This document shows, piece after piece, positions 1 to 64,000 of a stretch of DNA of 64,000 nucleotides. Numbering within the stretch: position 1 is the first letter of the stretch; each line of letters begins with the position of its first letter. Made by a program: the position numbers and the translations under genes. Under the pieces are notes generated by a model that was not told the DNA's origin, did no database searches, and saw only the letters and a list, made by a program, of their open reading frames with translations. This DNA comes from Betaproteobacteria bacterium (GTDB taxonomy: Bacteria > Pseudomonadota > Gammaproteobacteria > Burkholderiales > Thiobacillaceae), in NCBI GenBank assembly GCA_016234655.1, contig JACRAU010000015.1, forward strand, positions 124,001 through 188,000. Direction: 5' to 3'.

Positions 1-49
1 CCCAGATGTAGTTGTCTTGCAGGGCGGGGATGGCCTCGATGCGTAACAT
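1..49 (-). CDS. gloB: Hydroxyacylglutathione hydrolase (glyoxalase II), N-terminal 16 residues only
   Basis: The minus strand reads MLRIEAIPALQDNYIW from an ATG at 49 to the window edge. This is the characteristic N-terminus of glyoxalase II, which hydrolyses S-lactoylglutathione in methylglyoxal detoxification. The metal-binding THxHxDH motif would lie beyond the edge. It diverges from the methyltransferase/rnhA/dnaQ operon, an arrangement common in betaproteobacteria, which supports the call despite the short stretch. Confidence 0.8.
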   Translation of the reverse strand, partial: MLRIEAIPALQDNYIW

Positions 50-145
50 GCCGGCATTTTAAGCAGGAATAAGGTCAACGGACATGGAGATATTTTCACC
101 ATCACTATGAGCTACGGTGTGTCATGTCCGTTTCCCACTCCCCGA

Positions 146-169
146 CCCTCTCCCGCTTGCGGGAGAGGG
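146..169. repeat. GC-rich palindromic repeat, copy 1
   Basis: An 11-bp perfect stem (CCCTCTCCCGC with GCGGGAGAGGG) closes over a two-base TT loop, between gloB and the methyltransferase gene. Related palindromes occur at 18197-18235, inside mfd, and at 25749-25808, between ispD and relA. It could form a hairpin in either transcript. No run of T follows, so a terminator role is unproven. Confidence 0.75.
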
Positions 170-189
170 GGACGCGGTAACGCTTCGCG

Positions 190-918
190 ATGTCAGGTTT
201 GACCATGCGGGATTGGTTCGAAAGCGAGCAGGGCAACTATGTCTTGGACGGCGAGCGCGCCTGGTTCGACCGGGAGTGCGCCGATATCTTCGGCTTCAAT
301 GCCTTGCAGGCGGGGATGTGCTGGGCCGATCTGTTGCGGGCGAATCGCATGCCGAACCGGTATTGCGCGGACCGGACCGAGGGCAGCTTGCACTGCCATC
401 CCGAGGTCTCGCCGCTCGCCAGCCAAAGCCTGGATTTGCTCGCCTTGCCGCATGTCTTGGAATTCAGCGATTACCCGCACCAGGTCTTGCGCGAGGCGGA
501 GCGGATACTGCGTCCGGAGGGCCATTTGCTGATCGCCGGCTTCAATCCCATGAGCCTATGGGGGTTGCGCCGAGTTTTGCGGCGGGGGCAGGGCGCCTAT
601 CCCTGGCATGGCCGTTTCTTGCATCTGAGCCGGTTGAAGGATTGGTTGGCGCTGCTCGGTTTTGAATTGCAGGCCGGGCGCATGATCTGTTATGCGCCGC
701 CCTTCGGGCAGGCGAAATGGCTGCGCCGCTTTGCCTGCCTGGAGGCGGCCGGCGACCGCTGGTGGGCCTTGGGCGGCGGCGTCTATCTGCTGCATGCGAT
801 CAAGCGCACGCCGGGCATGCGCTTGATGACGCCGAAGTGGCGTGAAGTCTGGCGGCCGGGGGCGAGTATCGTGCGTCCGGTCCCGAAAACAAATTTGCAT
901 CGAGGTCACGATGACTGA
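190..918 (+). CDS. Methyltransferase-like protein (type 11 fold, degenerate SAM motif)
   Basis: A 242-residue protein of the SAM-dependent methyltransferase type usually found between gloB and rnhA in betaproteobacteria. The recognisable part is central: [17 protein letters not shown] followed by [21 protein letters not shown], the post-I to motif III region of Methyltransf_11. The glycine-rich motif I expected near the N-terminus is not evident, so SAM binding is uncertain. The substrate is unknown. A second ATG at 205 ([10 protein letters not shown]) is an equally good start. The stop overlaps the rnhA start by 8 bp, so the two are translationally coupled. Confidence 0.8.
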
Positions 919-1369
919 GGAACAAGGCACGGTAGTCGATCTGTACACCGATGGCGCCTGCAAGGGCAACCCCGGCCCGGGCGGCTGGGGCGCCTTGCTG
1001 CGCTTTGGCGACCGCGAGAAGGAATTGTTCGGCGGCGAGGCCGATACCACCAACAACCGGATGGAGTTGACGGCGGTGATCGAGGGTCTGCGCAGCCTGA
1101 AGCGGGCCTGCAAGGTGCGGGTGCACACCGATTCGCAATATGTGCAAAAAGGCATTTCCGAATGGCTGGCGAATTGGCGTCGGCGGGGCTGGCGCACCAG
1201 CGAGGGCAAGCCGGTGAAGAACCAGGACCTGTGGCAGGCCTTGGACGAATTGGCGCGGGGCCACGAGGTCGAGTGGCACTGGGTCAAGGGCCACGCCGGA
1301 CATATCGAGAACGAGCGGGCCGATGTCTTGGCCAATCGCGGCGTGTTGAAAGGAATGGAGACGGCCTGA
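911..1369 (+). CDS. rnhA: Ribonuclease HI
   Basis: A 152-residue enzyme that cleaves the RNA strand of RNA:DNA hybrids, removing primers and R-loops. The start ([15 protein letters not shown]) is set by homology; longer in-frame readings run into the upstream gene. All four catalytic carboxylates are visible: Asp in [11 protein letters not shown], Glu in NNRMEL, Asp in HTDSQYV and Asp in NERADVLAN. Length matches the E. coli family. It overlaps the methyltransferase gene by 8 bp and dnaQ by one base (TGATG), so the three genes form one operon, as in many proteobacteria. Confidence 0.97.
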
Positions 1370-2049
1370 TGCGTAAAGTCGTGTTGGATACCGAGACCAC
1401 GGGTCTCGACCCGGCCCAGGGGCACCGCATCATCGAGGTCGGCGCCTTGGAGATCGTCAACCGCCAAGCTACCGGGCGGAGCTTCCATGTCTATCTCAAT
1501 CCGGGCCGGGAGATCGATGCGGGCGCGATCGCGGTGCATGGCCTGACCAATGAATTCCTCGCCGACAAGCCGCGCTTTGCCGATGTCGTCGACGATCTCG
1601 TTGCCTTCGTCGAGGGGGCCGAGTTGGTGATCCACAACGCGCCGTTCGACATGGGCTTCTTGAATGCCGAGCTGCGTTTGCTCGGCCGGCCCAAGCTGGA
1701 AACGCGCTGTGGCGGCGTGCAAGACACCTTGAAGATGGCCAAGGACCTGCATCCGGGCCAAAAGAACAACCTCGATGCCCTATGCCGGCGCTACGAGGTG
1801 GACAACTCGGGCCGCAGCTATCACGGCGCCTTGCTCGATGCCCAATTGCTGGCCGAGGTGTATCTGGCGATGACGCGAGGGCAGGAGTCGCTGGGCATCG
1901 AGACCATCGGCGGCCATGCCGGGTCGGGGCGCAAGCTCAAGCAGGGATTGGTGCTAAGGGTGCTGGCGCCGAACGAGGAGGAGCGCGCGGCGCATGCCGA
2001 TTATCTGGCGGCGCTGGCCAAGGAATCGGGCGCGGCGGTCAATTGGTAG
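1369..2049 (+). CDS. dnaQ: DNA polymerase III epsilon subunit (3'-5' proofreading exonuclease)
   Basis: A 226-residue DEDDh exonuclease. Exo I is LDTETTG near residue 5, Exo II is HNAPFDMGFL near residue 88, and Exo III epsilon is YHGALLDAQL near residue 145. It proofreads for the replicative polymerase and binds the alpha subunit through its C-terminal tail. Start: ATG at 1369 shares its A with the rnhA stop; a longer open frame from 1162 is only the shadow of rnhA. The last 11 bases overlap the convergent copper-chaperone gene. Confidence 0.96.
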   Translation: MRKVVLDTETTGLDPAQGHRIIEVGALEIVNRQATGRSFHVYLNPGREIDAGAIAVHGLTNEFLADKPRFADVVDDLVAFVEGAELVIHNAPFDMGFLNAELRLLGRPKLETRCGGVQDTLKMAKDLHPGQKNNLDALCRRYEVDNSGRSYHGALLDAQLLAEVYLAMTRGQESLGIETIGGHAGSGRKLKQGLVLRVLAPNEEERAAHADYLAALAKESGAAVNW

Positions 2050-2251
2050 AGACGACCTTGTAGCCCGCCGACTCGATCGCCTCGCGTAGCGCCTCCGGCC
2101 CGCATTGCGCATCGTGATCGACTTGCACCCGGCCGCTGGACAGGTCGACCTCGACGGTATGCACGCCGGCCAGGCCGGACAGCACACGCTTGACGCCATT
2201 GACGCAACCCATGCAGCTCATGCCGTTTACCTGGAAAGTCGTCTTTTGCAT
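2039..2251 (-). CDS. Heavy-metal-associated (HMA) domain protein, CopZ-like copper chaperone
   Basis: Seventy residues forming a single HMA domain. The N-terminus carries GMSCMGCVNGVKR, giving the CxxC metal site, and the C-terminus ends in the typical ESAGYKV strand. Such proteins carry Cu(I) to CopA-type ATPases or regulators in the cytoplasm. No copper ATPase lies nearby, so its partner is unknown. It converges on dnaQ with an 11-bp overlap of coding ends. It sits just downstream of flgN on the same strand, but a flagellar link is not implied. Confidence 0.9.
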   Translation of the reverse strand: MQKTTFQVNGMSCMGCVNGVKRVLSGLAGVHTVEVDLSSGRVQVDHDAQCGPEALREAIESAGYKVVSTN

Positions 2252-2258
2252 GATGATT

Positions 2259-2717
2259 TCAAGCCTTGTCTATGGTCCGGGTGTAGGCGAGATGGCTATC
2301 GGATAGGCCATCCGGCCCGTAAGTGCTGTTCTGGCGCGAGGCGTTCTGCAAGACTTCGATGGCCTTGTTGGTATGCAGCAATTGCAGCCGGATCAAGGCG
2401 CCGTTCTGTTCGTTCAATTCCTTCGCTCTTTGGCTCAGGCGGCTGAGAACGCGCCAGGCATCGAGCGTCGCCCGGTCGCCCAGTTCGACCAGCCGGCTTT
2501 CCAGTAGGTCATGAGAGGCGTTGGCTAGGCCGGCGGCTTGGCACAGCTCATCCCATTGCCGGCCGAGGGTCGCGGTCATGCGGTTTTTCTCGTCGAGGAC
2601 ATGGCTGAGCGCGTCGGGGTCTTTTCGGGCGAGGCATTCGCCTTCGCGCAGCAATAATGAAACGAAGGCGCCTAGGCTTACCTCGATCGCTTCGATTCGG
2701 GCTAGGGCCGGGGTCAT
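2259..2717 (-). CDS. flgN: Flagellar export chaperone FlgN (for FlgK and FlgL)
   Basis: A 152-residue helical, charged protein with the FlgN pattern: long N-terminal helices, then RLSQRAKELNEQNGALIRLQL near residues 95-115, the segment that contacts hook-associated clients in known FlgNs. It keeps FlgK and FlgL (encoded at 12.9-15.7 kb) export-competent in the cytoplasm. Its ATG overlaps the flgM stop in an ATGA junction, so the pair is translationally coupled. Sequence conservation of FlgN is weak; the call rests on length, composition and linkage. Confidence 0.88.
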   Translation of the reverse strand: MTPALARIEAIEVSLGAFVSLLLREGECLARKDPDALSHVLDEKNRMTATLGRQWDELCQAAGLANASHDLLESRLVELGDRATLDAWRVLSRLSQRAKELNEQNGALIRLQLLHTNKAIEVLQNASRQNSTYGPDGLSDSHLAYTRTIDKA

Positions 2718-3025
2718 TTTCTCGCGTGGCGGCGGAGGTCCTCGACGATATCGCCCACCAACCGTTCGGCGATCACATCCTCGTCGAGGCCATAACGGCC
2801 CTCGGCGATGGCCTGGCGCATAGTCTCGACCTTGTCTATGTCGATGCCGTCGAAACCGGACAAATAGGCTTCGAGCGCCTGGAGCCGGGAAGCGATGCCG
2901 GTCAGTTCGACATTGCTGTCGGTGTGTTCCGAGCTGCCGGCCTTCGCGGCCGCGCCCTTGCGGCGGCTCTTCGCGTTGTCGAGCCGTTGGCTGCTGGAGC
3001 TGGGTGTCAGACCGTCGATCTTCAT
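2714..3025 (-). CDS. flgM: Anti-sigma-28 factor FlgM
   Basis: 103 residues from MKIDGLTPSSSSQR; the N-terminal MKID start is typical, so a longer reading from 3052 is not used. The N-terminal half is disordered and Ser/Lys-rich, needed for export. The C-terminal half (SNVELTGIASRLQALEAYL, then VETMRQAIAEGRYGLDEDVIAERLV) matches the sigma-28-binding helices. FlgM holds FliA inactive until the hook is complete and FlgM is secreted. A sigma-28 promoter sequence stands just upstream (3074-3100), giving autoregulation by its own target sigma factor. Confidence 0.95.
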   Translation of the reverse strand: MKIDGLTPSSSSQRLDNAKSRRKGAAAKAGSSEHTDSNVELTGIASRLQALEAYLSGFDGIDIDKVETMRQAIAEGRYGLDEDVIAERLVGDIVEDLRRHARK

Positions 3026-3073
3026 GGGGAAACCGCCCGTCGGGCCGGCCAAAGTTGGCCTAAATGTACACCA

Positions 3074-3100
3074 ATATCGGCACCGGGCCTATGCAATTTA
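3074..3100 (-). promoter_or_regulatory. Sigma-28 (FliA) promoter of flgM
   Basis: On the minus strand the sequence is TAAA, 15 bases, GCCGATAT, against the family consensus TAAA-N15-GCCGATAA. Only the last base departs. The -35 TAAA overlaps the TAA stop codon of flgA. The initiation region would lie about 40 bases before the flgM ATG, so flgMN can be transcribed apart from flgA. Confidence 0.8.
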
Positions 3101-3808
3101 GAACTGGATGTCGAGCGTGCCGGCTTCCGTCGCGATACCTTGGAGGATGCGGCCGTTGTTCGCCTTGCAGCGCACGAGATCGCCGGCCACGCCGTTCGAA
3201 ACCGCGGTGCATTCCTGGCTGACCGTATAGCTCGGCGTCTGCACCATGATGCGAACCTTTTGCCCGGCGCGGATCACGAGCGGTTTCGCCAGCATGTCGG
3301 GCGTCATGGGTTGTCCGGCCTGAATCGGCCGCTTGCTCAATAGGCCGACGGCCTGCCGGGGCTCGCGCAGGTAGCCGCTTGGCTCGTCGCTCAGATCGAA
3401 TTCCTTGACCTCGACATCCCGCGGTTTGATGATCTCGCGCGCGGCCAATCGCCTCGTGCCGAGCAAGATATTGCCGCGCAACTTGATCTGATAGCCCAGG
3501 GACAAGGCCCATGGCTGCGGCCCTTCGCAGCGGACGCCGAGCGAGCTTGTGCCATACAGCTTGGCGCCGGGGGCGAGTTTGAATTCCAACTGGCCGCATT
3601 CGGGCAGGCGCAGGCGCGGATCGGGCGGGCGGATGTCGACTTGCGCTTGAAATTCGGGATAGCTGCGACGCGCCTCCGATTTCAGGTGGTCGGCGGCCAT
3701 CTGGATCAGTCGTTCGTGCGGCAAGGTCGAGGCGGCGCCTTGGGCAAGGCCGGCATGGCCGAGAAGGAGGAAGAGGCAGGGCAGGAGCCTGCCGGGAGAA
3801 AACGTCAT
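3098..3808 (-). CDS. flgA: Flagellar P-ring assembly chaperone FlgA
   Basis: 236 residues with a hydrophobic Sec signal peptide (residues 5-24, ending GAA) and the SAF/FlgA C-terminal domain: LAAREIIKPRDVEVKE near 130-145, then VIRAGQKVRIMVQTPSYTVS near 190-210. FlgA works in the periplasm, helping FlgI assemble the P ring. Cysteines in LPECGQ and VRCEG and a second pair near the C-terminus fit periplasmic disulfides. It diverges from the diguanylate cyclase gene across about 68 bp and lies upstream of flgM. Confidence 0.95.
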   Translation of the reverse strand: MTFSPGRLLPCLFLLLGHAGLAQGAASTLPHERLIQMAADHLKSEARRSYPEFQAQVDIRPPDPRLRLPECGQLEFKLAPGAKLYGTSSLGVRCEGPQPWALSLGYQIKLRGNILLGTRRLAAREIIKPRDVEVKEFDLSDEPSGYLREPRQAVGLLSKRPIQAGQPMTPDMLAKPLVIRAGQKVRIMVQTPSYTVSQECTAVSNGVAGDLVRCKANNGRILQGIATEAGTLDIQF

Positions 3809-3876
3809 GGCGGTCTTGTCGTAGTGTGGCTAGAATTTCAGATCACGAATATGTCCTCTAGGATACGGCGACCTCC

Positions 3877-5481
3877 ATGGATCATCCAAGCCAACCGGCC
3901 AATATCGCGCGCGATGCGCTCAAATGGTTGACCCAACGCAAGCTGCCGCCCACGCCGGACAATTACCGGCGTGCCTATGCCGCGGTTTCGGGCGAAGAGG
4001 AGGGGGCGGCACCTTGGCCCGAGGCGATCCGTACCTTGCTCAGCCAGTGGGATGTCCGTCATGTGGGCTTGCCGCAAGCCAAAAAGCGGGAGATGGTCGA
4101 GCGGGTGTTGATCAATTTTGGCAACAACCCAAGTGAGTTGCACGAGAAGGTCAGCGCGTTGGCGCGTTCCTGGGCCGACACGCAGGCTTCCAGAAAAGTG
4201 ATGGAGGGCGAGGGGTCGTTGCCGGCGTCGGAAGGCGAAGAACCGGAAGAGGCCGGTGCCGCCGAAGCGGCCGCGGGTGGCGAGCAGGTGACGGACGAAC
4301 TGGCGCAAGCCATGGTCGACAGCATCAAGGTATTCGCCTCGGGTTGTGCGGCCTTGTGGCCGGACTTGGCCAAGCGGGCAGAGGTCTTGGCCCAGGAGGT
4401 CGCATCGACGCGCTTGACGCGGGCCGACCGGCATATCGGCGAACTCGGCCGCCTGTGGCGCGAATTCATCATCCGCGCCGAAGACAATGTGGAACTGCTC
4501 GACGGCCTGCGCCGCGTCGTGGCGCTGCTGTTCCGCAACGTCGGCGATATGTTCGCGGACGATCCATGGATACGCCGCCAGATCGAGACCGTGCATGCCA
4601 TGGTGGGCAATAACCTCAATTACCACGGCATTTTCGATGCCGAACGCACCCTGGAAGAGGTGGTCAATCGGCAAAAGGCCTTGCAGACCAGCCTGAGAGA
4701 GGCCAAGACGCGACTCAAGGGTTTGATTTCCACCTTCGTCGATCGGGTGGGCGAGTTGACCGAAACCACCGGCGAGCAGCATGAGCGCATTTTGGTCTAT
4801 GCCGACAAGATCGCGGCGGCGGAGGATCTGGGCGAATTGAACGAGGTCATGGAGGGCCTGACCTCGGAAATGGGCCGCATGCGCGACCAGATGCGCGAGA
4901 CCCATGTCGAATTGATCGGGGCGCGCCAACATGTCGAGCAGGCCGAGGGGCGCATCCGCGAACTGGAGAGCGAGCTGCAAGAAGCCGCCAACCTAGTGCG
5001 CGAAGACCAATTGACCAGCGCGCTCAATCGGCGCGGCATGGAAGAGGCCATGGAGCGCGAGCTGGCGCGTTGCGATCGCATGGCGGCGCCGCTGAGCCTG
5101 GCCCTGCTCGATATCGACCACTTCAAGAAGATCAACGACAGCTACGGCCACCAGGCCGGTGACCAGGCCTTGATCCACCTGTCCAAGGTGACCAAGCATT
5201 TGCTGCGCCCGACCGATTCCTTGGGGCGCTGGGGGGGCGAGGAATTCCTGATCATGTTACCCAATACCGATCTGGCCGAGGCGGAGCGGGTGATGCAGCG
5301 TTTGCAGCGCGAACTGACCAAGACCTTCTTCCTGCATGACAACCAACGCATTTTGATCACCTTCAGCGCCGGCGTGACCGAGCGGCAAGCGGATGAAGAG
5401 AGGGATGTCTGGATCTCGCGCGCGGACAAGGCGATGTATCGCGCGAAGGCGATGGGCCGCAATCGGGTCGAACGCGGCTGA
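3877..5481 (+). CDS. Diguanylate cyclase with long N-terminal region (GGDEF)
   Basis: 534 residues. The C-terminal GGDEF domain (about 375-530) has an intact GGEEF active site near residue 453. An allosteric RxxD site (RPTD) lies exactly five residues before it, so it should make c-di-GMP and be product-inhibited. The N-terminal 300 residues are a helical region without a sensor I can name; a probable coiled coil (about 310-375, rich in Glu/Arg) links it to the cyclase. No signal peptide or membrane segment is seen, so it is probably cytoplasmic. Its place between flgA and flgB suggests a role in motility control, which is inference. Confidence 0.93.
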   Translation: MDHPSQPANIARDALKWLTQRKLPPTPDNYRRAYAAVSGEEEGAAPWPEAIRTLLSQWDVRHVGLPQAKKREMVERVLINFGNNPSELHEKVSALARSWADTQASRKVMEGEGSLPASEGEEPEEAGAAEAAAGGEQVTDELAQAMVDSIKVFASGCAALWPDLAKRAEVLAQEVASTRLTRADRHIGELGRLWREFIIRAEDNVELLDGLRRVVALLFRNVGDMFADDPWIRRQIETVHAMVGNNLNYHGIFDAERTLEEVVNRQKALQTSLREAKTRLKGLISTFVDRVGELTETTGEQHERILVYADKIAAAEDLGELNEVMEGLTSEMGRMRDQMRETHVELIGARQHVEQAEGRIRELESELQEAANLVREDQLTSALNRRGMEEAMERELARCDRMAAPLSLALLDIDHFKKINDSYGHQAGDQALIHLSKVTKHLLRPTDSLGRWGGEEFLIMLPNTDLAEAERVMQRLQRELTKTFFLHDNQRILITFSAGVTERQADEERDVWISRADKAMYRAKAMGRNRVERG

Positions 5482-5490
5482 ATCCGGCCG

Positions 5491-5509
5491 GGCGGCAAAC
5501 TTTGCCGCC
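5491..5509. promoter_or_regulatory. Inverted repeat upstream of the flgB sigma-54 promoter (possible activator site)
   Basis: GGCGGCAAACTTTGCCGCC is a near-perfect palindrome, centred about 97 bases before the -24 GG of the flgB promoter. An almost identical one (9974-9992) is centred about 94 bases before the flgH promoter. A second inverted repeat, GGCAAC/GTTGCC, follows at about 5510-5526. It could be an enhancer for a FleQ/FlrC-type activator, or simply a hairpin ending the cyclase transcript. Confidence 0.45.
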
Positions 5510-5595
5510 GGCAACACCGAGGTTGCCGCCTTGCCGGCGTTTCGAGGTGGTCAGAAAAACCAATAAATACAAAGAGCTATAGATATTCGTCGTCC

Positions 5596-5611
5596 TGGCA
5601 CGGGGCTTGCT
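5596..5611 (+). promoter_or_regulatory. Sigma-54 promoter of flgBCDEFG
   Basis: TGGCACG, four bases, TTGCT matches the -24/-12 consensus (TGGCACG-N4-TTGCW) at every position. It lies 27 bases before flgB, with an AAGGAG ribosome site at 5625-5630. Sigma-54 control of rod and hook genes is the scheme known from Pseudomonas and Vibrio and needs an AAA+ activator, not encoded in this window. Confidence 0.9.
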
Positions 5612-5637
5612 CTACTTGATGCGAAAGGAGCCGCACC

Positions 5638-6045
5638 ATGCTAGGGAAAATCGATCAAGAGTTGGCCTTCGTGCAGAGCGCGCTGAACCTGCGGGCTCGG
5701 CGTCAGGAATTGATCGCGGCGAACATCGCCAATGCCGATACGCCTAACTACAAGGCGCGCGATATCGATTTTCAAACCAGCTTGCGCTCCGCGATGGGGG
5801 CGGCCACCGGGCCGCTGGCCATGGCCCGCACTGCGGGCGGGCACCTCGACCGCTTAGGCGGCTCGGGTGCCGGCGCCGTGGCCCAGTACCGCACCGCCAT
5901 CCAACCCAGCTTGGACGGCAACACGGTCGACAGCGATGTCGAGCGTGCGCATTTCGCCGAAAACGCCCTGCATTACCAGTTCCTGCTCGAGCGCGCGCGC
6001 GGCACCTTCCGCACCATCAACTCCGCCTTGGAGGCCGGCCGCTAA
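5638..6045 (+). CDS. flgB: Flagellar proximal rod protein FlgB
   Basis: 135 residues. The N-terminal rod signature is RQELIAANIANADTPNYKARDIDF (residues about 22-45), and the C-terminal helix ends in FLLERARGTFRTINSALEAGR. FlgB forms the first part of the rod on the MS ring. It carries no cleavable signal and is exported by the flagellar type III apparatus. AAGGAG stands seven bases before the ATG. It is the first gene of a sigma-54-driven operon and overlaps flgC by one base (TAATG). Confidence 0.97.
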   Translation: MLGKIDQELAFVQSALNLRARRQELIAANIANADTPNYKARDIDFQTSLRSAMGAATGPLAMARTAGGHLDRLGGSGAGAVAQYRTAIQPSLDGNTVDSDVERAHFAENALHYQFLLERARGTFRTINSALEAGR

Positions 6046-6458
6046 TGTCCATGCTCAATGTCTTCCAAATCTCGGCCTCGGCGCTCAGCGCGCAGTCCAT
6101 GCGCCTGAACGCGGTAGCCAGTAACTTGGCCAACGCCGAGTCGGCCACCTCGTCGACGGGCGAGGCCTACAAGGCCAAGCAAGTCGTGTTCGAGGCGATG
6201 CCGGTGGCGAAGAATAACCAACTGGCGCAAGGCGTCCGGGTCAAGGAGGTCGTCGACGACACATCGCAGCCGCGCATGGTCTACGACCCCGGCCACCCGC
6301 TGGCCGATGCGAAGGGCTATGTGACCTATCCCAACGTCGATGCGGTCGAGGAGATGGTCAACATGATCTCGGCCTCGCGTTCCTACCAAACCAACGCCGA
6401 GGTGATGTCCACGGCGAAAGATCTCATGCAGCGCACCTTGGCGCTGCTTCAGCCTTAA
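6045..6458 (+). CDS. flgC: Flagellar proximal rod protein FlgC
   Basis: 137 residues with the rod/hook N-terminus (ALSAQSMRLNAVASNLANAE) and the conserved C-terminal NMISASRSYQTNAEVMSTAKDLMQ helix. It polymerises after FlgB in the proximal rod. A second ATG at 6051 is also possible; the first is favoured by the TAATG coupling with flgB. Followed by flgD after 13 bases with a clear AGGAG site. Confidence 0.97.
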   Translation: MSMLNVFQISASALSAQSMRLNAVASNLANAESATSSTGEAYKAKQVVFEAMPVAKNNQLAQGVRVKEVVDDTSQPRMVYDPGHPLADAKGYVTYPNVDAVEEMVNMISASRSYQTNAEVMSTAKDLMQRTLALLQP

Positions 6459-6471
6459 TGAGGAGTGAAAG

Positions 6472-7131
6472 ATGGCCATCGATACCTCGCTGATCGACAC
6501 GCTGAACGGTGGGACGGGCGCGAAAACGACCAAGACCAGCGTCCAGGATATGTCCGACCGCTTCATGAAGCTGTTGACCACGCAGTTGAAGAACCAGGAC
6601 CCGACCAACCCGCTGGACAATGCGCAGATGACCTCGCAGTTGGCGCAGATGTCGACGGTCGAAGGCATCAACAAGCTGAACGACAGCATCAAGACCTTGC
6701 TCGACGGCTACAAATCCAGCCAAACCATGCAGGCGGCCTCCTTGATCGGCCGCCAGGTCCTGGTCGACGGCGATGTGATCGGCTTGAACAAGTCGCTCGG
6801 CGGCGGTGCCATCGAGTTGAAGGGCACGACCGACAAGACGGTGGTGCGCATATTCGACAGCAACGGCAACGAGGTGCGCACCCTGGACATGGGGCCGCAA
6901 AAGGCCGGCGTCCAGGCCTTCATCTGGGATGGCCTGGACAACGGCGGCCAGAAGCTGGCGGATGGCAGCTATACCTTCAAGGTGGATGCCAGCAAGGACG
7001 GCAAGGATGTCGGCGTGACCTCGCTGTCCCTCGCGGCGGTGAGCAGCGTGGTGGTCAACGATAGCGGTATCGAATTGCAAACACCTGAACTCGGCTCTCG
7101 CCTGATGAGCCAAGTGCGTCAGATTTACTAA
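6472..7131 (+). CDS. flgD: Hook-capping scaffold protein FlgD
   Basis: 219 residues. The conserved N-terminal FlgD block is visible (DRFMKLLTTQLKNQDPTNPLD at about 24-45, then MTSQLAQMSTVEGINKL). A C-terminal FlgD Ig-like/tudor region follows (SNGNEVRTLDMGPQKAG, then FIWDGLDNGGQKLADGSY). It caps the growing hook, allowing FlgE to polymerise, and is later discarded. Its place between flgC and flgE is standard. Confidence 0.97.
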   Translation: MAIDTSLIDTLNGGTGAKTTKTSVQDMSDRFMKLLTTQLKNQDPTNPLDNAQMTSQLAQMSTVEGINKLNDSIKTLLDGYKSSQTMQAASLIGRQVLVDGDVIGLNKSLGGGAIELKGTTDKTVVRIFDSNGNEVRTLDMGPQKAGVQAFIWDGLDNGGQKLADGSYTFKVDASKDGKDVGVTSLSLAAVSSVVVNDSGIELQTPELGSRLMSQVRQIY

Positions 7132-7143
7132 GGAGGAAGGCAA

Positions 7144-8400
7144 ATGGGCTTTCAACAAGGTTTGAGCGGACTCAACGGCGCCAGCCGCAACCTGGACGTC
7201 ATCAGCAACAACATCGCCAACTCCAGCACGGCCGGCTTCAAGACCTCCAAGGTGCAGTTCGCCGACGTGTATGCCTCCTCGGTGTATGGCACGGCCAGCC
7301 TGCAGGTGGGTATCGGTACCCAGGTCACGGAAAACGCCCAGCAATTCACCCAGGGCAACATCACCGTGACCAATAACCCGCTGGACATGGGCATCAGCGG
7401 CGAGGGTTTCTTCAAGATGACGCCGGCGGGCAGCGATGCCGTGTCCTATACCCGCAACGGCCAGTTCCACTTGGATGGCGACGGCAACATCGTCAATGGC
7501 TCCGGCCTGATATTGCAAGGTTGGCTGGCGGATAGCACGGGCACGGTAATCCCAGGCGCGACCAAGTCCATGAAGATATCCTTCGACCCGGCGCCGCCCA
7601 AGGCCACGACCACCGCCAACCTGACCGCCAACCTGGATGCCGGCGCCTCCACGATTGCCGCGGCAATCAACCCGAACAGTCCGAGCACTTATAACTGGTC
7701 GACTTCGATGACCATCTACGACCAACTGGGCGAGGCGCACGGCTTGGTGTACTACTTCAAGAAGACCGCCTCCAACACCTGGGCCTTCGATATGTATGTC
7801 AATAACAACCTGGTCATCGGCCCGCCCGGCGGCGGTGCGACTCCGACCCACACCATGACCTTCAACTCCAATGGCACGGTGAACCAGATCGACGGCGCGG
7901 CAGCGGCGGCATTTAGCCCGACGGTGACCACGGCGATGCTCGGCAGCGGCGCCGGCAACCTGACTTTCAGCCTGGATCTGACCAAGTTCAGCCAATACGG
8001 CGCCGCGTTCGGTTCGTCCCAGGTGACGCAGGACGGCTATGCCTCGGGCCGTATCGCCGGCCTGAGCGTGTCCAAGGATGGCCTGGTCGAGGGCCGCTAC
8101 ACCAACGGCCAATCGCGCAACCTGGGCCAAGTCGTGCTGACCAGCTTCAATAACCCACGCGGCCTGCTGCCCTTGGGCAACAACCAGTGGGCGCGCACCG
8201 AAGGGGCCGGCGATGCCGTGGAAAACACCCCGGGTAGCGGTGTGCTCGGCGTGTTGCAATCGGGCGCGGTCGAGGAATCGAACGTCGACCTGACCGCCGA
8301 GCTGGTGAACATGATCGTGGCGCAGCGCCTGTATCAGGCCAACGCCCAATCCGTGCGGGCGCAGGATCAGTTGCTGCAAACCTTGGTCAACCTACGTTAA
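7144..8400 (+). CDS. flgE: Flagellar hook protein FlgE
   Basis: 418 residues. The N-terminal D0 helix is GLSGLNGASRNLDVISNNIANSSTAGFK, and the C-terminal D0 helix includes VDLTAELVNMIVAQRLYQANAQSVRAQDQ. The middle is Thr/Ala/Gly-rich and variable, as expected for surface domains D1-D2. It polymerises into the universal joint outside the cell. AGGAGGAAGGCAA before the ATG is a strong ribosome site, fitting the high copy number of hook subunits. Confidence 0.97.
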   Translation: MGFQQGLSGLNGASRNLDVISNNIANSSTAGFKTSKVQFADVYASSVYGTASLQVGIGTQVTENAQQFTQGNITVTNNPLDMGISGEGFFKMTPAGSDAVSYTRNGQFHLDGDGNIVNGSGLILQGWLADSTGTVIPGATKSMKISFDPAPPKATTTANLTANLDAGASTIAAAINPNSPSTYNWSTSMTIYDQLGEAHGLVYYFKKTASNTWAFDMYVNNNLVIGPPGGGATPTHTMTFNSNGTVNQIDGAAAAAFSPTVTTAMLGSGAGNLTFSLDLTKFSQYGAAFGSSQVTQDGYASGRIAGLSVSKDGLVEGRYTNGQSRNLGQVVLTSFNNPRGLLPLGNNQWARTEGAGDAVENTPGSGVLGVLQSGAVEESNVDLTAELVNMIVAQRLYQANAQSVRAQDQLLQTLVNLR

Positions 8401-8424
8401 TTGACTGAACGCTAGGAATAACTA

Positions 8425-9156
8425 ATGGATCGCGCGCTTTACATCGCCATGACCGGGGCCAAGCAAGTGACCTTGCAGCATGCCTCGGTCGCGAACAACC
8501 TGGCCAACGTGAACACCAATGGCTACAAGGCCCAGGAAGACCTGTTTCGCGCCTTGCCGGTGCAGGGCGATGGCGCCAAGACGCGCGCCTTCGTGGTCGA
8601 GACCACGCCGCGCGCGAACTTCAGCGCCGGTCCTCTCCAGCAGACCGGTAGCGCGCTCGATGTCGCCCTGCGCGGCGACGGCTGGCTGGCCGTGCAGGGG
8701 GCCGATGGCCAGGAGGCCTACACCCGCCTGGGCAAACTTCAGGTCAGCCCAGATGGCCAGCTTCAGACCGCGAACGGCCTGGCCGTCATGGGCGATGGCG
8801 GGCCGATCGCGGTGCCGACCGACCAGATCGTCAGCATAGGCGAAGACGGCACGGTGTCGACGGTGTTGCCGGGGCAGGCGGCGGTGACCGCCGCCGGCCG
8901 CTTGAAGCTGGTCAACCCGCCGGCGGCCGATTTGGCCAGGGGCGGCGATGGCCTGTTTCGCTTGCGCTCGGGCGAGCCCGCCCCGGCCGATGCCAATGTC
9001 AGGTTGGCCACGGGGGTGCTGGAAGGCAGCAATGTGAATCCGGCCAAATCCCTGGTCAACATGATCGAACTCTCTCGCCAGTTCGATTTGCAAATGCGGG
9101 TCATCAGGACCGTGGACGAGAACGACCGAACCAGCAATAAGCTGCTCACGGTCTAA
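8425..9156 (+). CDS. flgF: Distal/proximal rod protein FlgF
   Basis: 243 residues: MDRALYIAMTGAKQ N-terminus with QHASVANNLANVNTNGYKAQ, the flg_basal-body rod motif, and C-terminal SLVNMIELSRQFDLQMRVIRTVDENDRTSNKLL. It belongs to the rod between FlgBC and FlgG. A spacer of 24 bases separates it from flgE, with AGGAA before the ATG. Confidence 0.96.
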   Translation: MDRALYIAMTGAKQVTLQHASVANNLANVNTNGYKAQEDLFRALPVQGDGAKTRAFVVETTPRANFSAGPLQQTGSALDVALRGDGWLAVQGADGQEAYTRLGKLQVSPDGQLQTANGLAVMGDGGPIAVPTDQIVSIGEDGTVSTVLPGQAAVTAAGRLKLVNPPAADLARGGDGLFRLRSGEPAPADANVRLATGVLEGSNVNPAKSLVNMIELSRQFDLQMRVIRTVDENDRTSNKLLTV

Positions 9157-9168
9157 GGAGATTGAACC

Positions 9169-9948
9169 ATGATGCGATCGTTGCATATTGCTCGAACCGG
9201 CCTGGATGCCCAGCAGCTTCAGTTGGATACCATCTCCAACAACCTGGCCAACATCAGCACCACCGGCTTCAAGCGTGGCCAGGCCGTATTCGAGGACCTG
9301 CTCTATCAGGTCATTCGCCAGCCCGGCGCGCAGTCGTCGCAGCAAACGCAGGTTCCCAGCGGTCTTCAGCTTGGCGTGGGTGTCCGGGCGATCGCGACGC
9401 AGAAGCTGTTTTCCCAAGGCGGCATGGAGCAGACCGATAACCCGCTGGATATGTCCATCGACGGCCGGGGCTTCTTCCAGATTCTGATGCCGGACGGCTC
9501 GACGGCCTATACGCGGTCAGGCAATTTTCAGATCGATGGCCAGGGCACGCTGGTAACGCCTAACGGCTATCAGCTACAACCCGCGATCACCATTCCCCCG
9601 GATCTCCAGACCCTGACCGTCGGCCGCGACGGCGTGGTCAGCGCGACCTTGGAAGATGGCACGATCCAGCAATTGGGCCAGATACAGTTGGCCAACTTCG
9701 TCAACCCGACCGGACTGCTCAGCGTCGGCGAAAACTTGTACACCGAAACAGCGGCATCCGGCGCGCCGCAGGTCAATAACCCCGGCACGAACGGCCTGGG
9801 TTTCCTTAATCACAAATTCAAGGAAACCTCGAACGTCAACGTGGCGGAAGAACTGGTCAGCATGATCGTCGCGCAACGCGCGTTTGAATTGAATTCGCGG
9901 GCGATCACCACTTCGGACCAGATGCTTCAGCGCCTGACCCAGCTCTAA
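9169..9948 (+). CDS. flgG: Flagellar distal rod protein FlgG
   Basis: 259 residues, the usual FlgG length (260 in E. coli). N-terminus is [37 protein letters not shown]-terminus is [38 protein letters not shown]. It forms the drive-shaft part of the rod within the L and P rings. AAGGAG precedes the start. It is the last gene of the first operon; a terminator-like hairpin follows 22 bases after the stop. Confidence 0.98.
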
Positions 9949-9970
9949 TCGGCCTGGCGGCGGGCGGCAA

Positions 9971-9999
9971 ACGGGCGGCAAGATTTGCCGCCCGTTTTT
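9971..9999 (+). terminator. Rho-independent terminator after flgG
   Basis: ACGGGCGGCAA and TTGCCGCCCGT pair over a three-base loop and are followed by a run of Ts. It separates flgBCDEFG from flgHIJ. The core (9974-9992) is nearly identical to the inverted repeat at 5491-5509, so it may have a second role as a regulator site. Confidence 0.8.
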
Positions 10000-10075
10000 G
10001 CGAGCGCTGGCGCGGGCGGTGTCTGTTTATGTGGTTATTGTTCTGTATCAATCGCTTACGCGGTTTTTTTGCGGT

Positions 10076-10091
10076 TGGCACGTTGGTTGCT
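10076..10091 (+). promoter_or_regulatory. Sigma-54 promoter of flgHIJ(KL)
   Basis: TGGCACG, TTGG, TTGCT: again a full match to the -24/-12 consensus and the same two blocks as the flgB promoter. It ends 32 bases before the first flgH ATG. A T-rich stretch lies just upstream (10062-10070). Confidence 0.9.
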
Positions 10092-10123
10092 TTGATACGA
10101 GCGGATACTGCTCGCGAAAGACG

Positions 10124-10807
10124 ATGGATAGGAAAATGAATCGGATACGTTCGGCATTCGGTCTGATAGCGCTACTGGCCTTGCAGGCTTGCAGCAATGT
10201 GCCCTCGACCAATATCCGCCAGCCGTTCACGGCGGCGTCGGCGCCCAAGCCGCTGGCCGTCGAAAATGCCGGCGCCATTTTCCAGCCGGGCCGGGGCCTG
10301 GCCTTGTTCGAGGACCGCCGGGCGCGCCATGTCGGCGATGTGCTGACCGTGAACCTGATCGAGAGCACCACCGCCTCGCGCAACACCTCGACGACGGAAG
10401 ACCGCAAGGCCTCGGCCAACATCAACGTGCCGACCCCGAAGCTGTTCGGTAAATCGCCGAACCTCGGCGTCACGGCCTGGGCGCCGGAATCCGATGCCAA
10501 GCAGGAATTCAAGGACAACGACAGCAACACCCATAGCTTCAAGGGCTCGATCACCGTGACCGTGGTCGAGGTGTTGCCGAACGGCAATCTGCGCGTGGCC
10601 GGCGAGAAGCAGATCGGCATCAACAACGATACCGAGTATGTCCGCCTGACCGGGGTTGTCGCGCCATCGCTGATTACCGGGACGAACACCATCAACTCGA
10701 CCCAGTTGGCCGACGTGCAGCTCGAGTCGAAGAATTCGCAGGGGCTGGATCAAGCCCAGGTTGCCAGCCTGTTCGCCCGTTTTTTCTTGACCATGTTGCC
10801 GTTCTAA
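10124..10807 (+). CDS. flgH: Flagellar L-ring lipoprotein FlgH
   Basis: 227 residues from ATG at 10124, or 223 from ATG at 10136 (MNRIRSAFG); neither has a strong ribosome site. The signal peptide ends in a lipobox (LLALQAC), so the mature protein is a lipoprotein of the outer membrane, forming the L-ring bushing. Typical blocks are GRGLALFEDRRARHVGDVLTV, then ITVTVVEVLPNGNLRVAGEKQI, and the C-terminal LDQAQVASLFARFFLTMLPF. A longer open frame from 9998 overlaps the terminator and promoter and is not real. Confidence 0.96.
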   Translation: MDRKMNRIRSAFGLIALLALQACSNVPSTNIRQPFTAASAPKPLAVENAGAIFQPGRGLALFEDRRARHVGDVLTVNLIESTTASRNTSTTEDRKASANINVPTPKLFGKSPNLGVTAWAPESDAKQEFKDNDSNTHSFKGSITVTVVEVLPNGNLRVAGEKQIGINNDTEYVRLTGVVAPSLITGTNTINSTQLADVQLESKNSQGLDQAQVASLFARFFLTMLPF

Positions 10808-10816
10808 GGAGTGGTC

Positions 10817-11914
10817 ATGCGTAAAGCTTTCATCGTTCTCATCGCCTTCGGCCTCGCGGTTTTCGATGCGCAAGCCGAGCGGATCAAGGACATCGCCTCG
10901 ATCGCCGGGGTGCGCGACAACCAACTGGTCGGCTACGGCTTGGTCGTGGGCCTGGACGGCACCGGCGACCAGACGACCTCGACGCCGTTCACCGTGCAGA
11001 GTCTGGCCTCGATGTTGGGGCAATTGGGCGTCAGCCTGCCGGCCGGCATCAGCCTGCAACTGAAGAACGTGGCGGCCGTGATGGTAACCGGCAGCTTGCC
11101 GCCTTTCGCCAAGCCGGGACAGGCCATCGACGTGACCGTCTCGTCCATGGGCAATGCCAAGAGCCTGCGTGGCGGCACCTTGCTGATGACGCCGCTCAAG
11201 GGCGCGGACGGCCAGGCCTATGCGATCGCCCAGGGCAACTTGCTGGTCGGCGGCGCGGGCGCATCGGCCGGCGGTAGCAGCCAACAGATCAACCATTTGC
11301 TGGCCGGCCGCATCCCCGCCGGCGCGACGGTTGAACGCGCCGTGCAGAGCGCCTTGGGGCAGGGTGATTCCATTGCCCTGGAGCTGAAAGAAAGCGATTT
11401 CACCACGGCCAGCCGGGTGACCGACGCGGTGGACCGCGTGTTCGGCCGTGGCAGCGCGCAGGCCTTGGATGGCCGCGTGGTGCAGGTCAAGGCGCCGCTG
11501 GAGCCGAACAAGCGCGTGGCCTTCTTGTCGCAATTGGAAAACATCCAGCTCAACCCCGGCCTTGCTTCGCCCAAGGTGATCCTGAATGCGCGCACCGGCT
11601 CCGTGGTCATGAATCAACTGGTCGCCTTGGATAAATGCGCGGTGGCCCACGGTAATTTGGCCGTCACCATCACCGCCGAACCGCAGGTGAGCCAGCCGGG
11701 CGCCTTGTCCGGCGGCCAGACCGTGGTGACCCAGAAGGCCGACATCCAGATCAAGAGCGACAAGGGCGAGATGGTGGTGATGCCGGCGGCCGCGACGCTG
11801 GGCGACGTGGTCAAGGCCTTGAATGCGGTCGGCGCCACGCCGCAGGACCTGCTTGCGATCCTACAGGCCATGAAGGCGGCCGGGGCCTTGAAGGCGGAGC
11901 TCGAAATCATATGA
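10817..11914 (+). CDS. flgI: Flagellar P-ring protein FlgI
   Basis: 365 residues with a Sec signal peptide (MRKAFIVLIAFGLAVFDAQA). Strong FlgI blocks are RIKDIASIAGVRDNQLVGYG, then VVGLDGTGDQTTSTPFT and the C-terminal TLGDVVKALNAVGATPQDLLAILQAMKAAGAL. It forms the periplasmic P ring, with FlgA as assembly helper. ATG at 10817 is preferred over GTG at 10811 because AGGAG stands five bases before the ATG. It overlaps flgJ by four bases (ATGA). Confidence 0.98.
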   Translation: MRKAFIVLIAFGLAVFDAQAERIKDIASIAGVRDNQLVGYGLVVGLDGTGDQTTSTPFTVQSLASMLGQLGVSLPAGISLQLKNVAAVMVTGSLPPFAKPGQAIDVTVSSMGNAKSLRGGTLLMTPLKGADGQAYAIAQGNLLVGGAGASAGGSSQQINHLLAGRIPAGATVERAVQSALGQGDSIALELKESDFTTASRVTDAVDRVFGRGSAQALDGRVVQVKAPLEPNKRVAFLSQLENIQLNPGLASPKVILNARTGSVVMNQLVALDKCAVAHGNLAVTITAEPQVSQPGALSGGQTVVTQKADIQIKSDKGEMVVMPAAATLGDVVKALNAVGATPQDLLAILQAMKAAGALKAELEII

Positions 11915-12816
11915 TGCCGGTGACCACCTCGCTTGCCGACAAGCTGGCCTTCGACGTGCAGAGCGCCGATGCCATGCGCGCCAAGGCCAGGGCCGGCGAC
12001 GCGGAGACCTTGCGTTCCACGGCACGCGAGTTCGAGGCCATGGTGGTCAACATGATGATGAAGACCATGCGCCAGACGCGCTTTGACGACCCGGAAAACG
12101 AATTGTTCGGCGGCCAGGCCCTGCAAATGTATCGGGACATGCTCGATCAGCAGTGGTCGCGCAAGGTCACCGAGGGCCGTGGGTTTGGCATGGCCGACAT
12201 GTTGATGCGCCAGTTCAGCGCCCAGCAGGCCAAGCCCACGGCCGGCGAGGGCGCCGTCCCCCAGGCCGATGCCGAGCCGTCGGCATACCGGCTCGATCAA
12301 GTGCCTCGAACCAAGCCCGCCCCCGATATGGCCACCGAGAGCGGTGCCCCCGCGCCAGCGGTCGAGCTGCCGGAGGCGGCGCGGCAATTCATGCAGCGCC
12401 TACGCCCGCATGCCGATGCCGCGGCACAGCGTCTGGGCGTGCCGGCCGAATATGTCCTGGCCCATGCCGCCCTGGAGTCGGGTTGGGGCCAGCGCGAAAT
12501 CAAACGTGCCGATGGCGGCCCGAGCTACAACCTGTTCGGCATCAAGGCCGGCCAGGGTTGGCAAGGCGAGGCCGCGCAAGTGCAGACCACCGAGTACCAA
12601 TATGGCCTGCCGGTGAAGAAGCAGGAAGCGTTTCGCGCATACGGCGGCTATGCCGAGGCATTCGATGACTACGCGCGTTTGCTGGAGCGGCGTTATGCCG
12701 GCGCGATCGGGCAAGCCGACGCCCTGGCATTCTCAAATGGGCTGCAACAGGCCGGCTATGCCAGCGATCCCCGATATGGCGAGAAGCTGAGCCGTCTGAT
12801 CGGGCAGTTGACTTAA
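11911..12816 (+). CDS. flgJ: Flagellar peptidoglycan hydrolase FlgJ
   Basis: 301 residues in two parts: an N-terminal rod-binding domain (about 20-105; FEAMVVNMMMKTMRQT, then LFGGQALQMYRDMLDQQWS) and a C-terminal glucosaminidase/muramidase domain (about 155-300; HAALESGWGQREI with the catalytic Glu, then YNLFGIKAGQGW). The dual form is typical of beta- and gammaproteobacteria. It caps the rod and opens a hole in the cell wall. Coupled to flgI by ATGA. Confidence 0.97.
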   Translation: MMPVTTSLADKLAFDVQSADAMRAKARAGDAETLRSTAREFEAMVVNMMMKTMRQTRFDDPENELFGGQALQMYRDMLDQQWSRKVTEGRGFGMADMLMRQFSAQQAKPTAGEGAVPQADAEPSAYRLDQVPRTKPAPDMATESGAPAPAVELPEAARQFMQRLRPHADAAAQRLGVPAEYVLAHAALESGWGQREIKRADGGPSYNLFGIKAGQGWQGEAAQVQTTEYQYGLPVKKQEAFRAYGGYAEAFDDYARLLERRYAGAIGQADALAFSNGLQQAGYASDPRYGEKLSRLIGQLT

Positions 12817-12839
12817 GCCGTCGGATTATTTGCCGATAA
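12813..12839 (+). promoter_or_regulatory. Sigma-28 (FliA) promoter of flgKL
   Basis: TTAA, 15 bases, GCCGATAA: the -10 element matches the consensus fully and the -35 differs by one base. It overlaps the flgJ stop and ends 21 bases before flgK. The hook-associated genes can thus be read both from the flgH promoter and late, after FlgM export. Confidence 0.8.
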
Positions 12840-12860
12840 CAAGGCATCGAGGAGAGAGAG

Positions 12861-14765
12861 ATGGGTGTGTTCAACGTAGGACTGACAGGGCTCGACGCGG
12901 CGCGCGCGGGACTCCTATCCACGCAGAGCAATATCTCCAACGTCAATACGCAGGGCTATCATCGCCGCGATGTGGTATTCGGCACCAATATCCCGACCTA
13001 TTCGGGCATCGGCTTTCTGGGCGCGGGGGTTCAAGTCGACGAGGTACGCCGGATATACAGCCAGTTTCTCGATTCGGAAGTGCTCACCACCCAGTCCTTG
13101 AACGAGCGCTACGGCAATTATTCCACGCATGCCCGCACGCTGGATAAATTGCTGGGCGATACAAACTCCGGCCTGAGCGGCCCGATCAATAATTTCTTTT
13201 CCGCCGCGAACGAGGTGGCGAATTCACCGACCTCGACGGCGGCACGCCAGTCATTGATCTCCGCCGGTAACGGCCTGGCCACCCGCTTTCACAGCGTGCA
13301 GTCGCATCTGGCATCGGTGCAAAATGCGATCAACGACGAGGTGACCGTGACGGTCACCCAGATCAACAATATCTCGTCGCGGATCGCCACGCTGAACCGG
13401 CAAATATCGGAATTCGAGGCGATCAGCCAGCAGCCGGCCAACGACCTGATCGATACGCGCTCCAAGCTGCTGGAGGATCTGAGCAAGTTGGTCAATGTCC
13501 AGGTGCTGGATCAGGGGGGGCAGTTCAATTTGCTGATCGGCACCGGCCAGGCCTTGATTCTGGGGGCAGCGGCCACCACGATGACCACGGTCAAGGATCC
13601 GAATGACCCTCAGAATCTGTTGCCGGCGCTTAAGACCGGCTCGGTGACCTTGCCCGCGATGGATGAAAACGTCATCTCCGGCGGCGTCCTGGGCGGCTTG
13701 CTGGCATTCCGGGAAGAGGTGTTGAAGCCGGCGCAAACCGCCGTCGACCGCATGGCCTATGTCCTGGCTTCGCAGTTCAACGAAATCCATAATGCGGGCG
13801 CCGATTTGAACGGCAACCTGAACGTCAACTTCTTCTCGTTCTCGGTCAACCAAGCGGCCTTGAATGCCAGCAATACGACCGGAGTGGTCAACGTCACCAT
13901 CCCGAGCGCCAACTACACCTTGTTGACCGATAGCGCCTACGTCCTCAGCTACGATGGCGCCAATTACACCTTGACCCGGCAGTCCGACGGCGCGAGTGCG
14001 ACGGGCGCCATCGGCGCGGTCACGACGATCGGCGGCGTCAACCAGGGCTTTACCTTGGCGGCGGGCGTGCCGGCGCCGGCGGCGGGCGATCGCTGGCTGG
14101 TCCGGCCGATGAACGATGCCGCGCGCACGCTCGATGTCGCGATCACCCAGCCGAGCCGGGTGGCGGCGGGGAGCTTGGGCACTTCGGCCAATTCGGCGAA
14201 TACCGGGACGGGCAGCATCGGCAACATCAGCTTCAGCGGCCCCCCGTATAACACCAACCTGTCGCAGACGGTGACCCTGACCTTCACTGCGCCGGGCGCG
14301 TTCAACGTCACCGGCACCGGCACCGGCAACCCGGTGGGCGTGGTGTACACGGCGCCGGGGCCGCAGACCATCAGTTACAACGGCTGGTCGGTGACGCTAT
14401 CCGGCGCGCCGGCCGCGGGCGATGTCTTCACGCTGGCGCCGGGCATCGGCGACAACAGCATCGCGTCCAAATTCGCCAATCTGCAAACCAGCACGAGCAA
14501 TATCGAGGGCACCATGAGTTATGGCGGCGCCTACAACAAGCTGGTCAACTACGTGGCCAGCCTGGCGAGCGATGCGCAGATTTCATTCGATTCGCAGACC
14601 AGCCTGCTGAACGATGTCAGGGCCCAGCGCGATAGCGTTTCCGGGGTCAATATGGACGAAGAGGCCGCCAAGTTGGTTCAGTACCAACAGGCCTACCAGG
14701 CGGCGGCGAAGAGTATTCAGATGGCCAATAGCCTGTTCGACGAACTGCTGAACGTCTTGCGCTAA
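12861..14765 (+). CDS. flgK: Hook-associated protein 1, FlgK
   Basis: 634 residues. N-terminus GLTGLDAARAGLLSTQSNISNVNTQGYHRR is the FlgK/rod signature; the C-terminus MDEEAAKLVQYQQAYQAAAKSIQMANSLFDELLNVLR is classic FlgK. The central part (about 320-530) is Thr/Gly/Ala-rich and variable. It forms the first junction zone between hook and filament and is a client of FlgN. AGGAGAGAGAG precedes the ATG. Confidence 0.97.
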   Translation: MGVFNVGLTGLDAARAGLLSTQSNISNVNTQGYHRRDVVFGTNIPTYSGIGFLGAGVQVDEVRRIYSQFLDSEVLTTQSLNERYGNYSTHARTLDKLLGDTNSGLSGPINNFFSAANEVANSPTSTAARQSLISAGNGLATRFHSVQSHLASVQNAINDEVTVTVTQINNISSRIATLNRQISEFEAISQQPANDLIDTRSKLLEDLSKLVNVQVLDQGGQFNLLIGTGQALILGAAATTMTTVKDPNDPQNLLPALKTGSVTLPAMDENVISGGVLGGLLAFREEVLKPAQTAVDRMAYVLASQFNEIHNAGADLNGNLNVNFFSFSVNQAALNASNTTGVVNVTIPSANYTLLTDSAYVLSYDGANYTLTRQSDGASATGAIGAVTTIGGVNQGFTLAAGVPAPAAGDRWLVRPMNDAARTLDVAITQPSRVAAGSLGTSANSANTGTGSIGNISFSGPPYNTNLSQTVTLTFTAPGAFNVTGTGTGNPVGVVYTAPGPQTISYNGWSVTLSGAPAAGDVFTLAPGIGDNSIASKFANLQTSTSNIEGTMSYGGAYNKLVNYVASLASDAQISFDSQTSLLNDVRAQRDSVSGVNMDEEAAKLVQYQQAYQAAAKSIQMANSLFDELLNVLR

Positions 14766-14776
14766 GGGGATAGACG

Positions 14777-15736
14777 ATGCGTATCGGTAGCCTGACCTTC
14801 TATGAATCCAGCCTGTTGGGCATGCAGCAACAGCAATCGAACATCAGCCGGCTTAGCCAGCAGATATCGACCAACCAGCGCATGCTCCAACCGTCCGACG
14901 ACCCGGTCGACGCGGTTCGGGCGCTGAGCCTGTCGGACAGCGTGGCGCAGCGCAGCCAGTTTATCGAGAACCAGCTCAAGGCCGAAATTACCTTGAAGTA
15001 CGAAAAGGCCACCTTGGACGAGATCAACCAGGCCATGCTGGATGTGCGCCAGATCATGGTGCAGCTCTCGCCGAGCATGGACAACGCCAGTCGAGTCAAC
15101 CTCTCCAGCCAGATCGGGGCGGCCTTCAACCGGCTCTATGCCCTGGCCAACACCCAGGACTCGGACGGAAATTACATCTTCTCCGGCGACAAGGCGAAGA
15201 CGCAGACCTATGCGACCGTAACGCCGGTCGGCGTCGGGCCGAACTACACCAAGGTGGTGGGCTTCCAAGGCACTCAGGGCATCAACACGGTGACTATCGA
15301 GGCCGGGCGTACCGTGCAGGTCAACGATGCCGGTCCGGCGGTATTCGGCAACATCTTCGAGACCTTGTACAACATCAAGCAAATCGTCGACGTATCCGGT
15401 TCCGACCCGGAGAGCGACGCCAATTTCGCGGGCGATGTGGGCGATAGCTTCAACTTCACCCAGGCCGACATCACCACGGCCTTGAACGGGCTCGACAGTG
15501 CAATTCAAAGAGTGAGCGTGGTGAGCAACCGCGTGGTCGGCGCCTTGATCGACGTAGGTTCGGCCAAAACCACCACGACGAGCTATCTGAACCTGGACAA
15601 GGATTCGCTATCCGACATCAACGGCCTGGACCAGGCGGCGGCGATCATCGAGTTGCAAAGCCGGCAAACCAGCCTCGAAGCCGCGCAGCGCGCCTTCGCC
15701 CGAGTCAGCGGCTCCAACCTGTTCGATTTCCTATAA
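14777..15736 (+). CDS. flgL: Hook-associated protein 3, FlgL
   Basis: 319 residues with flagellin-like ends. N-terminus: SNISRLSQQISTNQRMLQPSDDPV, the flagellin D0 pattern. C-terminus: DQAAAIIELQSRQTSLEAAQRAFARVSGSNLFDFL. It forms the second junction zone, to which flagellin attaches, and is also a FlgN client. It closes the flagellar cluster here; no flagellin or fli gene follows, since mfd converges on it. Confidence 0.97.
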   Translation: MRIGSLTFYESSLLGMQQQQSNISRLSQQISTNQRMLQPSDDPVDAVRALSLSDSVAQRSQFIENQLKAEITLKYEKATLDEINQAMLDVRQIMVQLSPSMDNASRVNLSSQIGAAFNRLYALANTQDSDGNYIFSGDKAKTQTYATVTPVGVGPNYTKVVGFQGTQGINTVTIEAGRTVQVNDAGPAVFGNIFETLYNIKQIVDVSGSDPESDANFAGDVGDSFNFTQADITTALNGLDSAIQRVSVVSNRVVGALIDVGSAKTTTTSYLNLDKDSLSDINGLDQAAAIIELQSRQTSLEAAQRAFARVSGSNLFDFL

Positions 15737-15770
15737 CTAGTCAGAGACCGGTCTCGCTCCGGACCCTTGC

Positions 15771-15794
15771 GCCTGAGCCGTTCGCGGCTCAGGC
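15771..15794. terminator. Hairpin between flgL and mfd
   Basis: GCCTGAGCCG and CGGCTCAGGC form a perfect ten-base stem with a TTCG loop on the plus strand. It lies between two convergent genes and overlaps the mfd stop codon. The T-rich tract after it is short (GATTTCGTTT), so termination is likely but not certain. Confidence 0.7.
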
Positions 15795-18700
15795 GATTTC
15801 GTTTATGAAGCCGCGCAGCAGGGTCAGCCGCTCATCCAGATTGGTCGAGGCCTTTTCCAGTTTGATCCGATCCTGGCCGGCCAGTTTGTATTCCCGTTTG
15901 GTCTGGATCAGCTTGATCAGCTTCATCGGGTCGATCGGCGGATTAGCCACGAACTGCACGGCGATGCCGTCGGGCCCGGCATCGAGCTTGCGGATGCCAT
16001 AGGGCGCGGTCTCGATTCGCAGCCGGTGCGTTTCCATTAGGGCGCGGGCCGGTTCCGGCAGCAGGCCGAAGCGGTCGATCAGCTCCTCGTGCAGGCTGTC
16101 CAGTTCCTCGGCATTGGCGCAGTTAGCCAGCCGTTTGTACAGCACTAGCCGTTCGTGCACGTCGGCGCAGTAGCTCTCCGGCAGCAGGGCCGGGATGTGC
16201 AGATTGATCTCGGCGGTGGCCGCCAGCGGCGCTGCCACGTCCGGCTCCTTGCCCGATTTCAGGGACTTCACCGCCTGGTTGAGCATGTCGTTGAACAGAG
16301 AGAAGCCGACCTCCTGCATCTCGCCGCTTTGCCCTTCGCCCAGCACCTCGCCGGCGCCGCGAATCTCCAGGTCGTGCATGGCGAGATAAAAGCCCGAGCC
16401 GAGCTCTTCCATGGACTGGATCGCCTCCAGCCGTTTCTTCGCGGCCGGCGTGATCGCGGCCTTGTCGCCGGTGCCGCTGCCGGGCGGGGTCAAGAGATAG
16501 GCATAGGCCTGGTGGTGCGAGCGGCCGACCCGGCCGCGCAACTGGTGCAACTGGGCGAGGCCGAACTTATCGGCCCGGTGCATCAGGATGGTGTTGGCCG
16601 TCGGTACGTTGATGCCGGTCTCGATGATGGTGGTGCACAAGAGCAGGTTGAAGCGCCGGTGGTAGAAGTCGCGCATCACGTGCTCCAGCTCGCGCTCCGG
16701 CATTTGGCCGTGGGCCACCCCGATGCGCGCCTCCGGCAGCAGCTTGGCCAGCCGCTCGCGCATGGCCTCGATCGTCTCCACCTCGTTGTGCAGGAAATAG
16801 ATCTGGCCGCCGCGCTTCAACTCGCGCAACGCCGCCTCGCGGATCAGGCCGTCGGAGAAGGGTTGGACGAAGGTCTTGATCGCCAGCCGTTTTTGCGGCG
16901 CGGTGGCGATCACCGAGAAATCGCGGATGCCTTCGAGCGACATCGCCAGTGTGCGCGGGATCGGCGTCGCGGTCAGGGTGAGCACATCGACCTCGGCGCG
17001 CAGGGCCTTCAATCGCTCCTTCTGGCGTACGCCGAAGCGGTGTTCCTCGTCGATGATCACTAGGCCCAGATTCTTGAACTTCACGTCTTCCGACAGCAGC
17101 TTGTGGGTGCCGATCACGATGTCGATGCGGCCGGCCGCTATCCCCTCCAGCGCCGCGCTGACCTCCTTGGCCGAACGAAAGCGCGACAGCTCGGCCAGCT
17201 TGACCGGAAAATCGGCGAAGCGGTCGGCGAAGCTCTGGAAGTGCTGCTCGGCCAAGAGCGTGGTGGGGCAGAGCACCGCCACCTGGGCGCCGTCGGTCAC
17301 GGCGACGAAGGCGGCGCGCAGGGCGACCTCGGTCTTGCCGAAGCCGACATCGCCGCAGACCAGGCGGTCCATGGGCTTGCCCGATTTCATGTCGGCCACC
17401 ACGGCGTCGATGGCGGCGAGTTGGTCCGGCGTCTCCTCGAAGCCGAAGCCCTCGGCGAAGGCGTCGAGGTCGTGGCCTTTGACCAGGAACGAGCGCCCCT
17501 GGCGCGCGGCGCGCTGGGCGTAGAGGTTCAACAGCTCGGCCGCGGTGTCGCGCGCCTTCTCCATGGCGCGGCGCTTGGCCTTCTCCCACTGGCCGCTGCC
17601 TAGCTTGTGCAGCGGCGTGGTGTCCGGGTCGCCGCCCATGTAGCGGGCGATCAGCTGCAACTGCGCCACCGGCACGTAGAGCTTGTCGCCGCCGGCATAT
17701 TCCAGGGTGAGGAACTCGGTATCGCCGTCGCCGTAGTCCATGCTGATGAGGCCGAGATAGCGGCCGATGCCGTGCTCGACATGGACCACCGGGTCGCCGA
17801 TCTTCAGCTCCGACAGGTCGCGCAGCAGGCCCTCGACTTGGGTCGGCTTGCCGGCGCGCTGGCGGCGCGTGACCGGGCTACGGGCATAGAGCTCGGTTTC
17901 GGTGAGGACGGTGAGATTGTGCGTGCTGTCGATGAAGCCGACGGCGAGTGGGCCGGTGGTGATGAGAAAGGCGTGAGGCGTGAGGTGTGAGGCGTCGGAC
18001 AGCCAGCCCTCCAGCAACGCCGGTTTCAGGCCGTATTCGGCCATGGCGTTGACCATGGTCTCGCGCCGGCCCAGGCTTTCGGCCACCAGCAGGGTGGCGC
18101 CGGAATGCGCGGCAAGATGCGCCTTCAGCCGCTGGAACGGGTCTTCGGCCCGGCGCTCCACCTCCACCGCCGGCGCGGCGGCGTAGGGCAATTGGTCCCC
18201 CTCCCCCGCAAGCGGGGGAGGGGTTAGGGGAGAGGGCACATTGCGCCCGCCGATCTCCACCCGCGCGAACGGCCGGATGCTGCCGAAGAAGGTATCCGGC
18301 GGCAGGAACAGCGCATCGGGCGAGAGCAGCGGCCGGTGCTTGTCGCCCTGCAGCAGGCGGTGGCGGCTCTGGGTGTCGCGCCAGAAGTTTTCCACCGCGG
18401 CTTGGATATCGCCTTGCAAAACGAGTGTGGTATCCGCCGGCAGGTAGTCGAACAGGGTGGCGGTATCGTCGAAGAACAGCGGCAGGTAATACTCCACGCC
18501 GCCCGGCGCCAGGGCGTTGGAGACATCCTTGTATATCTGGCTCTTCGACGGGTCGCCCTCGAAGCGGTCGCGGAAGCCCTGGCGGAAGTGGGTGATGCCG
18601 GCCTCGTCCAGCGGGAATTCGCGCGCCGGCAGCAGGCGAATCTCGGCCAGTTTATACAGCGTGCGCTGGCTGTCCGGGTCGAAGGTGCGGATCGACTCCA

Positions 18701-19253
18701 CCTCCTCGTCGAACAGGTCCAGGCGGAAGGGCAGTTGCACGCCCATGGGAAAGATGTCGATCAGGCCGCCGCGCACCGCGAACTCGCCGGGCGACAGCAC
18801 CTGGTTCACGTGGCTGTAGCCGGCATTGGCCAGGCGCGCGCGCAGGGCCTCGACATCCACCTTGTCGCCCTGCTTGAGCAGAAAGGCGTGGGCGGCCAGG
18901 AAGGCGGGCGGCGCCAGGCGCTGGGTCGCCGTCGCCGCCGGCGCGATCAGCACGTCGAGCTTGGCCTCGCTCGCCTGCCACAGCGCGGCCAAGCGTTCCG
19001 ACACCAGGTCGGGGTGGGGCGAGGTCGGGTCGTAGGGCAGGGTCTCCCAGTCTGGAAACAGGCTCACCGCCAATTGCGGCGCGAACCAGGCGATCTCCTC
19101 GGCCAGTCGGGCGGCGTCTTGCGCGGTCTCGGTCAACACCAAGAGGCGTGCCTTGCCGGCATAGCCGGCCAATACGTAGGCATCGGCCGAGCCGGGCAGG
19201 CGCGGCAGCTTGAGTCGTTGAGCGGGGGCGGGCAAGGGCGGCAGGGCGGACAT
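15789..19253 (-). CDS. mfd: Transcription-repair coupling factor Mfd
   Basis: 1154 residues, the normal length. The order is a UvrB-homology region (about 1-300), RNA polymerase interaction domain (about 480-560), helicase with Walker A GDVGFGKTE near residue 640 and DEEH box (IIDEEHRFG), and TRCF C-terminal domain. It removes stalled RNA polymerase at DNA lesions and recruits UvrA; uvrB is at 39.4 kb. Residues about 339-352 (SPLTPPPLAGEGDQ) are encoded by a palindromic repeat inserted in frame. Residues near 425 (DASHLTPHAF) come from a GTGAGG-type repeat. Both fall before the polymerase-interaction domain. Confidence 0.97.
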   Translation of the reverse strand: MSALPPLPAPAQRLKLPRLPGSADAYVLAGYAGKARLLVLTETAQDAARLAEEIAWFAPQLAVSLFPDWETLPYDPTSPHPDLVSERLAALWQASEAKLDVLIAPAATATQRLAPPAFLAAHAFLLKQGDKVDVEALRARLANAGYSHVNQVLSPGEFAVRGGLIDIFPMGVQLPFRLDLFDEEVESIRTFDPDSQRTLYKLAEIRLLPAREFPLDEAGITHFRQGFRDRFEGDPSKSQIYKDVSNALAPGGVEYYLPLFFDDTATLFDYLPADTTLVLQGDIQAAVENFWRDTQSRHRLLQGDKHRPLLSPDALFLPPDTFFGSIRPFARVEIGGRNVPSPLTPPPLAGEGDQLPYAAAPAVEVERRAEDPFQRLKAHLAAHSGATLLVAESLGRRETMVNAMAEYGLKPALLEGWLSDASHLTPHAFLITTGPLAVGFIDSTHNLTVLTETELYARSPVTRRQRAGKPTQVEGLLRDLSELKIGDPVVHVEHGIGRYLGLISMDYGDGDTEFLTLEYAGGDKLYVPVAQLQLIARYMGGDPDTTPLHKLGSGQWEKAKRRAMEKARDTAAELLNLYAQRAARQGRSFLVKGHDLDAFAEGFGFEETPDQLAAIDAVVADMKSGKPMDRLVCGDVGFGKTEVALRAAFVAVTDGAQVAVLCPTTLLAEQHFQSFADRFADFPVKLAELSRFRSAKEVSAALEGIAAGRIDIVIGTHKLLSEDVKFKNLGLVIIDEEHRFGVRQKERLKALRAEVDVLTLTATPIPRTLAMSLEGIRDFSVIATAPQKRLAIKTFVQPFSDGLIREAALRELKRGGQIYFLHNEVETIEAMRERLAKLLPEARIGVAHGQMPERELEHVMRDFYHRRFNLLLCTTIIETGINVPTANTILMHRADKFGLAQLHQLRGRVGRSHHQAYAYLLTPPGSGTGDKAAITPAAKKRLEAIQSMEELGSGFYLAMHDLEIRGAGEVLGEGQSGEMQEVGFSLFNDMLNQAVKSLKSGKEPDVAAPLAATAEINLHIPALLPESYCADVHERLVLYKRLANCANAEELDSLHEELIDRFGLLPEPARALMETHRLRIETAPYGIRKLDAGPDGIAVQFVANPPIDPMKLIKLIQTKREYKLAGQDRIKLEKASTNLDERLTLLRGFINEIA
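18197..18235. repeat. GC-rich palindromic repeat, copy 2, inside mfd
   Basis: A 12-base perfect stem (CCCCTCCCCCGC with GCGGGGGAGGGG) over a two-base AA loop, followed by TTAGGGGAGAGGG. It is read through in frame by mfd as SPLTPPPLAGEGD. The same palindrome stands at 25762-25787 and a shorter relative at 146-169, both between genes. Confidence 0.85.
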
Positions 19254-19405
19254 CGATAAATATTCGGCAAAAGAAAAACCTCGGCAGGGCGCAAGCGCTG
19301 CCGCAACGAAGGCGGGATTATCTCAGATTGGCGGGGAGTAAGCCGTGAGCAGTGCGCGGGAAAGGCAGCCGAACCTTGCGGCCCGGCTGTTGGGATCGTC
19401 GAAGG

Positions 19406-19729
19406 TCAGTAACCGCGTTGGCCTGGCCCCATGCCGCCGCCGCCGGGGCCGGCGCCTGGCCCCATGCCGCCACCGCGCGGCGGCGGCTCGGCCGGCAGGC
19501 TCTTGCCCTGGGCCTTGGCCCGCGCCTGCATGGCGTCGTGGTGTTCCTGGCGCAGCTTGTCGCGTTCTGCCTGCGTCCTGGCCGCGCGCATCTTGTTGTG
19601 GTACTCGCTACGCTCTTGCGCCGTCATCAACTGGCTGCCGTAAATCTGTTCCTCGGATACAGCCAGGCCGCTGGCCAGCAACAGGCCGAGCGCGAGGCCA
19701 CCCACCGCTAATAGTCTGGTTTTCATCAT
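19406..19729 (-). CDS. Small secreted protein of unknown function, Gly-rich tail
   Basis: 107 residues. A signal peptide (about 1-25; LAVGGLALGLLLASGLAVS) is followed by a charged block, YGSQLMTAQERSEYHNKMRA, then a coiled-coil-like stretch rich in Arg, Gln and Lys (about 45-80). The tail is a Gly/Pro/Met repeat (RGGGMGPGAGPGGGGMGPGQ). The YGxQLMTxxER block recurs in small periplasmic proteins of betaproteobacteria whose role is not known to me. AAGGAG precedes the ATG region. It stands alone between mfd and the YihY gene. Confidence 0.75.
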   Translation of the reverse strand: MMKTRLLAVGGLALGLLLASGLAVSEEQIYGSQLMTAQERSEYHNKMRAARTQAERDKLRQEHHDAMQARAKAQGKSLPAEPPPRGGGMGPGAGPGGGGMGPGQRGY

Positions 19730-19912
19730 CGACTCCTTTCAAAACACGGGCTAAAGACGGGGCTGCCGCGCTTCGGGCGGCGGCTCGTCTTCCCTCACTG
19801 TAGACAGTGTGTCCGGATGCGAAAGCCATGATCGCGGCATGGTTTGACGCGCCCCTCGTCTTACCGGGCCTGTACGTCCCATGTCGATAACAATCAATCA
19901 CATAGGGCCGCG

Positions 19913-21187
19913 TTAGTCCCCCGTCGCCTGATTCATCAACTTCAAGCGCTGGCACAAGCTGCCGACGATGCGGCGCGACAGCGGCGCCGAGTAGCGCATC
20001 AATTCTTCCAATATCTGCGGTGGCAGGGCCAGGACGGTGATGTCGGTTTCGGCGACCACGGTGGCGGTGCGCGGCTCTTTCAATAGGTAGGCCATTTCGC
20101 CGAACAGTTCGCCTTGTTCGATCTGGCCGAGCCGTTTGCCGTCGATACCGCCCTTGTACAGCGCGACCCGGCCGCTGTGCAGGTAGTAGCTCGATTCGCC
20201 AGTGTCGCCTTCGCGCAGGAGCACGCTGCCGGCGGGTAGGGTTTGGCCGTATTTCTCGAACAGGCGATGGTCGCGGGCGAAGGCGAGTTTTTCCAAGCGG
20301 CTGCCGTTCGGCGCTTCGCTGCCGGGGAATAGCCTTGCCAGCGCGGCGACGTCGACTTGGGTGACGGCGTGCAGGCATTGCGCCCAGGCGAAGAAGGCGA
20401 TGCTGACGAGGTAGACGCCGATCAGCACGAACACCACGCCGCCGAGCGAGCCGTACAGGGCACGGTACTGCTTGGCCTCGACGAAGTGGCCGAAGGCCCA
20501 GCCCAGGCCGTAGATGCTCAGGGTAGCGAGTAGGCTGATCGCGAACGTGGGCCGTAGCGGCGGCCGACGCAGGGGCAAACGCCAGTAGGCGAGGAAGACC
20601 AGGCCCCAGACCATGAGTAGGCCGACGAGCCCGCTCGCGATGCGCAGGATGTCGGCCCGCCATGCGCCGATCAGCGAGGGCTGCGCCAGGAATTCGACGA
20701 TCTCGCGCGCGGCGACGGAGAGCGCGACCAGCATGAAGGCCAGCGGCACGATGAGCAGCGGGCTGATCCACGAGACGACGAAGCGGCGGCGGGCCTCGGC
20801 CGGAAAGATCACCCGGAAGGCGCTTTGCAGGGCGTTGACCAGGCCGCGCGAGGCGATCAACAGGGCCAGGATGCCGATGCCGCTGGCGGCCAGGCGGGCC
20901 TTGGCCGGCAACAGGCCGAAGCCGCGCAGGGCGTCGAGATGGAATTGCTCGTGCAGGGCGGCCAGCAGGATCGTGCCCACGACCGAACCCTCGGCCCATT
21001 GCTCGACCAGCCGGGTGGCGTAGAGCAAGAGCAGCACCAGCGGCGCGGTGGAGAGCAGGAAATAGAGCGAAACGGCCGCCGCATGGTTGAGCAGTTCGTT
21101 CTTGCTGAACAGGCGCCAGGTGGTGGCGGCCAGTTGGGCGATCCAGTCCAGACGGTCGCGCCGGGCGGGAGAGAGATAGGCCTTCAT
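19913..21187 (-). CDS. YihY/BrkB-family membrane protein fused to a cyclic-nucleotide-binding domain
   Basis: 424 residues. The first about 290 form a YihY/BrkB (formerly 'RNase BN') membrane domain with about six hydrophobic segments (LNHAAAVSLYFLLSTAPLVLLLL near 33-60). Residues about 310-415 form a cNMP-binding domain whose phosphate-binding cassette is well kept: GELFGEMAYLLKEPRTATVVA, including the Glu and the Arg-Thr that contact cAMP or cGMP in CRP and PKA. The cytoplasmic domain may gate or tune the membrane part. The YihY substrate is unsettled in the literature. It diverges from the DUF1015 gene. A cAMP synthesis/breakdown pair is encoded at 46.8-49.8 kb. Confidence 0.9.
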   Translation of the reverse strand: MKAYLSPARRDRLDWIAQLAATTWRLFSKNELLNHAAAVSLYFLLSTAPLVLLLLYATRLVEQWAEGSVVGTILLAALHEQFHLDALRGFGLLPAKARLAASGIGILALLIASRGLVNALQSAFRVIFPAEARRRFVVSWISPLLIVPLAFMLVALSVAAREIVEFLAQPSLIGAWRADILRIASGLVGLLMVWGLVFLAYWRLPLRRPPLRPTFAISLLATLSIYGLGWAFGHFVEAKQYRALYGSLGGVVFVLIGVYLVSIAFFAWAQCLHAVTQVDVAALARLFPGSEAPNGSRLEKLAFARDHRLFEKYGQTLPAGSVLLREGDTGESSYYLHSGRVALYKGGIDGKRLGQIEQGELFGEMAYLLKEPRTATVVAETDITVLALPPQILEELMRYSAPLSRRIVGSLCQRLKLMNQATGD

Positions 21188-21255
21188 GAAGCGATTTCTA
21201 GCCGATTCCGTAAGAAAGGTAAAATACGGGAATTCTTATGCAAGGAAAGACCACG

Positions 21256-22491
21256 ATGTCGCTGATTCGTCCCTTCCCCGCCCTGCGTCCCGCCCCCGGC
21301 CGTGCCCAGGAGGTCATCGCCCCGCCGTACGATGTGCTCAACACCGAGGAGGCCCGCGCCCTGGCCGAAGGCCGGCCCTGGAGCTTCCTGCACATCTCCA
21401 AACCGGAGATCGACCTGCCGCCCGACACCGACCCCTATGCCACCGTCGTCTACGCCAAGGCGGCCGAGAACCTGAAGAAGATGCTGGATGCCGGCGTGCT
21501 CGCGCAGGACGAGCAGGCCTGCTATTACGCCTATCGCATCATCATGGGCGAGCATGTGCAGACCGGCCTGGTCGCCGCCGCCAGCGTGGCCGACTACGAC
21601 GTGAATCGCATCCGCAAGCACGAGTTCACCCGGCCGGACAAGGAAGACGACCGCGTGCGCCAGGTCGAGGCGCTGAACGCCCAGACCGGCCCGGTGCTCT
21701 TGGCCTATCCGAGCCAGCCCGAGGTGGACAGCATCATCGCCGCCGCGACCCAGCACCACCCGGATGCCGACGCCACCTCCGAGGCCGGCGTGCGCCACAC
21801 CTTGTGGGTGATCCGCGACGCCAAGGCCATCGCCCGGCTGACCGAGTTGTTCGACGGCATGCCCGCCATCTACATCGCCGACGGCCATCACCGCTCGGCC
21901 GCCGCCAGCCGCGTCTGCGCCGCACGCCGCGCGGCCAACCCGAGCCATACCGGCGACGAGGCCTACAACTATTTCCTGTCGGTGATCTTCCCCCACCACC
22001 AGATGAAGATCTTCGATTACAACCGGGTGATCAAGGACCTGAACGGTCTGTCCGAGGCCGACTTCCTGGCCAAGGTGGCGGCGAGCTTCCAGGTGGAGTA
22101 CGCTGCCGCGCCGGTGAAGCCGAGCAAGCCGGGCGAGTTCGGCCTGTATCTGGCCGGCAAGTGGCGCAAGCTGACGATCAAGCCCGAGCTGATCCCGGCC
22201 GACCCGGTCGGCCGCTTGGACGTGAGCCTGCTGCAGAACAATCTGATCGCGCCGATTCTCGGTATCGACGATCCACGGCGCGACAAGCGCATCGACTTCG
22301 TCGGCGGCATCCGCGGTCTGGCCGGTCTGGAGAAGCGGGTGAACTCCGGAGAGATGAAGCTGGCCTTCTCGCTGCACGCCACCGGCATGGAAGACCTGAT
22401 GGCCGTGGCCGACGCCAACGAGGTGATGCCGCCGAAGTCGACCTGGTTCGAGCCGAAGCTGGCCGACGGCATGGCCTCGCATCTTTTGTAG
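21256..22491 (+). CDS. DUF1015 family protein
   Basis: 411 residues from MSLIRPFPALRP, preceded by AAGGAAAG; an upstream in-frame ATG at 21238 would overlap that ribosome site. It matches the DUF1015 family through APPYDVLNTEEARAL (about 25-40), then DGHHRSAAASRV near 210 and FVGGIRGL near 350. The protein looks soluble and cytoplasmic. The His-rich YIADGHHR motif is the most conserved part and could be an active or metal site, but no reaction is established. The stop codon lies inside a REP-like hairpin. It converges on amrS. Confidence 0.88.
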   Translation: MSLIRPFPALRPAPGRAQEVIAPPYDVLNTEEARALAEGRPWSFLHISKPEIDLPPDTDPYATVVYAKAAENLKKMLDAGVLAQDEQACYYAYRIIMGEHVQTGLVAAASVADYDVNRIRKHEFTRPDKEDDRVRQVEALNAQTGPVLLAYPSQPEVDSIIAAATQHHPDADATSEAGVRHTLWVIRDAKAIARLTELFDGMPAIYIADGHHRSAAASRVCAARRAANPSHTGDEAYNYFLSVIFPHHQMKIFDYNRVIKDLNGLSEADFLAKVAASFQVEYAAAPVKPSKPGEFGLYLAGKWRKLTIKPELIPADPVGRLDVSLLQNNLIAPILGIDDPRRDKRIDFVGGIRGLAGLEKRVNSGEMKLAFSLHATGMEDLMAVADANEVMPPKSTWFEPKLADGMASHLL

Positions 22492-22511
22492 GAGCGGCCT
22501 CCCGGCCGCGA
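22488..22511 (+). repeat. REP-like hairpin with GTAG head, on a stop codon
   Basis: GTAGGAGCGGCC, TCCC, GGCCGCGA: a six-base stem with the GTAG head typical of REP elements mobilised by RAYT (TnpA-REP) transposases. The TAG is the stop codon of the DUF1015 gene. A relative lies at 34541-34564, again on a stop codon. No RAYT gene is in the window. Confidence 0.75.
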
Positions 22512-22522
22512 ACCTGCCAGGC

Positions 22523-23608
22523 TCAGGCCAGGTGCATGGCCACCGGGATGCGCCGGGCGCCGAAGGGCCGCTCGAACTTCTGGAAGCGGCCGGCGATGGC
22601 GGTGTGGCACTTGGGGCAGTGGCCGTCGTCGCTCAGGTGGTATTCGGGGATATCGTACCAGTCGCGCACGATCAGCGGCGTCTTGCACGAGGGGCAGAAG
22701 GTGGTGCCGCCCTCGCGGTCATGCACATTGCCGGTGTAGACATAATGCAGGCCGGCCTGCATGGCGGTTTGCCGGGCGCGGCTCAAGGTCTCGCTCGGCG
22801 TTGGCGGCAGGTGCATCAGCTTGTAGTCCGGGTGGAAGGCGGTGAAGTGCAGCGGCACGTCCGGCCCCAGTTCTTTCAGTACCCAATCGGACAGGCGCTT
22901 GATCTCGTCGTCGGCGTCGTTCAGCGTCGGAATAATCAGCGTGGTGATCTCGAACCAGACCTCGGTTTCGCGCTTGAGATAGATCAGCGTATCGAGGATG
23001 GGTTGCAGACGGCCGCCGCAATAGTGCACATAGAAGTCGTCGGTGAAGCCCTTGAGGTCGACGTTGGCGGCATCCATCTTGGCGTAGAACTCGCGCCGAG
23101 GCGCATCGTGGATGAAGCCGGCGGTGACGGCCACGCTCTTGATATCCAGCTTGCGGCAGGCGTCGGCGGTGTCCATGGCGTATTCGGCGAAGGGCACCGG
23201 GTCGTTGTAGGTGTAGGCCACGCTCTTGCAACCTAGCTTCTGTGCGGTCTGGGCGATCTCGTCGGGGCCGGCGGCATCGGCCAGACGGTCGAAGTCTTTC
23301 GATTTGGAAATGTCCCAGTTCTGGCAAAACTTGCAGGCCAGGTTGCAGCCGGCGGTGCCGAAGGAGAACACCGAGCTGCCTGGGTAGAAATGATTGAGCG
23401 GTTTTTTCTCGATCGGGTCGACGCAGAAACCGGAACTGCGGCCATAGGTAGTGAGAATCATCTGGCCGCCTTCCATGCGCCGGACGAAGCAGGCGCCGCG
23501 CTGGCCCTCGTGCAGCTTGCAGTCGCGCGGGCAAAGGTCGCACTGGATACGGCCATCGTCCAGTTTGTGCCACCAGCGCCCGGGGTAATTGGATTCGGCG
23601 ACGGTCAT
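22523..23608 (-). CDS. amrS: AmmeMemoRadiSam system radical SAM enzyme
   Basis: 361 residues from MTVAESNYPGRWW. The radical SAM cluster motif CNLACKFC lies near residue 85. Before it is a CDLCPRDC motif (about 24-31), and the C-terminus has two CxxC pairs (FCPSC and HCPKC), suggesting a further metal site. The start overlaps the amrA stop by four bases (ATGA), so the longer frame from 23740 is not used. Third gene of amrB-amrA-amrS. The family is widespread and its radical reaction is not known to me. Confidence 0.92.
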   Translation of the reverse strand: MTVAESNYPGRWWHKLDDGRIQCDLCPRDCKLHEGQRGACFVRRMEGGQMILTTYGRSSGFCVDPIEKKPLNHFYPGSSVFSFGTAGCNLACKFCQNWDISKSKDFDRLADAAGPDEIAQTAQKLGCKSVAYTYNDPVPFAEYAMDTADACRKLDIKSVAVTAGFIHDAPRREFYAKMDAANVDLKGFTDDFYVHYCGGRLQPILDTLIYLKRETEVWFEITTLIIPTLNDADDEIKRLSDWVLKELGPDVPLHFTAFHPDYKLMHLPPTPSETLSRARQTAMQAGLHYVYTGNVHDREGGTTFCPSCKTPLIVRDWYDIPEYHLSDDGHCPKCHTAIAGRFQKFERPFGARRIPVAMHLA

Positions 23609-24165
23609 GGCGTGTCCTCTTTGAATTTTTCCACGGTATAGCGATAGAGCCGGATGCCATCGCTCCAGTAATAGGCGGGCAAGCCGGCCTTGATCATCAG
23701 ATGCGCGAGGAACTGTTCGGGTTCCGGCAACTGCTCCCAAACCTGGGGCAGGAAGGTGGCGCGGTGCGAACCGTATTCGAGGATGATGCCGTCCACGCCG
23801 GGCCGGACTTGGCGCAGGGCGTCTTCCCGGTCGGTGAACCGGATCGGCTCGGCCTCGGACAGGATGGAAACCTCGATGCGGGTGTCGGCCAGTTCGGCCG
23901 GCGTCAGCGGGGGGAAGCGCGGGTCGTGGAAGGCGGCGGCGCGCGCATTGGTCTCGACATCCTCGCCTAAGGGGCGGCGGGCTTCCAGCGAGCCGATGCA
24001 GCCGCGCAGCTTGCCGCGCTGGGTCAAGGTAACGAAGGTGGCACCGGGCAGGTCCAGCCAGTCCGGCCTGCCCGGATCGGCCGCTGTTTGGCCGAACTCG
24101 CGCGCGATCGCGGCGCGCGCCAGGCGCAGCAGGGCGTCGCCTCGTGCCTTGGTATTAGCCGGCAT
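23605..24165 (-). CDS. amrA: AmmeMemoRadiSam system protein A (AMMECR1-like)
   Basis: 186 residues of the AMMECR1 family. The hallmark RGCIGSLE lies near residue 55; then NARAAAFHDPRFPPL, EVSILSEAEPI and HRATFLPQVWEQLP follow in the family order. It is the bacterial relative of human AMMECR1 and likely cytoplasmic. Its start overlaps the end of amrB by 11 bases and its stop overlaps amrS, so the three proteins are probably made together. Confidence 0.93.
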   Translation of the reverse strand: MPANTKARGDALLRLARAAIAREFGQTAADPGRPDWLDLPGATFVTLTQRGKLRGCIGSLEARRPLGEDVETNARAAAFHDPRFPPLTPAELADTRIEVSILSEAEPIRFTDREDALRQVRPGVDGIILEYGSHRATFLPQVWEQLPEPEQFLAHLMIKAGLPAYYWSDGIRLYRYTVEKFKEDTP

Positions 24166-24955
24166 CGCCTGGCTCCAGCATCGCGATGGCGGCGTAGCCG
24201 ACGACCCGGTCCTTGTCGCCGGCGGTGTCGCCGGAATTGCGCAGGTCGAGCAGTTTGGCCGTCAGCCCCCTGTGCCGCGCCGCCAGCAGTAGGCCGTTCA
24301 GCGCGTGGGCGCCGCAGGCCTGTTCGCCGACCAGATTGGTATCGAACTCGAGGATGTGCTGCACGGTTTGCCGGTCGATGTCTTGCGCGGTGGCATAGGG
24401 CAGGTAGTGCGACAGGTCGGAGCTGATGACGATCAGAGTCTCGTCGCCACCCCACAGCCTTTCCAGTACCTCGGCCACTTCCTCGGCACTGGCGCCGCCG
24501 ACCGCCAGCGGCACCAGGCTGAAGTCGTCGAGCACGGCTTGCAGGAAGGGTAGGTGCACCTCGAGCGAATGCTCCAGCGCATGCGCGGCCGGGTTGACCT
24601 CGACCTGATATAGGCCGCGCAGGGCCTGCATGGCCGTCTGGTCGAGTGGAATCTGGCCGAGCGGGGTCTCGAAGTTGTCCGCGCCCGGCAGGGCCAGGCC
24701 CTGCACCCACACCCGGTGCACCGGACCCAAGAGTACGACCCGGCGTATCAGCGCATGGAGCGGCATGATCGAGGCATAGGCCGAGGCGGCAATGGGGCCG
24801 GAATAGATATAGCCGGCATGCGGCGCGATCAGCGCCTTGGGCCGCAGCGCCATGGGGCGTGCCTCGCCGAGCAGGCGCCGGACATCGCGCAAGAGCACGG
24901 TGGCATCGCCAGGGTAGAAGGTGCCGGCGACTGCGGCATGTCGAACAAGCTGCAT
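24155..24955 (-). CDS. amrB: AmmeMemoRadiSam system protein B (Memo-like)
   Basis: 266 residues of the Memo family, related in fold to class III extradiol dioxygenases. The conserved His-bearing motifs are APHAGYIYSG near 45, EHSLEVHLPFLQ near 127 and SSDLSHYLPY near 178, which can form a metal site. Near the C-terminus a conserved CGAHAL follows. First gene of the amrB-amrA-amrS operon, diverging from ispD over 75 bp. Role unknown; the human homologue MEMO1 is linked to metal handling and redox signalling. Confidence 0.93.
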   Translation of the reverse strand: MQLVRHAAVAGTFYPGDATVLLRDVRRLLGEARPMALRPKALIAPHAGYIYSGPIAASAYASIMPLHALIRRVVLLGPVHRVWVQGLALPGADNFETPLGQIPLDQTAMQALRGLYQVEVNPAAHALEHSLEVHLPFLQAVLDDFSLVPLAVGGASAEEVAEVLERLWGGDETLIVISSDLSHYLPYATAQDIDRQTVQHILEFDTNLVGEQACGAHALNGLLLAARHRGLTAKLLDLRNSGDTAGDKDRVVGYAAIAMLEPGDAG

Positions 24956-25030
24956 TTTTTACTCCCACCTGCGAGCAGGCTGGACTCATGGCTTAAACTT
25001 AGCGCAATTCAGCGACAACCACTACCGAAG

Positions 25031-25723
25031 ATGTCACGCAATTTCGCCTTGCTCCCCGCCGCCGGGGTCGGTGCCAGAATGGGCGCGAACGGCCCGAAAC
25101 AGTATCTCGATATCGCCGGCAGGCCGATGATTTGGCACGCGATCCAGGCCTTCGAACGGCATGCCGCGATCGATCGCGTCTACGTCGTGCTATCGGCCGC
25201 CGACGGGCAATGGCAGGCCCACGACTGGCGTGGTTTTAGCAAACTGACGGTGTTGCGTTGCGGCGGCGCGACGCGGGCCGAGAGCGTGCTGAACGGCCTG
25301 GAAGCGATGGCCGGCGAGGTGGCCGAACAGGATTGGGTGTTGGTGCACGACGCGGCCCGGCCCTGCCTGTCTCAAGCCTTGTTGGACAAGCTATTGGCCG
25401 AATTGGCCGAGGACGCGGTGGGCGGCATTCTGGCCGCGCCGGTGGCCGATACGCTCAAGCGCGAAGGGCAGGGCCGGCGCATCCACGAAACCGTGCCGCG
25501 TGCCGGGTTGTGGGGCGCGCAGACGCCGCAGATGTTCCGCCATGGCATGCTGCGCGAGGCGCTGCGCCGGGCCGGCCCCGAGGTGACCGACGAGGCCTCG
25601 GCGGTCGAAAGCCTGGGCCTGTCGCCGCTGCTGGTGGAGAGCGATGCCAGCAACCTGAAGGTGACGTTTCCGCACGATCTGGAAGTGGCCGATTGGTGGC
25701 TGGGGTGCGGCATTCCCCGATAG
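25031..25723 (+). CDS. ispD: 2-C-methyl-D-erythritol 4-phosphate cytidylyltransferase
   Basis: 230 residues. The nucleotide-binding start PAAGVGARMGANGPKQYLDI (about 8-28) and VHDAARPCLS near 105 are diagnostic. It makes CDP-methylerythritol in the MEP isoprenoid pathway. ATG at 25031 is used; a longer frame from 24716 crosses the divergent amrB gene. No ispF follows, which is slightly unusual since ispDF pairs are common; a palindromic repeat and then relA are found instead. Confidence 0.96.
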   Translation: MSRNFALLPAAGVGARMGANGPKQYLDIAGRPMIWHAIQAFERHAAIDRVYVVLSAADGQWQAHDWRGFSKLTVLRCGGATRAESVLNGLEAMAGEVAEQDWVLVHDAARPCLSQALLDKLLAELAEDAVGGILAAPVADTLKREGQGRRIHETVPRAGLWGAQTPQMFRHGMLREALRRAGPEVTDEASAVESLGLSPLLVESDASNLKVTFPHDLEVADWWLGCGIPR

Positions 25724-25748
25724 TCCAATGAGCTTGCAATAAAAGCTG

Positions 25749-25808
25749 CCCTCTCCCCCAGCCCCTCCCCCGCATGCGGGGGAGGGGTGCGCGGCAGCGC
25801 GGGAGAGG
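25749..25808. repeat. GC-rich palindromic repeat, copy 3
   Basis: An outer pair CCCTCTCC/GGGAGAGGG surrounds a 12-base stem CCCCTCCCCCGC/GCGGGGGAGGGG with an AT loop (25762-25787). The central palindrome differs from the copy inside mfd only in the loop. It lies between the convergent ispD and relA and may form a terminating hairpin for both. Confidence 0.85.
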
Positions 25809-25835
25809 GAAAATAATCGGCCACTGTTGGAGTTG

Positions 25836-27998
25836 TTACTTTCTTCGGGCCTGAAACACCCCACGCACGTGGGCGAGCCGGCCCAGGCAGCGCGAGAGCT
25901 GGCCGATGTCGCGCACCTCGCCGGTGAATTCCATGCGCGCCCCGCCGTCGTGCGACAGGGTATTCACCCGCACCACATTGACCTTTTCCTGAACGAAGAC
26001 CTCGGTAATGTCTTTCAGCAAGCCGGCGCGGTCGTGCGCCAGTACCTCGATGTCGATCGCGAATACCTGATTGTCGGCCTTGCCCCAAGCGGCGTGCATT
26101 AGCCGCGTTTGGCGCGCATCGGGCAGACGGGCGACGACCTTGCAGTCGGCCCGGTGGATGCTGACGCCGCGCCCTTGCGTGGTATAGCCGACGATGGGCT
26201 CGGGCGGCGCCGGTTTGCAGCAGCCGGCCAGGGTGGTCAGCATGCCGGCCTCGCCCTCGATCAGCACGCCGGACGGCGAGGTCTTGCTCTTGCGCCGGCC
26301 GAGCAGAGGTTTGGCCGGGGCCGGCTGGAATTCGTCCTGCAAGGCCTTGGCCAGGCCGCCGCTGCCGAGGTCGCCGCGGCCTAGCGCGGCGAACAGCTCG
26401 TCGAGCTTGGCGAACTTCAGGCGCGCGGCGAGCTTTTCCAGATTGACGTTGTGCAGGCCCAGGCGATGGATCTCGCGCTCCAACAGGTCGCGCCCTTCCT
26501 GGATGTGGGTGTCGATGTCCTGCTGGCGGAACCATTGGCGCACCTTGGCCTGCGCGCGCGAGGTCTTCAGGAAACCGACCGCCGGGTTGAGCCAGTCGCG
26601 GCTGGGGCCGCCTTCCTTGACCGTCAGTATTTCCACCCGCTGGCCGCTTTTGAGCGCGGTGTCCAGCGGCATCAGCACGCCGTCGACCTTGGCGCCACGG
26701 CAGCGGTGGCCGAGCTCGGTGTGCACGGCATAAGCGAAGTCGACCGGCGTCGCGCCGGCGGCCAACGCGACCACGCGGCCCTGCGGCGTCAGCGCGAATA
26801 CCTCGTCGTGGAACAGCTCGTTCTTGAACTGTTCGGCCAGTTCCGCGCTGTCGGCCAGCTCGTTCTTCCAGGCCAGCACCTGGCGCAGCCAGGCGATCTT
26901 CTCTTGCAGCTTCTCGCCGCTGCCGCCGCCCTCCTTGTAGCGCCAGTGCGCGGCCATGCCCAGCTCGGCCTCCTGGTGCATGTCGGCGGTGCGGATCTGC
27001 ACCTCCAGCGCCTTGTCGTCCGGGCCGATCACCGCCGTGTGCAGCGAGCGGTAGCCGTTGCCCTTGGGCCGCGAGATGTAGTCGTCGAACTGGCCGGGGA
27101 TCGGCTGCCACAACTGATGCACCAGGCCGAGCACGTGGTAGCAGTCCTTCACGTCACGCACCAGCACGCGCACCGCGCGTACGTCGTAGACCTCGTCGAA
27201 GGACAGGTGCTTCTTGCGCATCTTGTTCAGGATGCTGGCGATGTGCTTGGGTCGGCCGGAGATGGCGGCGCCCTTGATGCCGGCCTTGTCCAGTTCGGCG
27301 CCGAGGCTCCGGATGACCTGCTCGATATAGCCCTCGCGCTCGATGCGCTTCTCGTCCAGGTGTTGGGCGATCTCTTTGTAGGTGTCGGGTTCCAGATAGC
27401 GGCAGGCCAGGTCCTCCAGTTCCCACTTCAGCTGCCAGACGCCGAGCCGGTTGGCGAGCGGGGCGTAGAGCTCGCGCGTTTCCAAGGCGGCCTTGCGCCG
27501 TTTTTCTTCGTTGTCTTTGGCCAGCTCGCGCAGGGCACAGGCCCGGTCGGCCAGCTTGATCAGCACGACGCGGATGTCGTCGGTCATGGCCAGCAGCATC
27601 TGGCGCAGGGCCTCGCTCTGGCCGCCCTCGACCGGGCTGTCGGACAGCAGGCGGTCCATGCGCGCGAGGCTCAGGCAGCCTTGGGTCAGCCGGTTGACGG
27701 CGGGGCCGAAGGCGGGGGTCAGTTGCTCGGGTTTGAGTTGCGCCTCGGGCAGGCCCCGGATCAGCGCGGCGACGACGGTGTCGGCATCGAGGCCCATGCC
27801 GGCCAATTGCATGGCGCTGGCCAGGGCGTGATCGCTCAGCGCTATGCCGCTGTCCGCAGTCAATGCGTCTTCGTGTTCGAGCAGGAAATCCAGGGCGCGT
27901 CGTATACGCGCGGTTTGATCCGCGCCGTAGCGTTCGGCGATCTGGCCGAGCCAGCCTTCCGCATCGCGGGCCGCGTGGCTGAGGGCGTGGGTGACCAT
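25836..27998 (-). CDS. relA: (p)ppGpp synthetase RelA
   Basis: 720 residues: a pseudo-HD hydrolase region (about 30-180), synthetase (about 235-350), TGS (about 390-450) and a C-terminal ACT domain (about 640-720). The hydrolase HDxxED motif is missing (ALIRGLPEAQL stands there). The synthetase has the RelA-type acidic stretch (QFDDYI) where bifunctional Rel/SpoT has RFKD. So it is a synthetase-only RelA that responds to uncharged tRNA on ribosomes. A SpoT with hydrolase should be encoded elsewhere. bamD lies upstream on the same strand. Confidence 0.95.
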   Translation of the reverse strand: MVTHALSHAARDAEGWLGQIAERYGADQTARIRRALDFLLEHEDALTADSGIALSDHALASAMQLAGMGLDADTVVAALIRGLPEAQLKPEQLTPAFGPAVNRLTQGCLSLARMDRLLSDSPVEGGQSEALRQMLLAMTDDIRVVLIKLADRACALRELAKDNEEKRRKAALETRELYAPLANRLGVWQLKWELEDLACRYLEPDTYKEIAQHLDEKRIEREGYIEQVIRSLGAELDKAGIKGAAISGRPKHIASILNKMRKKHLSFDEVYDVRAVRVLVRDVKDCYHVLGLVHQLWQPIPGQFDDYISRPKGNGYRSLHTAVIGPDDKALEVQIRTADMHQEAELGMAAHWRYKEGGGSGEKLQEKIAWLRQVLAWKNELADSAELAEQFKNELFHDEVFALTPQGRVVALAAGATPVDFAYAVHTELGHRCRGAKVDGVLMPLDTALKSGQRVEILTVKEGGPSRDWLNPAVGFLKTSRAQAKVRQWFRQQDIDTHIQEGRDLLEREIHRLGLHNVNLEKLAARLKFAKLDELFAALGRGDLGSGGLAKALQDEFQPAPAKPLLGRRKSKTSPSGVLIEGEAGMLTTLAGCCKPAPPEPIVGYTTQGRGVSIHRADCKVVARLPDARQTRLMHAAWGKADNQVFAIDIEVLAHDRAGLLKDITEVFVQEKVNVVRVNTLSHDGGARMEFTGEVRDIGQLSRCLGRLAHVRGVFQARRK

Positions 27999-28007
27999 TT
28001 CAAAGCG

Positions 28008-28062
28008 CCGAGTGATTGGTACCGCGTATCGAGTTGAGCATCATCGTTAACGCATCACTCGG
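28008..28062. repeat. Inverted repeat between bamD and relA
   Basis: CCGAGTGAT (28008-28016) and ATCACTCGG (28054-28062) are exact reverse complements, 37 bases apart, with a further CTCGGT copy just after. It lies between the bamD stop and the relA start. It could be a weak hairpin or the ends of a small decayed element. No T run is present. Confidence 0.5.
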
Positions 28063-28074
28063 TACTCGGTGCTG

Positions 28075-28863
28075 CTACCAGAACTTCCACCAGGCCTTTT
28101 CTTCTTGCTTGGCCTTGCCCGTCAGATAGGCGCTGTTCGGGAAGTTTTGCTTGAGCACGCGCAAGGCATCCTGGCTCAAATCGCCCAGGTTCATGGCGGC
28201 GTAGCCCTTGGCCATGAGGTAGAGCGCCTCTTCCAGCGCGGGGGCCTGCGGGTAATGCTCCAGCACATATTTGGCCCGGTTGACGGCGGCGACATGGGCG
28301 CCGCGCTTTTGGTAGTAGCGCGCGACATGGACTTCGTACATGGCCAGCGCGTTGACCAGGTACTTCATGCGCGCGACGGCATCCGGCGTGTATTTGCTGT
28401 TCGGATAGCGGGTGACCAATTCCTTGAAGGTCTCGAAGGCCTCGCGCGCGGCGCGCGGGTCGCGCTCGCTCATGTCCTGCTCGCCCAGGTTGGCGAGTAG
28501 GCTTTTGTCCTCGATGAAGTTGGCCAGGCCTTTCAGGTAGTAAGCGTAATCGACGTGCGCATGGTTGGGGTGCAGCTTGATGAAGCGGTCGCAGGCGGCG
28601 ATGGCCGACACCGCTTCGTTGTCCTTGTAATAGGCATAGGCCACTTCGAGTTGGGCCTGCTGCGCATAGGGGCCGTAAGGGTAGCGCGCCTCCAGTTTCT
28701 CGAACAGCTCGATGGCCTTGGTGTAGTTGGCTTCCTGCAATTCGCCCTTGGCCGTGTTGTACAGCTTCGAGGCCGACCAGCCCTTGGTTTCGTCGATCTG
28801 ATCGGGCAGCAGGCTGCAACCGGCGAGGAGGGCAAGGAGTAATGCGGCTAAAATGCGTTTCAT
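28075..28863 (-). CDS. bamD: Outer-membrane assembly lipoprotein BamD
   Basis: 262 residues with a lipoprotein signal (LLALLAGCSLLPD) and TPR repeats throughout (YTKAIELFEKLEARYPYGPYA near 48-68). BamD is an essential part of the BAM complex that inserts beta-barrel proteins; bamE is also in this window (57.4 kb). It diverges from rluD over 45 bp, a conserved arrangement in proteobacteria. Length matches the family. Confidence 0.97.
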   Translation of the reverse strand: MKRILAALLLALLAGCSLLPDQIDETKGWSASKLYNTAKGELQEANYTKAIELFEKLEARYPYGPYAQQAQLEVAYAYYKDNEAVSAIAACDRFIKLHPNHAHVDYAYYLKGLANFIEDKSLLANLGEQDMSERDPRAAREAFETFKELVTRYPNSKYTPDAVARMKYLVNALAMYEVHVARYYQKRGAHVAAVNRAKYVLEHYPQAPALEEALYLMAKGYAAMNLGDLSQDALRVLKQNFPNSAYLTGKAKQEEKAWWKFW

Positions 28864-28908
28864 TTGAAGACACCTTGATGTGTTCGCCGGATTATAACCG
28901 GCCTAGTC

Positions 28909-29823
28909 ATGAGCCAAAGCCTGAACCTGACCATCCCCATCGAACATGCCGGCCGGCGTCTGGACCAAAGCCTGGCCGAGCTGTTGCCCGACTATTCGCG
29001 CAGCCGCATCCAGGCCTGGTGCGACGAGGGCCTGGTGCTGATGGACGGCCGCGCCGTCGGCCGCAAGCACAAGGTCTGGGGCGGCGAGACGGTGTTGCTG
29101 CAACCCCAGGCTCACCCGTCGGAGCAGCCCTATCAGGCCGAAGATATCGCGCTCGACATCGTCTACGAAGATGCCGACGTGCTGGTGCTGAACAAGCCGG
29201 TGGGGCTGGTCACCCACCCCGGCGCCGGCAACTGGGCGGGCACCTTGCTCAATGCGCTGCTGCACCACGCGCCGCAACTGGCCGAGGTGCCGCGTGCCGG
29301 CATCGTGCACCGGCTGGACAAGGACACCTCGGGCCTGATGGTGGTGGCCAAGACCCTCACCGCGCAAACCCGGCTGGTGCGCGAGTTGCAGGCGCGCACG
29401 GTCAAACGCACCTATTGGGCAGTGGCCATCGGCGAATTGGAGAAGGACGCGGGCGAGGTCGAGGCGCCGATCGGCCGTCACCCGACCCAGCGTACCCGGA
29501 TGGCGGTGGTCGAATCGGGCAAGCCAGCCTTGACCCGCTACCGGGTGCTCAAACGCTACCCCGGCGCGACCTGGGTCGAGTGCCAACTCGCCACCGGCCG
29601 CACCCACCAGATTCGGGTGCATCTGGCCCACCTGGGCCATCCGCTGCTGGGCGATGCGGTCTACGCCGGGCACAAGCGCTGCCGCTGGGATTTCCACCGC
29701 CAGGCCCTGCACGCGGTGCGCCTGGGTTTCGTGCATCCGGCGACCGGCGAGGCCATGGCGTTCGAGGCGCTGCCGCCGGATGACTTCAAGCAACTCTTGG
29801 AGGCACTCGATGCTGCCGAATGA
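28909..29823 (+). CDS. rluD: 23S rRNA pseudouridine synthase RluD
   Basis: 304 residues: an N-terminal S4 domain (about 14-75) and an RluA-type catalytic domain with GIVHRLDKDTSGLMVVAKT near residue 135, containing the catalytic Asp, then RTHQIRVHLAHLGHPLLGD near 230. It modifies uridines in helix 69 of 23S rRNA. ATG at 28909. Its end overlaps pgeF by 14 bases, so the two are translationally coupled as in many proteobacteria. Confidence 0.96.
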   Translation: MSQSLNLTIPIEHAGRRLDQSLAELLPDYSRSRIQAWCDEGLVLMDGRAVGRKHKVWGGETVLLQPQAHPSEQPYQAEDIALDIVYEDADVLVLNKPVGLVTHPGAGNWAGTLLNALLHHAPQLAEVPRAGIVHRLDKDTSGLMVVAKTLTAQTRLVRELQARTVKRTYWAVAIGELEKDAGEVEAPIGRHPTQRTRMAVVESGKPALTRYRVLKRYPGATWVECQLATGRTHQIRVHLAHLGHPLLGDAVYAGHKRCRWDFHRQALHAVRLGFVHPATGEAMAFEALPPDDFKQLLEALDAAE

Positions 29824-30565
29824 CTGGCTGAAGCCGGATTGGCCGGCACCGGAACGTGTGCGCGGTTTCATGACCACGCGCCATGGCGGCGTCAGCCAGC
29901 CGCCGTACGACAGCCTGAACCCGGCCAGCCACGTCGGCGACGATCTGCTCGACGTGGCCGAGAACCGAGCCATCCTGCGCCGCCATCTGCCGGCCGAGCC
30001 GCTCTGGCTCAACCAGGTGCATGGAGATCGGGTGGCCGAGGCGGGGCTCGATGCCGAGGGCAGCGAGGCCGATGCCTGCGTAGCCCGAGCGCCGGGCCGG
30101 GTCTGCGCGGTGCTGACCGCCGATTGCCTGCCGGTATTGTTCTGCGATGCGGCCGGCACGGTGGTCGCCGCCGCCCATGCCGGCTGGCGCGGCCTGGCCG
30201 GCGGTGTGCTGGAGCGCACGGTCGAGGCGATGCGGGTGCCGCCGGAAACTATCATGGCCTGGCTGGGCGCGGCCATTGGGCCGGATAGCTTCGAGGTCGG
30301 CCCCGAGGTGCGCGAGGCCTTCATCGCCCACGACCCCTTGGCGGGCACCGCCTTTCGGCCGGCCTTGCCCGGCACGCTGGACGAAGTGCCGCACAAGTGG
30401 CTTTGCGACATCTACGCCCTGGCCCGTATTCGGCTCGCCCGCATCGGCGTCAGCCAAGTCTATGGCGGCGGCCTTTGCACGCTACGCGATGCCGGGCGTT
30501 TCTATTCCTACCGGCGCGAGCAGAAGACCGGGCGCATGGCCAGCCTGATCTGGCTGGCGGAATAG
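29810..30565 (+). CDS. pgeF: PgeF/YfiH family protein (multicopper-oxidase-like, LACC1 family)
   Basis: 251 residues. Family markers are FMTTRHGGVSQPPYDSLN near 18-36, NQVHGD near 67, TADCLPVLFCD near 103 and AAHAGWRGLAGG near 122, which provide the His/Cys zinc site. E. coli YfiH is reported to edit peptidoglycan precursors, and the LACC1 family acts on purine nucleosides. ATG at 29810 starts inside the end of rluD; the longer frame from 29654 is a shadow of rluD. Pairing with rluD is conserved. Confidence 0.9.
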   Translation: MLPNDWLKPDWPAPERVRGFMTTRHGGVSQPPYDSLNPASHVGDDLLDVAENRAILRRHLPAEPLWLNQVHGDRVAEAGLDAEGSEADACVARAPGRVCAVLTADCLPVLFCDAAGTVVAAAHAGWRGLAGGVLERTVEAMRVPPETIMAWLGAAIGPDSFEVGPEVREAFIAHDPLAGTAFRPALPGTLDEVPHKWLCDIYALARIRLARIGVSQVYGGGLCTLRDAGRFYSYRREQKTGRMASLIWLAE

Positions 30566-30630
30566 GCCGGGCTGCCGCTCTTCGGTAGAATCCCTTCCTT
30601 TGGCCTTGCCCATACGCAGATAACGCCTCG

Positions 30631-31446
30631 ATGACTACCTTAGCCTGGATTCTGATAGCCGGTACCGCCGGCGGTGTGCTGTCCGTGCTGTTCGCCATGC
30701 TCGCCCTGAGGGCGCGGGTGGAGTGGGTGCCGGTGATGGTGAGCTATGCCATCGGCGCCTTGCTTGGCGCGGCCTTCCTGGAGGTGCTGCCGCATGCGCT
30801 GGAGTTGACCGGCGATTTCCAGCGGATCGGCATGAGCGTGCTGGGCGGCATCATGCTGTTCTTCCTGCTGGAAAAGCTGGTGCTCTGGCGCCATTGCCAT
30901 GTCGAGGCCTGCGAGGCCCATGGCGCCCATGCCTCGGCTCACGATCATGGCCGCTCGGGCCTGATGATCACCGTGGGCGACACCATGCACAACTTCGTCG
31001 ACGGCGTGATCATCGCCGCCGCCTTTCTGGTCGACCTCAAGCTCGGCGTGGTGACGACGGTGGCCATCATCGCCCACGAAATTCCGCAGGAGATGGGCGA
31101 TTTCCTGATCTTGCTGCACTCGGGTTACAGCCGGCGCAAGGCGCTCATGCTCAACCTGGTCAGCAGCCTGGCCACCCTGGTCGGCGGCGTGCTCGGCTAT
31201 TACGCCCTGGCCCCGGTGCAGCAGGCCATGCCCTACATGCTGGCCCTGGCCGCCTCGGGCATGATCTACGTCGCGGTGGCCGACCTGATCCCCGGCCTGC
31301 ACAAGCGGGTGGAGTTGTCCCACACCGGCGCGCAGATCGCGTTAATTCTCTGCGGCGTGTTGACGGTCTGGCTGGTCGGCGACCTGGCCGAGACTTGGTT
31401 TGGCGCGGCGGCGGAGCAGCTTGGCCATGAGGTACAGGGGCACTAA
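30631..31446 (+). CDS. ZIP family metal transporter
   Basis: 271 residues with about eight membrane segments. The metal-pathway motifs are TMHNFVDGVIIAAA near 118 and AIIAHEIPQEMGDFL near 147, both typical of ZIP transporters (HNxxDG and HExPxExG). A cytoplasmic His-rich loop (HCHVEACEAHGAHASAHDH, about 88-107) probably binds zinc or iron. It likely imports a divalent metal into the cytoplasm. Its 3' end overlaps a small convergent membrane-protein gene by about 105 bases. Confidence 0.93.
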   Translation: MTTLAWILIAGTAGGVLSVLFAMLALRARVEWVPVMVSYAIGALLGAAFLEVLPHALELTGDFQRIGMSVLGGIMLFFLLEKLVLWRHCHVEACEAHGAHASAHDHGRSGLMITVGDTMHNFVDGVIIAAAFLVDLKLGVVTTVAIIAHEIPQEMGDFLILLHSGYSRRKALMLNLVSSLATLVGGVLGYYALAPVQQAMPYMLALAASGMIYVAVADLIPGLHKRVELSHTGAQIALILCGVLTVWLVGDLAETWFGAAAEQLGHEVQGH

Positions 31447-31551
31447 ACCCAGGCCGAGGAACACGGCCAGGCCCGACCAAATGCTGTCCGCCGTGATGGT
31501 CATCATCAGGATGATGTAACCGTAGCCGATGGCGATAATGAGTGCGTACAT
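31342..31551 (-). CDS. Small two-segment membrane protein of unknown function
   Basis: 69 residues from MYALIIAIGYGYIILMMTIT, preceded by GGAG five bases before the ATG, which selects this start over a longer frame from 31671. Two hydrophobic segments (about 2-20 and 27-44) are followed by a basic cytoplasmic tail (KLLRRRAKP). Its last 105 bases overlap the convergent ZIP gene, so the tail sequence is constrained by that gene. Orphan, no recognised family. Confidence 0.6.
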   Translation of the reverse strand: MYALIIAIGYGYIILMMTITADSIWSGLAVFLGLGLVPLYLMAKLLRRRAKPSLGQVADQPDRQHAAEN

Positions 31552-31649
31552 GGCTGCTCCCGAAAATACGGCGCGAAATGTAGCAGTTTTTCCGGACGAA
31601 TGAACTTTCCAGCGGGGACAGGCTCGATGCCGCTCCCGAAAACGATCGA

Positions 31650-32969
31650 ATGACCATGCAGACCCTGCCAAAAATCGGCTTTGTTTCCCTCGGTTGCCCG
31701 AAGAACACCTTCGATTCCGAACGCATCTTGACCCAGTTGCGGGCCGAGGGCTATCTCATCGTGCCGACCTACGACGATGCCGATCTGGTGGTGGTCAATA
31801 CCTGCGGCTTCATCGATGCGGCGGTGGAGGAGAGCCTGGACGCCATCGGCGAGGCCTTGCGCGAGAACGGCAAGGTCATCGTCACCGGCTGCCTGGGGGC
31901 GCGCGAGGGTGTGGTCGAGACCGCCCACCCGCAGGTGCTGGCGGTGACCGGGCCGCATGCGACCGAGGCGGTGATGGCGGTGGTGCACGAGCATCTGCCC
32001 AAGCCGCACGACCCTTACACCGATCTCATTCCGCCTGGCGGCCTCAAGCTCACGCCGCGGCATTACGCCTATCTGAAGATATCCGAGGGCTGCAACCACC
32101 GCTGCACCTTCTGCATCATCCCGTCCTTGCGCGGCGACCTGGTCAGCCGGCCGGTGGGCGAGGTGCTGGCCGAGGCCGAGGCCCTGGCCAAGGCCGGGGT
32201 GAAGGAACTGTTGATCGTGTCGCAGGACACCTCGGCTTATGGCGTCGACCTGAAATACCGCACCGGTTTCTGGGGCGGCCGGCCGGTGAAGACGCGCCTA
32301 TCGGAATTGGCCCAGGCCCTGGGCGAGATGGGCATCTGGGTGCGGCTGCATTATGTCTACCCGTATCCCAGCGTCGACGACATCATTCCGCTGATGGCGG
32401 AGGGGAAAATTCTTCCCTATCTGGACATCCCGTTCCAGCACGCCAGCCCGCGCATCTTGAAGGCGATGAAGCGGCCGGCGGCGGCAGAGAACACCCTGCG
32501 CCGGATCGAGAAGTGGCGCGAGATTTGCCCTGAACTGGTGATTCGCAGCACCTTTATCGCGGGCTTTCCGGGCGAGACAGAAGACGACTTCGACCAGTTG
32601 CTGGATTTCCTCGAGGCTGCGCAACTCGATCGCGTCGGCTGCTTCACCTATTCGGCGGTGGAGGGTGCGGCGGCCAATGCCTTGCCCGATCCGGTCGACG
32701 AGGATGTGAAGATGGATCGTCTGGCGCGCTTGATGGATGTGCAGGCTGACATCAGCGCTGCGCGGCTGCGTGCCCGTCGGGGTCAGGAACTGACCGTGCT
32801 GATCGATGAGGTGGCCGGCGGCCGCGCCGTGGGCCGCAGTTATGCCGATGCGCCCGAGATCGATGGCGTGGTCCACATCGCCCAGGGCGCTGGGCTCAAG
32901 GTCGGCGATTTCGTCCGAGTGAAGATCACCCGCACCGACGATTACGATCTGTGGGGCAAGCCGCTATGA
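31650..32969 (+). CDS. rimO: Ribosomal protein S12 methylthiotransferase RimO
   Basis: 439 residues. An N-terminal UPF0004 domain carries three cluster cysteines (SLGCPKN, VVNTCGF, VTGCLGA), the radical SAM motif is CNHRCTFC near residue 150, and a TRAM domain ends the protein (about 370-435). It adds a methylthio group to an aspartate of S12. The usual LVDSE after CPKN reads TFDSE here, a small change. It overlaps the Nudix gene by four bases (ATGA). Confidence 0.96.
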
Positions 32970-33430
32970 GCGAGGCCATCTGGAAACCGCATGTGGTGGT
33001 GGCCGCCATCGTCGAGCGCGACGGCCGCTTCCTGCTGGTCGAGGAAGAGACCGACGAGGGCGTGCGTTTCAACCAGCCGGCCGGCCATTTGGAGGAGGGC
33101 GAGACCCTGCTCGATGCCGTTCGCCGCGAGGTGATGGAGGAGACTGCGCATCGCTTTGAACCGCAGGCCTTGCTTGGCGTCTATCGTTGGCGGCATCCGG
33201 CGAAGGGTCGCACCTATCTGCGCTTCGCCTTCACCGGCGAGGTGCACGGCCATGAGCCGGAGCGCGCTTTGGATACCGGTATTTTGCGCGCGGTCTGGCT
33301 GACCCCGGCCGAGATCGAGGTGGTGCGCGCGCGTCACCGCAGCCCGCTGATCCAGCGCTGCATCGAGGACTATCGACGCGGCCAGCGCTTCCCGCTTGAT
33401 CTGATCAACGAATTGGGCGCCGAGCCATGA
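32966..33430 (+). CDS. Nudix hydrolase (NudJ-like)
   Basis: 154 residues with a complete Nudix box, [20 protein letters not shown], at about residues 37-56. The family removes nucleoside diphosphates; resemblance to NudJ (HMP-PP and nucleoside triphosphate phosphatase) is suggested by its length, NQPAGHLE and the neighbouring mnmA, as in E. coli. ATG at 32966 overlaps the rimO stop. Exact substrate cannot be read from sequence. Confidence 0.9.
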
Positions 33431-33473
33431 TGGTCTGTCTCCTCACGCCTGACTTCTCACACCTCACACCAAT

Positions 33474-34544
33474 ATGAGCCGCATCGTGGTCGGCCTCTCC
33501 GGCGGCGTCGATTCCGCCGTCACCGCCTGGCTCCTGAAGCAGCAGGGGCACGAGGTGGTCGGCGTGTTCATGAAAAACTGGGAGGCCGACGACCTCGAGG
33601 CCGACTGCCCGATCGAGCAGGACTTCAAGGACGTGCTGGCGGTGGGCGAGGTGCTCGGCATCGAGATCGAGCTGGTGAACTTCAGCCGCGAGTACCAGGA
33701 CCGGGTCTTCGCCTACTTTCTCCAGGAATACCAAGCGGGCCGCACGCCCAACCCGGACGTACTGTGCAATGCCGAGATCAAGTTCAAGGCTTTTCTCGAT
33801 CACGCGATGACCTTGAAGGCGGACTTCATCGCCACCGGCCACTATGCGCGCTTGGAGGGCGAAGCGCCCAAGCGCAAGCTCATGAAGGCGGTCGATCTCA
33901 ACAAGGACCAGAGCTACTTCCTCTACCGCCTGCAACAGCACCAGATCGCCCGTGCCTTGTTCCCCTTGGGCGGCCTGCCCAAGCCCGAGGTGCGTGCGCT
34001 GGCGCAGAAGGCGGGGCTACCCAATTACGCCAAGAAGGATTCGACCGGCATCTGTTTCATCGGCGAACGGCCGTTCCGGGATTTTTTACAGCGCTTCCTG
34101 CCGACCCAGCCGGGTGTCATGCGCACGCCGGAGGGCCGGGTGATCGGTGAGCACCTCGGCCTGATGTATTACACCTTGGGCCAGCGCCAGGGCTTAGGAA
34201 TAGGTGGGGTGAAGGGGGCGGAGGAGGGCGTGCCTTGGTTCGTCGCCGGCAAGGACATGGCCAAGAACGAGCTCATCGTGGTGCAGGGCCACGAGCACCC
34301 GCTGCTGTTGAGTACGGAATTACAGGCGCACGATTTGAGTTGGGTTGGCCCGGTGCCCGAAATCGGCCGACGCTACGGTGCCAAGACCCGATACCGGCAG
34401 CAGGATGCCGCCTGCACGGTCGAGGCCATGTCGGATGGACACTTGAAACTGGTGTTCGATGAGCCGCAGTGGGCGGTGACGCCGGGGCAGTCTGTCGTGC
34501 TGTATGACGGCGAGGTCTGCCTCGGCGGCGGGATTATCCTGTAG
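33474..34544 (+). CDS. mnmA: tRNA 2-thiouridylase MnmA
   Basis: 356 residues. The PP-loop SGGVDSAV lies at residue 9; then FMKNWE near 33, [13 protein letters not shown] near 95-107 with the catalytic Cys, and [10 protein letters not shown] near 190 with the second Cys. It thiolates U34 of Lys, Glu and Gln tRNAs. It follows the Nudix gene after 43 bases that contain a TCACGCCTGACTTCTCACACC stretch. Its stop lies in a REP-like hairpin. Confidence 0.97.
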
Positions 34545-34613
34545 GAGGCCCCTCCCGGGGCCGAATGTGCGCTGCCAGGATACCCAAAGGGCATAAAGGC
34601 CGCTTCTACGAGG
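34541..34613. repeat. REP-like pair with GTAG heads after mnmA
   Basis: GTAGGAGGCCCC, TCCC, GGGGCCGAA (34541-34564) forms a six-base stem whose GTAG holds the mnmA stop. About 30 bases later the minus strand reads GTAGAAGCGGCCTTTATG (34596-34613 region), an inverted partner with the same head. The pair resembles a REPIN/BIME unit between the convergent mnmA and GST genes. Confidence 0.65.
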
Positions 34614-34619
34614 GGGTGC

Positions 34620-35270
34620 TCAGGCGGCGGGCGGAATGGTCTCTTTGAACGCAGGCCGTTCCATCAGGCGATCATAGAGTTCGGCCAGATTGGGGTGGCT
34701 GCGCCGCCAGTCGATCTCGTCCTTGTAGCGCAAATCCAGATAGCCCAAGGCACAACCGACGCAGATGTCGGCCAGGCCGTAGGCCTCGCCGTGGCACCAA
34801 TCGCGCTGGCCGAGTTCTTCGCTCATCTCTTCCAGCGCGGCGCTGACCTTCTTCATTTGCCGATCGATCCAGGCCTTGTCCTGCTGCTTGGTCGGACGCT
34901 TGCGCTCCAGGAAAACCAGGGCGGCGGCATCGCATAGGCCATCGGTCAGGGCCTCCCAGCGCTTCACCGCGATGCGGGCGCGGGCATCCTTGGGCAGGAG
35001 GTGGCCGACCGGGCTGATGCTGTCTAGGTATTCGACGATGACGCGGGAATCGAAAATGCTTTTGCCATCCTCCGGCACCCACACCGGCACCTTGCCCAAG
35101 GGGTTGTGCTTGGGGACTTGGGTGTCCTCGTTCCAAGGGATGTCGATGACGAGTTCGTATTCGACACGCTTCTCGGTGGCAACGATGCGCACCTTACGCG
35201 CAAACGGACTGGTTAGCGAAGCGATCAGCTTGGCTTTGTGATTGGCAGTACTGGTTTTTTTTGCAGCCAT
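34620..35270 (-). CDS. Glutathione S-transferase family protein
   Basis: 216 residues. The N-terminal thioredoxin fold has SPFARKVRIVATEK near 20-33 (Ser likely contacts glutathione), VPVWVPEDGKSIFDSRVIVEYLD near 60-82, the GSH-binding cis-Pro and Ser region, and an all-helical C-terminal domain with GLADICVGCALGYLD. Probably a cytoplasmic detoxification or stringent-starvation-like GST. Substrate unknown. It stands alone between mnmA and gltX. Confidence 0.9.
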   Translation of the reverse strand: MAAKKTSTANHKAKLIASLTSPFARKVRIVATEKRVEYELVIDIPWNEDTQVPKHNPLGKVPVWVPEDGKSIFDSRVIVEYLDSISPVGHLLPKDARARIAVKRWEALTDGLCDAAALVFLERKRPTKQQDKAWIDRQMKKVSAALEEMSEELGQRDWCHGEAYGLADICVGCALGYLDLRYKDEIDWRRSHPNLAELYDRLMERPAFKETIPPAA

Positions 35271-35401
35271 TTTTAATTCTGTTGAGGACGATTCAGTGAC
35301 ACCGCGACCGAAGGTCTGCGCGAGTTTCTTGCTTATCGGCCACGCCCGTTATGGATCGTGAGGTCGCTATTCTACCGGCTTGCCGGGATAAGGGTTAGCG
35401 T

Positions 35402-36820
35402 TCAGTGCGCTTGTACCACGGCCAGGGCATGCGGCCATGCCGTCTCGAAACGGTGCATGGTTTCGTTTCGCCCAAGCAGTTCAAGGGTTTTGTCCAGCGA
35501 CGGGGTCTGTGCCGTGCCAAACAGCACTAGACGCAGCGGAATTCCGATCTGGCCCATCTTGAGGCCGAATGCCTTGGACGTGTCCTTGAGCAATTGGTTG
35601 ATGCTTGCCGCCGCCCATTCGATGCTGGCCATGTCGGTTTTCAATTTTTCCATGGCGGGCAGCGCGTCTATCGTCAGCTTGGCCTTGAGTTCATCCACGG
35701 TGGGTTCGGTCTGGCGGAAGAAGATATGGCAGGCGTCGGCCAGTTCCTCGACCGTGGCAACGCGTTCTTTCAGCAAGCCCATCAGCTTGGCTAAGTCAGG
35801 GCCGCCGCCGTGTTCGATACCCTGCTTGTGCAAGAAGGGCAGCACCAGCCCGGCCAAGCGGTCGTTGTCGGCCTCCTTGAGGTATTGCTGGTTGAGCCAG
35901 GCCAGCTTTTCTTGGTCGAAGCGGGCGGGGGAGTGGCTGACGTTGCCGGCATCGAACCACTCGACGAATTGCTGCATGGTGAATTTCTCGTCGTCGCCAT
36001 GGCCCCAGCCTAGGCGGGCCAGATAGTTGAGCAGGGCCTCGGGCAGATAGCCGTCTTCCAGATATTGCAGCACCGACACCGCGCCGTGCCGTTTGGACAG
36101 GCGCTCGCCGTCGTGGCCGAGGATCATCGGCACGTGGGCGAAGGTCGGCGGCTCGGCGCCCAGGGCACGGTAGATATTGATCTGGCGCGGGGTGTTGTTC
36201 ACGTGGTCGTCACCGCGTATGCAGTGGGTGATGCCCATGTCCCAGTCGTCGACCACCACGCCGAAGTTGTAGGTGGGGATGCCGTCGCCACGCATCAGCA
36301 CCAAGTCGTCGAGTTCGCTGTTCGCCACCGTGATGCTGCCCTTGATCATGTCATCCCAACTCACCACGCCGTCGCACGGGGTCTTGAACCGCAACACCGG
36401 CTGCACGCCCTCTGGCGGCGGGGGCAGGGCCTTGCCTGGCTCCGGTCGCCAGCGTCCGTCGTAGCGCGGTTTTTCGCCCCGGGCGCGCTGCGCTTCGCGC
36501 ATGGCGTCGAGTTCTTCCTTGCTGGCATAACACCAATAGGCCCTGTCCTCGTCGAGCAGACGCTGGGCGATTTCCTGGTAGCGATCCAGCCGCTTCATCT
36601 GATAGAAGGGGCCTTCGTCCCAATCGATGCCCAGCCAGACCATGCCCTCCAAAATCGCGCGCTCGGATTCCAGCGTCGAGCGTTCCTGATCGGTATCCTC
36701 GATGCGCAGGATAAACTGGCCCCCATATTTGCGGGCGTAAGCCCAGGAAAACAGGGCGGTGCGAGCGCCGCCGATGTGCAGGTAGCCGGTAGGCGAGGGG
36801 GCGAAACGGGTGCGGACCAT
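35402..36820 (-). CDS. gltX: Glutamyl-tRNA synthetase
   Basis: 472 residues from MVRTRFAPSPTG. The HIGH motif is GYLHIGGARTALF and the KMSKS-type motif is GERLSKRHGAVSV near residue 240; RIEDTDQERS is also typical. It charges tRNA-Glu. A start 33 bases upstream (36853) is possible but the short form matches the family N-terminus. tRNA-Val lies upstream on the opposite strand. Confidence 0.97.
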   Translation of the reverse strand: MVRTRFAPSPTGYLHIGGARTALFSWAYARKYGGQFILRIEDTDQERSTLESERAILEGMVWLGIDWDEGPFYQMKRLDRYQEIAQRLLDEDRAYWCYASKEELDAMREAQRARGEKPRYDGRWRPEPGKALPPPPEGVQPVLRFKTPCDGVVSWDDMIKGSITVANSELDDLVLMRGDGIPTYNFGVVVDDWDMGITHCIRGDDHVNNTPRQINIYRALGAEPPTFAHVPMILGHDGERLSKRHGAVSVLQYLEDGYLPEALLNYLARLGWGHGDDEKFTMQQFVEWFDAGNVSHSPARFDQEKLAWLNQQYLKEADNDRLAGLVLPFLHKQGIEHGGGPDLAKLMGLLKERVATVEELADACHIFFRQTEPTVDELKAKLTIDALPAMEKLKTDMASIEWAAASINQLLKDTSKAFGLKMGQIGIPLRLVLFGTAQTPSLDKTLELLGRNETMHRFETAWPHALAVVQAH

Positions 36821-36888
36821 AGAGGTGAGCGAAGCAGAGAGAAAGGGCAGCATTCTACCGGAGGTGGGCTCGCGCCCTCAAAAAGCTT

Positions 36889-36917
36889 TTGACCGTAATG
36901 GGGGCTGTGGGTAGAAT
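36889..36917 (+). promoter_or_regulatory. Sigma-70 promoter of tRNA-Val
   Basis: TTGACC, 17 bases, TAGAAT: one mismatch in each hexamer and ideal spacing. It ends 13 bases before the tRNA 5' end, the usual distance for a short leader. Confidence 0.8.
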
Positions 36918-36930
36918 TGCGGCCTCTTTC

Positions 36931-37005
36931 GGGCAGCTAGCTCAGCGGTAGAGCACCGCCTTCACACGGCGGGGGTCACAGGTTCGAACCCTGTGCTGCC
37001 CACCA
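36931..37005 (+). tRNA. tRNA-Val (anticodon CAC)
   Basis: A full cloverleaf: acceptor stem GGGCAGC/GCTGCCC, D arm with GCTCAGCGGTAGAGC, anticodon stem CCGCC/GGCGG holding loop TTCACAC (anticodon CAC), and T arm GGTTCGAACC. The CCA end is encoded. It reads GTG codons, frequent in this GC-rich genome. Confidence 0.97.
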
Positions 37006-37039
37006 ACTTCTATATCCTCACGAAATTTTGCTTTGTTTA

Positions 37040-37420
37040 TCAGGCCGTTGCTTCAATGATGTGCGACTGATATTCGGCTTTGATGACTTCCAACGCGCCT
37101 TTGGTTGGGATTTGGTAGATCAGCACGTCGTGTTTGCTTAGTACCGACATGATTTCCCGGTTGCGCTCATATTCAAAGCGGGTATACGAGAAGTTGGCGT
37201 ATGCATCGGTAGTGCTGGCTGGCCTATCGATTTTCGCTTGGCGAGACAACAGCGTTTGTTTCGTTTGGTCGTCGGCGGTATTGGAATTACGCGCAGCAGC
37301 AGACGTATTGTCGGCATTGCGTGCATCGATTGCACGTGTTGCGGCAACAATATGATTTCCACCCAAATTTTGTGTTTGGTTCAGGGCACTATAGTTGGTG
37401 ACCTGGCTACTTATTTCCAT
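37040..37420 (-). CDS. Hypothetical protein, 126 residues
   Basis: MEISSQVTNYSALNQTQNLG opens an Asn/Thr/Gln/Ala-rich, polar N-terminal half (about 1-65), followed by a more ordered part (FSYTRFEYERNREIMSVLSK and KGALEVIKAEYQSHIIEATA). No signal peptide or membrane segment. Base composition is clearly more AT-rich than neighbours. No family recognised. With the 91-residue gene next to it, it forms a small island between two tRNA genes. No good ribosome site was found (GGGAAGCT before the ATG is weak). Confidence 0.6.
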   Translation of the reverse strand: MEISSQVTNYSALNQTQNLGGNHIVAATRAIDARNADNTSAAARNSNTADDQTKQTLLSRQAKIDRPASTTDAYANFSYTRFEYERNREIMSVLSKHDVLIYQIPTKGALEVIKAEYQSHIIEATA

Positions 37421-37496
37421 AGCTTCCCGACCGTTTAGACAAGAACGCTAAGATTTGTAGTTATTGTAGCCAGACCGTAATACATAGATAAGCAGA

Positions 37497-37535
37497 AAAG
37501 CCTTGCGAGGACTAGTAAAAAAGTACTAGCAAGAC
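37497..37535 (-). terminator. Possible terminator after the 91-residue orphan gene
   Basis: CTAGTA (37512-37517) and TACTAG (37524-37529) pair, with outer CTTGC/GCAAG; on the minus strand a GGCTTTTC tract follows. Stem is AT-rich and partly mismatched, so strength is doubtful. Confidence 0.5.
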
Positions 37536-37552
37536 TTTATGAGGGCGCCCGA

Positions 37553-37828
37553 TTAGAACGACTTCTCGGTCTGTTGATAAGCGGCAATCGCTTTGCTGCT
37601 GGGCTGAATGGGTGTTTGCTGGGGGTTTGCGACCGTGCTGACGGTATCCGCGCGATCTGCCGCCGCGAGTCGCTTGGCTTGTTGGCTGATCTCGACCTTG
37701 TCTTGGGCCGGGCCTTGGCTGGTTTGAGGCGCGTTGTCTTGTGCTTGTGTACGCGCTTGTGCGCTCTGCCTCGCATAGGACTCGACCGCCGAGGCGGCGT
37801 TCAAGTTACCGATAGAATCGATGGCCAT
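37553..37828 (-). CDS. Hypothetical protein, 91 residues, FlgM-like layout
   Basis: MAIDSIGNLNAAS, then a Gln/Ala/Thr-rich disordered stretch (about 15-45), then KVEISQQAKRLAAADRA, then another Pro/Gln-rich tail. The order (M-x-I-D start, polar linker, VEIS..A..L helix) recalls FlgM and small motility-associated proteins, but similarity is in style only and no function is assigned. AAGGAAGG is a strong ribosome site before the ATG, supporting a real gene. Lies next to the 126-residue orphan on the same strand. Confidence 0.65.
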   Translation of the reverse strand: MAIDSIGNLNAASAVESYARQSAQARTQAQDNAPQTSQGPAQDKVEISQQAKRLAAADRADTVSTVANPQQTPIQPSSKAIAAYQQTEKSF

Positions 37829-37880
37829 GGTCTGTCCTTCCTTGAAATCGTGCTGGCGAAAATATGGCTAGAGTCAGACC

Positions 37881-37907
37881 ATTATAGACTTCGTGGAAAA
37901 TTGCCAA
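37881..37907 (-). promoter_or_regulatory. Possible sigma-70 promoter of the 91-residue gene
   Basis: On the minus strand TTGGCA, 15 bases, TATAAT. The -10 is perfect; the spacing is shorter than the ideal 17. It ends 52 bases before the ATG. Confidence 0.5.
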
Positions 37908-37951
37908 TGAGCCAATGCAATGGCTAGTCCGTGCCGGCATTGCATGAAACC

Positions 37952-37982
37952 AAACAAAAAGGCCCGCATCGCTGCGGGCCTT
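37952..37982 (-). terminator. Terminator of tRNA-Asn
   Basis: On the minus strand GGCCCGC pairs with GCGGGCC over a short loop, followed by TTTTTGTTTGG. It starts about ten bases after the tRNA 3' end. Confidence 0.85.
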
Positions 37983-37990
37983 GCTGTATC

Positions 37991-38066
37991 TGGCTCCCCG
38001 ACCTGGGCTCGAACCAGGGACCTGCGGATTAACAGTCCGTCGCTCTACCGACTGAGCTATCGGGGA
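37991..38066 (-). tRNA. tRNA-Asn (anticodon GTT)
   Basis: A 76-base cloverleaf on the minus strand: acceptor TCCCCGA/TCGGGGA, D arm with GCTCAGTCGGTAGAGC, anticodon stem ACGGA with loop CTGTTAA (anticodon GTT), T arm GGTTCGAGCC, encoded CCA. A consensus promoter precedes and a terminator follows. Confidence 0.97.
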
Positions 38067-38080
38067 ATTGAAAGACCGCG

Positions 38081-38109
38081 ATCATACAAACGACGCGGTT
38101 TTCGGTCAA
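38081..38109 (-). promoter_or_regulatory. Sigma-70 promoter of tRNA-Asn
   Basis: On the minus strand TTGACC, 17 bases, TATGAT, 14 bases before the tRNA. Same -35 hexamer as the tRNA-Val promoter. Confidence 0.8.
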
Positions 38110-38117
38110 TACAATCT

Positions 38118-39308
38118 TTACTTCAAAGCGTTCGTGATGCGTTCCAACGCCTTCTCCAGGTTCTGCATCGAGGTGGCGAAAGAAAGGCGGATATAGCCCT
38201 CGGCGCCGAAGGCCGAACCGGGCACCAGGGCGACGCCGTGGTCGAGCAGATACTGGCTCAGCGCCATGTCGCTCTTGGCCGTGAGCTTGCCGGCGGCAAA
38301 CAGCTTGTCGATGGCCTCGCGCACGTCGGGGAAGGCATAGAAGGCGCCGCCGCTCTCCACGCATTTCACGCCGGGCATGGCGTTCAGGCGGTCGACCACG
38401 AAGCGGTGGCGTTCCTTGAAGGCGGCGAGCATCGGTTGCATGCAGGCCTGGTCGCCGTTGAGCGCGGCCTCGGCCGCCACCTGCGAGATCGAGGTGGGGT
38501 TGGAGGTGCTCTGCGACTGGATGTTCTCCATGGCGGCGATCAGGTCGGTCGGGCCGGCGTTGTAGCCGATGCGCCAGCCGGTCATGGCATAGGCCTTGGA
38601 CACGCCGTTGAGCACCACGGTGCGCTCATACAGGTCCGGGCAGGCATTCAGGATGTTGACGAAGGGCGTGTCGACCAGACGGATGTGCTCGTACATGTCG
38701 TCGCTGGCGATCAGCACCTTCGGATGCTTGCGTAATACCTCGCCCAAGGCCTTGAGTTCATCCAGGCTATAGACCGCGCCGGTCGGGTTGGACGGGCTGT
38801 TGATCACCAGCATGCGGGTGCGGGCGGTGATGGCCTTTTCCAGTTGCGCCGGGGTGAGCTTGAAGCCTTGCTCGATGCCGGCCTCGACGACCACCGGCTT
38901 GCCTTCGGCCAGGATGACGATGTCCGGGTAGGACACCCAATAGGGCGCCGGGACGATGACCTCGTCGCCTGGGTTGATATAGGCTTGGCACAGGTTGTAG
39001 AAGCCCTGTTTGCCGCCGCAGGAGACCAGGATTTGCTTGGTGCTGTAGTCGAGGCCGTTTTCCCGCTTGAATTTGTCGACGATGGCCTGTTTCAGGCTGG
39101 GCGTGCCGCCGACGGCGGTGTACTTGGTGAAACCCTTGTTGATCGCCTCAATCGCAGCGTCCTTGATGTGCTGCGGGGTGTCGAAATCGGGTTCGCCCAC
39201 GCCCAGGCCGATGATGTCGCGGCCGTCGGCCTTGAGCTTGGCCGCCAGGGCCGACACTGCCAGGGTGGGGGAGGGCTTGATGTTCTTGACGCGGTTGGAG
39301 AGTTCCAA
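38118..39308 (-). CDS. Aspartate aminotransferase (class I, subgroup I-gamma)
   Basis: 396 residues. The PLP lysine is in VLNGVSKAYAMTGWRIGYNAG near residue 235; NSPSNPTGAVYS near 170 and YIRLSFATS near 370 (substrate-carboxylate Arg) are typical. N-terminus LSNRVKNIKPSPTLAVSALAAKLKADG matches I-gamma enzymes, which transaminate aspartate and often also prephenate. Cytoplasmic. Diverges from uvrB. The exact substrate range cannot be read from sequence, so no symbol is given. Confidence 0.93.
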   Translation of the reverse strand: MELSNRVKNIKPSPTLAVSALAAKLKADGRDIIGLGVGEPDFDTPQHIKDAAIEAINKGFTKYTAVGGTPSLKQAIVDKFKRENGLDYSTKQILVSCGGKQGFYNLCQAYINPGDEVIVPAPYWVSYPDIVILAEGKPVVVEAGIEQGFKLTPAQLEKAITARTRMLVINSPSNPTGAVYSLDELKALGEVLRKHPKVLIASDDMYEHIRLVDTPFVNILNACPDLYERTVVLNGVSKAYAMTGWRIGYNAGPTDLIAAMENIQSQSTSNPTSISQVAAEAALNGDQACMQPMLAAFKERHRFVVDRLNAMPGVKCVESGGAFYAFPDVREAIDKLFAAGKLTAKSDMALSQYLLDHGVALVPGSAFGAEGYIRLSFATSMQNLEKALERITNALK

Positions 39309-39391
39309 GATTAAACCTTCTGCAAATCGTCGCGCGTGGGGTGGGTGTGACCTGATAACATGGATCGGTTTTCGCGCGCGAAATTCTACCT

Positions 39392-41425
<2,034 letters not shown>

Positions 41426-41524
41426 CCGGCTGGCCCGCATAATGCCGGCATGCTTCCAGTCAGGTAGGCGCGTCGAGTACCAATCGACTAAGTTTCGTGC
41501 CAAGATAATTCGCCATGCCAAATG

Positions 41525-41550
41525 AAGACACCTCCCGAAGGAGGTGTCTT
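41525..41550. repeat. Strong hairpin between uvrB and the SCP2-like gene
   Basis: AAGACACCTCC and GGAGGTGTCTT form a perfect 11-base stem; read on the minus strand the loop is TTCG, a very stable tetraloop. It stands 31 bases left of the terminator at 41581 and may be a second stop for readthrough or a 3'-end processing hairpin. Confidence 0.7.
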
Positions 41551-41580
41551 GTGCATCAGAGACATAATGGCGCTGAAAAC

Positions 41581-41609
41581 AAAAAAGCCCGCATGAAGCG
41601 GGCTTTTTT
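41581..41609. terminator. Bidirectional terminator, uvrB and SCP2-like gene
   Basis: AAAAAAGCCCGC, ATGA, AGCGGGCTTTTTT: GC stem flanked by A on the left and T on the right, so it works for both convergent genes. Confidence 0.9.
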
Positions 41610-41625
41610 GCGGAAGTGGCTAGGC

Positions 41626-42132
41626 TTACTTCGCCGGACAAGCTGCGTCGCCAGGGACCTTGGCGGCCAGTTCGATGAACTCGGTGAACGGGCCCATGAC
41701 CTTCATGGCTTCGAATTTCGGGCCGGTGAATTTGAGGTCGCCGAACATCATGGCGGTGGCCGGGTTCATGCTGGATTTCCAGTCCTTGGTTTCGGCGTGC
41801 ATCAGGTAATCGGAGTCGTAGTCGAGGCTGGCGGTCATGACCTTGCCGCCGTAGGTGCACATGGCCTTGCCGTCCTTGGGCTGGATCTTCATCTCGACCT
41901 TGGTGGACTCGCCGCAATCGGTGCGGTACATGTGGATGATCTTGTAGCCGCGGCCCTTGTCGTTCTTGATCCAGCCGTCGGTCATCTTCGGGTTGGCGGT
42001 CAGTTCTTTGCTGCTGTTCCAACCTTGGCAGGCCTGCACGGCCCAGTCGGCCGACATGTAGGGGCCCGCGAAGGCGGCTGGTGCGGCGGTGATGAGGCCG
42101 GCGGTAATGAGGGCGGCGAAGTGCTTTTGCAT
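41626..42132 (-). CDS. Secreted SCP2-like (sterol carrier) domain protein
   Basis: 168 residues from MQKHFAALITAG, chosen because GGAGGAAACACA stands directly before it. A Sec signal peptide ends near AAFAGP (about 21). The C-terminal half (SSMNPATAMMFGDLKFTGPKFEAMKVMGPF) matches SCP2 sterol-binding proteins, which hold lipids in a hydrophobic pocket. Four cysteines (ACQGW, TDCGE, MCTYG, AACPAK) could form two disulfides. Likely periplasmic lipid handling. A 13-base palindromic motif upstream is shared with the sulfide dehydrogenase operon. Confidence 0.75.
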   Translation of the reverse strand: MQKHFAALITAGLITAAPAAFAGPYMSADWAVQACQGWNSSKELTANPKMTDGWIKNDKGRGYKIIHMYRTDCGESTKVEMKIQPKDGKAMCTYGGKVMTASLDYDSDYLMHAETKDWKSSMNPATAMMFGDLKFTGPKFEAMKVMGPFTEFIELAAKVPGDAACPAK

Positions 42133-42190
42133 TGTGTTTCCTCCATCGAAAAGTAGGCGACCCAATAGGTCGAGGGCTAGCGTAGTTGGA

Positions 42191-42204
42191 ACATACCAGT
42201 CTGT
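42191..42204. promoter_or_regulatory. Palindromic operator-like site upstream of the SCP2-like gene
   Basis: ACATACCAGTCTGT is an imperfect palindrome of the ACAnACC-GGTnTGT type seen at TetR-family operators. Its first 13 bases recur exactly at 51512-51524 before fccA. It lies about 60-70 bases before the SCP2-like gene start. The regulator is not identified. Confidence 0.5.
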
Positions 42205-42253
42205 AAAGCCCCCGCAACAAATGGGGCGTTGATGGCCATTGCGGGATGGCGGC

Positions 42254-42904
42254 TTACTGCCGATGGGGTGTGCTCGCCAATTCGATTTGGCGCCGCAGGG
42301 TTTCCAGCGCGGCGTTGTCGCCGGCGGTTTCGGCGCGTTTGGCTTGGATATGCAGCCAGGCCAGCAAAGGCCGGCGCCAGCCTTGTTCCGATGCGGTTCG
42401 GCTGGCCAGGCCTAGGGTTTGCGGCGCGATGTCGCCGGCCTTGAATAGCAGGGCGCTGGCAAGCAGGCGGGCGAAGGGGTCGGCGATGGCCTGGGCGGCG
42501 CGGTTGCGTTCTTCGGCATGCCTGGCGCGGGCAAAGCCGGCGTAGTGCTCGGGCAGCAGGCGGTCGTCGCCTTGTTGTGTCGTTCCGGCCAGCAGGCGGG
42601 CATAGGCGGCCTCGCCGGGGGTGGCGTCTTCGGCCCGGTAGCCGCCGCAGGGGCCGAAGTCCAGGCCGGCGGTGTGCGTCGCGCAGCGGACGAGCTCGGC
42701 ATGCGCGGCCAAGTCGAGCCGGCCGGTGCGGGCGATCTCATTGCGGGCCTTGGCGAGGCTGGTCTCGGCCAGGCGGGTCTCGCCCATGAGCCATTGTTTT
42801 TGGTAGTGCTCCAGTTGCCGGGCGGCATTGGCCTTCCAGTCGGGTGGCGGCGTGCCGGCGCAGGCCGCGAGCAGGGGCAGGATCAGCCAGGTAAGCGGCT
42901 TCAT
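42254..42904 (-). CDS. Putative lipoprotein of the Mla-like operon
   Basis: 216 residues from MKPLTWLILPLLAACAG, with lipobox LAAC. The mature part is helical, Ala/Arg/Leu-rich, with cysteines in LVRCATHTAGLDFGPCGGY. No family recognised; it does not look like the ABC-type auxiliary lipoprotein (DUF330) I would expect. Its start overlaps the end of the MCE gene by four bases (ATGA), so it probably works with the transporter, perhaps at the outer membrane. Confidence 0.75.
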   Translation of the reverse strand: MKPLTWLILPLLAACAGTPPPDWKANAARQLEHYQKQWLMGETRLAETSLAKARNEIARTGRLDLAAHAELVRCATHTAGLDFGPCGGYRAEDATPGEAAYARLLAGTTQQGDDRLLPEHYAGFARARHAEERNRAAQAIADPFARLLASALLFKAGDIAPQTLGLASRTASEQGWRRPLLAWLHIQAKRAETAGDNAALETLRRQIELASTPHRQ

Positions 42905-43836
42905 GGCAGTTTCATCTCCACCTCGCGGGCGAACGGCCACTTGCGGTTGATCTCGTCGATGAGGCCGTTCACTTTGTTCACGCTGGCGTCGATTTCGCTG
43001 CGCAATAGAACCAGATCGGTGCTGGCCTCTTTCGCGTCGGCGAGAATCGCGTCGGCCTTTTTCAGGCTGTCGCGGGTTTGCAGCAAGGCGGCGTTGGCTT
43101 GTTGCATGGCTTTGTCGGTCTGGTCCATCACGCCGTCCTGGCCGAATACGCGCCGGTCCATCTTGAGCGACAGGCCGTTGAGCGAGGCGAGCAGCTTATT
43201 GCTTTGGTCTAGCGCGGCGATCACCTTCTTGGCCTTGTCGGCGCTGCCGAGCATGCCTTCCAGCACGCCGTATTCGCCGGTCATGCGACCCAGCACGGTA
43301 TTGCTGTGGCCTAGACTCTGATCCAGCGCGGAGCCTTCTTGAGTCAGGCGTTCCAGGTTGTCGAGCAGGGCCTTGGCGCGCGCGACCAGGGCGGGGAGCT
43401 CTTCGCCGATGTCGCCGGTATGGAGCTGGGGCGTGGCATCCGGGGCGAGCGGCGGTGCCTTGAGGTCGGTGCTATAGACGCGAATCTTGGCGCCGCCGAC
43501 CAGCGATTTTTGCAGGGTGAAGATGCTGGTGCCGCGTAGCCAACGCAGGTGCTTGGTCGGCACCTTGATCTCGACCCGGCCTTGGCCTTGCTCGGTCAGC
43601 GTGACGCGGCTGACCTCGCCGATCGGAAAGCCGGAGAAGTTGAGCGGCATGCCGATGGCGATGTTGTCGACCTCGTCGGCGATCAGGGTGATGGTGCGTG
43701 TCGGCTCGAACAGGCCACGGGCGAACAAGGTATAGACGAGGAACGCCACGGCGATGAAAACGGTGGCGCCGACCAAGAGGCCAACCTTGAGGCCGAGATG
43801 CTTGATCAAATGGGCGGGTAAAGGGGGGCGTGCCAT
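42901..43836 (-). CDS. MCE/MlaD family substrate-binding protein
   Basis: 311 residues from MARPPLPAHLIKHLG. One N-terminal membrane anchor (about 15-38) is followed by an MCE domain (about 45-125; TITLIADEVDNIAIGMPLNFSGFPIGEV) and a long helical region (about 150-300) that could form a tube or reach other partners. In MlaD-type proteins the MCE domain forms a hexameric ring that passes phospholipids. The frame from 44040 is a shadow of the ATPase gene. Overlaps the half-ATPase by 31 bases. Confidence 0.9.
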   Translation of the reverse strand: MARPPLPAHLIKHLGLKVGLLVGATVFIAVAFLVYTLFARGLFEPTRTITLIADEVDNIAIGMPLNFSGFPIGEVSRVTLTEQGQGRVEIKVPTKHLRWLRGTSIFTLQKSLVGGAKIRVYSTDLKAPPLAPDATPQLHTGDIGEELPALVARAKALLDNLERLTQEGSALDQSLGHSNTVLGRMTGEYGVLEGMLGSADKAKKVIAALDQSNKLLASLNGLSLKMDRRVFGQDGVMDQTDKAMQQANAALLQTRDSLKKADAILADAKEASTDLVLLRSEIDASVNKVNGLIDEINRKWPFAREVEMKLP

Positions 43837-44246
43837 GCGTAATCCACGATCCGGAACGTGTCGATGTCCTTGTCGAGTTGGCTCAAAACCTCCGCCAGGA
43901 AGCGCGGGTAGGGCGTGTCCGGCAGCAGCAGGCCGGGCCGCTCGATCACGATTATAGAGGGCTTGGCGATCACCGCCCGCAACAGCTTGGCGACGAAGCG
44001 CTGCTCGAAGTCGAGATCGGGGTCGCGCAGGTGGGCGCAAGCGGTATACCCCAGCCGTTCCAGCAAGGCCCAGGCCCGTTCGTTGGCCACGTGGGCCTTG
44101 GCGTTGTGGCGATATTGCGGCACCAGCGCGATGTTTTCCAGCACCGACAGGTTGGCGCGCAGGGGCAGCTCGGCCGAGACCAGCACGGCGTCGGCATGGG
44201 CCGCCAGCCAGGCGCGCCGTTCGGCGTCGTCGGCGACGAATTTCAG
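43806..44246 (-). CDS. Half-length ABC ATPase-like protein, no Walker A (MlaF position)
   Basis: 146 residues if read from a CTG that overlaps the permease stop (CTGA, like the ATGA couplings nearby), or 126 from GTG at 44186. AVLVSAELPLRANLSVLENIALVP aligns in style to the Q-loop segment of MlaF, and LLRAVIAKPSIIVIERPGLLL to the segment from after the signature through Walker B. But Walker A is absent and the LSGGQ position reads DLDFEQR. It is either a remnant or a specialised non-catalytic subunit. No in-frame ATG is present and the frame stays open upstream inside the permease gene. Confidence 0.65.
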   Translation of the reverse strand: MKFVADDAERRAWLAAHADAVLVSAELPLRANLSVLENIALVPQYRHNAKAHVANERAWALLERLGYTACAHLRDPDLDFEQRFVAKLLRAVIAKPSIIVIERPGLLLPDTPYPRFLAEVLSQLDKDIDTFRIVDYAWHAPLYPPI

Positions 44247-45037
44247 AGGTAGGTGATGGCTAATGATCCGACCTCGATCAACATCAATGCGAAAAACAGC
44301 CGCACCATGCCGGACAACACGGCGATGGGGGCGAAGAATAGTTTATGCGGCGAATCCAGGCCGGCCGCGATGGGGATGACGGTGACCGCCAGGCCGAACA
44401 GCAGGCATTTGAGCCAGAGGCCGAAGAGGAGCAGGGGGCTGTAGACCTGGCCGATCACCCAGGTGAAATCGGCAAAGCCGTGTGCTTGCGGGCCATACAG
44501 TTCCAGATAGGCGATGAGCAGCGCCGTGAGGCTGGTCAGGGCGGTCAAGGCCAGCACGGACACCACGCCGCCGATCACGCGTGGCAGGAACTCCAGGCGC
44601 AAGGGGTCGATGCCGACGCTGTGCAGGGCCTCGATTTCATTGGTGATGTTCATCAGCGCCACCTCGGCATTGATCGCCGCGCCCGAACGCAGGGCGATGA
44701 ATAGGGCGGTCATCAAGGGCAGCAGTTCGATGACCAGGATGCGTAGGATAAGTTCGAGCGCCAGATCGCCCAGGCCGTAATTTTGCGCGGCGGTGGTGGC
44801 GATACGGATCAGGATCAGGCTGAACACGGCGGCGAACAGGTTGAAGCCGAACAATATCTGCCAGGCCGTGAAGTAGATCTGTTTCTGTACCACCGTGCGG
44901 GTGGCGCTGTTGTAGAGACCCGGCGACAGGATGCCGGCCAGGGTGACCGTGCCGAAACGCAGGGTTCTGGCCCAGGCGGCGAAGCGCGCGATCAGGGCAT
45001 CGCCGCTTCGGGTGAGCAAATCGGTGAGCCAGGACAT
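44243..45037 (-). CDS. MlaE-family ABC transporter permease
   Basis: 264 residues from MSWLTDLLTRSG (or six more from 45055). Five to six membrane segments; ALRSGAAINAEVALMNITNEIEALHSVGIDPL (about 130-160) is the conserved MlaE cytoplasmic coupling region, followed by LPRVIGGVVSVLALT. Family members move lipids between the membranes of the envelope. First gene of a four-gene operon; it diverges from the SH3-domain gene. Confidence 0.92.
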   Translation of the reverse strand: MSWLTDLLTRSGDALIARFAAWARTLRFGTVTLAGILSPGLYNSATRTVVQKQIYFTAWQILFGFNLFAAVFSLILIRIATTAAQNYGLGDLALELILRILVIELLPLMTALFIALRSGAAINAEVALMNITNEIEALHSVGIDPLRLEFLPRVIGGVVSVLALTALTSLTALLIAYLELYGPQAHGFADFTWVIGQVYSPLLLFGLWLKCLLFGLAVTVIPIAAGLDSPHKLFFAPIAVLSGMVRLFFALMLIEVGSLAITYL

Positions 45038-45111
45038 TGGGCGATCATAATGCATTCGATCGGGCCGGTGGGTATCATGGCCGCTAGGATGCGATCAGGG
45101 AGAAAGCGATG

Positions 45112-45116
45112 CTTAG
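45112..45116. repeat. Target-site duplication, left copy (CTTAG)
   Basis: CTTAG directly before the MITE-like element; the identical pentamer follows it at 45382-45386. Confidence 0.8.
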
Positions 45117-45381
45117 AGCCTGTCTCATAAAATCTCGCGGAGCGCGTTGCCGCCAGAAACGGATGGATGAAAGGCGCGGTGCGCGGGCAATGGTCGTTCC
45201 ATTGCCAAGCGCCGCAACGCGGCAGACGCCGTTTCTGGCGGCAACCCTCCGGGGCGGTAGCGATTTTGCCGCATGCCTTTGTCGCGCCCCGCTTGTTTGG
45301 AATGACCAAACCGCGCGTTGCGCTTCGCGGCCTGCATCAAAATCGTCACTGCCGCGCCTGCGGGATTTTATGAGGCAGGCT
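45117..45381. mobile_element. 265-bp MITE-like element inserted in the SH3-domain gene
   Basis: Ends AGCCTGTCTCATAAAATC and, on the other strand, AGCCTGCCTCATAAAATC: 17 of 18 bases match, and the similarity continues to about 25. Both sides carry CTTAG. Inside, GTTGCCGCCAGAAACGG (45147 region) has an exact reverse complement about 70 bases on, GGCAATGG/CCATTGCC forms a hairpin, and GCGATTTTG pairs with CAAAATCGT. No transposase is encoded, so it would have to move with a partner enzyme elsewhere. With one CTTAG copy the insert adds 270 bases, so the reading frame of the host gene is kept. Confidence 0.88.
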
Positions 45382-45909
45382 CTTAGATGGATCGTGCTTG
45401 CCGCCGGCCTTTGCGCCGCGCCGGCCTGGGCCGCGCCCGGCGTGATGCTCAAGGACGAGCCCTTGCGCGCCACGGCCTCGGCGACGGCGGCGGAACTGGC
45501 GAAGACGGCCAAGGGCGAGGCGGTCGACATCCTGGCCCGCCAGGGCGGCTGGAGCCAGGTGCGCGTGCAAGGCAAGACCGGCTGGGTGCGCCTGCTCTCG
45601 GTGCGCGGCGGCGCGGCCGCGCAGACCGACGTGGCCGGCGAGTTGCAGGGCGTCTTGTCCCTTGGCGCCACGCGGCGCGACCCGAACAAGGTCGTGGCGG
45701 TCGCCGGGGTGCGCGGCCTGAGCGAAGAGGAGCTGAAGCAGGCGCGTTTCGACGAGCGGGCGCTGCGGCAGATGGAAAGCCTTGGCGCGACCGCGCAGGA
45801 GGCCGCGCGCTTCGCGGCCGAGGCGGGCCTGTCGCGGCGCGACGTGGCCTATCTGCCGGCGCCGCAAGGCCAGGCGGCGGGCGATACGTCGTGGGGAGGC
45901 GCCCAATGA
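45370..45909 (+). CDS. Secreted SH3-domain protein (start re-made by the MITE)
   Basis: 179 residues from ATG at 45370, which lies in the right end of the element: MRQALRWIVLAAGLCAAPAWA is a good signal peptide. The frame is also open from the old ATG at 45109 (266 residues), but then a 90-residue element-encoded stretch precedes the signal. Removing the element plus one CTTAG restores MLRWIVLAAGLCAAPAWA. The mature part has a bacterial SH3 domain (about 25-80; ILARQGGWSQVRVQGKTGWVRLLSV) and a charged C-terminal tail. Overlaps the M48 gene by three bases in an ATGA junction. Confidence 0.85.
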   Translation: MRQALRWIVLAAGLCAAPAWAAPGVMLKDEPLRATASATAAELAKTAKGEAVDILARQGGWSQVRVQGKTGWVRLLSVRGGAAAQTDVAGELQGVLSLGATRRDPNKVVAVAGVRGLSEEELKQARFDERALRQMESLGATAQEAARFAAEAGLSRRDVAYLPAPQGQAAGDTSWGGAQ

Positions 45910-46772
45910 GACAGCTTCCGAGTGCCTTGCTGTTGATCTTGGCCGTGCTAGCGTCGGGCGCGCAGGCCGCCGGCCTGGGCGGCTTGCTGCGCGGCGTGCT
46001 GGATGGCGTGCAGCCGCAGAGCCAGGCCCAGCCGGCCGACGCGGGGGTGGGCAATCTGGTGCAGGCCCTGGCCGGTGGCCAAACCTCGGCCGAGGAAGAG
46101 GCCGACATCGGCCGCCGCATCGCCGGCAATCTGCTCGGCGCCGCGCCCTTGGTGGCCGACGAGGGCCTGCAACGCTATGTCAATCGCGTCGGCCGCTGGG
46201 TGGCGGGCGGCAGCGAACGGCCCGAGCTGGTCTGGCGCTTCGGTGTCATCGACAGCGAGGACATCAACGCCTTCGCCGCGCCCGGCGGTTATGTCTTCGT
46301 CACCAAGGGGCTGTACAAGAAATTGCGGAACGAGGCCGAACTGGCGGCGGTGCTGGGCCACGAGATCGGCCATGTCCTGCGCCGGCACCACCTCAAGCTC
46401 ATGCAGCAATCGCAGATGGTCTCGGCCGTGGGCGGCCTGCTCGGCCAGCGATTGCGCGACAAGAACCAGATCGTGCAGAACCTGATCGGCAACGGCGCGG
46501 AGATCGTCGCCCGCTCGCTCGACAAGGATGCCGAGTACGAGGCCGACCGCATGGGCATGGTGCTGGCCGCGCGCGCCGGCTACGACGGCTATGCCTTGCC
46601 GGCGGTGTTGCAGGAGATCGGCCACGTGCCGGCGCAAGACAGCCGCATGGCCTTGCTCTATAAGACGCACCCGCATCCCGAGGATAGATTGACCCGGCTG
46701 GGCGAGGCCGTGGCCTCGACCGAACTGCCCGACGGCCGTCTGGTCGAAAACCGGCTCTATCGCTTGAAATGA
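45906..46772 (+). CDS. Secreted M48-family zinc metalloprotease
   Basis: 288 residues. A signal peptide (LPSALLLILAVLASGAQA) precedes an M48 domain with HEIGHVLRRHH near residue 156 (HExxH zinc site) and the third ligand in EYEADRMGM near 210. FVTKGLYKKLRNEAELAAVLG is typical. It resembles the BepA/LoiP group of periplasmic quality-control proteases. Start set by ATGA overlap with the SH3 gene; the longer frame from 45387 is a shadow. It overlaps the cyclase gene by four bases. Confidence 0.92.
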   Translation: MRQLPSALLLILAVLASGAQAAGLGGLLRGVLDGVQPQSQAQPADAGVGNLVQALAGGQTSAEEEADIGRRIAGNLLGAAPLVADEGLQRYVNRVGRWVAGGSERPELVWRFGVIDSEDINAFAAPGGYVFVTKGLYKKLRNEAELAAVLGHEIGHVLRRHHLKLMQQSQMVSAVGGLLGQRLRDKNQIVQNLIGNGAEIVARSLDKDAEYEADRMGMVLAARAGYDGYALPAVLQEIGHVPAQDSRMALLYKTHPHPEDRLTRLGEAVASTELPDGRLVENRLYRLK

Positions 46773-48973
46773 CCCTGCGCGCGCGTCGCTTTCTCGGGCA
46801 ACTGGCGTTCGGCCTGGCGTTCTTGCTGATCCTGCTCGGTCATGCCGGCGGCCTGTACAAGCTGTACTTCATCGACAAGCTGGATGCCGCTCTCTACGAC
46901 CTCAAGGTGCAGTTGTTCCGTCCGCAGGGCCTGGATGACCGTATCGTCATCGTCGACATCGACGAGAAATCGCTGCAAGAGATCGGCCGCTGGCCCTGGC
47001 CGCGCGTGCAAACGGCGAAGCTGACGGAAAACCTGTTCACGCAATACGGCGTCGCGGCCGTGGGTTTCGACATCGTCTTCGCCGAGCCCGACCAAAGCTC
47101 CGGCCTGCCGGTATTGCAAGGCCTGGCCCGTGGCGCGTTGGCCGGCGAGAACGGTTTCGCCAAGATGCTGGAGCGCATCCGTCCCGGCCTGGACTACGAT
47201 GCCCGCCTGGCCCAGGCCTTGGGCAAGGGGCCGGCGGTGCTCGGCTATTACTTCGGTTTCGGCGACGAGGCCGGGCGGGTCGGCGCCTTGCCGCCGGCCG
47301 ATCTGGCTTGCGACCGTCTATCTCGGGCAGGCGTGCGGGCCCCGAGGGCGACGGGGCACGGCGCCAACCTGGCGGCGCTGCAAACCAGCGTGGCATATGC
47401 CGGCTTTTTCAATATCCAACCCGATTTCGACGGCGTGATCCGGCGCCAGCCTTTGCTGATCGATTATCAAGGCCAGTGCCGCGCGGCCTTGCCTATCGCC
47501 TTGGTGCGCGCGGGCTTGGGCCTGGGCGCGATCGAGGTCGCCGCGCCGGCCAGGCTCACGCTCGACGGCATGGACGTGCCGATCGATGTGAATGCGATGG
47601 CGCTGGTGCCGTACCGGGCAACGCCGGCCTTTCGCTATATCTCGGCGACCGATGTGATCCACAGCCGGGTGCCGGCGGCCGAGTTGGAGGGGCGTTTGGT
47701 GCTGGTCGGCGCCACCGCGCCCGGCATCATGGACCTGCGCGTGGTGCCGGGCAACAAGGCCTTTCCGGGCGTGGAGATCCACGCCAACATGATCTCCGGC
47801 ATCTTGGACGGCAGCGTTAAATGGGAGTCGCCGCGCACGCGCGAATGGAGCCTTATCGCCGTCGCCGTGCTGGGCGTGCTGCTGGCGGCGTGGTTGCCGT
47901 TCGCCGCGCCGCTGTGGGCTGGCGCCGGCGCGGCCGGCCTGATGGGCCTGGCGCTCGGCGCGGACATCCATGCCTGGCTTGCGCTGAACTTGAGTTTGCC
48001 ATCGGCGACCTTGTTGTATGCGATAGCGGGCCTGTTCATCCTCAACATGAGTTACGGTTTCTTCGTCGAGGCGCGGTCCAAGCTGCAACTCACGCGCCTG
48101 TTCGGCCAATACGTGCCGCCGGAACTAGTCGACGAGATGGCGCGCGACCCGGCCCGTTACAGCCTGCGCGGCCAGTCGCGCGAGATGACGGTGCTGTTTT
48201 CCGACATCCGCGATTTCACCAGCATCTCGGAGGGTTTGGAGGCGGCCGCGCTGGCCGAGATGCTGAACGTCTACCTGTCGGCCATGACCCGCGTGGTGCA
48301 GGAACACCGCGGCACCATCGACAAATACATCGGCGATGCGATCATGGCCTTCTGGGGCGCGCCGCTGAGCAACGAGCGCCACGCGCGCGACGGCGTGTTG
48401 ACCGCCTTGGCCATGCAGCGGGCCTTGAGCGAGCTGAACCCGCGCTTGCGCGAACACGGCTGGCCGGCGGTGAAGATCGGCGTGGGCGTCAATACCGGCC
48501 GCATGAGCGTCGGCAATATGGGCTCGGCATTCCGCATGGCCTATACCGTGTTGGCCGATGCGGTGAACCTGGCCTCGCGCCTGGAAGGGCTGACCAAGCA
48601 ATACGGGGTGGGCGTCTTGTGCGGCGAGGACACGCGCCAAGCCTGCCCCGATATCGCCTTTCGCTTGATCGACCAGGTTCGGGTCAAGGGCAAGCAGCAG
48701 CCCGTCGCCATTTATGAACCCTTGGGCGTGGCCGGCGAGTTGCCTCCCGAGGCCTTGGCGTCGGCGCGGCTGTTCGAGGCGGCATTGGCCGAATATCGCG
48801 CGCAACGTTGGGATGCCGCCGATGGCAAGCTGAGGGCAATACTTACAGAAAATGTCGAATATACGGAAGGGACAAAAAATCTATGCGAGGTATATTTGAA
48901 ACGTATTGAGCATTTTCGTCGCGAGCCGCCACCGGCTGACTGGGACGGCGTGTTCACCTTCACGACCAAGTAA
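46769..48973 (+). CDS. CHASE2-domain adenylate cyclase (class III)
   Basis: 734 residues: an N-terminal membrane anchor (about 10-28), periplasmic CHASE2 sensor (about 35-345), three membrane segments (about 360-430), then a class III cyclase (about 465-640). Metal-binding Asps are in VLFSDIRDFTS and DKYIGDAIMAF; the Lys of DKYIGD indicates ATP rather than GTP. MAYTVLADAVNLASRLEG completes the site. Coupled to the M48 gene (ATGA). A phosphodiesterase gene follows after 25 bases. The signal read by CHASE2 is unknown; the secreted SH3 and protease partners suggest an envelope cue. Confidence 0.93.
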   Translation: MTLRARRFLGQLAFGLAFLLILLGHAGGLYKLYFIDKLDAALYDLKVQLFRPQGLDDRIVIVDIDEKSLQEIGRWPWPRVQTAKLTENLFTQYGVAAVGFDIVFAEPDQSSGLPVLQGLARGALAGENGFAKMLERIRPGLDYDARLAQALGKGPAVLGYYFGFGDEAGRVGALPPADLACDRLSRAGVRAPRATGHGANLAALQTSVAYAGFFNIQPDFDGVIRRQPLLIDYQGQCRAALPIALVRAGLGLGAIEVAAPARLTLDGMDVPIDVNAMALVPYRATPAFRYISATDVIHSRVPAAELEGRLVLVGATAPGIMDLRVVPGNKAFPGVEIHANMISGILDGSVKWESPRTREWSLIAVAVLGVLLAAWLPFAAPLWAGAGAAGLMGLALGADIHAWLALNLSLPSATLLYAIAGLFILNMSYGFFVEARSKLQLTRLFGQYVPPELVDEMARDPARYSLRGQSREMTVLFSDIRDFTSISEGLEAAALAEMLNVYLSAMTRVVQEHRGTIDKYIGDAIMAFWGAPLSNERHARDGVLTALAMQRALSELNPRLREHGWPAVKIGVGVNTGRMSVGNMGSAFRMAYTVLADAVNLASRLEGLTKQYGVGVLCGEDTRQACPDIAFRLIDQVRVKGKQQPVAIYEPLGVAGELPPEALASARLFEAALAEYRAQRWDAADGKLRAILTENVEYTEGTKNLCEVYLKRIEHFRREPPPADWDGVFTFTTK

Positions 48974-48998
48974 GGCGTCACGGCAAGGAGAGTCACCG

Positions 48999-49763
48999 AT
49001 GCGGGTGCGGGTATTGGGTTGCAACGGCGGGATCGGCGACAATCGCCACACCACTTCGTTCTTGATCGACGAGGATATCCTGCTCGACGCCGGCAGCGGC
49101 GTGACCCGGCTCGATCTCGATGCCTTGGTCAAGATCGACCATGTCTTCCTGACCCATGCCCATCTCGACCATGTCCTGGCCTTGCCGCCGATGTTGGACA
49201 GCGTGTTGGAGCGGCGCGAGCGGCCGATCGTGTTGCATGCCACCGCCGAGGTGCTGGAAGTGCTCCAGCGCCATCTGTTCAACTGGCATCTCTGGCCGGA
49301 CTTCAATTGCATTCCCAGCAAGGAAGCGCCCTTGCTGGTCTACGAGACGGTTGCCGTCGGGCAAGCGGTTCGCATCGGCAGTCGTGAGATCACGCCGATT
49401 CCGGCCAACCATGTGGTGCCCACGGTGGGCTATCTGCTGCGCGGCAGCCGTGGCAGCGTGATTTTTTCCGGCGACACATGCAGCCATGCCGCCTTGTGGG
49501 ACATCGCCAAGGCGACGAGCGATCTCAAGCACTTGATTGTCGAGTGTTCCTTCCCCAACGACATGCGCGAGATCGCCGATCTATCCAAACATTATTGCCC
49601 GGCCACCTTGAGCTCGGACTTGGCGGGCTTCCGGCCGGACGTGCCGGTCTGGCTGACGCATATGAAACCGGGCCGGGAAATGGACATCATCGTCGAGGTC
49701 GACGATCTGGTGAAGGGCAGGGTCGTGCAAACCTTGCGCGAGGGGCATCTACTCGAGATATAA
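48999..49763 (+). CDS. Class II 3',5'-cyclic-nucleotide phosphodiesterase (metallo-beta-lactamase fold)
   Basis: 254 residues from MRVRVLGCNGGIGDN, with AAGGAG eight bases before it. The metal motif is FLTHAHLDHVLALPPM (HxHxDH) near 52-66, with further ligands in GSVIFSGDTCSHAALWD and VWLTHMKPG. N-terminal NRHTTSFLIDEDILLDAGSG is typical of PDEase_II, which hydrolyses cAMP. No signal peptide, so it is cytoplasmic. Directly behind the adenylate cyclase, it would give a self-limiting cAMP circuit. Confidence 0.87.
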   Translation: MRVRVLGCNGGIGDNRHTTSFLIDEDILLDAGSGVTRLDLDALVKIDHVFLTHAHLDHVLALPPMLDSVLERRERPIVLHATAEVLEVLQRHLFNWHLWPDFNCIPSKEAPLLVYETVAVGQAVRIGSREITPIPANHVVPTVGYLLRGSRGSVIFSGDTCSHAALWDIAKATSDLKHLIVECSFPNDMREIADLSKHYCPATLSSDLAGFRPDVPVWLTHMKPGREMDIIVEVDDLVKGRVVQTLREGHLLEI

Positions 49764-49777
49764 GCCGCTACCGGCGT

Positions 49778-49808
49778 AAAAAAAGGAGAGGCGGGGCCTC
49801 TCCTTTTT
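49778..49808. terminator. Bidirectional terminator, phosphodiesterase and fccB
   Basis: A run of seven As, GGAGAGG, a short loop, CCTCTCC and five Ts. It serves the convergent genes on both sides. Confidence 0.88.
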
Positions 49809-49826
49809 CATTACTGCCGCTCGGTG

Positions 49827-51092
49827 TCAGAGCGCCAGGGTGTCCGCCCAGATGTTCTTGGCCCAGGACTCCATGTAGTGCCATTCGATCTCGCTCTCTT
49901 CCTTCGAGACGCCGGTCGCGCCCTTGGGCACTTCCCACTTGCCTTCCGCGCTGAGCCGCCAGACCGCGGCCACGTGAATGGCGGTCTTGGAGGAGGTGGC
50001 GGAGAAGCAGGTGTTGGTGATCACCGGCACCTTTTCGGCTTCGCGGCCATTCAGCAGTTCGACCAGCGCGGCGGCGCAGACCTTGCCATAGTTGTTGGCC
50101 ATGGAGCCGGACTTCGGCGTCGGGGCGGAGATCGAGTCGCCGATGATGTGAACGTTGGGCGCGACCTTGGACTCCAGGGTGCGGAAGTCCACCGAGCACC
50201 AGTTGTCCTTGTCGTCCCGCACACCGGCCATGGCGGTGATGCCATGGGCGCGCATCGGCGGCACCACGTTCAGCACGTCGGCCTTGACGTCCTCGACATC
50301 GAGCACGATGGTGTTCTTGGCAGCATCAAGCCGTGTTGGCTTGCTGTTCGGGCGATATTCGATCATGCCCTCGTAGTGCTTCTTCCAAGCCGCCAGAAAT
50401 AGCCCCTTCTTCGACACGATGTCGGCATTGCTGTCGAGCACCAGTATCTTGGACTTGGGCTTGGCCGCCTTGAAGTAGTTGGCCACCATGCTGATCCGTT
50501 CGTAAGGTCCGGGCGGGCAGCGATAGGGCATGGCCGGGATGGACAGGGCGTAGACGCCGCCGTCGGGCATGGCCTCCAACTGCTTGCGCAGGGTCGCGGT
50601 CTGCGGGCCGGCCTTCCAGGCGTGCATGATGGTCTTCTGGGCCTTGGCGTCGTAGCCCTCGATCAGATCGAAGCGCAGCTCGATGCCGCCGGATAGCACT
50701 AGACGGTCGTAGGCAAAGGTCTTGCCGCTCTTGCACTTGACCACGCGCTTGGCGGTATCGAAGCCGACCACCTCGTCCTTCACCAGCTTGACGCCGGCCT
50801 TCTTCAGGCCGTTGTAGCCGAAGGTGAGGTCTTGCAGCTTGTTGACACCGCCGAGCACGGTGTTGGAGAAGGGACAGGAGACGAACTTGTCGTTCATCTC
50901 GATCAGGGTGACCTCGATCTTCGGATCCCACAGCTTGAGGTAGCGGGCGCAGGTGGCGCCACCGAAGCCGCCGCCGACGATGACCACCTTCGGTTTGGCA
51001 CCGGCGATGGCCAGGCTGCTGAATGAACCGAGGCTGGCCGCACCTGCCGCGCCGGCGGAAATCTTCAGAAAATCACGGCGATTGAATGCCAT
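49827..51092 (-). CDS. fccB: Flavocytochrome c sulfide dehydrogenase, flavoprotein subunit
   Basis: 421 residues with a Tat signal (NRRDFLKISAGAAGAASL), so the folded FAD protein is sent to the periplasm. The FAD-binding VVIVGGGFGGATCARYL lies near 36-52; then FVSCPFSNTVLGG near 73 and MPYRCPPGPYERI near 190 carry conserved Cys, one for a covalent FAD link in known enzymes and others redox active. The C-terminal FCSD domain ends in SWAKNIWADTLAL. It oxidises sulfide to polysulfide or sulfur and passes electrons to the cytochrome encoded just upstream. Confidence 0.93.
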   Translation of the reverse strand: MAFNRRDFLKISAGAAGAASLGSFSSLAIAGAKPKVVIVGGGFGGATCARYLKLWDPKIEVTLIEMNDKFVSCPFSNTVLGGVNKLQDLTFGYNGLKKAGVKLVKDEVVGFDTAKRVVKCKSGKTFAYDRLVLSGGIELRFDLIEGYDAKAQKTIMHAWKAGPQTATLRKQLEAMPDGGVYALSIPAMPYRCPPGPYERISMVANYFKAAKPKSKILVLDSNADIVSKKGLFLAAWKKHYEGMIEYRPNSKPTRLDAAKNTIVLDVEDVKADVLNVVPPMRAHGITAMAGVRDDKDNWCSVDFRTLESKVAPNVHIIGDSISAPTPKSGSMANNYGKVCAAALVELLNGREAEKVPVITNTCFSATSSKTAIHVAAVWRLSAEGKWEVPKGATGVSKEESEIEWHYMESWAKNIWADTLAL

Positions 51093-51110
51093 AGCGTTGT
51101 CTCCTTTTGC

Positions 51111-51422
51111 TTATTTGATGGCGGCGAACCAGGTGGCCAGTTTTTCGATTTCCTCGTCGTTGTAGCCGAGGGCGTGTTTCTGCATGACCACGGCGGGACG
51201 GGCCCCCGACTGGAAGTCCTTCATCTGTTGGACGAAGTAGCCCTTCTCCAGGCCGGCCAGCGAGGGGATGGCGCCGCGGCTCTTGCCGTCGGGGCCGTGG
51301 CAGTATGAGCAGTTGGCGGCCATGGTGCGGGTGCGGCTGTCGGCCGGCTCGCCTGCCCAGGCAGTGGAACCGAGATATAGCGCGCCCATGGCTAGGGCAA
51401 TACAGGTCAATCGGTTTTTCAT
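51111..51422 (-). CDS. fccA: Mono-haem cytochrome c, FCSD cytochrome subunit
   Basis: 103 residues from MKNRLTCIALAMG, chosen for the GGAGGAGACT site before it. A Sec signal peptide ends near AWA (about 22), followed by one haem site, ANCSYCHGPDG, and a Met in AVVMQKHALGY as likely sixth ligand. It is about the size of class I cytochromes that pair with FccB; some FccA proteins are di-haem and about twice as long. 18 bases separate it from fccB. Confidence 0.88.
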   Translation of the reverse strand: MKNRLTCIALAMGALYLGSTAWAGEPADSRTRTMAANCSYCHGPDGKSRGAIPSLAGLEKGYFVQQMKDFQSGARPAVVMQKHALGYNDEEIEKLATWFAAIK

Positions 51423-51511
51423 AGTCTCCTCCAACAATGTGGAATGTCGATTCAAATACAAGGCACTACCGCTACCTAGTTGTTATAGCTGAAAAATCGA
51501 TACTAGTAGCT

Positions 51512-51525
51512 ACATACCAGTCTGA
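51512..51525. promoter_or_regulatory. Operator-like site upstream of fccAB, shared with the SCP2-like gene
   Basis: ACATACCAGTCTGA; its first 13 bases are identical to those at 42191-42203. It lies about 90-103 bases before fccA. A shared regulator, possibly of the TetR family, is inferred. Confidence 0.5.
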
Positions 51526-51606
51526 CATGGGTGAATCGAACTGTGGAGTCTGCCGTGACCTTTTCTTGATCTGTGTCAATTCAGGCCAAGGCAAGCCTTT
51601 GATGGC

Positions 51607-52677
51607 TTATTGCGTGCTGGAGGGCTTATTTAGTGCCGTTTTTGCCGGGCTGTCGATCCAGCCGGCCAACTGAGTTTGTGCGAGATCGGCCAGCGCCGCG
51701 ATCCAACTGGGCTGGTCGTTCAGGGCGGGGATGTAGTGGTATTCGCCGCCGCCGGCGCCAAGGAATACCGCCTTGTTTTCCATGGCGATCTCTTCCAGGG
51801 TTTCGAGACAGTCGGCGACGAAGCCGGGGCAGACCAGATCGACCCGGCGGCTGCGCTGCCGGCCCAGTTCGGCCAGAGTTTCGCTGGTATAGGGCTTGAG
51901 CCACTCGGCGCGGCCGAAGCGCGATTGGAAGGCGATCCGATATTGCTCGGGCGCGAGCCCCAGGCGTTCGGCCAGCAGGCGGCCGGTCTCCTGGCATTCC
52001 CGGGCATAGGGGTCGCCTAGATCGCAACTGCGCTTGGGGATGCCGTGGAAGCTCATGACCAGTTGCTCCGGCCGGCCGTGTACCGCCCAGTATTGCTCGA
52101 TCCGCTCGGCCAGCGCGGCGATGTAGCCGGGCTGGTCGTGAAAGCCACGAATCACGCGCAGCTCGGGCAGGTCGCGGCCGTGGCTCAGCGCCGCGAACAC
52201 CGCATCGAGGGCCGAGCCGGTGCTGCTGGCCGCGTATTGCGGATAGAGCGGCAGGACCAGCAGGCGATTGCAGCCCGCCGCCCGCAGCTTGCCGATGGCC
52301 GAGGCGACGGCGGGCTGGCCGTAGCGCATCGCATGTTCGACCAGGACAGGCGCTGGGCCTAGTCCGGCCAACGCCTCGCGCAGCAAGGCGGTTTGGCGTT
52401 CCGTGATGACGCGTAGTGGCGAGCCTTGCGGGGTCCAGATACTGGCGTATTTCTCCGCCGATTTTTTGGGCCGGGTGCGCAGGATGACGCCGTGCAGGAT
52501 AGGCCACCAGATCAGGCGCGGGATTTCGACTACGCGCGGGTCGGACAGGAACTCGGCGAGATAGGTCCGCAATGCCCGCGCGGTCGGCGCCTCGGGCGTG
52601 CCTAGATTGATCAGCAAGACGCCGATGCGGGCCGGCTGGTCGTGGTTGGCTGCCGGCTCGGCGGGATATCGGGGCAT
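51607..52677 (-). CDS. hemH: Ferrochelatase
   Basis: 356 residues. [20 protein letters not shown] near 17-36 and [21 protein letters not shown] near 205-225 (catalytic His) are diagnostic; [16 protein letters not shown] holds the conserved Glu region. It inserts Fe(II) into protoporphyrin IX at the inner membrane. It lies nine bases after hrcA on the same strand, an order common in betaproteobacteria. The need for haem here fits the cytochrome gene upstream. Confidence 0.97.
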
Positions 52678-52686
52678 GGGCGTTCT

Positions 52687-53706
52687 TCAGTGATGGGACA
52701 GGGCGCTGGACAGCAGGCGGGCGGTGATGTCCACGATGGGGATGATGCGTTCGTAGGCCATGCGCGTGGGGCCGATCACGCCCAGGGTGCCGACCACCTC
52801 GCCATCGACCTCGTAAGGCGCGGTGATCACGCTGCATTCGTCCAGCGTCGCCACGCCGGCTTCGGCGCCGATATAGAGCTGTACGCCATCGGCGGCCTGG
52901 CCGATGTTGAGCAATTGCAGCAGATCGGTCTTGCTTTCGAACATATTGAAGAGTTCGCGTAGCCGGTTCATGTCGGACGACAGGTCCGGCGTCTTCAGCA
53001 AATTGATCTCGCCGGCGATGATGTATTCGGTATGGCTCGGGCCGAAGGCGCGGCTGCTGGCCTCGACTGCGGTTTGCATGAGCTGGCTGATGTCGGATTG
53101 CAGCGTCGCCAGTTCGCTCACGAGCCGGGGCTTCACTTCCTCGAAACTGAGGCCGCTGTAGTGATGGTTGAAGAAGTTGGCGGTCTGGGTCAGTTGGCTT
53201 TGGCTGTAGGGCCGTTCGGTCAGGATGATGCGGTTCTGCACCTCGCCCTCGGCGCTGACGATGATGAGCAAGATGCGCTTGTCCGACAGGCTCAGAAATT
53301 CGATCTGGCGGAAACGCTGGCTACGCCGTTTCGGCGTGGCGACCACGCCGGCAAAATGGGTCAGCTCGGCGAGCAGTTGCGAGGCCGCCGAGACTAGCCG
53401 CCGTGGATCGTCCGGCACCAGGGCGTTCTCGATCTGGAACAGCTCGGGCTGGGCCAGCGGCCGTACCGTGATCAGGCTATCGACGAACAGCCGGTAGCCG
53501 CGCGGCGTGGGCACGCGGCCGGCCGAGGTGTGGGGGCTGACGATGAAGCCACCTTCTTCCAGGTCGGCCATCACGTTGCGGATGGTGGCGGGCGACAGTT
53601 TCAGCCCGGCATGTTCCGACAGCGTGCGCGAGCCGACGGGTTGGCCGTCCTCGATATAGCGCTCGACGAGCGTCTTCAGCAGGATGCGGGCACGGTCGTT
53701 CAACAT
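52687..53706 (-). CDS. hrcA: Heat-inducible transcription repressor HrcA
   Basis: 339 residues from [21 protein letters not shown]; a TTG at 53730 would add eight residues. The N-terminal winged helix contains [44 protein letters not shown] (about 22-65). The effector domain follows with [22 protein letters not shown] near the end. It represses chaperone operons at CIRCE sites; none was noticed here, including near htpG. Confidence 0.95.
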
Positions 53707-53750
53707 TTTGTCGGTCGGATTCAGTTTCAATGGGCTCGGCGTTATGTGGA

Positions 53751-53756
53751 TATAAT
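53751..53756 (+). promoter_or_regulatory. -10 element (TATAAT) just before nadK
   Basis: A perfect TATAAT ends only eight bases before the nadK ATG, so a transcript from it would have almost no leader. No convincing -35 is seen 17 bases upstream. Confidence 0.45.
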
Positions 53757-53764
53757 TTCATGCC

Positions 53765-54637
53765 ATGGAAAGCAATTTCAAGAGTATCGCTCTCGTCGGA
53801 AAATACAATAGCGCCAGCGTGAGCGCACCGGTGATGCGCCTGGCCGAGTTTCTTGGCCAGCGCGGGCACGATGTCTGGGTGACCGTGCATACCGCCGACC
53901 ATTGCGCTATTAAAGGCATCCCCAATGCGCCGTTGACCGAACTGGCCGGCCGGGTCGATCTGGTGATCGTCCTCGGTGGCGATGGTACCTTGCTTAACAT
54001 CGCGCGTGTCTTGGCCGAGCACCCGGTGCCGATGATCGGCATCAACCAGGGGCGCCTCGGCTTTCTGGCCGATGTCTCGATCGATACCATGTTGCCGACC
54101 CTGGACGAGATGCTGTCCGGCCAATACGTGGCCGAGGATCGCATCATGCTGGAGTGCCACTTGGAGCGGCACGGCGACCTGTTCGGCGCGGCCTATGCCT
54201 TCAACGACATGGTGGTGAGCAAGGGCAACGCCGGGCGGCTGATCGAATTCGAGGTCTACATCGACGACAAATTCGTCTACAGTCAGCGCGCGGACGGCCT
54301 GGTGCTGGCCACGCCGACCGGCTCCACCGCCTATGCCTTGTCCGCCGGCGGCCCGATTCTGCATCCCACGCTGGAGGCCTTCGTGCTGACCCCGGTGTGC
54401 GCGCATACCTTGTCGGCACGGCCGATCGCGGTCAATGGCCGGTCCGAGATCGAGATCAATCTGATCCATGCCGACGATGCACGGGTGCATTTCGACGGCC
54501 AAATTCACCACGACCTTTTCATCGGCGATCGAGTCAACGTCAGGCGGGCGAAGAACACGGTTCGCCTGCTGCATCCGCCCGAGCACAATTACTACGACAC
54601 GCTCAGGCAAAAACTGCATTGGGGCGAAAAGCTGTAA
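53765..54637 (+). CDS. nadK: NAD kinase
   Basis: 290 residues. The nucleotide-binding GGDGT is in VIVLGGDGTLLNIAR near residue 70; then GINQGRLGFLADV, AFNDMVVSKG and TPTGSTAYALSAGGPILHP follow in order. It makes NADP from NAD. It diverges from hrcA; no ribosome site is visible, in line with a possible leaderless transcript. recN follows after a 580-bp gap. Confidence 0.96.
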   Translation: MESNFKSIALVGKYNSASVSAPVMRLAEFLGQRGHDVWVTVHTADHCAIKGIPNAPLTELAGRVDLVIVLGGDGTLLNIARVLAEHPVPMIGINQGRLGFLADVSIDTMLPTLDEMLSGQYVAEDRIMLECHLERHGDLFGAAYAFNDMVVSKGNAGRLIEFEVYIDDKFVYSQRADGLVLATPTGSTAYALSAGGPILHPTLEAFVLTPVCAHTLSARPIAVNGRSEIEINLIHADDARVHFDGQIHHDLFIGDRVNVRRAKNTVRLLHPPEHNYYDTLRQKLHWGEKL

Positions 54638-55217
54638 GCACTGGCCTTTGCGGTCATTCCAGGTATCGCGAAATTAGGTAATTACCCTCGGTTTCCGCCG
54701 GCCGCTAAGCATTTGCACCTAGCGGCAATAGGAATATCCCCAATTATTTCCGATGCTTGCCCGACCTATAGTTCAGTCACGCGGTTTCGCATCGGCTTGT
54801 GCCGCGGGTTTCTTGGGCGGCCACAGGCTATCGCGGCGAACCAAGGTTGCTATAAGACAATATTTAGGATTGCAAGCAATTGAAAAACCAGGACCCGGCG
54901 ATGTGTACCTTTAACGAAACCCGTATGTCTCCCACCCTATTTGCATGGAAGGCTAACGCCAGTGCAAATAGTTTTGGCCGGCGGCCGCATGGTCGCCGGC
55001 CCTCTTCTTTTCCCGTTCGGCAGGGTGTGGCCTGCCGCTTCCCCGCCGACTCCGTGCTTCGCCTGGTGGGCATCGAACGGCCGCTTCGTTGCGGCCGGTT
55101 CCCTATCCCAAGCTAAATCCCGCTGAAATAACTCTTTAGCCAGGCATCTGGCAATCCTGCCGCAAGCGCTTTATTCTCCCGACCCAATAACGGTCGAAAT
55201 AAAGCGTCCATCCGCGC
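54638..55217. other. 580-bp gap between nadK and recN
   Basis: No convincing gene. A plus-strand open frame (54880-55116, 78 residues) is Arg/Pro-rich and has no clear ribosome site or family. The stretch 54640-54890 is AT-richer and may hold a promoter. 54939-55011 holds two successive stem-loops, and another GC stem (CGGCCGC/GCGGCCG) stands at 55078-55097. See the separate structured-RNA entry. Confidence 0.6.
54939..55011 (+). ncRNA. Candidate structured RNA ending in a terminator-like hairpin
   Basis: First stem: ATTTGCATGG with CCAGTGCAAAT (one bulge), 54939-54969. Second: GGCCGGCG with CGCCGGCC, 54976-55001, followed by CTCTTCTTTT. The order (AT/GC stem, short linker, GC stem, U-rich tail) resembles the 3' end of a small RNA or an attenuator for recN. 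No known family recognised; start of transcript unknown. Confidence 0.4.
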
Positions 55218-56870
55218 ATGCTGCGTTCCCTGAATATCGTCGAATTTATCCTGGTCGAACGGCTGGAGATCGAGTTCGGTCCGGGTTTTTGCGTCCTGAC
55301 CGGCGAGACCGGCGCGGGCAAGTCCATCTTGCTGGATGCCCTTGGCCTGGCCCTGGGCGGCCGGGCCGAGGCGGGCATGGTGCGCAAGGGCGCCGATAAG
55401 GCCGAAGTGGTGGCTGAATTCGACTGCGGCCAATTGACCGCCTTGCAGGCCTGGTTGGCCGAAAACGATCTGCGGGGCGACCCCGGCGTTTGCCTGTTGC
55501 GCCGTACCCTCGAGGCGGGCGGGCGTTCCCGTGCCTATATCAACGGCAGTCCGGTCACCCTGCAACAGCTCAAGGAAGTGGGCGAGCGCTTGGTCGACAT
55601 CCATGGCCAGCACGCGCATTACTCCCTGCTCAAGCCCGCCGTGCAGCGGCAGATCCTCGATGGCTATGCCGATGCCGAGCCCCTGGTCGAAGCGGTAGCC
55701 CGCTGTTTTCGGGCCTGGGGCGAGGCCAAGCAACGCAGGCAGGAGGCCGAGCAGCGCCTGCAAGGCTCGCTGGCGGAGCGCGAACGGTTGGCGTGGACGG
55801 TCGAGGAATTGACGGCGCTACGGTTCAACGCGGAAGAATGGCAGGCCTTGCAGGAAGGGCATGGCCGCTTGGCGCATGCCGCCGAGTTGCTGGCCGGGGT
55901 GCAGGCGGCCCATGCCATCCTGGCCGGCGAAGACGGGGGCGTCCTGGCCCGGGTCAAGGCGGCGCAAGGAAGCTTGGCGGATTTGGCCCAGCTCGATTCC
56001 CGCCTGGCCGAGCCGATGAAGTTGCTGGAATCGGGGGCGATCGAGCTGGACGAGGCGGCGCACGAGTTGCTGCGTTATGCCGATCGGGTCGAACTCGATC
56101 CGGTCGCCTTGGCCCAGGCCGAGGCGCGCCTCGCGGCGATCACCTCGGCCGCGAACAAGTTCAGGGTCAAGCCATCGGAGTTGCCGCATCTGCTGGCGTC
56201 GGCCCAGGCGCAACTGATCGAGCTGGAGCAACTGTCCGATCCGGCCGGTCTGGCCGAGGCCGAGCGCGCCGCCGAGGCGGACTATCGAACACAAGCCCAG
56301 GCCTTGAGCGCGCGGCGCAAGGCGGGGGCCGGACGCCTGGCCCAGGCGGTCGGCCAGGCCATGCAGGGTTTGGCCATGCAGGGTGGGCGCTTGGCGGTGG
56401 AACTCAAGCCCGGCGAGCCGGGTAGCCATGGCTTGGAGAGCGTCGAGTTCCTGGTGAGCCCGCACGCCGGCCAGGGCCTGCATGCCCTGGCCAAGACCGC
56501 TTCGGGCGGCGAGCTGTCGCGCATCGGTCTGGCCTTGCAGACCGTGCTGTCGGCCGTCAGCGGCGCGCCGACCCTGATCTTCGACGAGGTGGATGCCGGC
56601 ATCGGCGGCGGCGTGGCCGAGGTCGTCGGCCGCATGCTGGCGGAGTTGGGGCAAGGCCGCCAGGTGCTGTGCGTGACGCACTTGCCGCAAGTGGCGGCTC
56701 GCGCCGGCACTCATTATTCGGTGAGCAAGGCCGGACGGGGCGCCGCGCTTGCCTCGCATGTCAAGCTGCTGGACGCGCAAGAGCGGGTCGAGGAGGTCGC
56801 CCGCATGCTGGGCGGGGTGAAGATCACCGAAACGACCCGGCGCCATGCCGGGGAGATGTTGGCGAGTTAG
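55218..56870 (+). CDS. recN: DNA repair protein RecN
   Basis: 550 residues of the SMC-like family: Walker A LTGETGAGKSILLDAL near residue 28, coiled coil (about 150-370, Ala/Glu/Leu/Arg-rich), ABC signature ASGGELSRIGLAL near 430 and Walker B TLIFDEVDAGIGG near 455. It acts at double-strand breaks. No LexA box seen upstream. It converges with fur. Confidence 0.96.
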   Translation: MLRSLNIVEFILVERLEIEFGPGFCVLTGETGAGKSILLDALGLALGGRAEAGMVRKGADKAEVVAEFDCGQLTALQAWLAENDLRGDPGVCLLRRTLEAGGRSRAYINGSPVTLQQLKEVGERLVDIHGQHAHYSLLKPAVQRQILDGYADAEPLVEAVARCFRAWGEAKQRRQEAEQRLQGSLAERERLAWTVEELTALRFNAEEWQALQEGHGRLAHAAELLAGVQAAHAILAGEDGGVLARVKAAQGSLADLAQLDSRLAEPMKLLESGAIELDEAAHELLRYADRVELDPVALAQAEARLAAITSAANKFRVKPSELPHLLASAQAQLIELEQLSDPAGLAEAERAAEADYRTQAQALSARRKAGAGRLAQAVGQAMQGLAMQGGRLAVELKPGEPGSHGLESVEFLVSPHAGQGLHALAKTASGGELSRIGLALQTVLSAVSGAPTLIFDEVDAGIGGGVAEVVGRMLAELGQGRQVLCVTHLPQVAARAGTHYSVSKAGRGAALASHVKLLDAQERVEEVARMLGGVKITETTRRHAGEMLAS

Positions 56871-56894
56871 GGCCTGTCCGCGCTGGATAGGCGC

Positions 56895-57332
56895 TCAACG
56901 CTTGCCGGGCTTGGGCCGATTCGGGCAGGCCTCTTTCACGCAATCGGCATACAGATACAGGCAGTGTTCGTGCAGCGCGAAGCCGTGCTCGGCCGCGATC
57001 TTCTGCTGGCGGCGCTCGATCTCGGGGTCGTAGAACTCCTCCACGCGGCCGCATTGCACGCAGACAAGGTGATCGTGGTGGTTGCCTTGGTTGAGTTCGT
57101 AGCTGGCCTTCTCGTTGTCGAAATGATGCCGAATGAGCAAGCCGGCCTGCTCGAACTGGGTCAATACCCGATAGACCGTGGCCAGGCCGATGTCCACGCC
57201 GTCCTCCTTGAGCAGTTGGTAAACGTCGTCGGCCGTGAGGTGGCGCTTGTCGGCGGTCTCGAACAGATTGAGGATTTTCAACCGGGGCAGGGTGACCTTG
57301 AGGCCCATGGTCTTCAGCTGATCGGTATTCAT
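56895..57332 (-). CDS. fur: Ferric uptake regulator Fur
   Basis: 145 residues. DNA-binding helix region [26 protein letters not shown] (about 32-58), then the metal-binding [17 protein letters not shown] (about 86-102) with the CxxC zinc pair and a second Cys pair in DCVKEAC. It represses iron uptake genes with Fe(II). It diverges from bamE over 70 bp; fur/bamE/dapB with recN is a known betaproteobacterial order. Confidence 0.97.
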
Positions 57333-57402
57333 GTGTGTGACGCCGGGATAGGTTGCGCGTTATCATAGCGCGCTTGATCGCATTCACCTATCCTGCCGGC
57401 CT

Positions 57403-58604
<1,202 letters not shown>

Positions 58605-58610
58605 TCGGGG

Positions 58611-61490
58611 TTAAGCCTGTGCGCTTCGCGCGAGACGCACGAATTCCTCGATCGGCATGGCCCTGGCGAAATGAAAGCCTTGGCCCAGCTCGCAGCCGGC
58701 TTGCTCCAAAAACGCCAGTTGTTCCCGCGTCTCGATACCTTCTGCCACGACTTCATACTGCAAGGTGTGGGCCAGGTTGATGATCGCGAGGCTGATGGTC
58801 TTGTCGTGCGAATCGTCGGGGATGCCGCGAATGAACGATTGATCGATCTTCAGCATGTTGATCGGCAACTGCTTGAGGTAATTGAGCGAGGAATAGCCGG
58901 TACCGAAATCGTCCACCGCCAGCTTCAGGCCCAGATCCTTCAAGGCCTGAAGCTGGGCCAGGCTGCGTTCGATGTCCTTCATCAGGGTCGACTCGGTGAT
59001 CTCGATATGCAGATTGCCGCGCTGGAACGCGCGCTGTTCGAGCATGGCCTTCACTTGGCCGGCGAATTCCGCGTTGTTGAGTTGCCGCGCCGAGGCGTTC
59101 ACCGCGATATGCAGGTGGCCAAGCTCGCTGTCGCCATCCCATTGTTGCAAGAGATCGAGGCTGGTATTGAGTACCCATTGGCCGATGCTCTCGATCAGCC
59201 GGGAGTCCTCCGCGATCGGGATGAACTCGCCCGGATAGATCATGCCCCGCACCGGGTGCTGCCAGCGCAGCAAGGCCTCGGCCCCCACCAGTTTCATGTC
59301 GGCTAGCCGATACTGCGGTTGCAGGAACAACTTCAACTCATCGTTGCGCAAGGCATCCCGTAGCGCGCTCTCTATCGCCAGCCGCTCGGCCAGCGCGGTA
59401 TTCAGCTTTTCCGTATAGAACTGGTAGGTCGCGCGGCCCAGGTCCTTGGCGTGGTACATCGCGGTATCGGCGTGCTGGATCAGTTCCTCGATGGAGTCGC
59501 TGTCGTCCGGATAGAGGCTGATGCCGATGCTGGGCGTGACGTGTAGGTGATGGCCGCCGATCACGTATTCGACCGACAGCGCGTCCAGGTATTTTTCGGC
59601 CAAGTGCGCGATGTGGGCGATGTTGCGGATGTTGCGCAGCATGATGATGAATTCGTCGCCGCCTTGGCGGCTGACGGTGTCGTCCTCGCGCACCAGATTT
59701 TGCAGGCGCTCGGCCACCTCTTTCAGCAGCAAGTCGCCATAGGTATGGCCCAGGGTGTCGTTGATCAGCTTGAAACGGTCGAGATCGATGAACATGATGG
59801 CGACCTTGCTGCCGGTGCGGTGGGCATGGGCGATGGCTTGTTCGATGCGGTCGCGCAGCAAGAGACGGTTGGGCAACTGGGTCAGATGGTCGTGTTGCGC
59901 CAGGTATTCGATGCGTGCCTCGCGCTCCTTGTTCTGGGTGATGTCGGAGAAGATCGCGACGTAGTTGGAAACTTGTCCGTGTTCATCGCGTAGCGCGGTG
60001 ATCGAGAGCCATTCCGGATACAAGCCGCCATCCTTGCGCCTGTTCCATATCTCGCCGCGCCAATAGCCAAGTCGGTTCAGGCTGTCCCATAACGCGGCAT
60101 AAAAGGCCTGGTCGTGTTGGCCGGAAGCCAGGGTGGATGGCCTCTTCCCCACGACTTCGCTCAAGGCATAGCCGGTGATGGTGGTGAAGGCCTTGTTGAC
60201 CGAGATGATGCGCGAATCCCGATCGGTGATCAGGATGCCTTCGCCGAGGTTTTCGGTGACGAGGGCCATGAGTTGGAGCTGGCTGTGCGCGCGGCGCTCC
60301 TCCGTCACATCGCGCAGGGTGAGTATCTCGCCGACGCGCACACCCGGCTCGTCCAATAGCGGCGAGCTGGTGCAGCTGGCAACGATCAGGGTGCCGTCTT
60401 GGCTGCGCAGAGTCAGCAGGGCCGGCTCTCGAGTCGTCTCCGCGGATGTCGCTTCGATCAGGCCGAAGGGGCGTCCGATGATCTCCGCCGCTTGATAGCC
60501 GAATAGGTCGGTCGCGGCTTGGTTCCAGCTGGTGATGTTGCGGGCGAGGTCCAGCGTCAGGATCGGGTCGCCCGATTGCTTGACGATCGTGGCGAGCAAG
60601 TGGTCGCGTTTCGCGCTGGCATTGATCTGCTCGGTCATTTTTTCCGCCAAGCGGATCGCTTCGGACTCCAGGTGTAGATTGCGCTTCTCCAGTTCTTTCA
60701 GATAGTGCGCGCGCTGTTCGTCCAACCGTAAATCGTATGTCAGCATCAGCAAGGTAATGACCAATACCGTTAGCGTCAGGCTGGAAACGATAACGGCGAT
60801 TTCGCCCGTGCCTAGGCCGACTGGCGCGGCCAAGCAGACGCTACGAGGGTCGAAGCGTGCCGCCACCATGCCGACATAATGCATGCCCGCGATGGCGATC
60901 CCCATATATACGGCACCCAACATCTGCCGCGAGGAAGCCAGTTTGCTGCGCGCTAGCTGCGCGCCGTCGTCTGCCCGTACGGTGGCTGCGGTAGGCGAAA
61001 TGTCATAGGGCGTAACCGTTTTCAGGGCGAACCAAGAGGCCGCATAAGCAATGGCTAGCGATAGCAGCACCCAGCCCGGCCGGTAATCGATCGACGGCGA
61101 CATCTTGAGCGCGCTCATGCCGACATAGTGCATGGCACTAATGCCCATGCCCATCAACAGCGCGCTGAAATGCCGTTTGAGGGACTTGTTGATGCCACAG
61201 CGGACCAGATGCAAGGCCAGGGCCGAGGACAGGATGGCCAGTAGTAGGGACAGCGCGGTGAGGGGGATGTCATAGGCCAGCGGAATGGGCAGGTGCAGGG
61301 CCAGCATGCCAATGAAGTGCATGGCCCAAATGCCGCTGCCCATGGCGAAGGCGCCACCGGCAAGCCAGTAAGGCACTCTTTTCGGCTCGGCATGCGGTAT
61401 ACGGGCGGCGATGGTCAAAGCGGTGAAGGCCGCTAGGATCGCGACGCCGACCGATAGGCCAACCAGCCACGGGTCGTATTCGGGGTTCAA
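58611..61490 (-). CDS. MHYT-PAS-PAS-GGDEF-EAL membrane regulator
   Basis: 959 residues. Seven-segment MHYT sensor (about 1-250) with the motifs MHFIGM, MHYVGM and MHYVGM, thought to bind copper and sense a gas or redox signal. Two PAS domains follow (about 300-400 and 405-520). GGDEF (about 540-700) keeps GGDEF with an RxxD site (REDD) five residues before it. EAL (about 715-955) keeps [23 protein letters not shown] and VAEGIET. Both catalytic domains look intact, so net c-di-GMP effect cannot be told. Shares a narrow convergent gap with dapB and diverges from htpG. Confidence 0.95.
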
Positions 61491-61599
61491 GAATTTATGG
61501 CGCTATGAATCGGAATTGGGGGGCGGTGGGGATTTTACCGTTGAAATCGTCCCGGCTGACCATATGTTCAGTCGAAATGATTTCTTCCGGAGAAAACGC

Positions 61600-63462
61600 A
61601 TGAGCGATAACGTCAAAGAAACCCTGGGCTTCCAGGCCGAGGTCAAGCAGCTGCTGCACCTGATGATCCATTCCCTATACAGCCACAAGGAGATATTCCT
61701 GCGCGAGCTGGTCTCCAACGCCTCCGACGCCGCCGACAAGCTGCGCTTCGAGGCCCTGAACGACGCCGCGCTGTACGAGAACGACAGCGAGCCGAAGATC
61801 TGGCTGTCCGTCGACAAGGCCGCCCGCACCCTGACCCTGCGCGACAACGGCATCGGCATGAGCCGGCAGGAGGTGATCGAGCACATCGGCACCATCGCCA
61901 AGTCCGGCACCAAGGAATTCTTTTCCAAGCTGACCGGCGACCAGCAGAAGGACACCCAGCTGATCGGCCAGTTCGGCGTCGGCTTCTATTCCAGCTTCAT
62001 CGTCGCCGACAGGGTGACCCTGACCACCCGCCGCGCCGGGCTGACCCAGGAACACGGCGTGCGTTGGGAATCGGCGGGCGAGGGCGATTACAGCCTGGAG
62101 ACGGTGGACAAGGCCAGCCGCGGCACCGAGATCGTGCTGCATCTGAAGGAGGGCGAGGACGAGTTCCTCGATGACTGGCGCCTGAAGAACATCGTCCGCC
62201 AGTACTCCGACCACGTGCCCATCCCCATCGTCTTCGTCGACGACAAGGGCGAGGAGGAGACCGCGAACCGCGCCTCCGCGCTGTGGGCCCGGCCGAAGAG
62301 CGAACTCACCGAGGACGACTACAAGACCTTCTACAAGCACGTCGCCCACGACTTCGAAGACCCGCTGGCCTGGACCCATGCCCGGGTCGAGGGCCGCCAG
62401 GACTACACCCTATTGCTCTATGTGCCGGCCCATGCCCCCTTCGATCTGTGGGACCGCGAGGCCAAGGCCGGGGTCAAACTCTATGTCAAGCGCGTGTTCA
62501 TCATGGAAGACGCCCGCCGGCTGATGCCGACCTACCTGCGTTTCATGCGCGGCGTGATCGACGCAGCCGACCTGCCGCTCAACGTCTCGCGCGAGATACT
62601 GCAACAGACCCGCGACATGGAGACGATCCGTGCCGGCTGCGTGAAGAAGGCGCTCGACCTCTTGGCCGACCTGGCCGAGAACGACCAAGAGAAATACGCC
62701 AAGGTCTGGGAACACTTCGGCCTGGTGCTGAAAGAAGGCGTCGGCGAAGACCCGGCCAACAAGGAGCGCATCGCCAAGCTGCTGCGCTTCACCACCACCA
62801 AGAGCGACGCGCCGACCGTGTCGCTGGCCGACTACCTCGGCCGGATGCAGGAAGGCCAGGACAAAATCTATTACCTCACCGCCGAGACCTTGGCCGGGGC
62901 CAAGGCCAGCCCGCACCTGGAGATATTCCGCAAGAAGGGCATCGAGGTGTTGCTGCTGGCCGACCGGGTCGACGAATGGCTGGTGTCCAACCTGTTCGAA
63001 TTCGACGGCAAGTCGCTGCAATCGGTGGCCAAGGGCGAGGTCGATCTCGACGCGATCAAGGCCGCCGAGGCAGACAAGCCGGAAGAACCGGCCAAGGCCG
63101 AAGAGGCCAAGGCCCTGGCCGAAAAGCTGAAGGAGGCATTGAAGGACAGCGTCAAGGACGTGCGTGTCAGCCGCCGCCTGGTCAATTCCGCCGCCTGCCT
63201 GGTGGCCGACGAGCACGACATGAACGCCAACCTGGCGCGCATGCTCAAGGCCATGGGCCAGCAGGCGCCGGAGACCCAGCCCATCCTCGAGATCAACCCT
63301 GCGCATCCGCTGGTAGAGAAGCTGGAAACCGAGACCGGGGCGCGCTTCGACGACCTCGCCCGGGTCCTGTTCGACCAGGCCCTGCTGCTCGACGGCGGCC
63401 AGATCGCCGACCCGGCCGGTTTCGTCAAACGCCTGAACGGGCTGCTGTTCCCTGGTAGTTAA
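61600..63462 (+). CDS. htpG: Chaperone HtpG (Hsp90 family)
   Basis: 620 residues from [19 protein letters not shown], preceded by CCGGAGAAAAC. The ATPase N-domain has [15 protein letters not shown] near 33, [26 protein letters not shown] near 83 and [13 protein letters not shown] near 120; middle and C-terminal dimerisation domains are complete. Longer open frames upstream are not used. Its stop overlaps the next, convergent gene by four bases. Confidence 0.97.
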
Positions 63463-64000
63463 GCCGGGCTGGCTGCAACCGCCAGAAACGCCCCGAAGGG
63501 CCATCGGGCGGGCAAAACCCGCTCGATGGCCTGGGCCAAGCCGCCGCCATTCGGCAGGAACACGGCGCTGCCATGCGCGCTGTCGCTCAGCCCCACTTCA
63601 TGCAGCAGGGCGCGCGCCTCGCCCAGGCTATGCCAATGGGCGCTGCGATAACCGCCCTGGCCGCCGTCGCGGCCTTTCTGTAAATGAAGCAGGCTGTGCC
63701 GGTTGAGTAGGCCGAGCACGATGCGCCGCCGCGCCACCCGCAGCATCTCCCGCACGAAACCGATTTGATCCTCGACGAAGCAGAGCGAGGCGACCGCGAC
63801 TGCGGCATCGAATTGTTTGTCCGCGAAGGCCAGGTGGGTGCCGTCGCCGGTCAGATGGTTTTCCGTGCCGGCGCCGTGCTGCCGGGCGTAGACGATGCGT
63901 TCGGGGTCGGGGTCGAGGCCGGTGACGCGATAGCCGGCCTGAGCAAAACGCCGGGTGAATTGTCCCGTGCCGCAGCCGACGTCGAGCAGGCTGGCGCCGG
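63459..64000 (-). CDS. Class I SAM-dependent methyltransferase, C-terminal part
   Basis: The frame runs to the window edge; the start is outside. Near the edge it reads [21 protein letters not shown], the SAM-binding motif I, then [16 protein letters not shown] (motif post-I), [21 protein letters not shown] (motif II) and [15 protein letters not shown]-like motif III. Methyltransf_11/25 type; substrate unknown. Stop TAA overlaps the htpG stop in opposite sense. Confidence 0.88.

Follow-up and report, generated by a model that had tools for sequence, protein, structure and literature searches.

The window analysed here is the whole stretch of 64,000 nucleotides, taken from a genome of 2.67 Mb, and it contains an operon whose SH3-domain gene is interrupted just behind its start codon by a palindromic DNA element. 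The question raised by this locus is whether a gene entered at its first codons is lost, or whether the end of the inserted element can lead translation back into the gene. A preliminary description proposed that a MITE-like element had landed in a signal peptide and supplied a new start codon. Comparison with related genomes confirmed that observation with corrected borders, and the interpretation is partly supported by the sequences: a start would indeed be supplied, but behind an intact old start. The stop-and-restart arrangement described below for the wider family of elements is new relative to that description, as it is not visible from one copy.

Identity and borders of the element

The features of the locus are given below, with the strand where one applies.

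44243 to 45055, minus strand: mlaE-like permease gene, divergent neighbour
45043 to 45055: GATCATAATGCAT, a block that all 5 genus relatives conserve, left whole here on the 5' side of the element; it lies between mlaE and the SH3 gene and is perhaps shared promoter/operator DNA
45070 to 45078: GGGTATCAT, a further block of this intergenic region that all 5 genus relatives conserve, with a putative function
45097 to 45103, plus strand: ancestral ribosome binding site AGGGAGA, assigned from the sequence, position as in the relatives
45109 to 45909, plus strand: open reading frame from the ancestral ATG (45109), fused via the element to the SH3 gene, 266 aa
45113 to 45115: left copy of the target duplication, TTA, from the comparison of copies
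45116 to 45382: IS1031-type non-autonomous element, 267 bp (nine complete genus copies are 84.6-94.0% identical to it over 267 columns)
45116 to 45138: left terminal inverted repeat, reading inward GAG-CCT-GTC-TCA-TAA, a stop in one frame
45146 to 45245: core hairpin with arms 45146-45162 and 45229-45245 and compensatory arm changes, common to elements with other ends
45258: extra base, bringing the length from 266 to 267 bp and joining the leader reading frame to the gene
45360 to 45382: right terminal inverted repeat, reading outward ATG-AGG-CAG-GCT-C
45370 to 45909, plus strand: SH3-domain gene from the element ATG, MRQALRWIVLAAGLCAAPAWA..., 179 aa (SH3_3 and SH3_4 over cut-offs in the 266-aa frame)
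45383 to 45385: right copy of the target duplication, TTA, from the comparison of copies
45906 to 46772, plus strand: M48 peptidase gene, its ATG overlapping the SH3 stop (ATGA)
46769 to 48973, plus strand: CHASE2 - adenylate/guanylate cyclase gene, its start overlapping the M48 stop
48996 to 49763, plus strand: metallo-beta-lactamase-fold / class II cAMP phosphodiesterase-like gene

The comparison of copies gave termini of GAGCC...GGCTC for the element, which in the window are GAGCCTGTCTCATAAAATC and its near complement, flanked on both sides by TTA. The element first described as 265 bp long is real and MITE-like, and only its borders had to be moved. A 5-bp duplication of CTTAG had also been proposed; these letters are literally present on both flanks, but the 15 insertions compared point to a 3-bp duplication of TTA, the outer C and G being matching neighbour bases outside the duplication. 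Joining the flanks without the element yields MLRWIVLAAGLCAAPAWA, in line with the proposed rejoined signal peptide. The insertion, first put in codon 3, lies in codons 2-3. The frame is kept in the window copy (267 + 3 = 270), as had been calculated, although this length is not general: within the genus it is confined to the window copy, and 9 of 9 other complete genus copies are 266 bp. At the extra base, the window copy reads GGTAGCG where the genus copies have GG-GGCG, and because more than one base of this run differs, a plain sequencing slip appears less likely. The inverted arms at 45112-45138 and 45360-45386 are 89% complementary over 27 nt, and the internal arms are 100% complementary over 17 nt. 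The consensus end, read outward, is ATG-AGA-CAG-GCT-C-TNA.

By its sequence, the element is classed as a MITE-like, non-autonomous transposable element of the IS1031 type (IS5 family). It is short and bears terminal inverted repeats, its copies lie at different sites with target duplications (clean in 9 of the 15 two-ended insertions), and an empty site for the window insertion is present in 5 of 5 genus genomes. The accessible text of PMC12016507 gives the IS1031 group of the IS5 family a TNA target with a 3-bp duplication, which the window element shares, and all nine clean duplications found here are TNA. The ends of ISLrh, a member of that group shown in the same text, are GAACCTGTCTAGTATCT compared with GAGCCTGTCTCATAAAA for the window element. 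The window element differs from the group in having a length of 267 bp and no transposase gene; a Pfam scan of the reading frame through it returned SH3 families only.

A transposase gene with the same ends, which the preliminary description had suggested looking for, was found neither in the six genus genomes nor at nine family loci. PF01609 and PF13340 were absent from all six genus genomes, some of which are incomplete and one of which is a single contig with eight two-ended copies. PF13340 occurred at nine places in 8 of 117 family genomes, and none of these nine loci carried the element ends with up to 5 mismatches allowed. In an unrelated genome, the MAG NALB_7821a_18 (L093-L118), identical 18-bp ends flank a truncated reading frame with PF13340 and PF01609 (L103). 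This genome has seven elements of 56-68 bp with near-identical 18-bp ends and further elements of 308 bp and 851 bp, the latter holding the truncated IS5-type transposase of L103. A comparison of that transposase with viral contigs found no relative, and no clear start donation was seen among the ends listed for this genome.

The empty site and the DNA upstream of the insertion

The empty site expected in relatives was found in 5 of 5 genus genomes, between the mlaE-like gene and the SH3 gene, and the interval aligns with the window once the element and one TTA are removed. The first residues of the relatives' proteins are MFRGGLI (twice), MKIFRSG, MKRLHIG and MKSLRMC, and thus differ from the MLRWIVL start that had been anticipated; the start position and the signal peptide nevertheless correspond. 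The SH3, M48 and cyclase genes are adjacent in all five relatives. These comparisons indicate that the element entered an SH3/M48/cyclase/phosphodiesterase operon at codons 2-3 of its SH3 gene.

It had been suggested that the element replaced promoter-proximal sequence, ribosome binding site and start. The layout in all five relatives consists of GATCATAATGCAT, GGGTATCAT, a ribosome binding site, the ATG, the signal peptide and the SH3 gene, and in the window both blocks, the ribosome binding site and the ancestral ATG are all still in place upstream of the element. Nothing promoter-proximal was therefore lost or replaced, and we infer that the old promoter still drives the operon. A sigma-70-type promoter scan of 44980-45480 recognised none, the old promoter included, so the scan does not decide where transcription starts. 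A new promoter inside the element was considered as a candidate and set aside, as the same scan gave none.

Within the operon, stop and start codons overlap naturally at both the SH3/M48 and the M48/cyclase junction. The start of the M48 gene, ATGAGACAG (45906-45914), resembles the consensus end of the element, probably by chance. The operon is adjoined by a flavocytochrome c sulfide dehydrogenase flavoprotein-like gene with a Tat signal (49827-51092).

Copies in relatives and their insertion sites

A search for further copies had been suggested, and 14 two-ended insertions were found in relatives. A DNA search gave element matches in 17 of 61 genomes, the genome of the window being among the 61. 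In addition to the nine complete copies of 266 bp, the genus has a copy of 443 bp that a second element of 177 bp interrupts, as well as two shorter copies of 193 and 161 bp. Copies in other genera are 266 bp (G112) and 267 bp with 75% identity (G024). Together with the window copy, 15 two-ended insertions were counted. The count excludes insertions with one recognised end or with broken ends (G000:C24; G004 1109570 and 2443109; G002:C61 and C12), as well as DNA-search matches that are partial or restricted to the core. The clean 3-bp duplications, present in nine, are TTA, TAA or TGA; gatC, livM and mtgA are among the six without one.

The 15 insertions fall at several kinds of site. In five, the site is among codons 2-6 of a gene: SH3 (G000), dxr and mtgA (G004), livM (G005) and gatC (G112). 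Four lie on a stop codon (rpsT and yaeQ in G004, a DUF3426 gene in G005, lemA in G024), and since the stop codon is itself the TNA target, the stop is kept. In G002, one occupies the junction of a response regulator gene with a histidine kinase gene: a TAA within the element end now terminates the regulator, and the kinase retains its own ATG just 3' of the duplication. Another four lie 24 to about 100 bases upstream of a gene, namely rlmH (by Pfam) and amidotransferase-like, TolC-like and ubiJ-like genes named by eye only. The last one is out of frame at about codon 20 of hslR (named by eye; L072 1504-1769, G004), and this gene appears broken.

Two features of individual copies may be recorded here. 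The dxr copy (G004, L083 1076-1518) holds the second element of 177 bp, with ends like GGCCGTTGAAAAACG, which leaves the leader frame open (177 = 59 codons). The contig JAIBEL010000032.1 (L106), titled Rhizobium sp., is identical to the G112 contig over the 2700 bases compared; G112 is placed in the family of the window, and the title or the binning of JAIBEL010000032.1 looks wrong.

Reading frames at the interrupted gene starts

In all five insertions in codons 2-6, the gene is in frame with the ATG at the element end and would begin with MRQAL-. In the window, the ATG at 45370 in the right end, which had been noted at the outset, gives MRQAL-RWIVLAAG, again a good signal peptide. In the other four, the frame opened by the old start stays open across the element as far as the TGA that overlaps the element-end ATG (ATGA), an overlap of the kind known from coupled genes in operons. 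The leader reading frames of dxr, gatC, mtgA and livM have 150, 87, 54 and 87 codons, respectively, with elements of 443, 266, 161 and 266 bp. Orthologues place the native starts of dxr and gatC a few codons 5' of the interruption point: dxr begins with MTxHNLTILG in 5 of 5 relatives, and gatC with MSL in all 11 relatives with a match (12 searched). The native starts of mtgA, and of livM in its own genome, are putative ones read off the left flank. From about 90 bases upstream to 30 downstream, the interrupted dxr and livM have no in-frame start but the element-end ATG, and gatC has an additional in-frame TTG at -42; in mtgA, scanned from -75 to +42, the sole other in-frame start is a TTG at +21.

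A way for these genes to survive is suggested by how the ends of the element read, which is also why the SH3 gene need not have been destroyed. With a TNA target at codon positions 2-3-1, the entering and the leaving frames both fit, and a ribosome starting from the old ATG would read the whole element, meet the TGA inside ATGA in the outer inverted repeat, and restart on the overlapping ATG to make the protein as MRQAL- followed by the remainder. We consider such stop-and-restart coupling at the element end to be the probable mechanism, and infer that ribosomes restart at ATGA and that the restart product is the functional one. The stop/start overlaps used by the operon itself speak for such coupling. 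As far as the sequences indicate, the arrangement is recurrent in the family of elements, being found at dxr, gatC, livM and mtgA.

The window copy departs from this pattern. A 266-bp element at the same site would give an 87-codon leader ending at the same ATGA, but the extra base fuses leader and gene into 266 codons with no stop. As a result, a 266-aa fusion and a 179-aa restart product with the signal peptide MRQALRWIVLAAGLCAAPAWA are both possible in the window copy, and the fusion would make coupling unnecessary there. It may thus be asked whether the element has been domesticated as the 5' coding part of the gene, with the fusion as the working product and the signal sequence inside it. 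The single stop-free frame shared by the old ATG and the gene, due to a base with no counterpart in 9 of 9 complete genus copies, speaks for this, as does the tolerance of Rickettsia palindromic elements in frame inside genes, described in the accessible part of PMC10969869. Against domestication, the four other start insertions end at ATGA with no fusion, and a signal peptide about 90 residues within a protein is unusual. We regard domestication as unlikely.

Another alternative is that the insertions broke or weakened decaying genes, and that the in-frame ATG is a coincidence. The same element did break hslR, and the evidence considered here is genomic sequence only. Against decay, however, all five start insertions are in phase, and dxr and gatC, which are generally essential genes, are otherwise intact and match their family models nearly end to end. 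The probability of five in-frame insertions by phase alone is (1/3)^5 = 0.004, or p = 0.018 for five of six when hslR is included, where the insertion classes were drawn up after the data had been seen, the copies are related and the numbers are small. Decay as a general explanation is very improbable.

Elements with the end GAGCCTATTTCA, which has no ATG, provided a comparison: none of the eight examined showed a clear insertion in codons 2-6, in a crude look at reading frames and GC3 in which several contexts were ambiguous. The difference between 0 of 8 and 5 of 15 is not significant (one-sided, about 0.09 by our own arithmetic). Outside the family, the 18-mer at the starts of tpiA (L112) and tadA (L115), both named by eye, was taken as a chance match and not counted; about 7 such matches are expected by chance in 257 Gb, again by our own arithmetic.

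RNA folding and access to the new start

The strong RNA fold that had been predicted from the nested inverted repeats is borne out by calculation. The element folds at -167.9 kcal/mol compared with -111.5 +/- 4.6 for shuffled sequences, which is 12 standard deviations below, and 0 of 200 shuffles were as good. In the full transcript the new start takes 37 kcal/mol to open, compared with 13 when the leader is out of the fold, while the old start takes 9 kcal/mol with or without the element. The new start is therefore predicted to stay buried in the structure until translating ribosomes keep the leader from folding, and this favours coupling over direct initiation in the folding model.

Direct internal initiation would instead use a small ribosome site in the end itself (GGGA, AGGA or GGGAG before ATTTT-ATG), with no coupling. 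Shine-Dalgarno-like letters do lie 4-6 bases 5' of the ATG in SH3, dxr and gatC; those before the ATGs of livM and mtgA are less so, and the site is buried in the terminal stem with the opening cost given above. Direct initiation seems to us a rather improbable account, even more so than domestication.

In terms of the core hairpin, the same structure also recurs in elements whose terminal repeats are of at least four kinds, GAGCCTGTCTCA, GAGCCTATTTCA, AGGGCGTGTTAACAC and GAGCGTCTAGCAG (L002-L005, L013-L020, L042 and L047), and its arms change together. The alignment took in 20 of 27 core sequences; the other seven were four near-duplicates, an unrelated chance match, a core with an internal deletion and a core interrupted by another element. 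Standard pairs occupy 96.9% of the pair cells in these 20 cores compared with 79.9% in shuffles, and 19 of the 32 pairs have changes on both sides. The covariation score was reached by 0 of 500 shuffles, and the number of further pair types by 2 of 500. The core pairing could result from selection, either on RNA or on a DNA hairpin, or from arm-to-arm templating. In the outer helix, G-U pairs (7) and A-C mismatches (6) are about equal, so that the strand is not decided there. An Rfam search over 44900-45600 gave no match near the gathering score, and a known RNA family was rejected as a candidate.

Are the element ends kept by selection?

The three phases of the TNA target may be viewed together. 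It is conceivable, although we hold this only tentatively, that the element ends are portable translation punctuation kept by selection: one phase would give the ATGA restart, a second would keep or supply a stop (TAA or TGA serving as the target, or a TAA within the end), and the gene would be broken in the third phase alone. The consensus element is open to ATGA in both orientations and most copies in G004 are still open on both strands, so young copies are little informative. Under simulated neutral change, frame and ATGA were both retained in a moderate share of cases, 0.23 with 40 substitutions and 0.14 with 50. The livM and gatC copies, which are 40 and 48 substitutions from the consensus, both retain frame and ATGA on the side of the gene, and their opposite strands are closed. 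In total, the opposite-strand frame is closed in 3 of the 5 start-insertion copies.

Relation to known systems and meaning for compact genomes

Prokaryotic MITEs such as ERIC, BOX and the enterobacterial repeat units are described, in the accessible portions of PMC10969869 and PMC2759123, as short palindromic repeats with reading frames that fuse to genes. The element studied here differs from what those portions describe in its recurring stop that overlaps a restart at gene starts. The Rickettsia palindromic elements, according to the same portion of PMC10969869, make in-frame fusions with a conserved peptide, whereas here the gene would restart behind the element, in codons 2-6; the fusion is confined to the window copy, the other four of the five start insertions stopping at ATGA. 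The search of the accessible literature, with few subscription journals among it, found no description of a transposon end that supplies a coupled restart.

If stop-and-restart coupling is correct, a transposon can insert into the opening codons of an essential gene while the protein is kept, since its ends code for the stop and the restart, and these loci would be natural cases of long coupled leader reading frames. The end sequence of a selfish element would become testable as an adaptation to operons, and gene-calling software can err at sites of this kind, as with the 266 aa or 179 aa here. If the ends are indeed portable punctuation, a compact genome could house the transposon at the junctions and starts of its genes, even of essential ones.
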